Translations under genes and position numbers: made by a program
Assembly: GCA_026636295.1 (NCBI GenBank)
Contig: CP089451.1
Coordinates: forward strand, 62,001 to 126,000
Direction: 5' to 3'
Source: Medakamo hakoo
Lineage: Eukaryota > Chlorophyta > Trebouxiophyceae > Coccomyxaceae
DNA length: 64,000 nucleotides
Part shown: in pieces, positions 1-64,000 of the stretch
How positions within the stretch are numbered: position 1 is the stretch's first letter
Layout of the letters: each line of letters opens with the position of its first letter
Notes under the pieces: model-generated
What the model was told of the DNA's origin: nothing
The model's database searches: none
What the model saw: the letters and a program-made list of their open reading frames with translations, nothing else

Positions 1-1182
1 CCGCCCAGGACGAGCCGGGCGCGACGGTGGCGCCGGGCGCGAGGGCGGCGGCGGCGGGCGCGGACGCCGCGGCCGCCGGGGTGGCAGGCGCGGCCGCGGC
101 CGCTGCGGCCGCGGCCGCTGCGGCCGCGGCCGCGGCGTCGCTGCCCGCGCCGCCGAGGCGCCACCCCTCGCCCAGCGAGGGCGGGCCGGAGGGCGAGGAC
201 GCCGCCGCCGCCGCCGCCGCCGCGCCAAACGGCGTGTAGCCTTCGCCATCGCCCCAGTCCCACGTGTCGTCGACCGCGCCGCCGTGGGCGGAGGCGGGGG
301 CCGGCGGCCACGCCCACGCGCCCAGGGGCGGGGGCGGGCCGTCGGTCGGCAGGCGGGTGCCGTCCGCCGCCGGCGAGTACGGCGGCGGACTGCCCGGCGC
401 AGGCGGTGGCGAGCCCGACCGGCCCAGGTGCGCCAGCAGGTCGCGCCACTCGGCGTTGATGGCGTCGTCCTCGCGCCCGTGCGAGTCGTCAGGCGCGCCG
501 GCGCGGGCGGCGACAGCACGCAGCCGCCGCGGGCGGGCGAGCGCCCGCGTCGGGAGGGGGCGGTGGGTCGCCGCGGGACCGGGCCGCCCCGACGGCGCGG
601 CTGGCGGGCAACGCCGGGCGGCTGCTGTGGGTGTGTGGCGTGGGGGGAGGGGCGGGGGTGAGGCGTGGGCGCGGAGGCGGGGGCGCGGCCCAAATGCTTG
701 GTCCCCAGGCCAAGCGAAAAACGGGCGAGGCAGCCAGCGGAGAGAAGCGGCTGCACCGCGCGAGGCGCGGCGTCACCGCCCGCGCCCGCACGCTCGCCGT
801 GAGCGCGGACATCCACACATGACACTCTCGTGCGCGGGAGGCGGGCGGCGTGAAGGCACAGGCGCCCCCAGTCCCCGTCCCGAGCGTTTGCGGGCGCCAG
901 TGCCGCGCCGAGAAGACACTCGAGCGGGTCTCGTTTCGACGCCGGGCGCGCCGCATGCGGCACCTTTTCCGCACTGGCCACGCGCTGCAGACGCGTTGCA
1001 GGCACTGCTCATGCCCACGCGGGCGCCGGACGTGCGTGCGAGCGGTCGCAAGGCCCTCGAAATGGCGCAAGACTGCAGGCTCCCTGGCTCCCTGGCTCTC
1101 GCTCCGCTCGGCCAGGTCTGTGTGCCCAAATGCCCGGGCACAAAACCCTCGCGCCCGGCACCATGCGGGACTCACCTGCCAT
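1..1182 (-). CDS. Unknown Ala/Pro-rich protein, C-terminus beyond left edge
   Basis: I do not recognise this gene. A 7-nt first coding exon (ATGGCAG, 1182-1176) with a GTGAGT donor joins an exon running from 624 to the left edge. The acceptor is a pyrimidine-rich CCCACAG, the phase is kept, and the intron is 551 nt. The product starts MAAARRCPPAAPSG, then has a short less biased patch (DDAINAEWRDLLAHLG) and a tryptophan/acid patch (VDDTWDWGDGEGY) between long Ala and Pro stretches. These patches, and the absence of a stop across 624 nt, favour this strand over the poly-Ala frame on the plus strand. The C-terminus lies outside the window. The gene is divergent from the small gene at 1519. Confidence 0.55.
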
Positions 1183-1518
1183 GGCGCGCAGCGGCATTGG
1201 CGGCGGAAATGTCCTGGCTAGACACTCCGGGCGGGACAGAGTTGGCGCGACGGCTGCGATGGCCGGCCGCGCGGATAAAGTGAGGCTGGGCGAATGCCCT
1301 CCCCTATCTTGGTATGAGGCGTGGTAGGGCCCCCCTGTGCAGTCTCGCGTTGCTGTGTAGCTCGGTCGGACGCCCCCCGCCGGTCGGCCCGCCCGTCATG
1401 CTGCGCCCGCCTGCTCGCCCACCCCTCCTCGCCCGCGCCCGCGCCCGCGCCCACTTGAAACCCTTAGCCACACTTCCTGCGCGTCTGCACGCGCGGCCTG
1501 CGGCTTCGGGGCGCGAGG
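1183..1518. promoter_or_regulatory. Divergent intergenic region
   Basis: This 336-bp gap separates two divergently transcribed start codons (1182 on minus, 1519 on plus), so it presumably holds both promoters. A TA-containing patch (GCGGATAAAGTGAGG, about 1270) is the only AT-richer element. I see no repeat or RNA gene. Confidence 0.35.
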
Positions 1519-1983
1519 ATGGTGCGTGAATTCCGCAACCAAATGCGGCGGCCAGAAAAAAAAAAACCCACTCTCACTCTCACTCTCCCCCTGCCTCCCC
1601 GCCCGCCCAACCAACCAGGCACGCCGCCACAAACCCCAGACCTCTTCACCTTGGCCGCCTCCCTCATCTCAGCCGCCGCCGACGCAGGCGCGGACGCGCT
1701 CGCCTCCGCCGGCATCTGCGAAGCCGAAGCCCGCAAGGCCGGGCAGGAGTGGGTGGAAGGCGTGAGCGCGGCGCGGGCCGCGCCGTCGTCCAAGGCTGCT
1801 GCGTCCCCGCCGCCGCAGGCGTCGCCGTCCTCGCCAAACGCTCCTCCACCCACGGGCCGGACCCCGACCATCGTCCCACCGCGCCCGCTGGGTGAGGCGA
1901 TCGCCTCGCTGGAGGCCGAGGTCGCGGCCGCGCGCGCGGCGGTCGCCAAACTGAAGAAGGAGCCGGGCGGCGGTGGTGGGTGA
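1519..1983 (+). CDS. Small unknown protein (123 aa) with C-terminal helix
   Basis: Not recognised. Exon 1 holds only 7 coding bases (ATGGTGC, 1519-1525), followed by a GTGAAT donor. Exon 2 is 1619-1983 after a CCAACCAACCAG acceptor, and phase 1 is kept. The spliced protein starts MVRTPPQTPDLFTLAAS. An amphipathic N-terminal helix contains AGQEWVEGVS, a Pro/Ser-rich linker follows, and the end is a charged helix (EAIASLEAEVAAARAAVAKL) with a Gly tail. Unspliced reading through an A-run and CT repeats would give a much less natural N-terminus, which supports the intron. No signal peptide or membrane segment is evident. Confidence 0.6.
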   Translation: MVREFRNQMRRPEKKKPTLTLTLPLPPRPPNQPGTPPQTPDLFTLAASLISAAADAGADALASAGICEAEARKAGQEWVEGVSAARAAPSSKAAASPPPQASPSSPNAPPPTGRTPTIVPPRPLGEAIASLEAEVAAARAAVAKLKKEPGGGGG

Positions 1984-2379
1984 GCACGCAAGGAGCACAC
2001 GGGGCGCACACACGCCTCCCACGTGTGTGTCCGTGCTCCCTGAGAGAGCGCGCCGCCCTGGACGGCGATGCGGGAGGGAGGCTTGTACGCCGCCCAGTAG
2101 AGAGAGAAAGAGAGAGAGAGAGAGAGACCCTGTCGAAAATTTTGGCTTTCCTTTTCATTTTTGCACCACCCGCCCGGGCCATACATCCATCCACGCACAC
2201 ACGCGCCGAGACGCCCAGCGACGCCTCCAAAAACTAAACACACATGTACACACACACACACACGCACACGCAGCAGTGATTGTTTTGCTCCAGCCCTAAC
2301 GTCAATGCAGAGAGAGGAGGGGGCGCGACGAGCCCACCTAGGGGGCCCCGAAAAAAAAAACGCGCCTCCACCTCATGTT
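1984..2379. other. Convergent intergenic region with simple repeats
   Basis: Holds the 3' ends of the small plus-strand gene and of PEX11. It contains an AG-rich microsatellite (about 2100-2127), a CA-rich stretch (about 2249-2272) and an A-run (about 2351-2360). No gene is seen. Confidence 0.5.
2100..2127. repeat. (AG)n microsatellite
   Basis: A nearly pure AG dinucleotide run downstream of the small plus-strand gene. Confidence 0.85.
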
Positions 2380-2694
2380 TCAAGCCGCTTTCAGCGACAG
2401 CTCTTTCGGCACCAGCCCGGCCGCCGCTTCCGCCGCCCGCCGCGCCGCGACCGCCGCTTCCGTGGCAGCGACGACAGGGGCGGAGGCGGAGGACGCGGGC
2501 GCGGGCGCGGGCGCTCCACCCGCCGCGGCGCGGACGACAGCAGGGTACAGGAAGTAGCAGTTGAGCGCGGACGCGGCCACGCCGATCGCGCCCACGGTGC
2601 GGGGCTTCCACGGCCGCAGCCCCAGCAGGCCGATGGCGAGGAGGGCCTGACATTGGCAGTGGAGGAGAGTGTTTTTGTGTGTGAGGGTGCCGGC

Positions 2695-2749
<55 letters not shown>

Positions 2750-3651
2750 TGTGTTTCCCACCCCCCCTCCCACCACGCACCTGCAGGCCGGCGTGGACCA
2801 GCACCAGAATGCGCCGGTCGATCTCCGCCGCCGCTTTGGCCTGGCGCGCCCGCCACGCAGGCACGGTCTCGCCCGGCCGCTTCGTCGCCGCCAGCACGCC
2901 GATTTCCTCGCACTCCTGGAGCAGCGTGCACACGGACCCGCCAAACCAGGCCCACAGCGAGACTTTTTGCCAGCGGGCGACCTTTTTGGCGTCCGTCGTC
3001 AGGCCCGCCTGGCCCGCCCACACCACGTGGTCGGCCGCGAAATAGACGGCCATGAGCACGGATTTCAGCTGGGGTGTTTTGGGGGGTGGGGAGGGTGTGT
3101 GGGCGGCGGAAGGGATGGAATGGGCGATGGATGGCATGGGATCGCACGTGGAGGACGCGGTGGAGCACACACACAGTGCGGGGCGCGACGGTGCCGGCCG
3201 CAACGCAGCCCACGCCCCCCTCCCAAGCTCACCTTGGCAATGGCCTGCTTGTGGACGGGCACGCCCCGCACAAAGTGCGGGTCCAGCAGCACGGGCGTCA
3301 TGGATTCCAGCGGGCGGAAGACCCGGAAGATTTTGCGGCCCGCGGCGACGGAGGCCTGCACTTTGCGCGCGTTGCCGGGCGCGCCGGCGGACGCCCACAT
3401 GGCCGCGTACTGGATCAGCGCCGTCAGCTTGTCTTTGCCGTCGGACTTGGCCAGGAAGCCGTTGAGGGCCTGTCGGGGTGGTGGGCGTGGGATGGGAGTG
3501 GGGGCGTGGAGGTTGAGGGGAGGGGAGGGGAGAGAGGTTGCGCTCTGGCGGCCCGCTCCGAGGCGGCCGGGGTGGAAGGGCGGGTGAAGGCCTCCCTTCC
3601 ATCCCACCCACGTCCACTCCTCACCTTCAGATGGTCGGCGGCCGTCGCCAT
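2380..3651 (-). CDS. PEX11: Peroxisomal biogenesis factor 11 (PEX11)
   Basis: PEX11 proteins remodel and elongate the peroxisomal membrane before fission. Four exons give 272 aa: 3651-3625, 3469-3233, 3068-2781, 2646-2380. All junctions are GT-AG and phase 0. The start MATAADHLK is followed by the family signature GKDKLTALIQYAAMWASAG, then ARKVQASVAAGRKIFRVFR. The third exon carries the amphipathic and membrane-associated middle (WFGGSVCTLLQECEEIG). The last exon has a hydrophobic C-terminal segment (ALLAIGLLGL ... VGAIGVAASALNCYFLYP). Intron 3 contains a long GT microsatellite. The gene is divergent from the GFA gene. Assignment is by family sequence pattern; which PEX11 subtype is not resolved. 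Confidence 0.9.
2699..2748. repeat. (GT)n microsatellite in PEX11 intron 3
   Basis: About 24 uninterrupted GT units. It is CA on the transcribed strand and lies inside the third intron. Confidence 0.95.
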
Positions 3652-4094
3652 GGTAGCAGGGAGAGGCGAGCGCTGGTGGCGGAGGCCTGTGGGCGTGCGT
3701 GCGCACGGAGAGAGAGGTGTCGTGAGTCGATGGGGGGCGAGCCCGCTCAGCAGGTGTGCGGCGTGTCGCAAAAAAGCGGCCGCGCGCCGTCGCTGGAACG
3801 GATGCGTTCCACCACCGCGCTCACTCCTGTAAGGGCACAGACATCCGCACCTGACTCACGGATGAAGAGAGGGGCGAAAGACGGAGCGCGGGTGGGGGGG
3901 AGGAACGACGGCCTCGCAACGCCGCGGCGAGAGAGGAAAAAAACGGCGAGTGAATGGGCCGGCGCCCCCCGGCCAGCAGCTTCATTCTCCCGTTCCGGAA
4001 GGCGCGGCCGCCGCCCACCGCGCCCGCCCAGGACACACACCAGCTGAAGCTGCACACGCAGCAGCTGCGACTGCGCCGCGCTCAATTGCAACTC
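3652..4094. promoter_or_regulatory. Divergent intergenic region, PEX11 / GFA gene
   Basis: This 443-bp interval separates the two predicted start codons. An upstream in-frame ATG for the GFA gene lies at 3954, so part of the interval could be coding if that start is used. A short A-run occurs near 3936. No other gene is apparent. Confidence 0.35.
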
Positions 4095-4589
4095 ATGCCC
4101 GCCGCGGGCGCGGACGCCGCCAAGCCAGCCACCCCGCCCCCGCCATTCCCACCCCCCCTGTCTCGACCCGGCCCGCCGTCCCCGCTCCCGCCCGGCCTCG
4201 TCACGCACGCGGGCGCCTGCCACTGCGGGTCCGTCCGCTTCGAAGCCGACGCGCCTGCGACGCTGGCCGTCGTCCAGTGCAACTGCTCGCGCTGCGCGCT
4301 CGTCGCCGGGCCGTTTGCGATCGTGCGCGCGTCCCGGTTCCGCCTGGTGGCCGCGGCCGCCCCGCTCACGTCCTACACCTTCAACACGCGGGCCGCGGTC
4401 CACACCTTTTGTTCGGCCTGCGGCGTCCAGGCCTTTTACCGCCCCCGGTCCAACCCAGACTGCGTCAGCGTGCTCCTGCCGGCCCTGGACCAGTCCACGG
4501 TCGAGGGCGTGGTGGAGTCGGCCTTTGACGGCGCGCACTGGGAAGCCGCGTTCGCGGCGGGTGGGGCGCCCAAGCCTGCGGGCGGCTGA
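4095..4589 (+). CDS. GFA-domain (CENP-V / formaldehyde-activating-like) protein
   Basis: The 164-aa protein matches the glutathione-dependent formaldehyde-activating (GFA) zinc fold shared with CENP-V. After a Pro-rich leader come GACHCGSVRFEAD, VVQCNCSRC and a third cysteine cluster (TFCSACGVQAFY). These supply the expected zinc ligands. The second and third clusters are separated by FAIVRASRFRLV and LTSYTFN, typical family spacing. Many members have no proven enzyme activity, so formaldehyde metabolism is only an inference. I chose ATG 4095 because the more distal in-frame ATG at 3954 adds a basic, Pro-rich extension of doubtful value; it could instead be a targeting sequence. The TGA stop overlaps the next gene's ATG (TGATGG). 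Confidence 0.82.
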   Translation: MPAAGADAAKPATPPPPFPPPLSRPGPPSPLPPGLVTHAGACHCGSVRFEADAPATLAVVQCNCSRCALVAGPFAIVRASRFRLVAAAAPLTSYTFNTRAAVHTFCSACGVQAFYRPRSNPDCVSVLLPALDQSTVEGVVESAFDGAHWEAAFAAGGAPKPAGG

Positions 4590-5578
4590 TGGAGACGCCG
4601 ACGACATCCAGTCCGGATAGGGCTGTGCGGGCGCGGACGCCGTCCGCGGCCGGCCTGGGCGTGGAGAGCCCGCGCGCGGTGGGTGGGCGGCCGCTGCCGT
4701 CGCCGCGGCAGCGCTCGTCGCCCGGCCCGCCCCACGACCCGGAGCCCGGCCTGACGCTGGCCCTGTCCAACTTGGACGTGGCACTCCCCTCTGGCCGGCT
4801 CGTCCTGGCGGGCGTGTCCCTGTGTCTGCCACCGGGCGGGCGCGCGTTCGTCGTCGGCCCGTCGGGGTGCGGCAAGTCGCGCCTGCTGCGCGCCGTCGCG
4901 GGCTTGGACCCGCCGCCGCCGCCGCGGGGCGGCGGGCGCGCACCGCCCGTGCTCACACTGGGCGGCCGCCCGCCGGAGGAGTGGGGGCTGCCGGACTGGC
5001 GGGCGCGCGTGCTGTACCTGCCGCCCTCCCCCGCCGGTGCGGCCGCGGCCGCGGCTGGGGGTGGTGGTGGGGGTGGGGGGCGGAACGCCGCCGCCCCGTC
5101 CTCCTCCGCTCGCGCGGGCCCGGGTGGGCCGACGCCCGCGGGCCTGCTGGATGCGGCACGGGGCCTGGCGTCCCAAAGGTCCCGCCCGGGCGGCAGCCCC
5201 GCCGCGGACGGGTCTGCCCGCACCGCGCTGGCCGCCGCGGCGCGCTCCCTCCTCCTCGACCCCGGCTGCCTGGACGCGCCGTGGGCCACGCTGTCGTCCG
5301 GGCAGGCGGCGCGGGCGGCGTTGGCCGTCGCCCTGGTCCTGGCCCCGCCGGTGCTGGTCCTGGACGAGCCGACGGCCGCGCTGGACGGCGCGGCCGTTGC
5401 GGCAGCCGAGAAAGCGCTCGCGGCCTGCGGGTCTGCCCTACTGTGGGTCACGCACGACCCGGCCCAGCCGGGAAGAGTTGGTGGGGCCGGTGCGAGCGTC
5501 TATAGAGTGGTTCCTGGCGCCGGGCCCGGCGGGGCGGCGGGGTTGGTGGAGGAGGAGGGCGGTGGCGGCGGCGGATGA
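4589..5578 (+). CDS. Single-domain ABC ATPase, STAR1/FetA (YbbL)-like
   Basis: The 329-aa protein is a soluble ABC nucleotide-binding domain without membrane spans. Walker A is GPSGCGKS (about residue 93), the signature is LSSGQ, Walker B is VLVLDEPTAALD and the H-loop is WVTHD. Single NBDs of this type normally pair with a separate membrane subunit (plant STAR1 with STAR2; bacterial FetA with FetB); no such partner is in the window. The usual Q-loop glutamine is not visible: the segment reads VLYLPPSPAG and runs into a long Gly/Ala insert. Residues 1-53 are low complexity and may be a leader. The start codon overlaps the stop of the GFA gene, so the two could be dicistronic, or the N-terminus may be set by an unseen intron. 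Confidence 0.78.
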   Translation: METPTTSSPDRAVRARTPSAAGLGVESPRAVGGRPLPSPRQRSSPGPPHDPEPGLTLALSNLDVALPSGRLVLAGVSLCLPPGGRAFVVGPSGCGKSRLLRAVAGLDPPPPPRGGGRAPPVLTLGGRPPEEWGLPDWRARVLYLPPSPAGAAAAAAGGGGGGGGRNAAAPSSSARAGPGGPTPAGLLDAARGLASQRSRPGGSPAADGSARTALAAAARSLLLDPGCLDAPWATLSSGQAARAALAVALVLAPPVLVLDEPTAALDGAAVAAAEKALAACGSALLWVTHDPAQPGRVGGAGASVYRVVPGAGPGGAAGLVEEEGGGGGG

Positions 5579-5947
5579 AAAAAGAAAAGGACAGCACAAA
5601 CGCCCAAAGCACTCTTGACAGCGAAAACACCACACACAGCCGCGCGCTCACGCGCCGCGGCTCTCCCCGACATCCTCTGGCGGCGGGGAGAGAGGTGGGC
5701 GCGTGACGCACCCCAGGGCGTGCGCGTCGCCCCCATGGTCAAAAAAGCTCCCTCCCCCAAGTTTTTGTTTTTCGTTTTTTTCGCCCACCACACCGCCGCG
5801 TGTGTTCCTTTCAGCCTCCCGCACGCAACGGCCGGGCCGGGCCGCGCTCGGCAGGCATCCGACCGGCCTCCACAGAGAGAGCCAGCCGCCGTCTAGGCGC
5901 CGGCCGTCCCCCCCTTTGCCCTGTGTTTCCCCCCCGCTTGTCTCTCA
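5579..5947. other. Convergent 3' intergenic region
   Basis: Lies between the 3' ends of the ABC ATPase and glutamine synthetase. A/T-runs at about 5742-5780 and 5577-5590 are the main features and may take part in 3'-end formation. No gene is seen. Confidence 0.4.
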
Positions 5948-7916
5948 TCAAGCGTCCAGCAGCGTCGTTTCCACGATCAGGCGGCAGACGACGTACGGGT
6001 CCAGGTTGGACGACGGCCGGCGGTCTTCGTAGTAGCCGCACTTGTCGACGGGCACGGTCCGGCCCACGCGGATGGAGCAGCCCCGGTTGGCGACGCCCCA
6101 CGAAAAGTCGTGCATGGAGGACGTCTCGTGCTTGCCGGTCAGGCGGCGCTCGTTGCCCTCGCCGTACGACGCGATGTGGACGGCGTGCCGCTTCTCCAGC
6201 TTGGCGATTTGGGCCTGGATGGCGTCCCAGCCCGTCCCCTCCGCGCGCGTGGCCTTGGTCGAGTAGTTGGTGTGGCCGCCCGCGCCGTTCCAGTCGCCCG
6301 GGATGGGTTTGGGGTCCAGGGTGACGTCGACGTTGTAGAGCTGTGTGGAGGATTGGGGGGGGGAGGCGGGCACGGGTGTTTTGTTTTGGGTGGGTGGGTG
6401 GTGAGACGAGGAGGGGTGCGCCCCACCAGCGGGGTGGACCGCTCGACGGCGACGAGGTTGGCGCAAGGGCCGGCGCCCGCGCGGATCCCTTTGCGCGCGG
6501 AAAAGGGGGGGGGGGCGCAACACCCCCCCCCCCCCCCCCCCCCGTCCACTGTCCAACGCACCTCGCACACGCGCAGCAAAATGTAGCGGCTCATCCACAG
6601 CTGGTCGCCCATCTCAATGCCCTCGCAGGGGCCGACCTGGTACTCCCACTGCGCCGGCATCACCTCGGCGTTGACGCCGGAAATGTTGATGCCGGCAAAG
6701 AGGCAGGCCTTGTAGTGGGCCTCGATGATGTCCCGCCCGATCGCCGCGCCCGCGCCCGCGGAGCAGTAGTACGGCCCCTGCGGGCCCGGGTAGCCCGACG
6801 ACGGCCAGCCCAGCGGCCACTTTGTCTGGGTGTTCAGCAGCGTGTACTCCTGCTCAATGCCAAACCAGGGCTCCTCCGCGGCGGCCTTGGCGCACGCGGC
6901 CGCGCACGCCGCGCGCGTGTTGGTCGGGATGGGGATGAGCTCTTTGGTCGACCCGTCCGCCGCGGGCGGCAGGTAGGCGTCGCACATGACGAGGATGTTG
7001 TCGCCGCCCGGGCGGAAGGGGTCGCGGTAGATGGCGCGGGCGACGAGGTAGACTTCCGAGTCATCGCCGGGCGCCTGGAGCATTGTTGGTGGTGGGGGAG
7101 GGGGGTGTGAGGGGGTGGGTGCCGCCGCGGCTCCCGCCCTCTCTTTCTCCCACCCCGCTCCATCCCGTACCTGGCCCGTCGACGAGCCGTCGTAGTTCCA
7201 CTTGGGCAGGTCTTCGGGCGAAGACGGCACTTTCGTCAGCGTGCGGGTCTTGGAACGGAGGTCCTGTGTGTGTGTGTTTTGATGGGCGGAGAGGGAGAGG
7301 GGGGTGGAACGTGGTGGTTTTTGAGGGCGGCGTCGCGGGGTCGAGGGCGCAAGCTCGAGGCGCAAAGAAAAAGCGCCGTTCCGGAAGCCGCAACCCCTCC
7401 CAACCACGCACCTGGCCCGTGCCGCCGATCCACACATACTCGGCCGTGATCTTGCCGCCCTGTTTGGGAGGGAGGGAGGGCGTGGTGCCGTGAGTTTTTT
7501 TTGCGGGTGTCGGAGAGCCAATGGGCTCTCGGTTAGGGTAAGCGGAGGTTGTTGCACCGCACACAGAGAGAGAAAAAGGGCACGGCCGGGAGGGGCGTCA
7601 GCCCACAGCTCAGCGACCGACACCCTCACGCCAGGGTGGCTTGACATTCTGGCTAAGCTCCGGGCGAAGAGCGGCGGCCGTCCGTCACAGCCGTGAGCCG
7701 TGCGGGCGAGCGCATGCCGCGCAGGCGGTCTCGCGCCTGCCCTGGGCAGAAAAAAAGGCACAGGCGCGTCCAAACGCCGGCCGCCCCCGCACCCACCCGC
7801 TCGCGCACCTGGTCAAGGTCGGCAAAGCGCTGAGGGTAGATGTTGTTGTCAAGCAGGCCGCCCACATTTTCTTTGGGCCCGGAGACCGGGTGGAGGGTGT
7901 GGCCGTTGGCGGCCAT
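5948..7916 (-). CDS. GLN: Glutamine synthetase type II (GSII)
   Basis: Catalyses ATP-dependent amidation of glutamate with ammonium. Five exons give 384 aa: 7916-7809, 7459-7412, 7263-7171, 7074-6562, 6340-5948; every junction is GT-AG and phase 0. Hallmarks in order: EYVWIGGTG and DLRSKTRTL (beta-grasp), [20 protein letters not shown] (metal ligands), [39 protein letters not shown] and [10 protein letters not shown]. All expected catalytic motifs are intact. The N-terminus ([13 protein letters not shown]) lacks an obvious plastid transit peptide, so a cytosolic isoform is likely. Ten A residues directly precede the ATG. Intron 1 (349 nt) holds nothing else visible; intron 4 contains a G11/C21 inverted homopolymer pair. 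Confidence 0.96.
6505..6543. repeat. G11 / C21 inverted homopolymer tracts in GS intron 4
   Basis: An 11-G run (6505-6515) is separated by seven bases from a 21-C run (6523-6543). The pair can form a GC stem, or a G-quadruplex on either strand. Confidence 0.9.
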
Positions 7917-8097
7917 TTTTTTTTTCGGGTCGGGGGGGCACGCGAAAAGTTGATGGCAAACGAGGAAACAGAGGTGTGTGAAAGAAACCCTTCCACGGCC
8001 CCCCAGTCTGGTCTCTTTCTCATCCAGTCACACGCACGGAGCCCGCCCGCCTCCCTTCCCCCCGCCCCCCTCCCCACTCACTCACTCACACACGCAC

Positions 8098-9163
8098 TCA
8101 CCACGGCCTGAGCATGCGGTCAATCACGCCGCCACCCCCGCCCCCTTTCTGCTCCTGCTTCTTCCCACCTCCACCAAACACGCCCGCCAGCAGGCCGAGA
8201 GGGCCGCCGCCAGGAGGGCCGCCAGGGCCGGACTCGCCGCCACCTCCTGCCGCCGCCGCCGCCGCCGCCGCTGCCGACCGGGCAATGGCCGCAAAGCCGG
8301 GCGCGGACCGGAGCGGCTCCAGGTCGGGGTCGCTCGCCAGCCCAGCGGCCAGCTCGCCCCGGTCCAGGCTGCCCGGCGCCTCCACGGCCGCCGCCAAGCA
8401 TGTCAGGCCCGGGTCGACCTGGCCCAGCGCCGCGTACGCGCACGCCATGTTGTACAGGGCGCACGACGCTTCCGCGTCTGAGGGCACGGAAATCTCCAGC
8501 GGCCGTCCCGCCGGGCGCACGGCGGCCGAGCCGGGCAAGTCCAGCGCCCGCTCAAAGAGAGATAAAGCAGCAGCAGCGTCGCCGGAACGTAAGGCAGCTT
8601 CGCCCGCGTCGAGGGCGGCGCGGCAGGTCAGGATTCTGGGAGAGTGCGTGCGTGTGTGGTGGACAGCGGATGAGAGTGGATGGAGCGGGTGGGGTCGGGT
8701 CGGGTCGGGCGAGCGCGCGAGCGCTAGCCGAGCACGAACAAAAATAAAAAACTCACCCGTCGTCCGCCTTGTCCTCGGCTTCCTCGGCTTTGCCGCGCGA
8801 CTTGCGGGCTTTGGTCCGGGCAGCCTTGGCCGCCGTGGTGGCGGGCGTGGAAGCCGTGGTGGGCGGAGGAGGCGTCGCAGAGGCGGCCGGTGACGGCGCT
8901 GCAGCAGTCGTCGTCGGCGCCTCCTCGCCCGCGCCCTCCCGTTCCGCCTTCTCTAAGAAGGCATCGGCAGCCACCAGGTCTTCCGCGCTCAGCCCAGCCA
9001 TGGCCCGGTCCCGGTCTAAAAGAGAGCGGACGCCCGGGTCTTCGGGCGCGGTGGCGCGAGGAATCGGCGCCGACGCGCGCTTGTTCACGCGCGCGTGGCG
9101 GGCCGGGCAGGCGGCTGGCGTGGGTGCCAGCCCATGCCGCTGGAGCTGCAGCGTGCGTTGCAT
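8098..9163 (-). CDS. Plastid-type TPR-like protein
   Basis: Two exons (9163-8757, 8635-8098; GTGAGT donor, phase 2) give 314 aa. The N-terminus (MQRTLQLQRHGLAPTP, rich in Arg/Ala/Ser, no acids for about 40 residues) looks like an organelle transit peptide. A charged linker contains KAARTKARKSRGKAEEAEDK. The second half has a TPR-type helical repeat (ALYNMACAYAALGQVDPGL) ending in the common algal/plant motif DPDLEPLRSAPGF. A Gly-rich tail ends VIDRMLRPW. TPR proteins of this type act as scaffolds; the partner is unknown. Lies head to tail upstream of glutamine synthetase, 181 bp away. Confidence 0.72.
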
Positions 9164-9268
9164 GCTTGGGTGCGGATGGACGGGGCACGACTGCCGCGTG
9201 AGACCGAAGAAAAAGGCGAGTGTGGCTAGGGGGGTGCGCGTTCGTCTTTCCGTTCTAAAAATCTTCTC

Positions 9269-10510
9269 TCACCACTCCACACTCCACCCACACGCCGCCG
9301 CGGCCAGGGCGGCCACGTCCCGCGGGTCACGGCCCGTGCAATAGCCTGGGCCGACCTCCACACGCCCTGGCGTGCCAAGCTTGGCGGCAGCAGCCCGCAC
9401 CGCCGCGTCCACGGCGGACGGCGGCGAGGCGGCCGGGTCGCGCAGGTTGGTCGCGACCTCCCACGCCCACCCGCCACCGCCACCCCCGCCCCCGCCGCCC
9501 CCGCCCTCGTGCGGCAGGGCCAGGGCTTCCACGCCCGGCAGGCCGCCCCCACGCGCAGACACGGCCCGGGCAATGGCCGCGGCCGTCGCCTTGTCCAGGG
9601 CGGGCGCCCCCCGGCCGGACCGGAGGGGGACGTTCCAGTTGACGACCCACGGCGTCGCGCCGACGCTGACCGCGCCCGTCCGGCCAAACGCCGGGCCTGC
9701 TGCCGCGGGGGCGGGGCCAAAGTCGGGCGGCGGCAGCGCGGCCGGGTCGGCGGGGGCGCCGCCCGCCCCGCCCGGCGCCAGGGGCGGGCTGAAGTAGCCG
9801 GTCGCCCGGCGCACGGACGCCAGGGTGGGGGGCGGGACGGAGCGGGCGGGCCGGGCGGCCGCGCCGTACAGGTACGCCGGCACGCCGCCCGCGCCCAGCC
9901 CTGCCGCCACGGCGGTCGCGACCGCCGCGGCTCGCCCACACTCGCTCCACCCGCCGTCCAGCGGGTGGAACGCGATGTGGTCGACGGCCCCGAGCGTCGG
10001 GTGGTCGCCGCCGCCAGCGCCGCGCACGGCCCGCAGGTCGACAGCCTCCACCGCGGCGGACGCCGCCGCCAGCACGGCGCGGGCCAGCGCAGAGCCGGGC
10101 GCGGTCTCAACGCAGCCCACCGTGCCAACAAACGTCAGGCCCGTCCGGTTGTACGCCGAGTCCGGGAAGGCGTGGACCAGGGCGGCGGCGGCGGCGGCGG
10201 CGGCGTGCGGCGTGTGGGGTGGGGGTGGGGGTGGGCGGCCGGTGCCACCGCCTGCGCTCCTCCAGGGAAGCGCGGCCGGCACGGCGGCGCCGGCCGCGGC
10301 TGCGGCGGCGACGATGTCGTCTAAGACAGCACCTCGCCTGCCTTCGGAGATGTAGACGTTGGCCGCGACCAGCGTCGAGGCGCGGACGGGCAGGAGACGG
10401 TTGGAGGTGGTGGCCTCGCTGCGCGCGTCGGCCGCGGACGCAGCCATCGCACGGGCGGTGCCCGCCTGGCGTGCCCTGGCCAGCGCAGTCATCGTGCGCT
10501 GGGCAATCAT
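9269..10510 (-). CDS. Formiminotransferase (FTCD N-terminal domain) protein
   Basis: An intronless 413-aa protein related to glutamate formiminotransferase, which moves a formimino group onto tetrahydrofolate. Seen in order: VAANVYISEGRR, LVHAFPDSAYNRTG, FVGTVGCVETAPGS, HPTLGAVDHIAFHPLDG, then a second half with GATPWVVNWNVPL and VEVGPGYCTG. The cyclodeaminase domain of animal FTCD is absent; the chain stops after the transferase domain, as in plant homologues. I chose ATG 10510 (MIAQRTMTALARARQAG), which gives an Arg/Ala-rich presequence suggestive of an organelle; an in-frame ATG at 10615 would lengthen it by 35 residues. Whether folate or histidine catabolism is the true role is inferred. 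Divergent from the malic-enzyme gene. Confidence 0.85.
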   Translation of the reverse strand: MIAQRTMTALARARQAGTARAMAASAADARSEATTSNRLLPVRASTLVAANVYISEGRRGAVLDDIVAAAAAAGAAVPAALPWRSAGGGTGRPPPPPPHTPHAAAAAAAALVHAFPDSAYNRTGLTFVGTVGCVETAPGSALARAVLAAASAAVEAVDLRAVRGAGGGDHPTLGAVDHIAFHPLDGGWSECGRAAAVATAVAAGLGAGGVPAYLYGAAARPARSVPPPTLASVRRATGYFSPPLAPGGAGGAPADPAALPPPDFGPAPAAAGPAFGRTGAVSVGATPWVVNWNVPLRSGRGAPALDKATAAAIARAVSARGGGLPGVEALALPHEGGGGGGGGGGGGWAWEVATNLRDPAASPPSAVDAAVRAAAAKLGTPGRVEVGPGYCTGRDPRDVAALAAAACGWSVEW

Positions 10511-10693
10511 GTGCTCCCGTGGGCGTGGGTGGGAGGCCCAGGGGAGGGCTGTGATCACGCTCGCACGCGGTGATCCAATGTCCCTTCTTCGTGTGCGTGT
10601 TTTGCGCTCTGACAACGACGCGCGGCTTGTGTTTTCGTCTCATCACTAGTAACACTCTGTGACACATTTGTTGCCGGCCGACACCGAACCACA

Positions 10694-12861
10694 ATGCGGT
10701 CCGCCGCCAGCCGGGCGTCGGCCGCGGCGGCAAGCATGCTGCGACGCCAGGCGCACCAGCAGCAGCAGCAGCACGCCAGCCGCTTTGACACGGCCCGCGC
10801 CTTTGCGACGACGGCCAGCAGTGGCGGCGGCGGCGCCGCCGCCTCCTCGACCGCCGGCTCGGGCGATGAGGACGGTGGACCGGACAGGCCCTGCACGCCC
10901 TGGGTGCGCACCGTCGTCTCAGGCGTCGACCTGATGCGCAACCCCAAGTGCGTACAGGGTGGAGGGAGGGGGGTGAGGGCGCCTCCCCCGTTACGGAATT
11001 CCGTGACGAGGGAGGCCATGCGACGGCCCACGCCGCCAGCTCGACCATCCCAATCCATCCCCATCCAGCCTCGGGGCCTCCCCGCTCCGCCGCGCGTCCC
11101 TCTCCCTTGCCCTGCTCCCAACCCTCCCCATCCCCTCACTCTCCATCCCGCCCGCTCCCATCCCACCCCCGCATCCCGCGCTCGCTCGCTCACCTCACAC
11201 ACAGGTACAACAAGGGCCTCGCTTTTTCTGAGGAGGAGCGGGACCGCCTGTACCTGCGCGGCCTGTTGCCGCCCGCCGTCCTGCCCCAGCGCACCCAGGC
11301 CGCGCGCGCCATGGTCAACGTGCGGTCCAAGGCCGCGGACTTGGACCGGTTCACCTACCTGACCGCCCTGCAGGAACGCAACGAGCGCCTGTTCCACCGC
11401 GTCCTGTCCGAGCACGCGGAAGAGCTGCTGCCCATCTGGGGCGAGCCGACGCTGTCCGCGGCGTGCGGCGCGCACGGCCTGATGTTCAGGGCGCTGCCCC
11501 GCGCCCTGTTCGTGGGCCTGGCCGACCGCGGCCGCGTCTTCCAGATCCTGAAAAACTGGCCGGAGCGGCGGGTCAAGGTGCTGTGCATCACCGACGGCGC
11601 GCGCGTCGGCGCGCTCGGCGACCTGGGCGTCCAGGCCGTCGGCGTCCCCGTCTCCCGCCTGGCGCTCTACACCGCCCTGGGCGGCGTCGACCCGGCGGTG
11701 TGCCTGCCCATCGCCCTGGACGCCGGCACGGACAACGCGGACTTGTTGAGCTCGCCCTTCTACGTGGGCGCGCGCCGCCCGCGCGCGGGCGGCGAGGAAG
11801 TCTCGGCCCTCCTGGACGAGCTCATCGGGGCCGCCCGCGCCCGGTTCGGCCCCTCCCTGTTCATCCACTTTGAAAACATGCGGTACCGCCACTTGAACGC
11901 CGCCATCGCCGCCTGCCGGTCCGCCGGCCTGCCCGTCTGGTCGGACGACGTCCAGGGCACGGCCGCCGCGGTCGTGGCCGGCGTGCTGGCCGCCGCGCCG
12001 CTGACGGGCAAGGGCCTGGCCGACCACACCTGGATGTTCGTCGGGGATGGGCCCGCAGGCACGCACATCGCCGAACTGGTGGCGGCCGCCATCGCCTGGT
12101 CGGGCGGCGGCGGCGGCGCGACGGGGCTGGTCGAAGCCCGGGCGCGCCTGTGGCTGGCGGACTCGGGCGGCCTGGTCACCCGCGCCCGCCCGGACGCGGA
12201 GAAGCTGCCCGACCACGCGCTGCCGTACGCCCACGACGGCGTGCCGCACGCGCCCGACCTGGCGTCGGCGGTCGCCGCGGTCAAGCCGTCGGTGATTGTG
12301 GGGACGGCGGGCGGCGGCGCGGGCGGCGGCCCCCCGCCGGCCGCCCTGCGCTTCACCCGCCCGGTGCTGGAAGCCATGGCGGCGGCGCACGCCGCGCCGG
12401 TCGTCCTGCCGCTGTCCGCCCCCGTGGGTGAGGTGTCTGCTGAAGACGCGTACGCGTGGACGGGCGGCCGCGCCGTGTTCGCCGACCGCGCCCGCCGCCC
12501 CGGCAGCGGGCCGCTCGCGCTCGCCGACGGGTCCACGCGCGCGCCCGGCTCCGTCCAGACCGCCTACCTCTTCCCGGGCGTCGGCCTGGCGACGGTCGCG
12601 TCCCGGTCCACGCGGCTGCGGGACGATGCCGTGCTGGCCGCGGCGGAGGCGCTGGCCGGCGCGGTGACGCCCGCCGACCTGGAGGCGGGCCGGATTTACC
12701 CGCCGCTGCCGGCGCTGCGCTCCGTCGCGCTCGACGTCGCGACCGCGGCCGCGCGCCGCCAGTACGAGACGGGGTGCGCGACGGAGCTGCCCAAGCCGGC
12801 GGATCTGAGGGCGGCCCTGGCGGCGCGCATGTACGACCCGGCGTACAAGCGGTACCGGTGA
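10694..12861 (+). CDS. Malic-enzyme homologue with degenerate active site
   Basis: Two exons (10694-10947, 11205-12861; GTGCGT donor) give 636 aa with the full two-domain malic-enzyme architecture. The N-terminus (MRSAASRASAAAASMLRRQ) looks mitochondrial. Family landmarks: YNKGLAF, VKVLCITDGARVGALGDLG, LALYTALGG, CLPIALDAGTDN, DDVQGTAAAVVAG, a GDGPAGTH dinucleotide loop and YLFPGVGLATV. Several catalytic positions are changed compared with human ME2 as I recall it: the VYTPT tyrosine is replaced (IWGEPT, Gly164), the PVGK lysine is Arg236, the metal-ligand pair ED is E308-N309, the LSNP asparagine is Ala490, and the NN pair is Q536-T537. E308 and D332-D333 remain. It may be a non-catalytic paralogue or have changed substrate. 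A malic enzyme by fold, not safely by reaction. Confidence 0.85.
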
Positions 12862-13293
12862 GAGGGGGAGGGCACGAGTTTTTTTTTTCGTGGATGGGGG
12901 GGGGAAGGTGTTGGCCTCGTGTTGCTTTTTCCTCGACTCGAGAAAAAGGGCTTTTTGTTTCGGATTTGCACACTAGGAATTTTTGAAAAGCCTGGGGCAG
13001 GGGGGAGGTGGGGCAGGGGAGTCGCGGGGCCAAAGCGAGTGGCGCGTCAAGGGGCGGCGTGGGGTGGGAGAGCGGGTGGCCGCACGCACTCTCCCCTCCC
13101 CCACACCGCGCGCGCGCCGCCGCCGCGGCCCCCCAAAAAAACCCGTCCCTTCGTTTCGCTCTCCATTCTCTCCGTCCATCTCTCTCTCTCTCTCCGCACA
13201 CGCAGGGGGGGTAAAAAAAGGAAAAGCACTCCACTCTCTCTCTCTCTTTCTCTCTCACTCACTCAGCCACCCACCCACCCACGCCCACCCAGC
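12862..13293. other. Convergent 3' intergenic region
   Basis: Lies between the malic-enzyme and CDC48 3' ends. It has a T-run (about 12880-12889), a G-run, and CT-rich tracts (13180-13200, 13230-13260). No gene is supported; frames here are low complexity. Confidence 0.5.
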
Positions 13294-16724
<3,431 letters not shown>

Positions 16725-16930
16725 TGTTGTGGTGTGGGTGGGGGGGAAAGGGGGTGTGGGTGGTTTTTTTTTTGGGGTGCGAGCTGCGTTCCGACGCGCC
16801 TCGCGAGCGAACAGAAGAATGGAGGCGCAGAGTCCCGAAACGCCCTGTGCCTGGGGGAGCAGTGAAAAACAAAAAGCTTTCGCCGACACTTGCCGGGCAC
16901 CCTCTCTACTCTGTTCCTTTCCCGCTGGTC
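16725..16930. promoter_or_regulatory. Divergent promoter region, CDC48 / Rieske oxygenase
   Basis: A 206-bp interval between two divergent start codons. It contains a ten-T run (about 16765-16774) in a G-rich context. Confidence 0.35.
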
Positions 16931-18727
16931 ATGCTCAGCGTTTCCACGATGCTCCCGGCGGGCGCAAGTGCGGGGTTAAAGGGCAAGGGGTGGGGTGGGG
17001 TGAGGCGTCGTCCGAAACCATGCGTCGCCGCCCACCTCTCGCGCGCGCGCGCCCCGCTTCCCATCACTCCCGGTCGCCTGCCTTCCGGTCGCCTGCCGCG
17101 CCCGCCGTCGGCCGAAGGGGGTGAGGCCGCCCCCACCGCCGCCTCCCCTGCGTCCGCGTCCGCTGCCGCCACCTCCCCCTACGACTGGCGGGCCCAGTGG
17201 TATCCCGTCTCTTACGTGGCCGACCTGACGCCGGACGTCCCCACGCGCGTCTGGCTGTTTGACGAGCCATATGCGGTTTCCAGAAGGACCGGCGGCCGCC
17301 CGCCCATCGCCTTCAAGGACGTGTGCCCGCACCGGTCGGCGGCCCTGAGCGAGGGCCGCGTCACGGCCGGCGGCCTGCTCCAGTGCGCGTACCACGGCTG
17401 GGCGTTTGACGGGACCAGCGGCGCGTGCGCGTCCATCCCTCACGCGCCGCCGGGCGGCGCCGGGCCCGCGTCCAGCCCCGCCTGCGCCGCGACGCCGTAC
17501 CCGTGCGTGGAGGCGCAGGGCATGGTCTGGGTGGCGCCCGTGCAGCCGGGCACGCCGCCGCCCCCGCTGTCCGCCCTGGTCGGCATCCGCGAGCTGGGCG
17601 AGCCGGGCGCGCCCCACCCGCCGCCCGGGTGGGCGACCGCCGACTTTGTGCGGTCCTTCCCCATCGACGCGTCCCTCCTGCTCGAAAATGTGAGCGACCC
17701 GGACCACGGCCTGTTTGCGCACCAAACCCTGAATTTCGACGGCTTCTCCGCGGGCGGCGCGAGCGGCAAGCGCATGACGGTCGTCGAGGCGCCGGGGCGG
17801 GGCGGCGCGCCGCGCATCGTGGGCACCGTCCCGGCCAGCCCCGTGCTCGGCCCGGCGGCCAAGGGAGGGGCCGGCGGCAGGGGCAAAGACGGCCGCCCGG
17901 CCCCCACCCCGACCGCGACGCTGGAGGTGGAACCGCCCATCTTTTGCCGGTGGTCGCGGTCGGCGCAGCCCGGCGGCACGCCCGCCTTCATCGCCTGCTT
18001 TTACGCCGTGCCCGAGGGCGTCGGCCGGTGCAAGCTGTTCATCCGGTACGCGCGCAGCATCGCGCCCTGGCTGCCGGTCCCGCGCTGGGTGGTCGCCCTG
18101 GGGCTGAACGCGTTCCTGGACCAGGACTCGCAGCTGGTCGCGACGCAGCAGGCGGCGGTGCTGGGCGGGGAGGCCGCCGCGGCCGCCGCGGCCGCGGCGG
18201 CAGGCGCGGGCGGCGCTGCGCCACCGCCCAAGCCCTTCCGCCGCGCCTCGCTCTTCGCGTACCGGTCGCCGACGGAAGCCTTCCTGGCGCGGCTGGGCCA
18301 GTGGCTGGACGCGTCCCTGCCGTCCCAACCCAACCGGGCGGCGGGCCTGGTCGCCGGGGCGTGGGCGGCGTCCCCGCCGGCGCGCGAGGCCGTGCTGGAC
18401 CGGTGGGCGGGGCACACGGCCCTCGTCCCCGGCTCGCGCGCCGTCCACGCCCGGGCGGCCGCGGCGGCGGCGGTGCTGACCGCTGTGGCGGTCGTCGCCA
18501 CGGCCGTGGTGGCGGCGGCCCTCGCGCCGGGAGGCGCCCTGGCCGGCGCGCCCGCCGCCCGCGTCGCGGCCTGGGCGCTCGTGCCAGGGCTGGCCGCCGC
18601 CCTTGCGCGGGGGTGCGCCTGGCTGGCGTCGCGCTTCGTCTACTGTTACTCCCGGTCCGACCAGGCCAAGGATTTGGAGCGCATCGCGCGCCTGGTGCCG
18701 AGTGTGGAAGGGATTGTCGGGACATGA
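16931..18727 (+). CDS. PAO/TIC55/PTC52-type Rieske oxygenase
   Basis: An intronless 598-aa plastid-type Rieske non-heme iron oxygenase. A basic, Ser/Ala-rich N-terminus (MLSVSTMLPAGASAGLKG) suggests a transit peptide. The Rieske [2Fe-2S] site is CPHRSAALSEG with CAYHGWAF. The mononuclear iron site matches ENVSDPDHGLFAHQ. Two C-terminal hydrophobic helices (VLTAVAVVATAVVAAAL and VAAWALVPGLAAALA) match the membrane anchor of this family. Family members include pheophorbide a oxygenase, TIC55 and PTC52, and sequence reading alone does not decide between them. The C-terminal CxxC reported for plant members is not visible (RGCAWLAS and FVYCYS occur instead). A poly-Ala insert sits about residue 417. 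The stop is followed at once by a T-tract. Confidence 0.85.
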   Translation: MLSVSTMLPAGASAGLKGKGWGGVRRRPKPCVAAHLSRARAPLPITPGRLPSGRLPRPPSAEGGEAAPTAASPASASAAATSPYDWRAQWYPVSYVADLTPDVPTRVWLFDEPYAVSRRTGGRPPIAFKDVCPHRSAALSEGRVTAGGLLQCAYHGWAFDGTSGACASIPHAPPGGAGPASSPACAATPYPCVEAQGMVWVAPVQPGTPPPPLSALVGIRELGEPGAPHPPPGWATADFVRSFPIDASLLLENVSDPDHGLFAHQTLNFDGFSAGGASGKRMTVVEAPGRGGAPRIVGTVPASPVLGPAAKGGAGGRGKDGRPAPTPTATLEVEPPIFCRWSRSAQPGGTPAFIACFYAVPEGVGRCKLFIRYARSIAPWLPVPRWVVALGLNAFLDQDSQLVATQQAAVLGGEAAAAAAAAAAGAGGAAPPPKPFRRASLFAYRSPTEAFLARLGQWLDASLPSQPNRAAGLVAGAWAASPPAREAVLDRWAGHTALVPGSRAVHARAAAAAAVLTAVAVVATAVVAAALAPGGALAGAPAARVAAWALVPGLAAALARGCAWLASRFVYCYSRSDQAKDLERIARLVPSVEGIVGT

Positions 18728-18950
18728 GTTTTTTTTTTAGTAGGACGACGTGGAGAGAGAGCAAGTTGAGAGAGAGAGAGCCGGTGTTGTCACAACGAGG
18801 TTGCCGGCCTGTCTGTCTTCTGCCTGCCCTTGCAACGGCTCCCGCGCACGCACGCATTCTTCTTCCGCCTTCCACACCCACGCGCACGCGCGTGAACCTG
18901 CCCGCCCCTGTAGACGAACGCCTGCGCACGCACACGCCTGCGCGCGTGGC

Positions 18951-21900
18951 ATGGCGGACGCACCACCTGCCACACTGACGGCGGCGCACGCACAAATTTC
19001 CAAGATGGGCGAAGCGGTGAGTTGGAAACGCACTCTTCTCCTCGTCCGCCACCGCCCTCTCGGTCGAGCACGGTCCGGAGACGGGCGCTGTGGGCGTGTG
19101 CAGGCAGTCTCGGGGCGCTGTCGTCCAGATTTCGACGCCACACCAAACATGCAAACGGTCGCATTCAAACGCACTCACTCCGTCTTTTTTCTTCCTCTTC
19201 CCCCACCAGTCCCTCGCCCGCGTCCGGGACGCGGCCCGCGCCTTTGCCGACTCGGACGAGGACGCCCGCCTGAGCGGCGGTGAGGGCGGCGCGGCCGACG
19301 TGCACAAGGTAAGGCGGAGGGGAGAGAGAGGGGAGAGCGGCGGCGGCGCGGTCGGCGTCTCTCCAGCCCGACCACTCACACTCACACATCACACTCCGTC
19401 TCACCCCCAAACAACACACAGTCCATGCACGCGGCCGTCTTTGCCGCGGCCGGACGCCAGGGCGCCGCACACCCGGCAACCACGGATGACTGCGGGTGGA
19501 CGGACGACGCGGGCGCCGGCTGGACGACGGCGCCGGCGCTCCCCTCCCGGTCGCACCACCACCACCACCGCCGGCGTGGCGCGCCCTCGCCTCCCCACCA
19601 CCGCCGCCCTGCTGTCGCGGCGGCCATGCGCGTGAACGACGACGTCGAAGACGGCGCCGTCGACGACGACGTCGCCGCCGCCTTGGCCGCGGACGCGGAC
19701 GCGTGGCGAGCCCGCCGCGACCGGGCGGCGGCCGACGCGGCGGCCGCGGAAGCCGACGCGGCCCGCGCGGCCGCGGCGGCGGGCGCGGCCCGCGCGGACC
19801 TGGCTGAGCTCGGCGCGGCTCTGCGTGAAGCCCGCGACGGCCTGGCCGAAGTCGTGGCGGCCAAAGCGGCGGCCGAAGCCGCCTTCACCGAAGTGCGCGC
19901 GGCCGCCGACGCGCGGACGGCGGCCGCCCAAGCCGCCGCAGACGGCGCGGCCGCCGCTGCCGCGGCTGTCGCCGACAAGGAACGCGCCTTGGACGCCCGC
20001 GAAGAGGGCCTGCGCGCCGCCCGTGAAGAGATTGCCCGCCGGGAAGCGGCAGCGACGGAAGCGGCCGCGGCGGCGCGCGACGCGGCCGACGCGGCGGCGG
20101 CGCGCGAGCGGTCCGCCATTGCCGCCGAAGCGGCCGCCGCCAAACGCGACGCGGCGGCGGCCGCTGCGGCCGCCGACGCGGCCGCCGCCCAGGCCCGGGC
20201 GGACGCGGCGGCCGAGGCGGCGGCAGCGGAAGCGGCGCGCCTGGCCAACCTGCGCGCCGCGCTCGACGCGCGCGCGGACGGCCTGGCCGCGTCCGAAGCC
20301 GCCTCCCGCCGGGAAGCCGCGGACCGGCTGGGCGCGTCGGCCCGGGAAGCCGCGGTCGCCGACGCGGCCCGGTCGGACGCGCTGGCCGACGCGGCCCGGG
20401 CGGCGGCGGAAGCAGAGGCCGCGCGCGAAGCGGCCGCGGCGGCGCGCGCGGCCGCGGCCGACGCGGAAGCCCGCGTCGAAGCCGCCCACCGGGAAGCCGC
20501 CGCCGCCGCCCGGGCCCGGGACGCGGCTCGCGCCGAAGAAGCGTCCGCCTCTGCCGCCGCCGCCAACCACCGGTCGGCCGCCGAAGCCGCGCTGGCCGAA
20601 GCCGACGCGGCTGCGCACGCCGCGGCTGACGCGCGACGCCAGGCCGACGACGCGCTGGCCGCCGCTTCCCGCGCCCGGGACCGGGCCGCCTCGGACGAGG
20701 CGTCGCACCGCGACCGGGCGGCGGCGTGGGAGGCATCGCTGGCGACGGAGGACGCGGCCCTGGCGGGGCGGCGGGCCGAGGTCGAAGCGGCCGAAGCGCG
20801 CGCGGCCGCGGAAGCGGACCGGCTGCGGGCCGCTGCCGCTGAAGCCGCTGGGACGGCGGCTGAGCTGGCGTCCCGCCGGGATGCCCTGGACGTCGAAGCG
20901 TCGACCCTGGCCGGCGCCCGGGCCGAGCTGGACGCGGGGCGGGCCGCGCTCGCAGAGCGCGAGCGCGCGCTCGCGGCGCATGAAGCCGCCCTCGCCGACT
21001 GGAAGGCCCGGTTCAAAGCGGACGCGGCCCGCGCCCTGGCAGCCAAGGAAGCCGAGCTGGCGGCCGAAGCGACTCGCTTGGACGAAGGCCGGGCCGAGCT
21101 GCGCACGGCGAGGGCGGACCTGGCGGCGGCGGTCGCGGCGGCCGAAGCCGCGGCCGCGTCGCGCGAGGCCGACTTGGCGGCGCGGGAAGCGAGCGCGGCG
21201 GAGGCGACGGCCGCGGCTGACGCCCGCGTTGCGGCGGCCGACGCTCGTGCCGCCGGCATCGTCGCGGCGGCTGATGCCCGGGCGGCGGCGGCGGCCGAGG
21301 CCGCGGCGGCGGCCGACGTGCGCGCGGCTGAGCTGGAAGCCGCGGCTGCGGACCTGGCGGCCGAGCGGGCGGCCCTGGACAGCCGGCGGGCCGAGCTGAC
21401 GGCCGCTGAAACTGCTGTGGCCGACCGGGAGCGCCGCTGGGAGGCCGCGACGGCGTCCCTCGACGCCCGGTCGGCGGCCCTGGCGGAAGCCGAAGCCGCT
21501 GCGTCGGCCGAGGCGGAGGCCGCGGCCGACCTGCGTGCGACGGCGGAACGGGTCGCGGCCGACGCGGAAGCCCGCTCCTCCGCTGCCGCTGCCGCTGCCG
21601 CTGCCGCTGCCGACCGCGAACGGGCGGCCGACGCCCGCGCTGCCGCCGCCTCGGCCGCCGAGGCTGAAGCCCGTGCGGCAGCGGACGCAGCCGCTGCGAA
21701 AATCGCAGAAGCACACGCCGCGGCCGAGCGCGCTGAAGCCGCGCGCGCGGCCGCCGCCGCCACGGAAGCCGCCTTGGCCGACGCCCGCCGGTCTTTGCTG
21801 GCGGCCGCGGATGATGCGCTGGCCATCAGTGCTGCTGACAGCGCGGGACAGGCGCTGGCCGGGGGCGAGGGCGACGGCCCGGCCGCGGGCGCGCTGGCCG

Positions 21901-24900
21901 CGTGGGCGCGCGCCGAAGCCGCGGCGGGCGTCGTGCGTGCCGGCTCCTCCACCATCCCGTCCGACCCTGCCGCCCGCACCGCTGCCTTAGCCGCCCGGGA
22001 AGCCGCCCTGGTGAAGTGGGCGGCCGAACTGGACGGCGCGACGACGCGGGCGGCAGCGGCGCGGCGGGCGCTGCGCGCGGCCGTCAAGGAAGCGGCGCGC
22101 GCCGAAGGCGCGGCCGCGGCGGCCGAAGCGGCCGCGTCCGCGGCGGGCCGCCGGGAGGCGGCGGTCACCGCTGCTGCCGCTGAGGTGGGCCGCCGCGAAG
22201 ACGCGGTCGCCGCCGCTGAAGCCCGCCTGGCGGCGGCGGCGGCCGCGGCCGCGGCGCGGGACGTGGACCTGGACCGGCGCGAGGCGGCCGTCGCCGACGC
22301 CGACGCCCGGTGCGGCCGCGCGGCGGAGGAGCGGGCGGCGGCGGAAGCCGAGCGGGCGGCGGTCGCCGCCCGGGCCGACGAACTCGCGGCTCTCCAAGCC
22401 TCTCTCTCCACGCTGGAAGAGCGCCTGGCCCGCGAGGGCGCGGCCCTGGCCGGCCGGGAGGCCGCGGTCGAAGCCAAGGAAGCGGCCGTCGCGGCCGCGG
22501 CCGCCGACGCCCTGGCCGCGGGCGCCGCCGCGGAAGCCGCCCACCGGTCCGACGCGGACAAGCTGGCGGACGAGCGGGCGCATCTGGACCAAGCTCGCCG
22601 GGCGGCTGAAACCGCCCGCGCGGACGCGGAAGCCGCGGCGGCCGCCGCCGCGGCCGAGCGCGAGAGCCTGGCGGCCGAGCGCGCGCGCTTGGCCGACGCG
22701 CGCGAAGCCGCCGAAGCCGCCGCGTCGCTGGCGGACGACCTGCGCGCCAAGGAAGCCGAGCTCACAGCGGCCGCGGCCGACACGGCGGCGGCGGCTGAGG
22801 CCCTGGCCCGCGACCGGGCGGACGCGGACGCGGCCCTGGCGGAGGCGGAGGGTGCGCGCGCAGCCGCCTCGGCCGCGCGCGCGGCCGCCGACGCGGCGCG
22901 CGAAGCCGCCGCCCAAGCCCAGGCCGAAGCCGCCGCCTCGTCCGCGTCCGCCCGCGCCGAGAAGGAAGCCGCAGCCCGGGCCCGCATCGACGCGGACAAG
23001 GAAGCGGCCGCGTCCCGCGCAGCGACGCTCGAAGCGGACAAGCGCGAAGCAGCCGCTGCCGCCGAGCTCGCGTCGGCGCGGGCCGCGCGTGAAGCCGCCG
23101 AGGCGGCGACCGCGGCCGCCAAAGCCGCCGAAGCCGCGGCCCGGGCGGCGGTGGCCGAGGCGCAGGCCGCCCGCACCGCCGCCAAGACCGAAACCGGCGC
23201 GGCGTCCGAAAAGGAGGCGGCCCTGGCGCAGCGCGCGGCCGCGCTCGCGCGCGCGGAAGGCGAGCTGGCGGGCCGGGAGGCCGGGCTGGCGGACGCGGAA
23301 CGCCGCGTGGCGGACGCCCTCGCCGCCGCTGACGCCGCCCGCGCGTCCGCCGTCCGCGCCCGTGAAGAAGCCGACGCGGAAGCGGCCCGGGCGGCGCGGG
23401 AAGCTGCTGCGGCCGCGGCCGCCAGCGTCGCCGCCCAGGCCGCGACCGCGGCCGCGGCCGACAAGGAAGCCGCCGCGGCCAAGCGTGCCGCCGACGCGGA
23501 CGCCCGGTCTCAGGCCATCGCCGAAGAAGTGTCCGCCCGCGAAGCCGCGCTCGCGGCCCGGCGCACCCGCCTGGAGCAGGAGCTGGCGGGGCTGGAGGCG
23601 CGCGTGCGGGGCGAGGCCGAAGCCGCGCGCGCGGAGCTGGGCGCGCGCGAGGCGCGGGTGCGGGCCGCGGAAGCGGGGGCCGCGGACGCGGCGGCGGCGG
23701 CGGCTGCCGAGGCTCGCGCCGCCGCCCGCGCCGAGGTCGCGGACGCCCTGCGCCGGGCGGGCGAGGCCAAGGCAGCCGCGGAGGCGGCAGCCAAAGCCGC
23801 GGCCGAGCGCGAGGAGGCCGCGCGGCGCGCGCGCCTGGACGCGGACGCCCGGACCGCCGCGGCGGCGGAAGCCACGCAAGCCGCGTCCGACCGGGAAGCG
23901 GCCGCCCGGGCGGCCGAAGCCGCGGCGTCCCAGGCCCGGGAAGCGGCGCGGGCCCTGAAAGACGAGGTCGCGGCGCGGGCTGCGGCCTTGGCCGCGGCTG
24001 AAGCGACGCTGCGCGCCGACGCCGACCGCCTGGCCTCCGAACGGGGGGCCTGGGAAGCGGGCGCCGCCGACCGGGCGGCCGCCGCCCGGCTCGCCGGCGG
24101 CGCGTCCGACAAGCTGGCCGCGGCGGAGCGGGCGGCCAAAGAGGCGCAGGCCGCCGCGGCCGCGCTCGCGGCGCGCGAGGCCGACCTGGCCCGGCGCGAA
24201 GCCGCCGCTGCCGCCGACGCGGACGCGGCCGACGCCCGGCGTGCCGCGCTGGCCTCCGACTGGGAACGGTTGGAGGCCACGCGGTCTGCCCTGGACAAGC
24301 GTGAAGCCGACGTGCGGGCCGCGGAAGCGGCGGCCCGGCGGTGCGTCGCCGCGGCCGAAGCCGCGCGGGCCGAAGCCGACGCGAAAGCCGCGGCCGCGGA
24401 AGCGGCGGCCAAGGCCGCCGCCGACGCGGGCGCGGCTGTCGCGGCCCGTGAAGAAGCGGCGGCGTCGGCGGCGGCCGCGCTGGAGGCCCGCGTCGCTGAC
24501 CTGGCCGGCCGGGCGGCGGACGCGGACGAGGTCGCGGCCCTGTACGAACGGGTCAAGGCGCGGGAGGCGGCGCTGTCGGCCGCGGAAGCGGAGGTGGAAG
24601 AACGCGAGGCGTCCCGGGCCGCGGCCGCGGCCGCCGCCGCGGCGGCGGCCGACCAGGCTGCCGCCGCCCGCGAAGCCCGCCTGGCCGCCCGGGAAGCCGC
24701 GCTGGACGCGGCGACGGCGGCGCGCGGCGACGGCCTCGCCGCGCGCGAGGCCGCGCTCGCCGACGCGGAAGCCAAGCTCGCCGACGCCCGCCGGGCCGCG
24801 GCCGCCGACCGGGCTGCGGCCGACGCCCGGGCCGCTGCTGCGGAAGCCGCGGCCGCCGCCGCGGAACGCTTGCGCGCCGACGCGGACGCCCGCGCCGCCG

Positions 24901-25709
24901 CGTCGGCGTCCAAAGAAGCGGCCGCGGCCGCGCGCGCGCGAGAGGTGTCGGACGCCGCGGCCGCGCTCGAGGCGCGGGCGGCGGCCGTGGAAGCGGGCGC
25001 CGCGCGGGCGGCTGCCCTCCGTGACGGCGCCGCCAGCGCTGCGCGCTCTGTCCTGGCTGCTGCGGTGACGGGTGGCGGGCCTGGCGGCGGTGGCGGTCGC
25101 CCGACCGTGCGGTCCCGCCTGGGCCGCCGCCCGTCGTCCGGGGCTGGTGGGGATGGCACACCCGTCCCGGCCGCGCTCTCCTTTGGCGGCGCGGGCGGGG
25201 GGGCCACCCCCGCCGGCGCCCGCCTCCGCGTCTTTGACGGCGCCAACATCAACGAAGGCCAGGGCTCGGTCTCCTTTGCGACCGCCGCGTCGGGCGGCGA
25301 CGGCGGCGGCGGCGGCGGCGGCGGCGTGGCCGACACGCCGGGCCCGGGCGGCGCCGAGCGCGCGCGCCTGCGGACGGCCTGGGCCGCGGTGGAGGCGGGC
25401 GCGGCCCGCGCCGCCGCCCGCCTGGCTCGGTTAGAAGGCGTCGCTGCCGCTGTCACCCCCTCCGCCAACGGCCCGCCCCTGCCGGACGTGGCGGCCCTGC
25501 GGGCGGAGTTTGCGGGCCTGGCCGCCGACGGCGCGTCTGTGGCCGCGTCGATCGCGGCGGTGGGCGGGTCCGCCTCCGCCGCCGCGGCGAGCCGGGCTGT
25601 CGACGCGCACGCGGCTGGGTTGGCCGCCTGGGAAGCACGCCTCGCCGAAGCGGTGTCGGCGGTCTTGGGTGCGGCGACGCCTGGACCTAAACAGAGAGGG
25701 ACGGAGTGA
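18951..25709 (+). CDS. Giant alanine-rich coiled-coil protein (2150 aa), unknown
   Basis: Three exons (18951-19016, 19210-19308, 19422-25709; all GT-AG, phase 0). The first two encode a small folded-looking N-terminus (MADAPPATLTAAHAQISKM; SLARVRDAARAFADSDEDA). A His/Pro-rich linker follows, then about 1800 residues dominated by Ala, Glu, Arg and Asp in helical, almost proline-free repeats such as AREAALADAEAKLADARRAA and KEAELAAEATRLDEGR. Tryptophan recurs sparsely (VKWAAEL, SDWERLEATR). The chain ends with a Gly-rich hinge containing RPTVRSRLGRRPSS and a final helical module (AERARLRTAWAAVEAGAARA). No motor, kinase or transmembrane domain is seen. It should form a long rod; cytoskeletal, basal-body, Golgi or nuclear-matrix roles are all guesses. 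Opposite-strand openness is a codon-bias effect. Confidence 0.75.
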
Positions 25710-25826
25710 CGGCGGGGGGGGGGTGTGGGCGGGGGCGGGGATCGGGCGGGGGGTGGACGGAGCGTTGGGCGGTGTGAGGCGGACAAGGAAACAAAAAAAA
25801 CTAAAGTACGGACGGGACACACACAG

Positions 25827-25841
25827 CCCCCCCCCCCCCCC
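25827..25841. repeat. Poly-C tract
   Basis: A 15-C run immediately downstream of the GPN1 stop, between two convergent genes. Confidence 0.85.
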
Positions 25842-25842
25842 T

Positions 25843-27197
25843 TCACCCACGCCCACGCTCGACCACCGCCTCAGCGGCAGCCACCCCACCCCGCCGGTCC
25901 CCGGCCTCCCCACCCACGCCGCCGTCCAGCGCCAGGCGCGCCAGGTCCGACGCCTGGCGGTCGGCTTCGGCCGCGTCCCGGGCCGCCACGCGCGCGCGCA
26001 AGCCCGGCAGCACGTCGGAGATGTAGCGGGACTTTGCGGTTTCCAGGCCGGCCATGAGGCCCGCCATGCCCGCGCCCGTCGCGGCGGACACGCTGACGGC
26101 CGGCATGGCGGAATAAAACTCGTCCAGCGCCAGGGCCAGGGACCGGGACAGCGTGGCCGCGTAGCTGCCCTCCGCGTCCAGCGCGGCCGCCAGCCCTTCC
26201 CAGTCCTCCACCCAGGCGGCGCCGCCCCCGCCGCCCGCGTCAGACTTGTTGAAGACGAGCAGGAGGGGCAGGCCCGTCCGGTAAAAAATGGAGCAGGCTT
26301 GCAGCATGTTGGAGACAAAGGCCGTGGGCGACGCGCACCGGGGGCCGTCGACGACGTAAGCGATCGCCGTCGGGCCAGACCCCGCCAACGCGTCTGTGAT
26401 GACCGCGCCCGACGCGGACCAGGTGAAGACTTCGATTTGGCCGGGCGTGTCCACGGCGACGAGGCGGGGAGGCGGCGCGCCCGCGGCCGCCGCGCGGCCG
26501 GCCAGGCCTTCGACCAGGCCGACCACCTGGTCGAACCGCGTCGCGAACAGGTTGAGCGCCGTGACGATGCCGCCGTTGGGGCCCAGGCCGTACTCCTTCA
26601 TGACGCCCTTGTAGTTGACGGTGTCGCGGATGTCGATGGACGCCGGGTACTCGACGTCGGCCGCGGCCGGGTCGAGGTTGATGAGGTAGGCGGGCGGCAG
26701 CAGGGGCGGCGGTGCCGCCGCTTGTGCGCCGGTCACGGCCGTCTCCGCTGCTGTGTCGGCTCTCAAGTACTCGTCCAGGGCCCGCATGAGCGTGGACTTG
26801 CCGGAGCCTGCCATGCCTGCAAAGTATGTGAGACGGGAGGGGAGGTTGGCGGCTAGGAGCGGAATGGGATGGCAAGCGCAAAAACACGCGGCGCGTGCTG
26901 TCGCTCCACTGCTTCACGCTGCATGACACGCGCACGGCTGACATCATCATGCATGCGCCGTCACCAACATGTGGATTGTGTGGCCAGGAAAAAGGCCGTG
27001 ACACCACTCCCAGGCTGCTGCGGCGCACTAGAAGCTGCGAGAGACACGCCACCGCATTCGCCGCTCTCACCGATGACCAAAACCGTCAACGGCCGCGCCG
27101 CTGCTTCTTCATCGGTCAGGATGGATGTCGCTGGACGTGGTGCGGGCGCGCCAGGCGGGGCCGGCGGAGGGTTGGCCGCCGGTGGAGCGTCCGCCAT
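25843..27197 (-). CDS. GPN1: GPN-loop GTPase 1 (Npa3/XAB1)
   Basis: GPN1 assists assembly and nuclear import of RNA polymerase II. Two exons (27197-27071, 26816-25843) give 366 aa, and the splice falls inside the P-loop (VLVIG|MAGSGKST). Landmarks: NLDPAAADVEYPASIDIRD, the defining GPN motif in YGLGPNGGIVTALNLF, VDTPGQIEVFTWSASG (G3), LPLLLVFNKSD (G4), and a C-terminal VSAATGAGM (G5 region). The N-terminus is Pro/Ala-rich. The C-terminal tail (GDRRGGVAAAEAVVERGRG) is shorter than in yeast Npa3. It shares a 205-bp divergent upstream region, with a TG microsatellite, with the tubby gene. Confidence 0.95.
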
Positions 27198-27207
27198 CCC
27201 TGTTTTT

Positions 27208-27231
27208 GTGTGTGTGTGTGTGTGTGTGTGT
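27208..27231. repeat. (TG)n microsatellite in divergent promoter
   Basis: A pure TG run just upstream of the GPN1 start codon, between GPN1 and the tubby gene. Confidence 0.9.
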
Positions 27232-27402
27232 TGCCGCACACGCGGAGGAAAGCAGCGAGTCGCAAAGTGTGCCGGCCGGCCCCCGCTCTCCATTCCCCCG
27301 GTCAAACCTCGACGGGCGCGCCGTGTGCGTGCGTGCGTGCGTGCCAGGGTGACTGCCGCCCCCTCACCGCCCGCGCCCGACACGCCACTCCCCACCCCTG
27401 CG

Positions 27403-29186
27403 ATGATGGCCCACCAAGACCCCAGGCACGAAAGAGAGAGGGGTGGAGAGGGGCGGGGGCGCGGCCGCCGCGCCTCCCCACCGGGCCTGACCCCTCACCT
27501 CCCCCGCCCAGCACCGCACCCATCCCATCCCATCCCCCACCCCTTCCGCACTCACTCCCGCCCCAGGGCCGCCGCCGCGGCGCCGCCGTGGCCCGGCGCG
27601 TGGGCGTCCCGGGCGCCCACCCGGGACGGGGCGGCGGCCGCCGCCACCCAGGCGCCGCCGCGGCCAGCGTCGCCGTGGGGTGCGTGTGTCTCCCCCACCC
27701 GCGGCATCGCCCCCCTCCCCCCCCCCTCCCTCACCCACCCCCCTGCATTTCAATCCCGCACGCCCCGCCTGCAGCTCCCTCGCCCCGCCCGCCCGCCGAC
27801 GTCCTGGTCTTGGACAAGGCGGCGTTGGGTCCGCTGCCCGTCCCACCGCTCGCCCTGGGCAAGCTGGGCGGCCCGACCGGGCCGCCGCCCGCGCCGCCGC
27901 CGCCCGGCGCGTGGGACAGCCCGCGGCCGTCGACGTCCGGGTGGGACGGCGGCGGCGGCTGGGGCGCCGACTCGCCCGCGGGCAGCCGGCCGGGCAGCGC
28001 AGCCATCGTGCCGGGCCAGCTGCACGCCCGCACGGCGTGGCTGCCGGGCGGCGGCGAGGGCGGGCCGGCCCCGCCACCGCCGCCGACGGCGGGCGCGGGT
28101 CCGCCCGCCCCGTCCTCCCGCCCGTCCACGGCCGGGCGGGCCCTGCCCTTCGCCGGCGGCCCGGCCGCCGGCGGCGTCTACACGCCCCGCCCCGGCACGG
28201 CCGTCAGCACCGCGCGTGGCGGCAGTGGGGACTGGGCCGCGCACGCGCCGCCGTCCCGGGCGGGTGGCGGCGGCCCCGACTCGGCGCGGCTGGTCGCCGC
28301 GGCCGCCGCCCGCCTGGCAGCCCTGGCGGCCGGCGGGCCCGCCCGGCCGCCCACGGCGGCGGCTGCGCCCCCGTCATCGGTTGACAGTCCCCGCCCCGCC
28401 ACGGCCGCGTCCCCCCTGCCGCCTCCCCGCCCGTCCACCGCGCTGCCGCCCGCGCTCGTCTCATCCCTGCGCGCGACGCTCGCCGCGCCCGCGCCGCCCG
28501 CCGGCGCACAGCTCGGCGCCGGGCCAGCGCCCGTCCGGTGCACGGTCCTGCGCGAAAAGGGCGCGCGCGGGTCCCGGATATTCCGCCTCCTGTTGGAGGG
28601 CGGCCCCGCCGCCGCCGGCGTGGAGGGCGCCGCCGCCGCCGCCCCACCCCTCCACCAGCTCGCCGTCGCCGCGCGCACCGGCCGGCGGTGCCTCACCATT
28701 TTTGACGCGGGCGGGCCCGTCGCCGTCGTGGCCGGCACCGCGCTGGGCTCCTCGTACACCGTCACGTCCGCCGAGCACGCGGGCGTCCGCCTGGCCAAGG
28801 TCGCGTACCGCGGCTCCCTGGCGGGCGGGCGGGGGCCGCGCCGCGTCGCGGCCGTCGTCGCCGTCGGCGGCGGGCCGGCCGGGCCGGCCGGGCCCCGCCC
28901 GCCGCCGTCCCTCCTGGCCCTGGCCAACCGCCCGCCGCGCTGGTCGGCGGACGCCGGGGCGTACACCCTGGACTTTGGCGGCCGCGTCACCGTCGCGTCC
29001 GTGAAAAACTGCCAGTTGGTCGCGGCGGGCGGGGGTGGGGGTGGGTGTGGTGGGGGGGACGTCCTGTTTCAGTTTGGCAAGACGGGGCTGGACAGCTTCG
29101 CCCTGGACTACGGGCCGCCGCTGTCGGGGCTGGCGGCCTTTGCGCTGGCGCTGACGGCGTTGGACGGCAAACTGGCGTGCGAGTGA
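27403..29186 (+). CDS. TULP: Tubby-like protein (TULP)
   Basis: Two exons (27403-27679, 27775-29186; GTGCGT donor, phase 1) give 562 aa. Residues 1 to about 300 are disordered, rich in Pro, Ala, Gly and Ser with recurring RPSTAG/RPATAA-like motifs. The C-terminal tubby domain carries RCTVLREKGARGSRIFRL, then PRWSADAGAYTLDFGGRV, TVASVKNCQLV, FQFGKTGLDSF, LDYGPPLSGLAAFALAL and the diagnostic end DGKLACE. Tubby domains bind phosphoinositides at the plasma membrane and, in flagellates, deliver cargo to cilia. No F-box is visible, unlike land-plant TULPs. The first exon's 5' part is uncertain: the chosen ATG at 27403 stays open through an Arg/Glu-rich stretch that could hide an intron. Confidence 0.85.
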
Positions 29187-29212
29187 GGTGTGTGGGTGGG
29201 GGGTGGAGGGTG

Positions 29213-29235
29213 GGGGGGTGGGGGGGGGGGGGGGG
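29213..29235. repeat. Poly-G tract
   Basis: A long G-run interrupted by a single T, just downstream of the tubby stop codon, between convergent genes. Confidence 0.85.
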
Positions 29236-29368
29236 AGAGCGAGGGTGGATGATGCAAACACAAAAACAATGACGGCAGGGTTTTTTCCTAGAACCACACA
29301 CGGGCTGTCTTGCTTCCCCACACCATGCTACGCCTCCCCCCACGTCTGCTTCCTTCTCCCTCCCTCTG

Positions 29369-30394
29369 TCACGCCCCGGGCCGGTCGCGCAGCACGAAGC
29401 TCGGGTACTTGGTCGTCAGCCGCGACAGGGCGGGCAGGGTCATGAACCCGGCGACGGCCGGGCACCGGGCCACGAGCGCGCGCCACTCGTGCGGGTGGAT
29501 GACGCCGTCCCCCGCCGCGTCCGCGTCCGCCATGGCCGCGTCGACGAGGGCGTCGACGTCCGCGGACGACAGGGACAGGGCCGGGTTGTCGCGCACCAGC
29601 CCGCCCAACAGCCGCCGCACTTCCCCCGGCTCGATGGCGCCCGTCCGCCCCAGGTCGTACATGCGGAACGCAAAATCGGCTTTCGCGGCCAGCGGCGCGG
29701 CCGGGTGGAAGGCCGACAGCCCGCGCACAAACTCCGGGAAGTCGATGACATCGTTGGCCGCCGCGTCGAACGCGGTGAAGATGCGGTCCGTCAGCAGGGA
29801 GCCGCCCGCGGGCGCGCCAAACAGGGCGGTGGACAGCTCGTCCTTGTGGATGAGGCCGTCCTGCGCGGATGGGGCGGAGGAGAGGAGGGGGGCGGGGGAT
29901 GGGATGGAGAGGGGGGTGGGTGGGTGGGGATGGAAAAAATGAGATGATGGGAGAACGACGGATGGCGGCGGGCGCTCTCCACGCGCGCGCACACACATAC
30001 ACACACAACACCTCACCGCGACCAGGCTGTTGCTGATGGACCGAAAGAGTTCGCCCAGGGCGTACACCTCGTCGGCGGAGACTGTTTTTTTTTGGGGGGA
30101 GAGGCGGGATGAGGGGGTCTGCCAGTCGTGGTCGAGAGGTCCTGCAAGAAAAGAAAGATTGGTCGCGCGCCACGACCGCCCGCGCCTCTTCGCGTCCATC
30201 CACGCGCATGCCTGAGCTGCTGGACACGCCCTCTCCACCTCCACGGCCATGCAAACTCAACAGTACGTCTCCGCGGCCAGCTGCTCGTGCGTCGGCTGTT
30301 TTGTTGAGGGTGGGGCGAGTGCGCCACTGGTGCGGCGTGCCGGTGGTTTGATGCCCGTCCCGCCCGCGTCCGGTGAGGACGCGCAGGCGCCCAT
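29369..30394 (-). CDS. CBL: Calcineurin B-like Ca2+ sensor (CBL)
   Basis: Plant-type EF-hand sensor that recruits CIPK kinases to membranes. Exons 30394-30262, 30081-30017 and 29860-29369 give 229 aa; donor 1 is GTTGAG, the others are ordinary. The start MGACASSPD is a classic N-myristoylation plus palmitoylation site. The joined exon 1/2 sequence LAAETYFSADEVYALGELF matches the CBL entry helix, which supports the splice. EF-hands: DGLIHKDELSTAL, FDAAANDVIDFPEFV, YDLGRTGAIEPGEV and DADAAGDGVIHPHEW. The C-terminus YPSFVLRDRPGA corresponds to the conserved FPSF motif phosphorylated by CIPKs. No CIPK gene lies in the window. Shares a 112-bp divergent upstream region with the allantoin synthase gene. 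Confidence 0.92.
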
Positions 30395-30506
30395 GCGTGG
30401 GCTGCTTGCGCCGCACGCGCGCGCACGCGTGCACACACACACACAAAGGGGCGGGCGGGCGTGTGCGAGGGGGTGCTCGCCTTTTTTTTGTCCGTGTTTG
30501 TGAGGA

Positions 30507-31560
30507 ATGGCCATCCATCACACACACGCACCAATGCCCGTCTCACTGACAGAAGCCGACGCCTTCACCGCGTGCGGCTGCCGGAGCTTCGCCGCCGCTT
30601 TAGCGGGCGAGCATGCCGACGTGGATGCCCTGCTGGGCCGGGCGCGGGAGCTGTGGTGGGGACAGGTACGAGTGTGTGGGGAGGAGGGGGGGGGGCGGGG
30701 AGTGTTGGGGCGCCGAGCCACACAGACCTCGACCACCCACGCGCGCCGCGCGCCCCCATCCCACCGACCAGACGCCCGTCACGGGATGGCTGGAAGCCTT
30801 TGCGTCGCACCCTGTCCTAGGCGACAAAGCAGGCTTGGACGCCGCGCCGTCTACGACCCACACCACTCTGTCGAAAGGTGAACAGGCGGCCGTGGGCGCC
30901 GACCCAGGCGGTGCTGCGGCGCTCGCGGCCGCGAACAAGCGCTACGCCGCCAAGTTTGGCCACACCTTCATCGCCGCGGCTGCGGGCCGGTCACCGTCTG
31001 ACCTGGCTGCTGACCTGGACGCCCGCCTAGTCAACCCGCCGTACGCGGAGCTGGCGGTGGCCGCGGCGGAGCAGATGAAGATTACAGAGAGGCGCCTGGT
31101 CGGCCTGGTTGGGGGGGGTGGGGAGGGTGGTGGTGGCCCGCCGCCGGCGCCGTCGACGGCGGGGCGGTCGCCGCTGACCACGCATGTCCTGGACACGTCA
31201 GTGGGCCGACCCGCCGCTGGTGTGCCCGTGACGCTGTTGGTGCGGCCGGCTGGCGCGCCTCCGGACGCCCGCGTCTGGGTGCCGGTGCGGGGCGGGGCGG
31301 GCGCCCTGTTCCCCAACCTGGCCACGGACGCGGACGGGCGCGTGAGCACGGGCCTGATGCCGGCCCCGGGCGCTGGACAACCGCCCGCCCCGCCGCCCGG
31401 CACGTACCGCCTGGAGTTTGGGCTGGGCGCGTCGGGCCGGGCGCCGACCTGGTCAGCGACGCCGGCCGTCGAGTTCAGTGTGCCGGCGGGGGATGGCCGG
31501 CACTGGCACGTGCCGCTCACGTGGGCGCCGCACGGGTACGGGACGTACAGGGGGAGTTGA
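30507..31560 (+). CDS. Fused OHCU decarboxylase - HIU hydrolase (allantoin synthase)
   Basis: Bifunctional enzyme that converts 5-hydroxyisourate, the uricase product, to S-allantoin. Two exons (30507-30665, 30772-31560) give 315 aa. The N-terminal OHCU decarboxylase half has WLEAFASHPVLGDK (catalytic His region), LSKGEQAAVG (Glu) and RYAAKFGHTFIAAAAGRS. After a Gly/Pro linker comes the transthyretin-like HIU hydrolase half: LTTHVLDTSVGRPAAGVPV, HWHVPLTWAPHGYG and the signature C-terminus TYRGS. The order matches plant TTL allantoin synthase. I see neither a PTS1 nor the internal PTS2 nonapeptide used in plants for peroxisomal import. ATG 30507 has a good start context; an in-frame ATG at 30534 is equally possible. 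Confidence 0.93.
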
Positions 31561-31706
31561 GCGCGCGGCGTGTGCGTGTTTTTTTTTTGAGGGGGAAGGG
31601 ACACCGAGACGGACGTGTGAGCTGTGCCTGCCGTCGCTTCAACCACACACATCCTCCCTCTCCCATCCCACATCCCCATCCTAAAACACGCACGCACACT
31701 CACGGC

Positions 31707-33215
31707 TCACACCCCGCCCGGCCGCCGCTGCTGCCCGTGCTGCTGGTGCTGCTGCCCGTGCGCCGCGCTCGTCGTCAAAAATGGCGCCCCAAACGCGGGC
31801 GGCCGTGCACCCGCGGCGCTCGCACCACCACTCAGGTCCGGCAGCAGCGGCCCACCCCGCCGCCCGCTCCCACCACCGTTCCCAGCACTGCCGCCGGGCA
31901 CCGCATCAAACATGCGCATGATGGCGGCCGTGTGGTCCGGGCGGGAAGTGGTGGTTGGTGGCGGCGGCGGAGCAGGCGCAGCAGGCGCAGCAGCAGCCGG
32001 CGCACCAACCGCCGCCGGCCGGGCCATGGCCGCCGCCAGCGCGGGTTCCGCCGCCTGGAACACGTCCCAGTCGTGCTCGACGGTGGTGGGTGGGGCAGTG
32101 GAGGTGGTGGGCGCGGACGGCGGCGGCGCGGCCTCAAACGCGGCCCAGGCGGCGGCGGGTGGCGAGGCGGGCGGCGGCGCTGCGGCCGCTGCCGGCGCCG
32201 CCCCGGCCGGCGCCGGGGCGTCATGCATGCCCAACAGGTCGACCAGGTCGTGGGCGGGCTGCGGCCGGGGCGGCGGAGGTGGTGCGGCGGGCGCGGCGGC
32301 CGGCGCTGGCGCAGCGGCCGCGTCAGGCACGCACGCGGCGCCGCTCCCACCGTCGCCGCCGCCCCCGCCGACGACCGCCATGAAGGGGTGGCCAGCATGG
32401 TTGTCCAGCGTGGGCGGCGCGGGGCCGTGCTCCGTCGCAGCGTACGCCCGGTCACTTAGAGAGAGAGAGGGAGGGAGAGAGAGAGACAGTGGGGGAGGAG
32501 GCAGTGTGCGTGAGAGGGCGGCACCTTCCACGACAGCCGCGGCCCCGGGGACGAGGGTTAGGGCTCTCTCTCTGTCCGTTGTCCGTCCCGCCCGCCCCTC
32601 CCCACCCCACCCACCCACTCACCGGTACTTCATCCCGATGAACTTGGAGAGCGCCGCCATGTCCCCCTCCGCCGGGCGGGTGAACCCGGGCGGCAGCCGC
32701 GCTTCCCAGTAGGCCGCGGCGCGGGCGTTGCCCATGGCGGCCGCCCACGCGACTTGGGACGGCAGCCACGTGTCGAGCGTGGCGGACCGGACTTTGGAGA
32801 TGTGCGTGCCCAGGGAGCGGTGGATGCCTGGAGGGGCGTGGTGTGTGTGTGTCGTTGTTGTTGCGGGCGTGAGGTGTTGTGGCGGGCGTGTGTCGTTGGT
32901 CGTCAGAGAGAGCGCGTGTGCCTCCCCACCCGGCCCCAGCAAGGAACGAGCCAACCAACCCTCGGGCCCAGGCGCGACGACCCGCTCGGCCACCGCCGCT
33001 CCCACCCACCCTCACACCAACCACCTCCCACGATCACTCGTACCACTGCAGTTCAGGCACACAAACACCCCTAAATTCACAGACGCCCACGTCGGCCCGC
33101 GCGCGCCGCACTCGGCACACCGGCGGTTGGCTTCTTCTTTCAGGAGGGCGGCCAGGGAGCGACGCGCCGACTCGGCTTGCGCCGCGGAGACGCCGGACTT
33201 GTCGTACGTGGACAT
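31707..33215 (-). CDS. ArfGAP (SMAP-like) with clathrin/adaptor motifs
   Basis: Stimulates GTP hydrolysis by Arf small GTPases in vesicle traffic. Exons 33215-33044, 32827-32623 and 32454-31707 give 374 aa. The ArfGAP zinc finger reads CAECGARGPTWASVNLGVFV then CLNCSG, with the catalytic arginine in GIHRSLGTHISKVRS and the following TLDTWLPSQV. The finger is split by intron 1. The C-terminal two thirds are Ala/Pro-rich and disordered but carry DLVDLLG (clathrin-box-like) and HDWDVFQA (a DxF/WxxF-type adaptor ligand). These suggest clathrin-coated vesicle recruitment, as in SMAP proteins. The motif functions are inferred. Divergent from the SUMO protease gene. Confidence 0.9.
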
Positions 33216-33719
33216 GTGGGTATGTGTGTGTGTGGCGGCGCGGCGGGCGGGCGTGCGCAGCGTTCCCAGTTGCCCGCTTGCTGGCTGGAAAGGGGGGGGG
33301 AGGGGGTCGGGTCGCGCGCCGTCGGCCGGCCGGCCGATGCTGCCGCCGTGCTCAAGGCCGGCTCCTTCCTGGCTTTCCTCGATGCTCCCACGCGCTGTGC
33401 GTGTGGCCGGCGAAGACAGCTGTCCGCCTGGTGGTGCAGGCAGGCGGGCGGACGCGGGTGTGCGCGACACGGCGCGGACGTCCGCGAAAAGAAAGAGCAA
33501 GTGTGCGACAGAGGCGCGCCGTGCGCCTCAGAGGGGAGAGCTTTTTCGTGCCGCGAAAAACAAGCAAAGCCAGCGGCAGGCGGGCCGAGGCACCACCCTC
33601 GGCCCGCGCGCCCCTGGAGGCCCCAGGGACGCACACAGCCCCGGGTGCGGGCGTGCGCAGGCCAGGGCGCCGCGACACCGCACTCTCCCCCACCGCGTGC
33701 ACCGACGGAGAAAAACTCA
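33216..33719. promoter_or_regulatory. Divergent intergenic region, ArfGAP / Ulp protease
   Basis: 504 bp between divergent starts, GC-rich throughout. The plus-strand frame stays open upstream of the protease ATG, but its sequence (Cys/Arg-rich, no domain) does not look coding. A short A-tract (GGAGAAAAACTCA) lies just before the protease start. Confidence 0.4.
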
Positions 33720-36536
33720 ATGCCCGGCGACGACGACCATCACCACCACACGGCCGGCCGCGGCGGCCGCCGCCAGTCCGTCACGGAGGGCCTGGACGCC
33801 ATGCTGGACGCTGAACCGGACGCGCGCACCTTGGCCGCGTCGGCGGCCGAGCACAGCGGGCGCGGCGGCGGGGGTGGTGGCGGGCGTGGCCGCGGCGCCG
33901 CCCACCACGCCGCCCGCCACGCCGGCCCGGCCTCGCCGCCCAGACAAGGCCTTTCCTCCATGTCCGACGGCGACCTGGACAAGGCCCTCACCTCGGCGCG
34001 CAAGGCCCTGAACCTCGGCCTCATTGACGGCGGCGCCAAGGCGCGGGCGCGCCTGGCCGCGCTGGAGGCGGAGGTGCGGGCCCGCGCGGCGCACAAGCTG
34101 GGCGGCGGGTCGGCCGTCGGCACGGCGGCGGGCGGAGACCCCTCGTCCGCCTGGCTGGCCGCCGCTGTCGCCAACCAGGAACAAGCCCGGCGGGAGGAGG
34201 AAGCCGAGCGCTCGCGGGAGCGCGCGGCCGAACGCGCGGCCGGTGGGGGCGCGACCACCATGACGTGCGCGTTTTGCTCGCGGCCGTGCCCGGGGTCGTC
34301 CATGGTGCCCATCCCGCCCGGGTTCAGCGTGGGCGGCGCCGGCTTCATGTGCAGGGTGTGCGAACGCGAACAGCTGGGCGGTCACGACGGCGGCGCCGGC
34401 GCCGCGCGGCGGCGGGCGGCGGCGCTGCGCGGCCCGCCCGTCTCGAGCCATGCTTTCTACGGCGGCTCGGCCGACGGCGGGCGCGGCGACGCCGGCCGCG
34501 CGGGTGAAGCCGACCGGGCCATCTCGCCCATTAAACGCCGGCGCACCACCGACCCGGGCGACGGGTGCGGTGGCGAGGGCGGCGCCCGCCGCCGTGGCAG
34601 GCAGCGCGCGCTGGGCGAGGCGTGGGCGGGCGGCCCGCTGCCGCCCGCCCGTCGCGGCACCGCCGCCGCCGCCGCCGCGGCGGCGGCGGTGCCCGCCACG
34701 GTCGTCGTGTCATCCGACGACGACGACGACGACGAGGGCGCTGACGCCGCTCCAGGCCCGTCCCACCGCGGCGGCTCACCGCCGCCACCGCCACCGTCCC
34801 GCCCGCTCCGCCGCACGCGCGCGACGGCCACCACCACCGCCGCCGCCGGACTCGACCCGGCCTCCATCGCCGGCCTGCGCGCCGTCTACCCGCCGCCCGA
34901 CCGCCCCGCGGGCGCCCCGCCCTCCCGCCCCATCGCCGGCCCCGGCGGCCGGGTCACCCTGACGCCCGACCACGTCGCGACGCTCGACCCGGGCGCGCTC
35001 CTGGGCGACGCGGTCATCGAGCTCCAACTCCGCCGCATCGTCGACGGCCTGCCGCCGGCCCAGGCCGCCCGGTTTTACGTGTTCAGCCCCTTCTTCTGGG
35101 GCAAGCTGACGGGTGGCGACGGCAAACGGCCGTCGACCGGCGGCGGTGGCGGGTCCGGCCCCTTCTCGCCCGACGACCTGCGGGCCGCGCTGCGCGCGCA
35201 CGCGCGCGTCGCGTCGTGGACCAAGGGCGTCGACCTGTTCGCCAAGGATTTCTGGCTCATCCCCATTCACGGGGACATGCACTGGTCCATGCTGATCGTG
35301 GCGCACCCGGCCGGCGTGGCGCACGGCGGGGGGGAAGCGGCCGTCGAAGCCGCGCGCGGCGCCATGGCGGCCGCCCGCGGCCTGGCCGACGGACGCGCCG
35401 TCCCCGTCCCGCCGCGCCCGTTCATCCTGCACCTGGACTCCATGGGCTCCGTCGGCGGCCACCGCACGGGGCCGCTGGTCAAAGCCGCCCGCGGCTACAT
35501 GTACGCGGAGTGGGCGTCTCGCGCCGGTCTGGTCGCGCCCGGTGGTGGTGGCGCGGCCGCGCCGCGCGCTGCCTTACCCCCCACCACCTCCACCTCCGCG
35601 TCCGACCGGCCCATGTCCGTCCCGTCCGCCGTCGTCGCAGCGTCCCCGCGCACCACGGCCTGGCCCGCCCAATTCGCGCCGCGCAAAATGTCCCCCGTCG
35701 GCCTCGACGGCGCGGCCGCCGTCCCGGCGCCCGGCCCGCCCGGCATCGGCCACCGCCGGCTCTCGCCCCTCCCCACCCAGGACAACGGGTCGGACTGCGG
35801 CGCGTTCCTGCTGGCGTACGCCGACTTCTTCACGGGCTGCGCGCCGCCCGTGCTGCCCAGCGGCGCGGTGTCGGACTTGGAAGCCGTCGCGTCGCGCGCC
35901 GAGTCGCCCGGCTTCCTGGGGCCGCACTGGTTTCCGGCGGCGGCGACCGCGGCCAACTTGCGGGCGTCGCTGCGCGGCGTCGTCCTGCGCTTCCTGGCCG
36001 ACCAGGCGACGTCGACCGCCGGCCTGGCGGCCGACAGCCCGCCCTACCTGGTCGCGCTGTCGGCCGCGACCGACGCGCTCGGCGCGGCCGGCCCCGTCGG
36101 CGCGGGCGGGGGGCCCTACCTGGGCCCGCGCTGCCCGGCGTGGCGGGCGGACGCGTCGGCGGCCGCGGCGGCGCGGGCGGCGGCCGCGGCGTCCGACCGC
36201 CCCGCCCGCCGGTCGCTTTCCCGGCCGCCGGCCGCCCTCGCGGCTGGTGCGGCCGCGGCTGCGCGTGCGGCCTTGACGGGCGGCGCGCGGCTGACGCGCG
36301 GCCTGGCCGGGCTGACGGGCACGCACGCCACGGCGGCTGGGCCTGCTGGGCCGGCGCTGGAGGCGTCGCCGTCGTCGGACGACCGCCCGTCGGTGCAGGT
36401 GCTGGTGTCGCAGGAGGATGGTGACGGGGTGGAGGTGGAAGCGGGCGGGGAGCGGGCCGGCGGGCGCGGCGGGCGGGACTTTGCCGTGTTCAGCCAGGGT
36501 CAGTGGGTGCAGCGTCGGCCGGATGGCCGGGTGTGA
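33720..36536 (+). CDS. Ulp/SENP-type SUMO protease
   Basis: An intronless 938-aa C48 cysteine protease, closest in layout to the ULP2/SENP6-7 group. Seen: an N-terminal disordered region starting MPGDDDHHHH, a small CxxC-type cluster (CAFCSRPC ... CRVCERE, about 182-225), a basic nuclear signal (PIKRRR), and a SUMO-interacting motif (VVVSSDDDDDDE, about 327). The protease domain starts near 430 (VTLTPDHVATLDPGAL; FYVFSPFFWGKL). Catalytic residues: His521 (GDMHWSMLIV), Asp573 (LHLDSMGS), Gln687 and Cys693 (PTQDNGSDCGAFLLAY). A low-complexity insert of about 75 residues separates the Asp and Gln parts, as inserts do in SENP6/7. The start is the first ATG after a short A-tract. Confidence 0.9.
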   Translation: MPGDDDHHHHTAGRGGRRQSVTEGLDAMLDAEPDARTLAASAAEHSGRGGGGGGGRGRGAAHHAARHAGPASPPRQGLSSMSDGDLDKALTSARKALNLGLIDGGAKARARLAALEAEVRARAAHKLGGGSAVGTAAGGDPSSAWLAAAVANQEQARREEEAERSRERAAERAAGGGATTMTCAFCSRPCPGSSMVPIPPGFSVGGAGFMCRVCEREQLGGHDGGAGAARRRAAALRGPPVSSHAFYGGSADGGRGDAGRAGEADRAISPIKRRRTTDPGDGCGGEGGARRRGRQRALGEAWAGGPLPPARRGTAAAAAAAAAVPATVVVSSDDDDDDEGADAAPGPSHRGGSPPPPPPSRPLRRTRATATTTAAAGLDPASIAGLRAVYPPPDRPAGAPPSRPIAGPGGRVTLTPDHVATLDPGALLGDAVIELQLRRIVDGLPPAQAARFYVFSPFFWGKLTGGDGKRPSTGGGGGSGPFSPDDLRAALRAHARVASWTKGVDLFAKDFWLIPIHGDMHWSMLIVAHPAGVAHGGGEAAVEAARGAMAAARGLADGRAVPVPPRPFILHLDSMGSVGGHRTGPLVKAARGYMYAEWASRAGLVAPGGGGAAAPRAALPPTTSTSASDRPMSVPSAVVAASPRTTAWPAQFAPRKMSPVGLDGAAAVPAPGPPGIGHRRLSPLPTQDNGSDCGAFLLAYADFFTGCAPPVLPSGAVSDLEAVASRAESPGFLGPHWFPAAATAANLRASLRGVVLRFLADQATSTAGLAADSPPYLVALSAATDALGAAGPVGAGGGPYLGPRCPAWRADASAAAAARAAAAASDRPARRSLSRPPAALAAGAAAAARAALTGGARLTRGLAGLTGTHATAAGPAGPALEASPSSDDRPSVQVLVSQEDGDGVEVEAGGERAGGRGGRDFAVFSQGQWVQRRPDGRV

Positions 36537-36684
36537 GAAGGGGGGCGAGAGGCGAAGGGGGGCTGTGCTTGCTTGTTAGAGGGCGCGGGGCGTTAGACTG
36601 TGCCGCAGAGAAAAACATGAGGGGAGGCGCTGGTGCGCTCGCACTCCCCACGCAAAAAAAAAAAAGCACACGCCCCCAACAACG

Positions 36685-37878
36685 ATGCCCATCCAATACC
36701 TGGCCGTCGCCCGCCACGCCGCGGGCACCGCGCCAGTCGTGTTGGCCGAGCACGTCGCCCCTCCCACGGGCGCGGCCGGCGCGTCCACGTCCGGTGCGCC
36801 CGCCTTCCGGGCGGCGACCGTCGCGGGCCTCGCGCGCTGCCCGCCGACCAATGCCAAGTGCGTTTTGGAGGGTGACGGAGCTCGCGCTGCGCTCCGCCCC
36901 TGTTCCAGGGGAGGAGGAAGGCGTGCTGCGTGCGTGCGCGTTGCGTGTGGCGACGGCGGGACGTCGGCGCTCCCGCCTTTCCCGTCTCTTCTTTCACGCC
37001 GCGCGACAATGGGGGGGGCGCGCCCCGTTGACCACCTCTCCATCCACCCTTCCACACCCGCGCTGCCACTCAACCCCAGGTTCACGTTCGCCAACGACGG
37101 CCGCACCTACTCCGTCCTGGTGGACGGCGACTACGCTTACGTGGCGGCGGCGGAGGAAGGGTAAGTTTGGTCGGGTGGGTGTGCGTGGGGGTGGCGGTGG
37201 AGGGGCGGGCGTGTCTCTCAACCCCGCACGCGCCGCTCTCGCGCTGGTTGCCTGGAAAGAGAGAGAGGGAGGGGGGGAGGACGGGCGACGCGCCCCGCAC
37301 CGCCGCGCCCCACCCCCGCCGCCCGCGCCAGGACCACGAAGAAGGGCGGCGGACCAAACGTGCTCACACCCACCCCACCCCGCCCCACACACACACGGCA
37401 CCCCCCCAGCTACGGCCGCCAAATCCCGTTTGCCGCCCTGGAAGCCGCGCGGTCCGAATTTTCGACCACGCTCGCCCCCAAGGCGTCGGCCGCCGCCGCC
37501 AACTCGCTCGACCGGGCCTTTGGCCCGCGCCTGGCCGCCGCCGCCGCCCACGCCGCCGCCCACCCGGAGGCGGCCTCCCGCGTCGCGGGCCTGCAGCGCC
37601 AGGTGGACGAGGTGAAGTCCGTCATGGTCGAGAACATCGAGCAGGTGCTGGCGCGCGGGGAGCGGCTGGAAGCCCTGGTGGACAAGACGGACGACCTGCG
37701 GTCCCAGGCCGACCGGTTCCAGCGGACGGGCGCGGCCCTGCGCCGGCGCATGTGGTGGAACAACGTCAAGGTGTGGGCGCTGATCGCCGCCCTGGTGCTT
37801 GGTTTGATTCTCGTCATCGCGCTGACGGCCTGCTTCTCGTCCGGCAAAAACTGTTTCAAGCGGAAGAGTGCGCCGTGA
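36685..37878 (+). CDS. VAMP7: Longin-domain R-SNARE (VAMP7-like)
   Basis: Membrane-fusion SNARE of endosomal/vacuolar or secretory vesicles. Exons 36685-36854, 37080-37160 and 37410-37878 give 239 aa; both introns are phase 2. The longin domain starts MPIQYLAVARHAAG and continues through FTFANDGRTYSVLVDGD and YGRQIPFAALEAARSEF. The SNARE coil has the expected zero-layer arginine in EQVLARGERLEALVDKT. A single C-terminal anchor (VWALIAALVLGLILVIALTA) ends the chain, with a short lumenal basic tail. The order of domains is complete and canonical. Confidence 0.93.
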
Positions 37879-38045
37879 AGGAGGAGGATGTGTGTGTGCG
37901 TGTGTGTGCTGCGTGGGGCTGGGCTTGTGTTACCAGAACAGAGGGTGGGTGGGGGAGGCCCTCCCCGCGTCCTGGTTGTTTTTTTGTGCATGCCCACATG
38001 AAACAGTGCGCGCGTGTGTTGCACCCCCCACCCCCCACCCCTCCC

Positions 38046-39845
38046 TCACGCCTCCAGGCTCTTCAACGCCGCGTCCCGCATCACGTCCACGGGCGCGTCC
38101 ACGCCCGTGAACAGCTTAAACTGCGCGGCCGCCTGGCCCACAAACATGTCCAGGCCGTCGACGGGCACGCACCCCGCCGCCCGCGCCTCCCGCAACAGGC
38201 GCGTCTCCAGGGGAGTGTACACGGCGTCGAAGACGACGCGGTAGCCGGGCAGGGCGGCCGCGGGGACGGGCGTCGCGCCGTCGGCCGGCGCCATGCCCAC
38301 CGCCGTCGTGTTGGCCAGCGCGTCCGCGGGCACCCGCCCCGCCGCGACGTCATCCAGGGACACAGCGGCCGCGGGCCCGCCGGGCAGGCCCGCCGCGCTG
38401 ACGTCCGCCGCCAGGGCGACCGCCTTGTCCAGCGTGCGGTTGGCGACCGTGACGCGCGCGCCGCGCGCCGCCGCGCCGAACGCGACCGCCCGCCCCGCGC
38501 CGCCCGCGCCCAGGACCAGGACGTGCGCGCCGGCGAGGGGGTCGGAGCCAGGGTGGGGCGCGTCCCCCCCAGCCCGCCCGCCCGCTTTGGCGAGGCCGGC
38601 CGCGATGGAGGAGACGGCCGCGTCCGCGTCGGTGTTGAAGGCTTTGTACCCGCCGCCCGGCAGGCGGACCAGCGTGTTGGCCGCCCCGATGGCGGCTGCC
38701 GTCGCGTCCGCTTCTTTGGCAGCGGCCAGGGCCGCGGCCTTGTGCGGGATGGTCACGGAAAACCCACCAAACTCGGCGTCGTCGTACGCGGCGATGAAGG
38801 CCGGGAAGTCGGTGACGAGGAAGGGCAGGTACACGCCGTCGACGCCCGCCGCGGCCAGCGCCGCGTTGTGGATGGCGGGCGACCGGGAGTGGGAGATCGG
38901 GTTGCCCACCACGCCGTAGACGCGCGTGGACCGGGACTGGGAGCCCAGGCGGTAGGTGGTCACGAGGTCGGCCAGCGTCGGTTGGCCGGGCGCGGACGCC
39001 CGGCCCGCGCTCAGCGCCCCAAACGTCAGGGCGCCGCCGTACTTGGGGGCGAGGATGCGGGACGCGACGCCCGCCTCGCCCATGGCCAGGGCGATGATGG
39101 GGCCGGGCGACGCGGCGGCGGCAGACAGCACCGCGGCCGCGTCGGGCGGCCCGCCCGACGCCGTCGTCGCAATCTTCGCCACGTCCGCGCCGGCCTCAAA
39201 CATGGCGGCCGCCATGGAGACTAACGCGTCCGGCGCCGGCGTCTTTTCATAGTCGTGATGCGACAGGATGACGCGGGTGGACGGCGGGACGGCGCCCGCG
39301 CCGGCGAAGAACGCGCCGGCCGCCGCGGCCTCGACGTCCACAAACGGCGCGCCCAAGATGGCCGCCACCTTCAGTGTGGCGAGGCGCGGCGGCTCTGGCC
39401 CGCCGTACTGGCCGCCCTCCCAGGTCGGGCGAAACGTGACGATGGCGGGGAGGCCCGCGCCGTCAGCCGCCGTCAGCAACGTCTTCAGCGCGGGGCCCGG
39501 GTCGGCGGCCGGGCCGTCGAACAGGTCGGTCAAAAAGTCGAGGCGCAGTTCAACGGCCGTCGCGCCCGCCGCCCGGGCTTCGTTGATTTCGGCAACCGCA
39601 CTCGCCACCGTCGTGGCTGTGACTGAGGTGCAGATCAAGGTGGGCTCGCTCGGCCTTTTGGCCGGCGTGACGACCGACGGCAGCGCGTTTTGCGTCGCGG
39701 CCGGCGGCGGCGACGAGCGCGACCGGCGCATCCGCGGACGATGCGCCAGCCGAGCGGGCGGTCCGTGCGAGCAGCCCGGCACGGGCGCGTGGACGCCAGT
39801 GGCTAGGCGCTGGTGCTGGGGATACCTGAGGATGGGTGGAGCCAT
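38046..39845 (-). CDS. DHQ-SDH: Bifunctional dehydroquinate dehydratase - shikimate dehydrogenase
   Basis: Catalyses steps 3 and 4 of the plastid shikimate pathway. An intronless 599-aa chain starts MAPPILRYPQHQRLATG, with about 65 residues rich in Arg, Pro and Ser as a likely transit peptide. The type I dehydratase domain has VELRLDFLTD, RVILSHHDYEKTP (His) and DVAKIATTASG (Schiff-base Lys). The dehydrogenase domain has VVGNPISHSRSPAIHN, SVTIPHKAAAL (Lys), NTDADAAVSS (Asp), the NADP loop LVLGAGGAGRAVAFG, VANRT, and DGLDMFVGQAAAQFKLFTG. All catalytic residues expected from plant and bacterial enzymes are visible. Separated by 254 bp from the divergent anion-transporter start. Confidence 0.96.
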   Translation of the reverse strand: MAPPILRYPQHQRLATGVHAPVPGCSHGPPARLAHRPRMRRSRSSPPPAATQNALPSVVTPAKRPSEPTLICTSVTATTVASAVAEINEARAAGATAVELRLDFLTDLFDGPAADPGPALKTLLTAADGAGLPAIVTFRPTWEGGQYGGPEPPRLATLKVAAILGAPFVDVEAAAAGAFFAGAGAVPPSTRVILSHHDYEKTPAPDALVSMAAAMFEAGADVAKIATTASGGPPDAAAVLSAAAASPGPIIALAMGEAGVASRILAPKYGGALTFGALSAGRASAPGQPTLADLVTTYRLGSQSRSTRVYGVVGNPISHSRSPAIHNAALAAAGVDGVYLPFLVTDFPAFIAAYDDAEFGGFSVTIPHKAAALAAAKEADATAAAIGAANTLVRLPGGGYKAFNTDADAAVSSIAAGLAKAGGRAGGDAPHPGSDPLAGAHVLVLGAGGAGRAVAFGAAARGARVTVANRTLDKAVALAADVSAAGLPGGPAAAVSLDDVAAGRVPADALANTTAVGMAPADGATPVPAAALPGYRVVFDAVYTPLETRLLREARAAGCVPVDGLDMFVGQAAAQFKLFTGVDAPVDVMRDAALKSLEA

Positions 39846-40099
39846 TGCCTGGTCGGCGGGCGAGGCAAAAGAAAACAGGACGGCAGTGTGGCGAGGAGGG
39901 CGTGCGGAGCTAGCCACAGCTCGGTTCTGCGAACCGCCGCGCATTCTCACTCCGGGGCGCCTGCGCGCACTCACGCTTCCGGCCACGCCCGCCTGCCGCG
40001 CCCTCACACACACGCACCGGAGTCTGAGCTTCACCGCCAACCAAGCCAGCACCGCTGAAACTCGATCATCCTCCCGCGCCCCACTTTCGCCGAAAAAAA

Positions 40100-42104
40100 A
40101 TGCGTGGCGGCCGGCTTGCGAGTGCGCCGGCAGCGTCCACGGCGCCACGCCCGGCGATGCCCTTACCCCAGCGAGCAACCGGCATTGCGGGCACATCATA
40201 CAGGCGGTGCGTTGGGTGGGAGTGGAAAGGTGGAAGGGGTGGTGCGGCGTCTCAAAGCAGCGGCACCGGGTGCCGCGACGAAAAAACACGCGGGTGGCGC
40301 GACCGCCTCCCACCCCTTTTGACCCCTCCCTCCTCCCCCGCCACAAACTCGCCCACAGGCCCGCGCCCTCCGCGCCGCGCCTGGCCTCACCCAGCGCGCG
40401 CCGCCTGGCGAGGCCCCGCACCGAGCGTCCACTCCCACTCGCGGCCGTGCCGCCGCCCTTGCCCGAAGGCGGTGACGCCGCGGCGGCCGCGGCCGCGTCG
40501 TCCATCCCGGCCCCGCCACTCATCGCCTCGTCCGGCCGCCTCGCCCGCCGCATCTGGGTGGTGGGGGCGTGCTTCGTCGCGTTCATGCTGTGCAACATGG
40601 ACCGCGTCAACATGAGCATTGGTGCGTTGTCCCTGGGGAGTGGCGGGGGGGCGCGGGGCCGGGCGGCGGGGCCGCCCCGGAAAGAAGCAAGCAACAAAAC
40701 CATCCACCTTTGCTCCCCCCCCCCCCCCCCCCCCCCCCCCCCCACAAACCAAAAAACAAACAAAAAAACACAATCCCAGCCATCCTGCCCATGGCCTCCC
40801 AGTACGGGTGGGACACCCAGACCATTGGCCTGGTCCAATCCTCCTTCTTCTGGGGGTACCTCCTCACCCAAGTCCTGGGCGGCGTGTGGGCGGACCGGTA
40901 CGGCGGCGCGCGCGTCCTCGGCGCGGGCGTCCTCTGGTGGTCCGCCGCGACGGCCCTCACCCCGCTGGCCGCGTCCGCGGGCCTGCCCGCCCTGCTGGCC
41001 GCCCGCGCCGCCATGGGCGTCGGCGAGGGCGTGGCCATGCCCGCCATGAACACGCTGCTGTCGCGGTGGGTGCCCGTCCAGGAGCGGTCGCGCGCGCTCG
41101 CGCTCGTCTACTCCGGCATGTACGCCGGCTCCGTGGCCGGGCTGGGCGCGTCCCCGCACATCATCCACGCGGCCGGGTGGCCGAGCGTGTTTTACATCTT
41201 TGGCGCCCTGGGCATCGTCTGGTACGCCGGCTGGGCGGCGCGGGCCGCGCCCTCCCCGGCCGACGACCCGCGCTGCTCCGAGGAGGAGCGGCGCTACATC
41301 GCCGCGTCCGCCGTGGCGGCCCGGCCCGCGTCATCCATCCCCTGGAAGACCATTCTGAGCAAGCCGGCGGTGTGGGCGTTGATTGGTGCGTTGGGGGCTG
41401 GGCGAGCGTGTTTTTTTTTTTTCCTTCCACGCCCCATGCACGCCCCCCCCCTTGTCCGCCCCCTCCCCCTCCCATCCCGCGCCCCCCCTCTCAACACACA
41501 AAACAAAACACCACGCTGAACACACTCCCACCCCACACCCCCAGTCGCCCACTTTTGCCACAATTGGGGCACCTTCATCCTGCTGACCTGGATGCCGACC
41601 TACTACAACCAGGCCCTGGGCCTGGACATCGTCCGGTCGGGCGCCCTGTCCGTCCTGCCCTGGATCTGCATGGCGGCCGCGGCCAACGTGGGCGGCTGGA
41701 TCGCGGACTCCGCCATTTCCCGGGGGGCGTCCGTCACGGTCGTCCGCAAAGTCGCCCAGACCATCGGCTTCCTGGGCCCCGCCTTCTTCCTGACGCGCCT
41801 GGGGGACGCGACGAGCGCGGCGGCGGCCGTCGCGTGCATGGCCGGCGCGCAAGCGTCCGACGCCCTGGGCTCCAACTCGGGCCTGTACTCCAACCACGCC
41901 GACATCGCGCCCCGGTACGCGGGCGTCCTGTTGGGCCTGTCCAACACGGCCGGCGTGCTGGCGGGCGTGCTGGGCACGGCGGCGACGGGCTACATCCTCA
42001 AGACCGGCGGGTGGGCGGACGTGTGGGGCGTCGCGATCGGCCTGTACCTGCTGGGCTCCCTGGTCTGGCTGGCTTTTTCGACGGGCGAGAAGATCATTGA
42101 CTGA
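40100..42104 (+). CDS. PHT4: MFS anion/phosphate transporter, PHT4 (ANTR) type
   Basis: Major-facilitator protein of the SLC17/PHT4 group, which carries phosphate or organic anions across plastid membranes in plants. Exons 40100-40206, 40359-40621, 40780-41385 and 41545-42104 give 511 aa with consistent phases. Exon 1 and most of exon 2 form an Arg/Ser/Ala/Pro-rich leader, probably a plastid transit peptide. Transmembrane and loop landmarks: VVGACFVAFMLCNMDRVNMS, MASQYGWDTQTIGLVQSSFF, WGYLLTQVLGGVWADRYGG, ARAAMGVGEGVAMPAMN, RSRALALVYSGMYAGSV, WGTFILLTWMPTYYNQ and LLGLSNTAGVLAGVLGTAA. Seven A residues directly precede the ATG. Intron 2 has a 29-C tract. Confidence 0.92.
40715..40743. repeat. 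Poly-C tract in PHT4 intron 2
   Basis: 29 consecutive C upstream of the acceptor, apparently forming much of the polypyrimidine region of the intron. Confidence 0.95.
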
Positions 42105-42395
42105 GAGTGGAGGAGGGGGGGGGTGGGGGCGGGAGGGGGGCGGGCGTGGCGGGGGGAAGGAGGGCGAGGGCGCGCACCAACGAAGTCATTTTTTGGGGGG
42201 GGGCGGGGTGCGTGGTTGGGAGAGGGCTGGTGGTCACCCAAAACACTGAGTTTTGCTCGAAACAAACTGTCCGGCGGCCGATCACGCCTCTCCTGTCGCC
42301 GCCTCTCCCGTGCAGGGCGGGCTCTGTCATCCATTTCCTTCGTCTCACCCGTCCCACCCCGGTGTCGGACGCGTGCCACACACTCAGAAAAAAAA

Positions 42396-44277
42396 ATGAG
42401 ACCGGCTGCCTCTAGCCGGTCTGCCGGCAGCGCCGCCGCGTCCAGTTCGTCGCCCGCCCCGCCGCCGCCGGCCCGCGCGCCCCGCCCTTGCCTGCGTCAG
42501 CGTGTCACCATAACACCATCACTCCCGTTGCCACCGTCGGCTGTGCACGCACGTGGTCGCATCGCCGCCCACGCCGCGGCGTCTGCGCCTCCAATCGCTC
42601 CCGCGCCCGCGGCCGCGGCCACCGCGCCCGTCACGGGGCCGCTCCCCGCCTACGACCCTGCGACCGGAGCGGTGGACCTAGTGGTGGCGGGCGGCGGGCC
42701 GTCAGGCTTGTCTGTGGCGGCCCGCGTGGCCCGGGCAGGTGAGAGGCCGGGGCGGAGGGGAGCGCCTTTTTCCCGCGGCCGCGCCCGCCCCCCCCCCCCC
42801 CCCCCCCAACCCCCCCCCAACCCTCTCTCACTCGCTCTGCCCACCCCACGCGCGCTCCGATCACACAGGCTACCGCGTCGCCATCGTCGACCCGGCCCCG
42901 CTCGCCTCCTGGCCCAACAACTACGGCGTCTGGGTGGATGAGTTTGAAGCCATGGGGCTGGAAGGTTACCTGGACACCGTCTGGCCGCGCGCCGCCGTCT
43001 GGCTGGGCGACGGCCAAAAGGGCGGGGCCGAGGGCGACGGCGGGCGGCGCGAGCTCGCCCGGCCCTACGGCCGCGTCGACCGCGCCGCGCTGAAAGCCCG
43101 GCTCCTGTCTGATTGCGTGGCGGCGGGCGTGACCTTTGTGGCAGGCGCGGCGGCCGGCGTCGAGCACGACGGCACGGGCTCGACGCTGGCCGTGGCCCCT
43201 CCGCGGACCGGCCGCCCGCCCCCGCCGCCCGGCGTGCGCCCCGAAGACGCGCCCGCCTGGGAGCCCGCGCCCGACCCGGGGCTGCCGTCCCCGCCTCCCC
43301 CGTCCATTCGCGCGGCCCTGGTCCTGGATGCGACGGGCCACGCCCGGCGCCTGGTGACCTACGACGCGCCGTTCGACCCGGGCTACCAGGGCGCGTACGG
43401 CGCCATCATAGAGACGGAGGGTCCCCACCCCTTCCCCCTGGACGAAATGCTGTTTATGGACTGGCGGGCCGACCACACGCGCCCGTACCCGGCCATGGAG
43501 GCGGCCAACGCGTCCACCCCCACCTTTTTGTACGCCATGCCCTTCTCGCCGACGCTGGTGTTTGTGGAAGAAACCTCGCTCGTCGCGCGGCCGGCGGTGC
43601 CCTTCCCCGAGCTGAAGGCCCGCCTGGAAGCCCGGCTGGCCTGGCTGGGCGTCAAGGTCAAGGCCGTCCACGAAGAAGAGTTTTGCTTGATCCCCATGGG
43701 CGGGGTGTTGCCTGTCGTGCCGCAGCGGACGCTGGGCCTGGGCGGGACGGCGGGCCAGGTCCACCCGTCGACGGGCTACATGGTCGCTCGCATGCTGGGC
43801 GCGGCGCCGCTCCTGGCCGACGCGGTCATCGAGTCGCTCGCGGCCGGCCTGGCCGGCCGGGCCGCGGCGGGCGCGGCGTCGGCCGCCGCTGCGGCCGGCC
43901 AGCCCCCACCGCCGCGTCCGCCGGGGCTGGACCCGGACGAAGCGGCGGCCCGCGCGTGGGCGGCGCTCTGGCCGGCCGAGCGCAAGCGGCAGCGCGCCTT
44001 CTTCTGCTTTGGCATGGACGTCCTGCTGCGGCTCAACCTGGCGGAGACGCGCCAGTTCTTTGCCGCCTTCTTCGCGCTGCCCGACCCGCTGTGGCACGGC
44101 TTCCTGTCCGCCCGCCTGGGCTTCGGCCAGCTGATCGCCTTTGGCCTGGCCCTCTTTGCGCGGTCGTCCAACGCGGCGCGCGCGGACTTGTTGGTCAAGG
44201 GCCTGCCGGGCCTGGTGAAAATGCTGGCCGAGCTGGCGGGCGGGCTGAGGGAGCCGGAGCCGCGGCGGCCGGCGTGA
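42396..44277 (+). CDS. LCYB: Lycopene beta-cyclase
   Basis: FAD-dependent plastid enzyme that closes beta rings on lycopene. Two exons (42396-42738, 42869-44277) give 583 aa. The first 80 residues are a Ser/Ala/Pro-rich transit-like region. The FAD site DLVVAGGGPSGLSVAARVA is split from YRVAIVDPAPLASWPNNYG by the intron. Then come VWVDEFEAMGLEGYLDTVW, LVLDATGHARRLV, FLYAMPFSPTLVFVEETSL, CLIPMGGVLPVVPQRTLG, GGTAGQVHPSTGYMVARM and RAFFCFGMDVLLRLNL. The FFCFGMD form, rather than FFLFGL, supports beta over epsilon cyclase. A Gly/Pro insert lies around 255-295. Nine A residues abut the start codon. Confidence 0.95.
42788..42807. repeat. Poly-C tract in LCYB intron
   Basis: 20 C in a row between donor (GTGAGA) and acceptor (CACACAG); a second C8 run follows. 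Confidence 0.9.
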
Positions 44278-44472
44278 AGTGGTGTGGACGCGGGAGGGGG
44301 AGGCGGGGGAAAGAATGCGGGGCGGGAGGGAGCTGTTGCAGGCCTGTTGCGAGCCTCCACCCACACCCCCACACCACAACCCCACACCGCTTTTCTTCTC
44401 TTGCTTTTTCTTTCGTTCCCCTCGTTCCTCCTCCCGTAAACCCGGCCACCCAGCCCACTCACCCAAGAAACC

Positions 44473-45136
44473 ATGAGCGCCAACAGTGCTCGCATGGGTT
44501 CGATGGCGGCGCGGTGGTGGGAGTCGCGGTCGCAGCTGCTGTTGACGGGCGGCTTTGTCGCGGGCAAGTTGGGAGTCGCGCGCGCGCGCGCAGGGCGTGC
44601 GGCCGCGCACCACCCTCCTCACACACACCACCTCACCCCACCTCACACACACACGTACACACCCAGCCGGCGTGGCCATGCTCTATATCAAAGGCCGCCA
44701 AACGCCCGGCGTCGACCCGTCGCGCCGCGCCGACCCGCTCGAGGAGGTCCACAACCCCCCGCCGTCCGACCCGCTCTCGCACCCGTCGGCGCGCGTGGCG
44801 GCCGCCGTGGGCGCGGACCCGACCCGCCCGGAAACCGCGACCATCTTCCCCAACGCGGCCATCGCGACGGGCCCGGTGGGAGACCTGCTGCCGGCCGGGC
44901 GGCGGGCCAAGGAGCGGGAGGCCGCGGCCGCCGCGGCGGGCGGCGCGGGCAGCGCCGGCGACCCGGGCGCCGCCGCGGCTGGCCGCGCCCTGAAGTACGG
45001 CGGCGCCGGCATCCAGGGCACGGCCGTCCCCGGCATCCAGGGCACGGCCGTCCCGGGCCGCAAGGACCTGGACAAGCCGACGGCCGCGCTCAAGCGGGCG
45101 GCGGCGGACGACGCGTCGCCGGTGAAGGTGAAGTGA
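44473..45136 (+). CDS. Small predicted membrane protein (186 aa), unknown, GC-AG intron
   Basis: Not recognised. Exon 1 (44473-44563) encodes MSANSARMGSMAARWWESRS and the start of a hydrophobic segment. Exon 2 (44667-45136) completes it: LLLTGGFVA|AGVAMLYIKG. The only phase-matching donor is GCAAGT, the textbook GC-AG consensus; nearby GT dinucleotides do not keep frame. Downstream are an acidic/Pro patch (DPLEEVHNPPPSDPLS), an Ala-rich helix (AKEREAAAAAAGGAG) and a 24-bp tandem duplication giving GIQGTAVP twice. The basic end reads TAALKRAAADD. A single-span organelle membrane protein is plausible. Head to tail 195 bp after LCYB. Confidence 0.62.
45008..45055 (+). repeat. 24-bp tandem duplication inside the 186-aa gene
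   Basis: Two copies (45008-45031, 45032-45055) differ at the last base only and encode two GIQGTAVP units. Confidence 0.85.
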
Positions 45137-45402
45137 CGGGTGATGGGGAGGACAGGCGGGCGGGGTGGGGAGCAACACACACACCCTCTTGCGTTTCTTG
45201 TTTGTTTTGCCGGCTTTCCTTGTTGGGCGGCCTTGTGAGGGAGGCGGTGGGGGCGAGTGTGTGCGCGCGCGCGGTTGAAAGGAGAGCAAGCAGCGGGCGT
45301 TCCCTGTGTGCCTTGTTACACACTGCCCGCCTCCTCGCCGCCCCCACCCCTCCCCCGTCCACGCCCCCGCCCCTCGCGCTTTTGCTCTCCCCCCTCTCCG
45401 TC

Positions 45403-46630
45403 TCACCACACGGGCGGCAGCATGATCCACCGTTTCGGGTAGGCTTCCGCCCCGTCCCGCCCGTTGAAGATGCGGCGCAGGCGGGCGTGCTTGGCCTTGG
45501 CCCACACCGCCATTTGGGCCGCCCCCGCCGCGATGAAAATGCCGGCGGCGAGCGAGCGGGTGGCGGCCGCAAACAGGACCCACCCCCAAATCTCCGCGGT
45601 GTAGTTGGCGCACGTCACGTTCAGGCCGTCGAACGGGAAGCCGCGCGGGATGGCGTACCCACCGGCCGCCCCGCCGGCGGGGCGCAGGCCCGCCAGGATG
45701 ACGTGGGCGCGGCCGTTGGCGGCCTGGCAGAGCAGGGCGGCGCCCAGCAGCCCCGCCGCCCAGGCCGCGGGCGGCGGCGTGTAGTCCGGGTGGTTGACGA
45801 AGTAGGACACGTACGCCGCAAAGCCCCAGTAGTACGAGCAGTTTTTGAACAGGTTGGTCAGGGGCATGGTGCCGTGCGAGAACTTGTGGACGAAAAACGT
45901 TTCGAAGAGGCGTTTGGCGTAGTGGAAGGTCCAGTAGGCCAGCGCCATTTGCTGGACGGGGTGTTTGGACGGGATGCCGCCCCGCCGCTTGGCCGCCCAG
46001 GGGTAGACGGTCGCAGGGAAGAAGTAGACGAGGGCGTAGGCCAGCAGCGGGCCCAGGTACTCCCAGAAAAAGACGGTGGAGTAGCCGATCTGGGGGCCGA
46101 GGTCTTTGAAGATGAGGGTGGCCCCGCTGTCCAGGCCATAGTCGGACAGTTTTTTGTTGGGCGCCAAAGCGGGGGGGCGTTTCTCTCCCGCGGGCGTGGT
46201 GGTGAGCGTGAAGCGCTGGCGGGAGGGGTAGTACTTGGGCTTGGCGGCCGCAAAGGCGGCTTGCAGGTCGGCGACGGACGCCTGGGAGGTGTATGGGCGG
46301 ATGGGAGGAGGGAGGGCGGGGGTGGTTGAGGGCGGGGGGCGGGCGATGCGCGCGGAGCGCGTCTGTTTTCTGTTCGCGTGCCTGGCCCCGCGCGCCTGGC
46401 CCTGCTCAATTCCCGGATGGCATCGCTCTTCCCAAAGGCCCAGCACGCCAAGCCTCAGCCTGGCGGCGTCAATTTGATTGGAAGAGGGGCAATGCGCCCG
46501 CAGGATGTGGCCGTTTTCCGTGCCTGCGTCAGCAACGACTGTGTCACAAACAACTCACCCCTCCGTCGACCTTGAGCTGGGCGATGGGCGCGCCCGAACG
46601 GCTCTGCACGTTGATGGTGATGGGTGCCAT
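45403..46630 (-). CDS. TECR: Very-long-chain trans-2-enoyl-CoA reductase (TECR/TSC13/CER10)
   Basis: Last step of ER very-long-chain fatty acid elongation. Two exons (46630-46559, 46281-45403; phase 0) give 316 aa. The N-terminal ubiquitin-like domain is split by the intron (MAPITINVQSRSGAPIAQLK; SVADLQAAFAAAKPKYYPSR; LSDYGLDSGATLIFKDLG). Multiple membrane spans follow (WEYLGPLLAYALVYFFPA), with the conserved AYWTFHYAKRLFETFFVHKF, YWGFAAYVSYFVNHP, and the steroid 5-alpha-reductase-type end IPRGFPFDGLNVTCANYTAE. The chain ends KRWIMLPPVW; the far C-terminus of plant enzymes (RWI.LPP) is matched. The start lies 116 bp from the divergent fibrillin start. Confidence 0.95.
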
Positions 46631-46746
46631 GTGTGTATTTGTGTACGGGGAGGCGTGCTGCTCTCCTCGCTCGCCTTGAAGCTTCCCGACAAAAAAGAAA
46701 GAGTGGCGAGCGGGCGCTCGCGGCAGGCACTTCGCAAAAAGTGGGA

Positions 46747-47613
46747 ATGCACTCGCCGACCACAACAAGGCCCGCGGCCGCCGGCCCAGGCCGCGGCGGC
46801 GGCGCGCCGGGCGGACTCCCGGTCCACCACCGTGTCAGCCTGCCTCCACGGGTCGCGCACGCCCTGGCCGCCGCGCCGTCCCCGGTCTCCGGCGCGGGCG
46901 CGCGGCGCGAGCGCACCCCACCGTCCGCCTCTCAAGCGGCAGCGTCCACGCCGGGCGACGTCGCCACCCTGCGGGCCGCCGTCCTTCGCGCCGCGTCCAA
47001 CACGGACCGCGGCGCTGCCGCTGACCGGGACGCTCGCGTCGCTGTGCTCAACGCCGTCGTCGCCCTGGAGGCCGCGGCGCCCGCGCTCGACGCCGCGCTC
47101 GACGCGCCAGGCCTCTCGGGCGCGTGGGGCCTTGTCTACGCCGGCCCGGGCGACGCGGCCGAAGCGGCGGCGGCCGACACGCGGGCCTACGAGCGGCGGA
47201 CGGGCGGCCTGAACGGGCCCGTCATCGCGGCCCTGGCGCCGCTGGGGCGGTGGGCGGTCAAGGGCACGGGCACGACCCAGGTCATCGACGCGGCGGCGGG
47301 GGCCGTCCACAACATCGCGGCCTTCACGCTGTTTGGGGGCGTGCGGGGCGAGCTGGACGTGGCGGGGACCGTGGCGCCCGCCCCGCCTGGAGAGGTGTCG
47401 CCCGCCGTCGCGGCCCTGGGGTGCGGCCGCGCGCGGACGGCCGTGGCGTTCACCTCGCTTGCCATCCGCCTGGGCGGGGCGACGGTGCTGAAGCTGCCGC
47501 TCAGCGCCTTTGACCCGCGCGGCTGGATTGAGACGACATTTCTGGACGGCGAGCTGCGGATAAGCAGGGGGGACAAAGGGTCCGTGTTCGTGGCGGCGAA
47601 GCGGAAAGGGTAG
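46747..47613 (+). CDS. Plastid lipid-associated protein / fibrillin
   Basis: An intronless 288-aa PAP/fibrillin-domain protein of plastoglobules and thylakoids. The N-terminus (MHSPTTTRPAAAGPGRGGG, then HHRVSLPPRVAHALAAAP) resembles a transit peptide. The lipocalin-like domain includes LSGAWGLVYAGPG, a central AVHNIAAFTLFGG, and the diagnostic C-terminal WIETTFLDGELRISRGDKGS. I chose ATG 46747 because the more distal in-frame ATG (46624) lies inside the oppositely oriented TECR start region. The fibrillin subclass is not determined. Confidence 0.88.
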   Translation: MHSPTTTRPAAAGPGRGGGAPGGLPVHHRVSLPPRVAHALAAAPSPVSGAGARRERTPPSASQAAASTPGDVATLRAAVLRAASNTDRGAAADRDARVAVLNAVVALEAAAPALDAALDAPGLSGAWGLVYAGPGDAAEAAAADTRAYERRTGGLNGPVIAALAPLGRWAVKGTGTTQVIDAAAGAVHNIAAFTLFGGVRGELDVAGTVAPAPPGEVSPAVAALGCGRARTAVAFTSLAIRLGGATVLKLPLSAFDPRGWIETTFLDGELRISRGDKGSVFVAAKRKG

Positions 47614-47814
47614 GGAGGGGGAAGGACGGGGGAGCCGTGTTTTTCCTTCCTTCTCCTCCTCCGTTGTGTCCGCCCCCACCACCACAGCAGCGTGCGAGTG
47701 CGGACGCGCAGAGGCATGCAACGGAAAAAACAGTCCTTTCTACCACACGAACAACAACGCGCTGTGCGTTGAACACACAAACGCACACAGCACGACTAGC
47801 CACCTCTCCCTGTC

Positions 47815-47830
47815 CCCCCCCCCCCCCCCC
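47815..47830. repeat. Poly-C tract between convergent genes
   Basis: A run of about 15 C just downstream of the GNAT stop codon. Confidence 0.8.
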
Positions 47831-47834
47831 TTTG

Positions 47835-48911
47835 TCACCACAGCCGCTTGCGCAGCAAGCTCCGCCGGTCTTGGGCGAGGACGAGGGCGAGCAGGGCCGG
47901 GTCCCGCCCCGCCGGCCGGTACCCGGCCCGCGCGTACAGCCGGCCGCCCGGGCCGTCGCCGTCCCTGTCGCGCAGGTGGAGGTAGACCTCGCGCGCGCCG
48001 CCGTCGACGGCCGCGCCCTCCGCGGCCGCCAGCAGCGCGGCGCCCACGCCCTGGCCGCGCGCGGACGGCGCCACGGCCGTGTTGCACAGGTAACACCCTT
48101 CCGGCGGTGGGTTCAGCGTCAGGCTCTTGACGCGCGTGGTTTCGGAGAAGGACAGTTCGGCGACGCCGACCAGCGGCAGGGACGCTTCGGACGGGGAGAG
48201 GGCGGCGGCCAGCGGGTCGTCGTCGTCGCGCGCGCCGCACCCGTGCTCGCCCCCCTCGCCCTCCCACCCCCGCCCGCCTCCGTCCACGTCCGCGTCGTCC
48301 CCGGCCGCCGCCGCCGGCACCAGGCGCGCCCCCAACAGCAGCGCCCGCGGCACCATGCGCACGTGCTCCTCCACGTACCCCTCGATGTGCGACGCCAGGC
48401 TGCCGCGCGCCCAGGCGGGCGTCCTCATCGCGTCGGCAAACGACTCGGTCAGGATGGCGGCGGCCGCGGGCGCGTCGGCCGGCGCGAGCGCGGTCACCAG
48501 GATGCGCTCGCCCGTCCGCCCTGCCCGGTCGGACAGGGGGAAGACGCGGCGGACGCTCCGCAGGCGGGCCGCGACGGCGCCGGCCGGGCTGAAGGCGGAG
48601 AACTTGCGGGTCGGCGGGGGTGGGAGGCCGGCCTCGAGCGCCTGTTCCGGCGCCGCCACCTCGCCCGTCGTCGGCACGGCGTGTGGCGGGGCCAGACGGA
48701 GTCCGACGGGGGCGCATCGCCCGGAGGTGGAAGGCACCGGGCCGGCCGCGGCGCCAAAGGAAGCTGGCCGCTGCGGCGGCGGCGGTGCCGCGTGCGCCGC
48801 AGGCAGCAGTTCCGCGGCCGCCGGCCGCCGGTCCGCGACGCCCGTCGGCCGCCGGGTTGAGGGCGGCCGCGGCCGGACTCGGGCCGGTCCAGGGCCTCCC
48901 GGGCGCTTCAT
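47835..48911 (-). CDS. Plastid-type GNAT N-acetyltransferase
   Basis: An intronless 358-aa GCN5-related acetyltransferase. The first 90 residues are Pro/Arg/Ala-rich, starting MKRPGGPGPARVRPRP, and lack a domain; this suggests a plastid transit peptide. The GNAT fold begins around ERILVTALAPADAPAAAAI. Conserved core: GVAELSFSETTRVKSLTLNP, then YLCNTAVAPSARGQGVGAAL (acetyl-CoA-binding motif A with RGQGVG), REVYLHLRDRDG and LYARAGYRPAG. The layout is close to dual-function plant plastid GNATs. The substrate (protein N-termini, lysine or a small amine) cannot be told from sequence. An acidic low-complexity insert (DDADVDGGGRGWEGEGGEHG) sits in the middle. Confidence 0.85.
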   Translation of the reverse strand: MKRPGGPGPARVRPRPPSTRRPTGVADRRPAAAELLPAAHAAPPPPQRPASFGAAAGPVPSTSGRCAPVGLRLAPPHAVPTTGEVAAPEQALEAGLPPPPTRKFSAFSPAGAVAARLRSVRRVFPLSDRAGRTGERILVTALAPADAPAAAAILTESFADAMRTPAWARGSLASHIEGYVEEHVRMVPRALLLGARLVPAAAAGDDADVDGGGRGWEGEGGEHGCGARDDDDPLAAALSPSEASLPLVGVAELSFSETTRVKSLTLNPPPEGCYLCNTAVAPSARGQGVGAALLAAAEGAAVDGGAREVYLHLRDRDGDGPGGRLYARAGYRPAGRDPALLALVLAQDRRSLLRKRLW

Positions 48912-49137
48912 TTTGGAGGTGGGTGCGTCTCTGCGTCTCGCACGAATGTGTGTGGCGCGTCTGTGTGCGAGACAGCGCCGCGGCGCGCCTCCCCCACCTG
49001 ACCCCCCCCCCCACCATCGTCTCAAACCTTTGGAAGAAGGGGTCCCGCGTCCACGGCCCGGCCCTACCGGACAAGCCCGCCTCGCCTCGCACACCCACAC
49101 ACTGGAAGCAAAGGAGAGAGTCACACAGGGAAGCTCC

Positions 49138-51364
49138 TCACCAGTCGTCCAGGTCCATCTCCCCATTCCCGCCGCCGCCCCCACTCCCACCCCCGCCCCC
49201 GCCCCCACCCCCGCCGCCGCCGTCGACGTACCGCGCGCCGTGTTTGGCGTCGTACGCCTCGTAGCGCGCCACCTCGTCGGGCGACACGGACGGGCGTTGC
49301 ACTTTGGCCGCGGCCGCGAAGTCGCGCAGGGCGACAGGCCGCAGGGCGTCGGACGTGAGGCCGGCGAGCGCGGCGGGGGGTGGCGCCGCACCACCGCCGC
49401 CACCGTCCGCACCGGCGCCCGCCGCCGGCCGGCGCAGGGCGTCCCGGACGGGGCCCTGGCACGCTTCTTGGATGAGGGCCCGCATGTCCGACCCGGAGTA
49501 ACCCGCGGTCTTGGACACGACCTTGTCGACGTCCGACGGCGAGAGCGCGTGCGAAATGCGCGACTTGGGGTTGAGCAGGGCGCGGTCCAGCATCGCCCGC
49601 CGGGCCGCGTCGCAGGGCAGCGGCACGTACAGCTGCTTGGGCAGGCGGCGCCGGGCCGCTTCATCCAGTTCTTCCGGCCGGTTGGTCGCGCCAATGACGA
49701 GGACGCCCGCGGAGGACGGCTCGCCGTCCGCGGTCACGGACGGCGCGCTCGCACACCCTTCCATCTGGACCAGCATCTCCGTCTTCAGCCGGCGCGACGC
49801 CTCGTGCTCGCCGCCGTCCCCGCGGCGGGCGCTGAGGATGGAGTCGACTTCATCGATGAAGACGACGGAGGGGGCGAGGGCGGCCGCGACGGCGAACAGG
49901 GCCCGGACGAGCTTCTCGCCCTCCCCAATCCACTTCGAGGTCAGGGACGACGCGGAAATGGAAAAGAAAGTGGCGCGCACGTTGGACGCGACGGCCCGGC
50001 CCAGCAGGGTTTTCCCCGTGCCCGGCGGCCCAAAGAGGAGCAGGCCGCGCGGCGGGGCGCGCGCGCCCGTGAACAGGTGCGGGTTCAGCATCGGCCAGAC
50101 GACCAGCTCCTGGACGAGCGCTTTCGCGGGCTCCTGGCCCGCGATGTCCGCCCAGGCGACGGGCGGCGCGCCGTCCAGGACCTCGTTGCACACGGTCTCC
50201 AAGGTGGCCGGGTCCAGGCGGGCGAGGGCGTCGGGGAGCGTGCCGTCCGGGCGGGCGAGCAGGCGGAGCGTGCGTTCGGAGAGCGGGCCGTCGGCGTGCG
50301 GCGCGGCCGGGGGCGGCGCGCCCCCCCTGCCGCCGCCGCCAGGCGGGCCCGCCAGGGCTTTGGACACAAACGGCGGCACAAAGCCCGACCGGCCCGCCGC
50401 GTCGGGTCCGCCAGGCCCGCCGCGCCCGCCGACGCCCCCGCCGCCGCGCCCGCCGCGCCCCGCGTGGAAGGCGCCCGCGCCGCCCGGGAACATGTCGCCC
50501 GACGAATACGCCGAGGGGTCAAAACCGCCGCCGCCGCCGCGTTTTCCACCGCCGCTCCCGCCGCCTCGGCCGCGGCCCGCCGCGTGCGTCAGGGCATCAA
50601 GCTGGAGTTTGGCCCGGGCCGAGGTGAAGGCGGGCGGGGCGGAGGGCGGGGCGGACGCGTTGGCCGGGCCGAGCGGCGGGCGGGGGCCCGGCCCTGCCTG
50701 GTGCTGCGGCGCAAACGCCGCGTCCGCGCCGCGCTTGCGGCCTTCGGTCGACTGAGGACCGGCCCACACGGAGGACGGCGCGGCGGCCGCGGCGGCACCG
50801 CCGGACGAGGAGCAGGCGCCGTGAGGCGGCGCTGCCGTCGTGGTGGGGGGCGCAGCGCTCTCCACGCCCTCGGCCGCCGCGAACAGGGCGGCATACGGCG
50901 CGGAATGCAGCGACAGGCGGCCCGCCAGGTCGGAGGCCACGGTCGCCGCCGGCGCCGAGGGCTGGGCCGCCGCCGCCTGCCGGTGCCGCGCCTGTTGTTG
51001 TTGGAGCGACGCGACGGCGATCGCGTGCAGGCGGCCCGTGGCCAGGCGCCCCAACCGCCCCGTGTGCGCCGCCGTCGTCAGGTCGGCCAAGCCGTCGGCC
51101 TGGATGAATTGCAGGAGTTGGAGCCACAGGGACTGTTTGTGTGTGAGGGGGGTGGTGTGGGATGAGAGAGGACGTGGGGGAGCGAGGCGAGCAGCAGGTT
51201 GAAACGACGCGGGGCCGACAGCCGGGAGACAGCAGCGTCGCACGGGCTCCGCACCCCGTGCACTCGCACACCTGCGCCTCGCCCAGGTCGCCCCGCTTGT
51301 CTGCGGCTTCAGCGGAGAAGAGGAGGGAGCGCAGGCGCTCGCCCTTGTCGTAGGCCGTGGCCAT
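49138..51364 (-). CDS. FIGNL1: Fidgetin-like 1 AAA ATPase
   Basis: FIGNL1 removes RAD51/DMC1 from recombination sites and limits meiotic crossovers in plants. Exons 51364-51272 and 51132-49138 (phase 0) give 695 aa. The N-terminus (MATAYDKGERLRSLLFSAEA; SLWLQLLQFIQADG) is followed by a long Gly/Ala-rich region. The meiotic-clade AAA module starts at PPVAWADIAGQEPAKALVQE, with Walker A FGPPGTGKTLLGRAV (about 399), pore region SSLTSKWIGEGEKLVRALF, Walker B SVVFIDEVDSILSARRGD and sensor IGATNRPEELDEAARRR. The C-terminal Vps4-type end is present (DFAAAAKVQRPSVSPDEVAR). The DIAGQEPAK and SARRGDGGEHEASRR patterns favour FIGNL1 over katanin or spastin. Confidence 0.92.
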
Positions 51365-51641
51365 TGCTTGTTCGATGCGGCCGCGCGAAAAAACAAAGCA
51401 GCGCGCAGTGTCGAGGCGATGGCAATGGGGGATGCACGCCTCCCCTACCGCCTTCGTCAAACGTGGCGGACGCTGGGGTGTCTGTGTGAGGGCGGGAGCG
51501 GGAGAATGCGCCGAGTAGGCGTGCGTGGGAAGAGAGGCGCTGCCGCGCGCCTTCTCTCGCGTGTGTGGGGAGGCGCCTGCGAGAGAGGCGCAGAGCGACA
51601 ATTTGTCTCCCACTTTCCGACACACACGCCGCAGGCGAACA

Positions 51642-52493
51642 ATGGCCGCGGTCGCACCGCCGTGCTGCGCGCCATGCGCAGCACACGCTAGGCGACGCCG
51701 CAGCAGCAGCGGCAGGAGGAGGGCCCAGTGCGTGGCGCCGCCGCGTTCGCTGCCGCCGCCGCCGTCCGCCGCCTCGCCACCCACGCCTGTCGTCCGCGTC
51801 CTCGCCCTAGACGTCGAGTTTGACCATTACGCCTGCCCCAACCCTCCACGCCCACCCGGCAAACCCGTGGGCAAAGCCGCGCGGCGTGCGGCCTCTGCCC
51901 GCAACAAGCACCCGCCCCCGCTCACGACCACTCTGAGAATACCGGCCGCGCTCGCCCTGGTGGAGCCTGGCGGTGGGGAGCCAGTGCTGTGGGCTGGCAT
52001 TGACCCACCAGCGGAGGTGGTGGCGACGCCAGGCGTGGCGAAACTGGGGCGCACCGGCCGAGGGAGGGGCCGCCCACCGCCGCCGCTCCAGCTGCCGAGC
52101 GCGGCGGCGGCCGTGGCCGCACTGCTGGCAGCCCTGGCCGGCCCGCCGCCCGCAACTGTCTTGGTGGGCCACGGGCTGTCGGGCGACCTCGCCGCCTTGG
52201 GACTGAAAAGCGGACTGAAAAGCGGCGTCGGCGGCGGCGCGGTGCCGCCGCCCGGCTGCCCGCCCGGGCTGGCGTGCGTGGACACCCTGCCGCTGACCGA
52301 CGGCCGGTCCCTGGCGTCCGCGGCTGCGGAGTTTCTGGGCCGCCCCATCCAGACGCGTGGGCGCGGGTCGCACTGCCCGGCGGAGGATGCGCATGCTGCG
52401 TTGGGCGTGTGGCTGGTCGTCGGCAGCGGGGAGGCGTGTGAGACGGTCCGCCTGATGCAAGGCGTGCGGCGGCAGAGGGGTGGCGGTGGTTGA
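51642..52493 (+). CDS. DEDDh-type 3'-5' exonuclease
   Basis: An intronless 283-aa protein with the RNase T/REX4-like exonuclease core. Motif Exo I is VLALDVEFDHYA (DxE), Exo II is VLVGHGLSGDLAALG (Asp) and Exo III is SHCPAEDAHAALGVW (His and Asp), so the four catalytic acids and the histidine are visible. The N-terminus (MAAVAPPCCAPCAAHARRRR) is Arg/Ser-rich and could target an organelle or nucleolus. An upstream in-frame ATG (51525) exists but adds a less natural extension. A 12-bp tandem duplication gives GLKSGLKSG. Substrate may be rRNA, small RNA or DNA; unresolved. Confidence 0.85.
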   Translation: MAAVAPPCCAPCAAHARRRRSSSGRRRAQCVAPPRSLPPPPSAASPPTPVVRVLALDVEFDHYACPNPPRPPGKPVGKAARRAASARNKHPPPLTTTLRIPAALALVEPGGGEPVLWAGIDPPAEVVATPGVAKLGRTGRGRGRPPPPLQLPSAAAAVAALLAALAGPPPATVLVGHGLSGDLAALGLKSGLKSGVGGGAVPPPGCPPGLACVDTLPLTDGRSLASAAAEFLGRPIQTRGRGSHCPAEDAHAALGVWLVVGSGEACETVRLMQGVRRQRGGGG

Positions 52494-52680
52494 AGGCGCG
52501 CGTATTCGATCGTGTAGCAATGCAGGGGGACTCTCTCTCTCTGTTGAATTACACGCACTCAGCCGGGGACGCGGGCGCGCGGTGGAGCGCGCACGGGGAA
52601 AAAAATCACACGGAAAACACGCCAGCGGAGAGTCTCCTCGCTGGGAAGAAAAAAAATGAAGAATGAAAAAAAAACACGCT

Positions 52681-53734
52681 TCACGCACTGGCCAGCCGGC
52701 CACGCAGGCGTTTGGCCAAGTCGGACGCGACCGCCGCGCCCTCGCCCGGCGTGCCGTCGGCCGGCCCAGCGTGGAAGGCGGGGGCCAGCGCGTCGCGCGC
52801 CGGCCCCGCCGCGGCCTTTAGCTCCGCAACGACCGGCGACAGCGCGCGGCGCAGGGCGGCGGGCAGGTCTTCGATCTGCTGCACGCCCAGGGCGCGGGCG
52901 CTGCCGACGGCTGCGGCGGCGGAGCCCCAGGCGGCGAGGATGGTGCCCCAGAGCAGCGCGCGGCCGGGGGTGAAGCGCGGCAGCAGCTGCAGGCCGGCGA
53001 GCGTGCGGGCGTCGACGGCGGCGTCCGCGACGCGGGCGGCGCGCGCCGCTTCAAAGGCCGTCAGGTGGCGCACGGGTTCTTGGGCGAGGCGCCGGCCGTC
53101 CGCGACGGAGAAGATGGACGCACGGACGGCGGGGGTGGTGGTGGCCGGCGCAGACGTGGAGGGCACCGCAGCGCCGACGACGGGCGCCTCCCACTTGGCC
53201 CGGCCCAGGGAGACTTTGGAGCCCAGCAGCCAGGCGTCCACGGAAGAAGTGTGGGCGCGCGGGGCTGGAGGGGGGTGGGTGGATGTGGATGGATGGGGTC
53301 GAAGGGAGGGGACGGGGGGGGGGACAGCAGGGGGCGGCGTGAGGGGACGGGGCGGAGTGGGGGTGGATGGATGGTGGGGGGCAGGGCCTCGGCGCGCGGG
53401 GGTCGCGCTCGCTGTGTGCATGGCCGACTCCCCTCCGACAGCTCGCAACACGGGCGCGCCCACCCCCTTTCCTCTCGGGTCCCTCACCAGGCACGGCGGA
53501 CTTGACGTGCTTGTACACGATCTCGGCGGCGGGGCGAGAACGGGTCACAGTCGTGGGCACGCCATCGAAGAGCGCGGCCGCCGCAGGGCGCCGCTCGAGC
53601 GCGGTGAGCGCCGCGCGCGGCAGCGACCCGGCTTCCACGAATTCGGCCAGCCGTTTTTTGAGGAAGGCAGACGTCTGGTCGCGGACCAGGCGCTGCTCCT
53701 GGGCGGCGCCCAAGGCGGCGAAGGAGGCGGACAT
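52681..53734 (-). CDS. Unknown 276-aa protein with one hydrophobic segment
   Basis: Not recognised. Exons 53734-53488 and 53264-52681 (phase 1). The N-terminal part is helical and charged (AAQEQRLVRDQTSAFLKKRL; AGSLPRAALTALERRPAAAA). After the intron come SSVDAWLLGSKVSLGRAKWE and a distinctive block TAFEAARAARVADAAVDART and LLPRFTPGRALLWGTILAAW, which runs into a probable membrane helix (GSAAAAVGSARALGV). The end is a soluble amphipathic helix. It is probably a conserved algal/plant protein of unknown role. No signal peptide is evident. Divergent, 777 bp from the next start. Confidence 0.65.
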
Positions 53735-54511
53735 GGTCTGGTGGCGGCGGGCTTTCCGGACGGAGGAGGAAACAGGAGAATGCAGTCGCAGCCGTCCGTT
53801 GCAAACGCAACACGCCCTCACTCTCCTGTTCTCTTCAGGTGCGTTGAAAAAAGCCCGCTCGCCGATCCCCTCATGCCTCCTCCGTCCCCGCTGCCGATGG
53901 TCAGATGCCTGCCTAAGCCAGCAACGGCGGGAGATTGTGGCAGGCGGTGGGCATGTGTCGCTTTTTTGGGAGCGACGGTCAATGCTGCTGGGCCGCCGCG
54001 CGGAGCGACGCGCGCGCGAGTGCTGTCTGCCGCGGCGGTTGCGACGATTTTTTGGCGTCGCACCGGCTTGCACGCCCTCCCACGCGCCCATACTCCTGCT
54101 TTGTCATAGGAGCTTGACTCCGGCCTCCAGTGGGGGCGGTGGAGGGCCGCCTCGATCGGGGAGGCGGCCAAACCGGCGCGTGGCGGCTGAGCTGATGCGC
54201 AGCGAGGGCGGGCGCGAAGAGTCGCTGCGCCGTGTGTGGTCCCGCCCCCACTCCCGCCGGGGAGGGGGCCCGCTCTCAGCCTCGTCCAGCGCCCGGGCCA
54301 AAGCCAGGGCGCTCCTGGACCTGATCCGCTCCGCTACAGGAGCGCTGGACCGTTTTACTGGTCGCTGCCGCCGCCCAAAACGGAAGCAAACACCTCGCAC
54401 GCCCTTCCCTCCTCCCGCCCTCTCCCCTCACCCTAAAAAACCTCTCCCACTCCCTCCCGACACACCACAACAGCCTTTCGCCATCCCCCGCCGTCCTTTC
54501 CTACCTCAACC
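53735..54511. other. Large divergent intergenic region, contents unresolved
   Basis: 777 bp between the 276-aa gene and the 74-aa gene. Frames are open on both strands around 54100-54400 (plus-strand SSARAKARALLDLIRSATGA), but no start, domain or splice model is convincing. An upstream untranslated exon ending near 54340 (CCGCTACAG acceptor-like) is possible. A C/A-rich stretch lies just before 54511. Confidence 0.35.
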
Positions 54512-54859
54512 ATGTCCGCCTACGTCAACGCCTCCCTGTCCCTGCTGGGCCTGTGCGCGGTGAGTGTTCAGGTTTCGGAAGATATTACAGAGAAGGAAAA
54601 AAAACAGCAAAACTTGCCCCGCCCTCTTTCCAGTCCCGCGCTCACGCTGTTTTGGTCTCCACCCCACCCTCCATCACTCCAGCTCGCCGGCGCCGGCGTC
54701 GGCATCGGGTCCGGCGTCGCCATGATGGCGTCCGCCATGGCCGACGCGGAAGCCACGGGCGGCGCGTTCGCGGCGGCGTCCCCGCAGGAGAAGAAGGGTG
54801 CGGCGGCCAAGCCGGCGCCGCCCTCGGCCGGCTTTGCCGCGTCCGGCGTGGCCAAGTGA
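54512..54859 (+). CDS. Hydrophobic microprotein (74 aa) with glycine zipper
   Basis: Not recognised. Exon 1 (54512-54559) encodes MSAYVNASLSLLGLCA with a perfect GTGAGT donor. Exon 2 (54683-54859) follows an ACTCCAG acceptor and gives LAGAGVGIGSGVAMMASAMA, then a short polar tail (SPQEKKGAAAKPAPPSAG). The joined sequence is one membrane helix with a G-x-G-x-G pattern, as in helix-packing membrane subunits. The 123-nt intron keeps frame and has no stop, so an intron-retaining form would add 41 residues in the middle of the helix. The pyrimidine-rich acceptor and the lost hydrophobicity favour splicing. An organelle membrane-complex subunit is a guess. Confidence 0.6.
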   Translation: MSAYVNASLSLLGLCAVSVQVSEDITEKEKKQQNLPRPLSSPALTLFWSPPHPPSLQLAGAGVGIGSGVAMMASAMADAEATGGAFAAASPQEKKGAAAKPAPPSAGFAASGVAK

Positions 54860-54914
54860 AGTCGCCGTCCCCTCCCCATGCCCTGTCCCCTATATTCTTA
54901 ATACCCTGATTTGT

Positions 54915-54945
<31 letters not shown>

Positions 54946-55551
54946 AGCGCGCCGTCCTTGCCATTCCCCTCGCGGAAAACGCGGCGGGCGTGTGCTCTCT
55001 GTTCTTTTTAGCTCAGAATGGTGTGATCCGTGGTTTTTGAGGACAATTCTTTTTGCCGTGGGGCTCCCCCCGTGTGCTTCTCGTGGGCTTCTTCGCGCTT
55101 CCGAAGTTTGGCGGGGATGGTGCAAGCGGCGTGCGCGCGCGCTGGCCGCCCGTGCCGCCCCTCGTCCTCCCCGCGTATTTCTCAAAATCAAGCATCCCCT
55201 TCGTTTTTTTTCTTGGCCAAGGGATGGATGGATGGATGAGGTTTTGTCAGTGCGTGCGCGAGTCGCGCTCGCTTTGCAGCGCGCGCGCCCGTCCTGCCCT
55301 CGTCTCTCTGCCGCCCTGGCGTAAATGTGTGTGTGCGCGCGTGTGTGCGTGTGTGTGTAATGTGAGAATGAAACACCCCTCTGGAACATCGCCAGGCGAG
55401 GAGGAAAGCAGGCAGCGGGTCGCACTCGCCCCAAACACACTCTGCGGCACTCTGCGCGGAGCCCGCACACACCCTACACACGCGAGAGAGCCCTTTTTTC
55501 CTCGGTCCTGCCTGTAACTCTGCCCTGCTCTTCTGATCTGCGGCCGGCGCC
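54860..55551. other. Intergenic region upstream of XRN1
   Basis: 692 bp between two plus-strand genes. It includes a GT microsatellite (54919-54945), a GGAT repeat (about 55219-55236) and short GT-rich runs near 55325-55360. I see no gene; short frames here have no domain. Confidence 0.45.
54919..54945. repeat. (GT)n microsatellite
   Basis: A pure GT run about 60 bp downstream of the 74-aa gene's stop codon. Confidence 0.92.
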
Positions 55552-58500
55552 ATGGGTGCGTTGATGCGTTGATGCGCGGCGTTGCCGGCAACGAAAGAGC
55601 GCACAAAAAGCCCACGGCCAGCGCTGGCGTTTGTTTTGCATGCCGCGCCCGCCCAGCCCGCCTGACCGCCGCCCGCCCTCCACCACGCACATGGCGCCCT
55701 GATACACACGCTCGCCGGCCCTGCCGCGCGGTCGCCGCACCAGATCACGCCCCCACTCACCTTTTCCCCCTGTTCCCACCCCCGTCAACCCAATCGCAAA
55801 CCAGGCATCCCCAAGTTCTACCGGTGGCTGTCCGAGCGGTACCCGCTCGTCAACCAACCCGTCCTGGGCACGCACGTGCCGGAGGTGGACAACCTGTATC
55901 TGGTGAGTTTTTGGATGGAGGAGGAGGAGGGGTGGAGGTGGCGGCGGTGTTTTCTCCACGCCGCGTCCCTGCCTTCTCTCTCTCGCTCCCTCTCTCGCTC
56001 CCTCCCTCGCTCCGCCGACCAGCCCCCCTCCCCACCCACCTCCCTCCCCCCTCCCCGCCCCACCACACTCCCCCAGGACATGAACGGCATCATCCACAAC
56101 TGCACGCACGGCAACGACCCGTCCTCCCGCCTCACCGAAGAAGCCATGGTCCTGCGCATCTTCGCCTACCTGGACAAGCTCTTCTCCATCGTCCGCCCGC
56201 GCAAGCTCCTCTTCATGGCCATCGACGGCGTCGCGCCGCGCGCCAAGATGAACCAGCAGCGGTCCCGCCGCTTCAAGGCGGCGGCCGAGCGCCTGGCGGC
56301 CGAGGCGGAGGAGGCGGCCGAGCTCCTGTCCAAGGGGGGAGGGGGAGGGGGTGGTGGCCCGCACGCGGGCGGCCCGCCGCCCTTCGACTCCAACTGCATC
56401 ACGCCGGGCACGCCCTTCATGGCCCGCCTGGGCGCCCACCTCCGCTTCTTCGTCCGCCGCAAGCTGGCCGACGACCCGGACTGGCGGGCGCCGGCCATCG
56501 TGCTGTCCGGCCACGACGTCCCCGGCGAGGGCGAGCACAAGATCATGGAATACATCCGGTGGGCGCGGCGCCAGCCCGGGTACGCGCCCCGCCAGCGCCA
56601 CTGCCTGTACGGCCTGGACGCCGACCTCATCATGCTCGCCCTCGTCACGCACGAGCCCAACTTCTGCCTGCTGCGCGAGGTCGTGCGCTTTGGTGGCGGG
56701 TCTAAAGGCCAGCCGGCGCGCGAAGCCCTGGAAAACCCGGCGGCCGAACACTTCATCCTGTTCCAGATCGGCCTCGTCCGCGAGTACCTGGACCTGGAGT
56801 TCCGGACCGCGCTCGGGCTGAGTGGCGCGACCGCCGACGGCGCGCCCGCGTCCACGCCGTCCCTGCCCTTCCCCTACGACCCGGAGCGCGTCATCGACGA
56901 CTTTGTCCTCTTCTGCATGCTGGTCGGCAACGATTTCCTGCCCCCCCTGCCCACGCTCGACATCAATGAGGGGGCGCTCGACACCATGTTCCGCCTGTAC
57001 AAGGCGCTCCTGCCTCGCCTGGGCGGCTACCTGACGCGGGCGGGCGCCCTGGACCGGGGCCGCCTGGCGTCGCTGCTGGGCGAGCTGGGTGCGTTGGAGG
57101 GCGAGGTCCTGGCCGCCCGGGCGGCGGACGCGGCGGATTACGAAGCCCGGCAAAGCCGCGGGCGTGGCGGTGGGTTTGGCAACGGCCGGCCGGCCGGCGC
57201 GGCGGCGCGCCCTCCGCCGCCGCCCGCCGCGCCGCGGCCGCCGCGCGGCCCACGCCCCGCCCCACCCCCACCCGCCCCAGCCCGGGGGTACGGCACCGCT
57301 CCCGCCTTCGCTGCCCTGGAAGACGAGGCGGGTGAGCCTGACGTGCCGGAACCCGAGGCGGTCGCGGTGGACCTGGCGGCCGCGACGCTCCCGCACGAAC
57401 CGGGCGCGGCCGACTTGGCGCTCATGGCCGCCCTGGAAGGCGAGCCCGTGGAGGGGGGCGTCGCCCTGACCGAAGACGGCGCGCCCGCCGCGCCGGCCGC
57501 GCCGGCCGGCCCCACCATGATGTCCGTCGAAGCCCGCGCGCTGTTTGCGGACGGCGACACAGCCGCCGGCCACGCGGCCTGGACTGACCGGTACTGGACC
57601 ACCAAGCTGGGCGCCAAGACGCCGGCCGCACGGCGGGCCGTCGCGGACGCGTACCTGGCCGGCATCACCTGGGTCCTGGAGTACTACTACCGGGGCGTCG
57701 CGTCGTGGACGTGGTACTACCCGCACCACTACGCGCCCACGGCGTCGGAGCTGGCGGCGGCCGCGGGCGCGGCGGCCGCGGCGCGCACGCGCCCGTCCTT
57801 TGTGCGGGGCGCCCCCTTTTCGCCCTTTCAGCAGCTCATGGCGGTGCAGCCCGCCGCGTCGGCGGCCCTGCTGCCCACCCCCTTCCGCGCCCTGATGGAA
57901 GACCCGCACTCGCCGATCGCGGACTTTTACCCGACCGACTTCGCCGTCGACCTGGAGGGCAAGCGTGCGGACTGGGAGGGCGTCGTCCTCATCCCCTTTG
58001 TGGACGAGGCCCGCCTGCTGGCCGCCTACGGCTCCGTCCCGCGCGGCGCGCTGACGCCCGAAGAGCGCGCGCGTGACGCCGCGGGCGACGTCCTGGTGTG
58101 GGGCGTGGCGCCGGACGGCGCGGTGAGCGGGTCCGAGCCGGACTGCGCGTCCACGCTGCCGTCCCACCTGCCGTCGGTGCGCGAGTGCAACTCGCGCATG
58201 GTCCGCATGCCGCCCCCGCCGCCGCTGCCCGACGGCGAGCCGGGCTTCACACCCGAGCCGCCGGGCGGGCCGTCCGAACGCGGCGCGCCGCCCGCGCCCG
58301 GCTTCCCCACGCTGCGCGGCGTCCCCGTGACCGCGCGCCTGGCGGCCGCGGGCGTCAACGTTCTCGGACTCGCGTCGCGCCGCGAGTCGCTCCTCCTCCG
58401 CCCGGCCGTCCCCGGCGTCGGCTGCCCCTCCCCGCCGGGCGCGGCGTCGGCGGCGGCGGCGGCGGCGCTGGGCCAGCGCTGCTGGGTCAAGTGGCCGTAC

Positions 58501-60903
58501 CTGGTCGAGGCGGCCGTCACGGGCGTGTGCGACGGGCGCTTGCGTGTGAGCGCGGCGGGCGAGGAGGCCCTGGACCCGGCGTCGGCGGACGCCTGGGCCA
58601 CGGACGCGGCCAAACAAGCGTCCGACCTGCGCACGCGCCAGGGCATTGACGTCGGGCCGTGCCTGGGCATGCTCGTGTCCGTGCGCCCCGTGGAGGGCCT
58701 GGTCCGCGCCCTGGACGGCTCCGTCGAAAAGCGGTTTGCGCGCAAGGAGCTCCCCGTCCCGCCCTCGCTCATCCTGCGCACCAACCCGGCGCCGTCGCCC
58801 CGCCTGGACGCGGCGGCGGCCGCCGCCGCCGGCGCGGCCGGCGCGGGCCTGGACCCGGGCTCGCCCGCCCTGTTCCTGGGCCGGGCGCACTACGGGTCCC
58901 TCTGCACGGTGCTGCAAGGCGGCGGGCGCGGCGGCGGGCGCGGCGGCGGGCGCCTGACCATCGCCCTCCGCCCGCCGAGCGCGGCGTCGGCCGCGGCGGG
59001 CGGCGCCGCCAGGCGCATCTTGGCGACCGTCAACGTGCAGTACTTGCCGTCGGGTGCTGTGGCCCGGCGCCTGGGGCTGTCCCCACGGGCGCTGGGCCGG
59101 ATCACGGGCCCGTTCTTCGTGCCGTTGCCGGGCGGCAAGGCCGGCGGGCGGCACGGCCCCGACCGCACCGACGTCGGCCTGTGCGTGAAGCACGCGGGCC
59201 GGGGGCTGTGCGTGCCGGACTACGCCACGCCCGCGCCCGACGACCGGGGCTGGCTGTATTCTCCGGCGCTGGTGGACGTCCTGGCCGCGTACAAGGCCCG
59301 GCACCCGTGGGTGTTTGCCCTGGCGGACGCGCCCGACGGCGGGGGCGGCGCGCCCGACCCCGCGTCCGTCGCCGCCCTCGTCCCGGGCGACGGCGACGCC
59401 GCCAAGGCCGCCGCCATCACCGCGGCCGCGGCCTGGTTGAAGGCACAGCCGCTGTCTCGGCGTCCTCTGGTCCGCACGGCCGCCCGCGTCGCGCCCGAAG
59501 CCGCCATTCGGGCGCTGCAGGCGGCGATGCCCCCCCAACCGCACCAGGCGGCCGAGGCGGACGCGCCCGGGTCCGTCCCCGAGATCGAGATGGCCAACGT
59601 CGCGCCGGCCCTCCTCCTGCCGCCCGCCAGTCGGTCCGGTCCCTCGCTGGCTCTGGCCGGCGGGTCGTTCGACGTGGGCGACCGGGTGGCGTCCATCGCC
59701 GGCGCGGGCGCGGGCGGCGCGGACGCGAAGGCCTCGCCGCCGCCGTTTGGCGCGCGCGGCACGGTCGTGGGCGTGCACGAGGAAGAAGCCGTGGAAGTGC
59801 TGTTTGACGTGGCGTGGCCGGGAGGCACGGACCTGCACGGCCGGTGCGCCGGCCACGTCGGCGCGGTCGTCTCGCCGGACACGCTGCTCAACCTGTCCAA
59901 GCCGCACGCGCTCGCGGCGACCGGGTCCGACGCGCCCGTGGTCGTGAGGCAGGCGGCGGCCGGAGGCGCCGAGCACGCGCAGCCGCGCAAGCTGGGCGGT
60001 GGCGTCATTGGCGTGTCTGCGGAGCGGGCGCACCGCCCGGCCGACCCGCCGTCCGCGGGCGCGCGCGGCTTTGCCGGGGCCGGGCGGGGCGGCCGGCCGA
60101 CGGCCGCGGCCGTCGTGGCGGGGCGCGTGCCGGGCGCGCCGCCGCCCACGGCCGCGCCCGCCCCCGCGCCCGGCGTGCCGGGCGCGCCGCCGCCGTCGGG
60201 CGCGGCGTTGCTCGCCCAGCTGCGCGGGTTCACCCTGCAGAGCGGCGGTGCGGCGCCTCCCGCTGCCGCCCCACCCCCCCCGCCGCCGACCGCGGACGCG
60301 GCCGCGCTCAAGCGGGCGCTGGGCGTGAATGGTGGGGGTGGGGGTGGGGGTGGGGGTGGCCAGGCGCGGCCGGCCCCGCCGCCGGCTGCCGCCGCGGCGG
60401 GCGCCGCCCTGCTGGCGTCGCTGACGGCCGGCAGCAGCAGCGCCGCCCAACAGGGTCCGACGCCCGGCAAGGGCGCCCGCCGCGGCGGCGGCCGTGGCAT
60501 GGCGGCGGCGGCTCCGGCGGCGCCCGTGCCGGCGCCCGTGCCGGCCCCGGCCCCGCCGCCGCCGCCGCCGGCCGTGCCACCGCCCGCGCCCGTGCCACCT
60601 CCACCTCCTCCTCCCGCTCCTGCCGCGCCGGTTGCTCCGCCGCTATCCCCGCCTAAAAAACAGGGCGGCCTGTCCGGCCTGCTGGCGCGCATGACGGGGC
60701 GCGGGAGGAAGAGGGGGGAAGAGGCAAAGGCGGGGGAGGTGGTGGCGGAGGTGGCGCCTCCGCCGCCGCCGCCGCCGCCGCCTAAAGCCGCTCCTGCCGC
60801 CGCTCCCGCGGCTACCGCGTCGGGCGAGGCCGCGTTCTGGGCCATGCTGCGGGGTGGGGCGCCGCCCGGGCAGCAAGGGCAGCAGCAGCCGCGGGCGGGG
60901 TGA
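55552..60903 (+). CDS. XRN1: XRN1-type 5'-3' exoribonuclease
   Basis: Cytoplasmic decay enzyme for decapped mRNA. Exons: 55552-55555 (only ATGG), 55805-55902 and 56077-60903, giving 1642 aa, close to metazoan/fungal XRN1. The joined N-terminus MGIPKFYRWLSERYPLVNQ with EVDNLYLDMNGIIHNC is XRN1-like, not XRN2-like (MGVPAFYRW). Catalytic motifs: LLFMAIDGVAPRAKMNQQR, VPGEGEHKIMEYIR (about 185), GLDADLIMLALVTHEPNFCL (about 216) and DFVLFCMLVGNDFLPPLP. Later: ITWVLEYYYRGVASWTWYYP, FTPEPPGG-rich linker, and an SH3-like domain (FDVGDRVASIAGAGA, about 1232). The last 300 residues are Pro/Ala-rich with polyproline runs, likely decay-factor docking. The short first exon is inferred from phase and motif continuity. 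Confidence 0.92.
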
Positions 60904-61464
60904 GGGACGAGCAATGAGGGAGAGGGGAGAGGGGGGCGGGGGGCGGGTGGGGGTGGTGAAGCGATGGAAAAAAAAACGCACCCGGCCATTTTTTTTCACA
61001 CCGCACAACACTACGCGCGCAATCTTTGGGTGGCGCGGCCCGGGCGGGCGCGGCAGTGGGCGCGTGGGCGGGGTGGGTGGATGGAGGAAAAATCGGAACA
61101 GGTCAAAACACACTCGGCTGTCGTCTCACTTTACACACGCACATACACACACACTGCAATCCCCGCGGGCTGGTCAAAAGGGGGATGCACGCACGGACAC
61201 ACAGAGAGGACGAAGAAAGGTACACGCGAACAAGGCACAAAAAGGGTGAAATGTTGGTTGGTTGGTGGGATGGGGGATCTGACGATGAAACACACACACA
61301 CACACACACGCGGAGGACCTAAAAAAAAGCGGCGGGCTGCCGCCTGCAAAACTGCCTGGAAAAGGGACGGCGTGCGCGCGCGCGCGCCTTGGGCTCCAGC
61401 ACATCAAAACTGCCCAACGGGCGCGGCCCGCGCCGCCGTCGTTTCCCCTCCCCTTCCCCTTGTT
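60904..61464. other. Convergent 3' intergenic region
   Basis: 561 bp between XRN1 and the 211-aa gene. It has A- and T-runs (60965-60974, 60990-60998, 61320-61328), CA repeats (about 61136-61155, 61291-61308) and a CG alternation (61375-61386, possible Z-DNA). No gene is evident. Confidence 0.5.
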
Positions 61465-62744
61465 TCATGTGCCGGCCGTCTGCGCAGACGTGAAGGGTTT
61501 GTAGTACGCCAGGTCCGCCAGCAGGCCCTGCTTCCACCAGCCGCGCGGGACCATGGAGTCGTCCGGGTGCCACCACGACAGGCGCGGCTTGGGCAGGGCC
61601 TTGGGCGGCGGCGCGACCAGCGTCGCCTGGACCGCGGGCGAGCGCGCCGCCCAGCGGGTGAAGGGCAGGAAGCCGGGCACGGACAGCGACGGCAGCGGGG
61701 CGCCCGCCGCCGCTTCACCCGCCGCCGCCGCCGCGGCTTTCGCCGCCTTGGCCTCCGCCTGCGCGGCTTCCCAGGCCGGCATGACGCGGGCGCCCAAGCG
61801 TTCGGCCCAGCCGGCCAGCGGCAGGCCGGCAAAGGGGTCGCGCCGGTTTGCGAGGTCGTGCGAGGAGGGCGACGACGCGGTTTCGGCCGCGGCCACGGGC
61901 CGGGAGGGCAGGCGCAGGTTGCCGCCGATGTGGAGGGTGAAGGACTGGGGGTGTCGGAGTGGGGGGAAGAGGGGTGGCCGGGGGCGTGAGCAAGGAGGCG
62001 CATGCGCGGCGCACTTTTTTTTTCTGCGGGCGCTTTTTTTTGAGTGGCGAAAAACGTGACGCCCGCGCATTGCGCTTCACGGCTTGCCGACACGCCCGTC
62101 GGTCAGGCTGAGGCTTGTTTTCATGCCCAGCCGTCATACAGGGCGGAAGTGGGAGCGGAGGGTCTCCCGCCATCGCAGGCCCGCGCGCAGGCACTTTGCC
62201 GCGTTCACACAAGACAGCGGCAAACGGGCGGGGCAACAAGGGAAAACTTTCGACACCCAGTGTCGGCGCGCCAATGCCCCCACCCACCGCCTGTCTCACC
62301 TTGCGCGGCTTATCAGGGATCGGGTCGACCGCCGGGGCGGGGGCGGGGATGGACCGAGGCGAGGCGGCCTGTGTGGGGGTGGAGGGACGGGGGGAGGGGC
62401 CGCACGACTCAGCTTTTGTGTTTCCGGGGTGTGCCAGCGCCCGGGGAGGTGCGTCATGCTTTGAGGCTGTGGCTCACGCGCATTGGCCCCGCAATGCCCG
62501 GTGGCAGGGCCAGCCCGACCCAGATCACGCTCTGGAAGGCGGAGGGAGGTGGCGGGCGACTGGTTTCCCGTGCGGGGCGGCGCCAAAGGCGCGCCGCACG
62601 GACCGCAATGCCCACGAATTCCGTGGGCCAAGCTTTTTCGCGCTCTCAAAAACTCGCCTCGGCGCCCGCCACGACGCCCGGCACGAAAGCCGCCGCCCGC
62701 GTGATAAGGGGGGTCATGGCCGCCCGGGCCTGAGAGACAGACAT
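61465..62744 (-). CDS. Unknown 211-aa protein, probable organelle, GC-AG intron
   Basis: Not recognised. Exons 62744-62658, 62368-62300 and 61944-61465 give 211 aa, all phase 0. Exon 1 (MSVSQARAAMTPLITRAAAF) has no acidic residue before its last codon and may be a mitochondrial presequence. Its donor is GCGAGT; no GT donor nearby keeps phase, so this is a second GC-AG candidate. Exon 2 is Pro-rich (SIPAPAPAVDPIPDKPRK). Exon 3 has FTLHIGGNLRLPSRPV, an Ala/Lys helix (AWEAAQAEAKAAKAAAAAAG) and an aromatic C-terminal block (RLSWWHPDDSMVPRGWWKQG; LLADLAYYKPF). The tryptophan-rich end looks conserved. No transmembrane segment is seen. Confidence 0.6.
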
Positions 62745-62950
62745 GGTGGGCGTTGCGGCGGGGGTTTGTGGGGCGTGGGAAGTGGTGTCGGAAAGTGTGT
62801 TGTGTTTTTTCTCAGAGTGTCGCTCTATCTTCATAGAGCGGCCCCGCTCTTGCACGAGTGACCCGCCTCCTTCCTCGACCCCCACCACCGTCCCCCTGCC
62901 CCTCCCCGCTCCCCACTCCACCCCCGCTCCCACGCACGCCCACACTCCCT

Positions 62951-63924
62951 CTACCACCGCTTGGTCAAGCTGGTCAGCAGCTGGAAAAATTCGAAGGGAG
63001 ACCCCCTCCGGTTCCCTCTCACCCCGCTCGCCGCGGGCGTCGGCGCGGCCGCCGCCAGGCCCGCCCGCCACCCGGCCAGGAACGCGAGCGTCACGCCCGC
63101 CGACACGGCGATGAACGCTTTCTCGGGCGGGTGACCCACGGCCAGAGAGCGCAGGACCAAGGACACGGGCGTGGCGACGGCCCAGGCTTTGGCGGCCCGG
63201 CCAGCGGCAGCGCCCGGGCTGTCCGCGCGCGCGGCGCGGCCGAGCGCGCCCGTGAGGCCGGCGCCGACCGCCCACCCCACCAGGAACGGGGCGGCGGTCC
63301 CAAGGACGGCGCCGGGGGCCAGGCCCTCACCGTGGTTGGCCCGGCCGATGGCGGCGAACAGCAGGAGGGCGGCGGCGTCGCCGAGTGCGAGGAGGATGGA
63401 ACGACTGCGTGTGGTGTTTTATTTTGTGAGGGAGGTGGGTCGCCGTTCGTCGCTGGGAACAGGCCCCGCGTCGCGTCGCGTCGCCTCTCACCCCATCCGC
63501 CGCCCGCCCCGCCACACAACTCACCCGACGCCGCCGTCCCCGCCCTGGCCCCGGTCCACAGCAGCCACACCGGCCCATGCTTCCTCGCCCAGGCGTTCGA
63601 CGCGCTCCAACTAAGAGGCGGGGTGAGAGAGAGGTGGTGGGAGGCGTGAGGGGCGAATGTGAAGCCAAAAAACACAGACGTCGGGTGCCAGTCGCCGCAA
63701 GCCCACACCATACACCCCCCTCAACTCACTTTCGTCCCAAGCGGCACCGTTGGCGGCGGCCGGGACGGCGGCGGGCGGGGCGCTGGAGCTTCAGGCGCGT
63801 CCTCTGGCGACGCGGCAGCGAGGACGACGCCAGTGCGGCCGACCTGGCCACGCCGGCGCAGAGGTGACGGGCACGACGCCGCCGGCCGGCGGGTGGCGGC
63901 CGGCGCGGGCAGGGCGGCGCGCAT
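62951..63924 (-). CDS. DUF3054 membrane protein, plastid-type
   Basis: Exons 63924-63730, 63610-63525 and 63404-62951 give 244 aa (GTGAGT donors, phases 0 and 2). The first exon, starting MRAALPAPAATRRPAASCP, is an Arg/Pro/Ala-rich transit-like leader. After an acidic linker (LERVERLGEEAWAGVAAVD) comes the DUF3054 core: ILLALGDAAALLLFAAIGR, GTAAPFLVGWAVGAGL, AVATPVSLVLRSLAVG and AVSAGVTLAFLAGWRAG, about four hydrophobic helices. DUF3054 proteins occur in cyanobacteria, other bacteria and plastid lineages; their function is unknown. A candidate 42-nt in-frame intron (63022-62981) near the end would shorten the tail to LLTSLTKRW. Confidence 0.8.
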
Positions 63925-64000
63925 GGAGGCAGGGGCGGGAGGCTCTAGGGGCTTGCCACAGGTGAATGAGTGGCGTGTGGGAAGGCTGGCCGGCCGGCGC

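Follow-up and report, generated by a model that had tools for sequence, protein, structure and literature searches.

A malic-enzyme homologue with replaced catalytic residues in Medakamo hakoo belongs to a chlorophyte clade of possible pseudoenzymes

The window, i.e., the whole stretch of 64,000 nucleotides from Medakamo hakoo contig CP089451.1 that was analysed, contains a malic-enzyme-like gene that consists of two exons and has an intact frame of 636 residues (Table 1). Exon 1 codes for an Ala/Ser/Arg-rich N-terminal extension followed by the conserved RPCTPWVRTVVSGVDLMRNPK, which is the start of the malic-enzyme body, and its product fits the consensus RPxTPWVRxVISGVDLMRxPKYNKGLAF of the chlorophyte clade described below. 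With 6 R/K, 1 D/E and 23 S/T/A in residues 1-45, the N-terminus resembles a mitochondrial presequence, and from this resemblance a mitochondrial location appears likely.

Table 1. Positions in the window of the malic-enzyme-like gene, its replaced codons and neighbouring open frames.
Feature	Position	Strand	Basis
Exon 1	10694..10947	+	gene model
Intron, GT..AG	10948..11204	+	splicing gives N-P-K-Y-N-K, as in homologues
Exon 2, malic (PF00390) and Malic_M (PF03949) domains	11205..12861	+	stop codon 12859-12861
Gly164 codon at Tyr112 position	11440..11442	+	alignment with human ME2
Arg236 codon at Lys183 position	11656..11658	+	alignment with human ME2
Glu308 (E255 kept) and Asn309 (D256 replaced)	11872..11877	+	alignment with human ME2
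Ala490 codon at Asn421 position	12418..12420	+	alignment with human ME2
Gln536-Thr537 codons at Asn466-Asn467 positions	12556..12561	+	alignment with human ME2
FTCD_N frame	9269-10615	-	
CDC48/p97-type AAA ATPase frame	13294-15939	-	
2094-codon frame	19425-25709	+	

The divergent neighbour of the gene displays a formiminotransferase N-terminal domain (FTCD_N). Its frame starts 78 bases from the ATG of the malic-enzyme-like gene, thus the promoter region may be common to both. Downstream and convergent is the open frame of the AAA ATPase. In the frame of 2094 codons Ala is extremely frequent and Arg, Glu and Asp are numerous; the frame lies in DNA with a GC content of 80-84% (measured over 19500-24499), and its product looks like a long alanine-rich coiled-coil protein.

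Both domains of the window protein match their profiles over nearly the full length, the malic domain at 3.6e-46 (profile 1-170/182) and Malic_M at 7e-48 (profile 1-255/258). An AlphaFold2 model (pLDDT 89.7, pTM 0.90) displays the malic-enzyme fold, and the top-scoring PDB chains are malic enzymes, with plant NADP-malic enzymes first. Third-position GC is 0.950 in the gene and 0.926 and 0.864 in the flanking open frames. An earlier note on this DNA had proposed that the fold is conserved across both domains, that the frame is intact and that codon use is like that of the neighbours. All of this is borne out by the profile matches with the confident predicted fold, by the two-exon model and by the GC values; the interval considered in that note is exon 2 only, and its residue numbers agree with the two-exon model. 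A known subunit of a solved larger complex was also considered and, within the PDB, rejected, as every sequence match there (30 and 36) bears the name of a malic enzyme, a malate oxidoreductase or a malate dehydrogenase. The three PDB matches with alignments inspected retain VYTPT and SNPT-type motifs.

Human ME2 was used as the residue ruler, with its numbering verified against PDB chains, and ten sites were scored: Y112, R165, K183, E255, D256, D278, D279, N421, N466 and N467. We take Tyr112 to be the general acid and Lys183 the general base of malic enzyme, E255, D256 and D279 to be the metal ligands, and the pocket Asn 421, 466 and 467 to be substrate contacts. Replaced in the window protein are Y112 (G164), K183 (R236), D256 (N309), N421 (A490), N466 (Q536) and N467 (T537); R165 (R218), E255 (E308), D278 (D332) and D279 (D333) are retained. 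Thus where a functional malic enzyme is expected to have its acid and base the protein has G and R, the metal ligands read E, N and D, and the pocket Asn read A, Q and T. The earlier note had pointed to the replacement of the catalytic Tyr, the catalytic Lys and one metal-ligand Asp at these same residues. Among the pocket Asn it had named Ala490 and Thr537 correctly but missed a third loss, N466 to Q536. Two acidic ligands (E255 and D279) are kept, as it had stated, but the dinucleotide loop is only partly so: it reads GDGPAG for GAGEAG, with the glycines kept, A312 changed to D and E314 to P.

That the catalytic residues are merely shifted was ruled out by the alignment. The flanking motifs (PIWGEPT with PIVYTPT, and PVSRLAL with PVGKLCL) align gap-free, and thus Tyr and Lys are not displaced in the window protein. 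A search for relatives with the same substitutions, as the note had proposed, found P0001 as the closest relative, which is 92% identical and agrees at all ten sites; G112, R183 and N256 also occur in three rows that are partial or chimeric (P0041, P0055 and P0056). Thus the substitutions are not sequencing noise.

The host genome (G000; 15.6 Mb, 16 contigs) has seven stretches matching malic enzyme, which are read as the window gene and four other malic enzymes. Paralogues L002, L003/L005 and L004 retain all ten sites, and L006/L007 retains 8/8 of the sites covered by a rough two-exon model in which 278 and 279 are cut off. The alga therefore has normal-looking malic enzymes, and the window gene is the exception. 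As all four paralogues fall outside the clade of the window protein, a recent duplicate of one of the alga's own canonical enzymes is unsupported; L002 groups with canonical algal enzymes in both the 93-row and the 64-row trees described below. It should be noted that L004 (contig C1, 1092635-1094182) is a very divergent paralogue, with a branch of 1.72 changes per column, yet its ten sites are intact.

The window protein belongs to a clade of Chlorophyta proteins without Asn at 421 and 467, and it has the clade marks Gly at 167 and Ser at 182. Clade counts refer to 64 full-length rows, after the removal of 9 of 73 that were fragmentary or chimeric; for 10 of the 64 the assignment is based on similarity and not on a position in a tree. 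By source names the clade includes Coccomyxa, Myrmecia, Chlorella, Micractinium, Picochlorum, Chlamydomonas, Gonium, Volvox, Haematococcus, Tetradesmus, Raphidocelis, Scenedesmus, Ostreobium and Bryopsis, and many rows are nameless. Y112 is retained in 9 of the 64 rows, R165 in 40, K183 in 37 (the remaining 27 have Arg) and D278 in 63. Among the metal ligands, E255 is found in 41 rows, D256 in 42 and D279 in 28, with all three together in 23; N466 persists in 10 rows, N421 and N467 in none. Ten different letters occur at position 112 and twelve, as well as gaps, at position 421, and in the dinucleotide loop A312 is kept in 3%, A315 in 19% and G318 in 5%. As a control, 41 of 43 canonical rows, which were hand-picked, keep all ten sites. 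A scan of viral contigs found no relative.

These counts bear on whether the protein is a working malic enzyme with unusual residues, in which Arg would replace Lys and water or another side chain would replace Tyr. Six clade members, P0010, P0012 and P0015 (from Chlamydomonas, Edaphochlamys and Gonium) together with the three rows that branch earliest in the clade, keep Y112, K183 and all metal ligands, and E255, D279, R165 and the GxGxxG loop persist in the window protein. However, Tyr, Lys, one metal ligand and three pocket Asn are all gone together in the latter, against ten intact sites in nearly all canonical rows and in three of the alga's paralogues, with the fourth intact wherever it could be checked. 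A working malic enzyme is thus very improbable.

Nine named species carry both the divergent and the canonical kinds, by source names: Coccomyxa subellipsoidea, Micractinium conductrix, Chlorella sorokiniana, Chlorella vulgaris, Raphidocelis subcapitata, Tetradesmus obliquus, Chlamydomonas schloesseri, Chlamydomonas sp. UWO 241 and Haematococcus lacustris. The canonical partners from six of the nine (P0158, P0177, P0181, P0270, P0195 and P0173) keep the ten sites in 6/6 cases. That the divergent kind persists in many chlorophytes whose cells also have normal enzymes suggests another role. This could be that of a regulatory subunit that forms a hetero-oligomer with an active malic enzyme in its cell. 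Such a subunit would be one variant of the best explanation given below, and it is a guess that we regard as unlikely in so specific a form. It is consistent with the kept predicted fold, with the four other paralogues of the genome and the nine species with both kinds, and with the C-terminal YR of at least 45 of the 64 clade rows, an ending that also occurs among canonical rows.

Relationships were assessed with a maximum-likelihood tree of 64 rows, with the ten sites masked, and a quick tree of 93 rows. Support for the clade is 100/99 in the maximum-likelihood tree, and the quick tree agrees on the clade; the window protein, P0001 and Coccomyxa P0002 group at 98/93. With a support of 99/93 the clade groups with NADP-malic enzymes from land plants and streptophytes and not with the canonical ones from chlorophytes; a streptophyte pair (P0124/P0031) may lie nearer to the clade than other plants (90/71). 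The earliest clade rows, P0064, P0050 and P0111, have Tyr, Lys and the metal ligands, and the pocket Asn are absent; P0064 is also without R165. That the earliest branches are without Asn only (one also without Arg165) suggests that substrate contacts were lost first.

On the 93-row tree, N421 and N467 each need one change and K183 needs two (two losses if never regained). More changes are needed at Y112 (4, or 8 losses if never regained) and N466 (5, or 12), and at the metal ligands E255 (7, or 7), D256 (9, or 10) and D279 (8, or 15). The likely order, as read from the tree, is that N421 and N467 were lost once at the base and Tyr several times, followed by the change of Lys to Arg and the loss of metal ligands in sublineages. 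Tyr in P0010, P0012 and P0015 could be a retention or a regain.

Continued constraint is indicated by a comparison of the window protein with P0001, which shows 42 differences over 535 columns and no indel. The differences sit at columns that are variable in the rest of the clade (mean entropy 2.00 vs 1.35), and in a permutation at the protein level 0 of 10000 random draws were as high. A decaying gene that is heading for loss in this alga would be in line with the length of the branch that leads to the window protein and P0001 (0.62 changes per column). However, this reading is disfavoured, and very improbable, given the open frame of 636 aa, the avoidance of conserved sites, a GC3 of 0.95, the confident model and relatives in many chlorophyte genera by source name. 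The intact frame and the conserved-site avoidance vs P0001 speak against decay or frame damage, and together with the clade-wide loss of the same residue classes and the conserved fold they agree with the earlier view that this is not simple decay.

Columns that are conserved in canonical enzymes have a median clade retention of 0.55 (n=39) where they belong to the dinucleotide loop or are at most 6 residues away from a key site, and 0.97 elsewhere (n=40; p=0.0013). Faster decay of the ten sites relative to the 79 other canonical-conserved columns is borderline (Mann-Whitney p=0.06; Fisher p=0.044 and 0.015), which is partly explained by the fact that much of the pocket around these sites is altered as well. 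In addition, 23 near-invariant columns are specific to the clade, including L167G, G176A and G182S in the loop before residue 183 (G167 in 58/64 rows, A176 in 58/64 and S182 in 60/64). In the nucleotide domain G311, D345 and G348 are present in 64/64 rows. Position 183 is Lys or Arg in 64/64, and with D278 in 63/64 the pair is read as a structural salt bridge that has outlasted the chemistry.

The same columns enter into the main rival explanation, a neofunctionalised enzyme that would catalyse another reaction on a different substrate by means of a reshaped R165-K/R183 loop and a modified dinucleotide loop. The clade-specific residues of the pocket loop (G167, A176 and S182) are as compatible with a new ligand or new chemistry as with a pure scaffold, and the constancy of 183, D278 and the nucleotide-domain residues is in keeping with it. 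In view of the six rows with Y112, K183 and all metal ligands, some clade members may have activity towards some substrate, and a passage of PMC5958461 proposes "neofunctionalization" for divergent green-algal isoforms. However, ten letters at 112 and twelve plus gaps at 421 are unlike a conserved new active site, the metal ligands have been lost repeatedly, the dinucleotide loop is altered, and the window protein is without both acid and base. We regard a new enzyme as unlikely, though slightly more probable than the specific regulatory-subunit proposal.

Plant NADP-malic enzyme (maize 5ou5, sorghum 6c7n) is represented by rows that keep Y112, K183, E255, D256, D279, N421, N466 and N467; of these eight residues the window protein shares only E255 and D279. 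The canonical chlorophyte NADP-malic enzymes (C. reinhardtii MME2/MME3, P0190/P0208, and the alga's own L002) are of the same family and occur in the same organisms as the clade, but have all ten residues and form a separate supported clade. Proteins of the "ME6/MME6" type (Scenedesmus ME6 P0028, Gonium A0A140JWU7 P0015 and Coccomyxa P0002) belong to the same clade as the window protein and have likewise lost N421 and N467. However, all three keep Lys183, and P0015 also Tyr, so that the window lineage is the more altered. From names only, we infer that C. reinhardtii MME6 (Cre06.g251400) belongs to the clade; a passage of a review (PMC11548211) lists MME6 with a predicted mitochondrial location and with transcript levels that seem not to vary during the day. 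Subunits of the plant mitochondrial NAD-malic enzyme (G+R clade) have GXGSXG/A in the second dinucleotide motif, according to a section of PMC5958461, whereas the window protein has GDGPAG (second motif only).

The same 2018 paper (PMC5958461) states in part of its text that some green-algal isoforms cluster on a very long branch and have several conserved-motif mutations ("not shown"), and suggests neofunctionalisation. Like the clade described here, these isoforms are green-algal, with a long branch and mutated conserved motifs; however, that portion of the text gives no residues and has the isoforms branch apart from the rest, whereas the clade here joins plant NADP-malic enzyme. The two groups may be the same, and odd isoforms as such were thus known from green algae before. 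The present analysis contributes a map of the residues, the breadth of the clade, its position next to plant NADP-malic enzyme, a likely order of the losses and evidence that constraint has continued. Among the literature matches listed, whose scope leaves most subscription journals outside, no title or start of an abstract is on an inactive malic-enzyme clade, and the remark in PMC5958461 comes nearest to one.

Since acid and base are gone, the metal site is incomplete and the pocket Asn are gone, malate oxidation is not expected. We put a rough probability of 0.62 on the reading that the window protein comes from an old group of chlorophyte malic-enzyme homologues which, at least in its own lineage, no longer catalyses the malic enzyme reaction. 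The lineage-wide residue loss with a conserved fold supports the earlier suggestion that the protein is either a pseudoenzyme or acts as an enzyme on a new substrate. The best reading is that of an old pseudoenzyme, at least for malate chemistry, which would be kept as a scaffold, sensor or partner subunit. The protein would be unable to oxidise or decarboxylate malate at a useful rate and would work non-catalytically. A stable oligomer of the malic-enzyme fold might bind an anionic ligand or a partner protein, perhaps the active malic enzyme of the same cell. Arg236 and Asp332 would probably preserve the Lys183-Asp278 contact as a structural link, and Arg218 could still hold a carboxylate. 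On a wider scale, it is an even bet that in core green algae an ancient pseudoenzyme arose from their equivalent of the NADP-malic enzyme of land plants. The pocket Asn would have been lost first, then Tyr, then Lys and metal ligands, with the fold and new clade-specific residues retained because they serve regulation or sensing without catalysis, possibly in the mitochondrion.

Algal malic enzymes enter carbon-flux models, one of which counts MME6 among the carbon-fixation genes of C. reinhardtii, in a passage of PMC4746324. If the clade is inactive on malate, the label "NADP-dependent malic enzyme" would be wrong in several chlorophytes, as would flux models that use it. The clade also offers a graded series, from the loss of substrate contacts to the loss of acid, base and metal ligands, in which the order of pseudoenzyme evolution is testable, and C. 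reinhardtii would provide a genetic system if MME6 is confirmed as a clade member.
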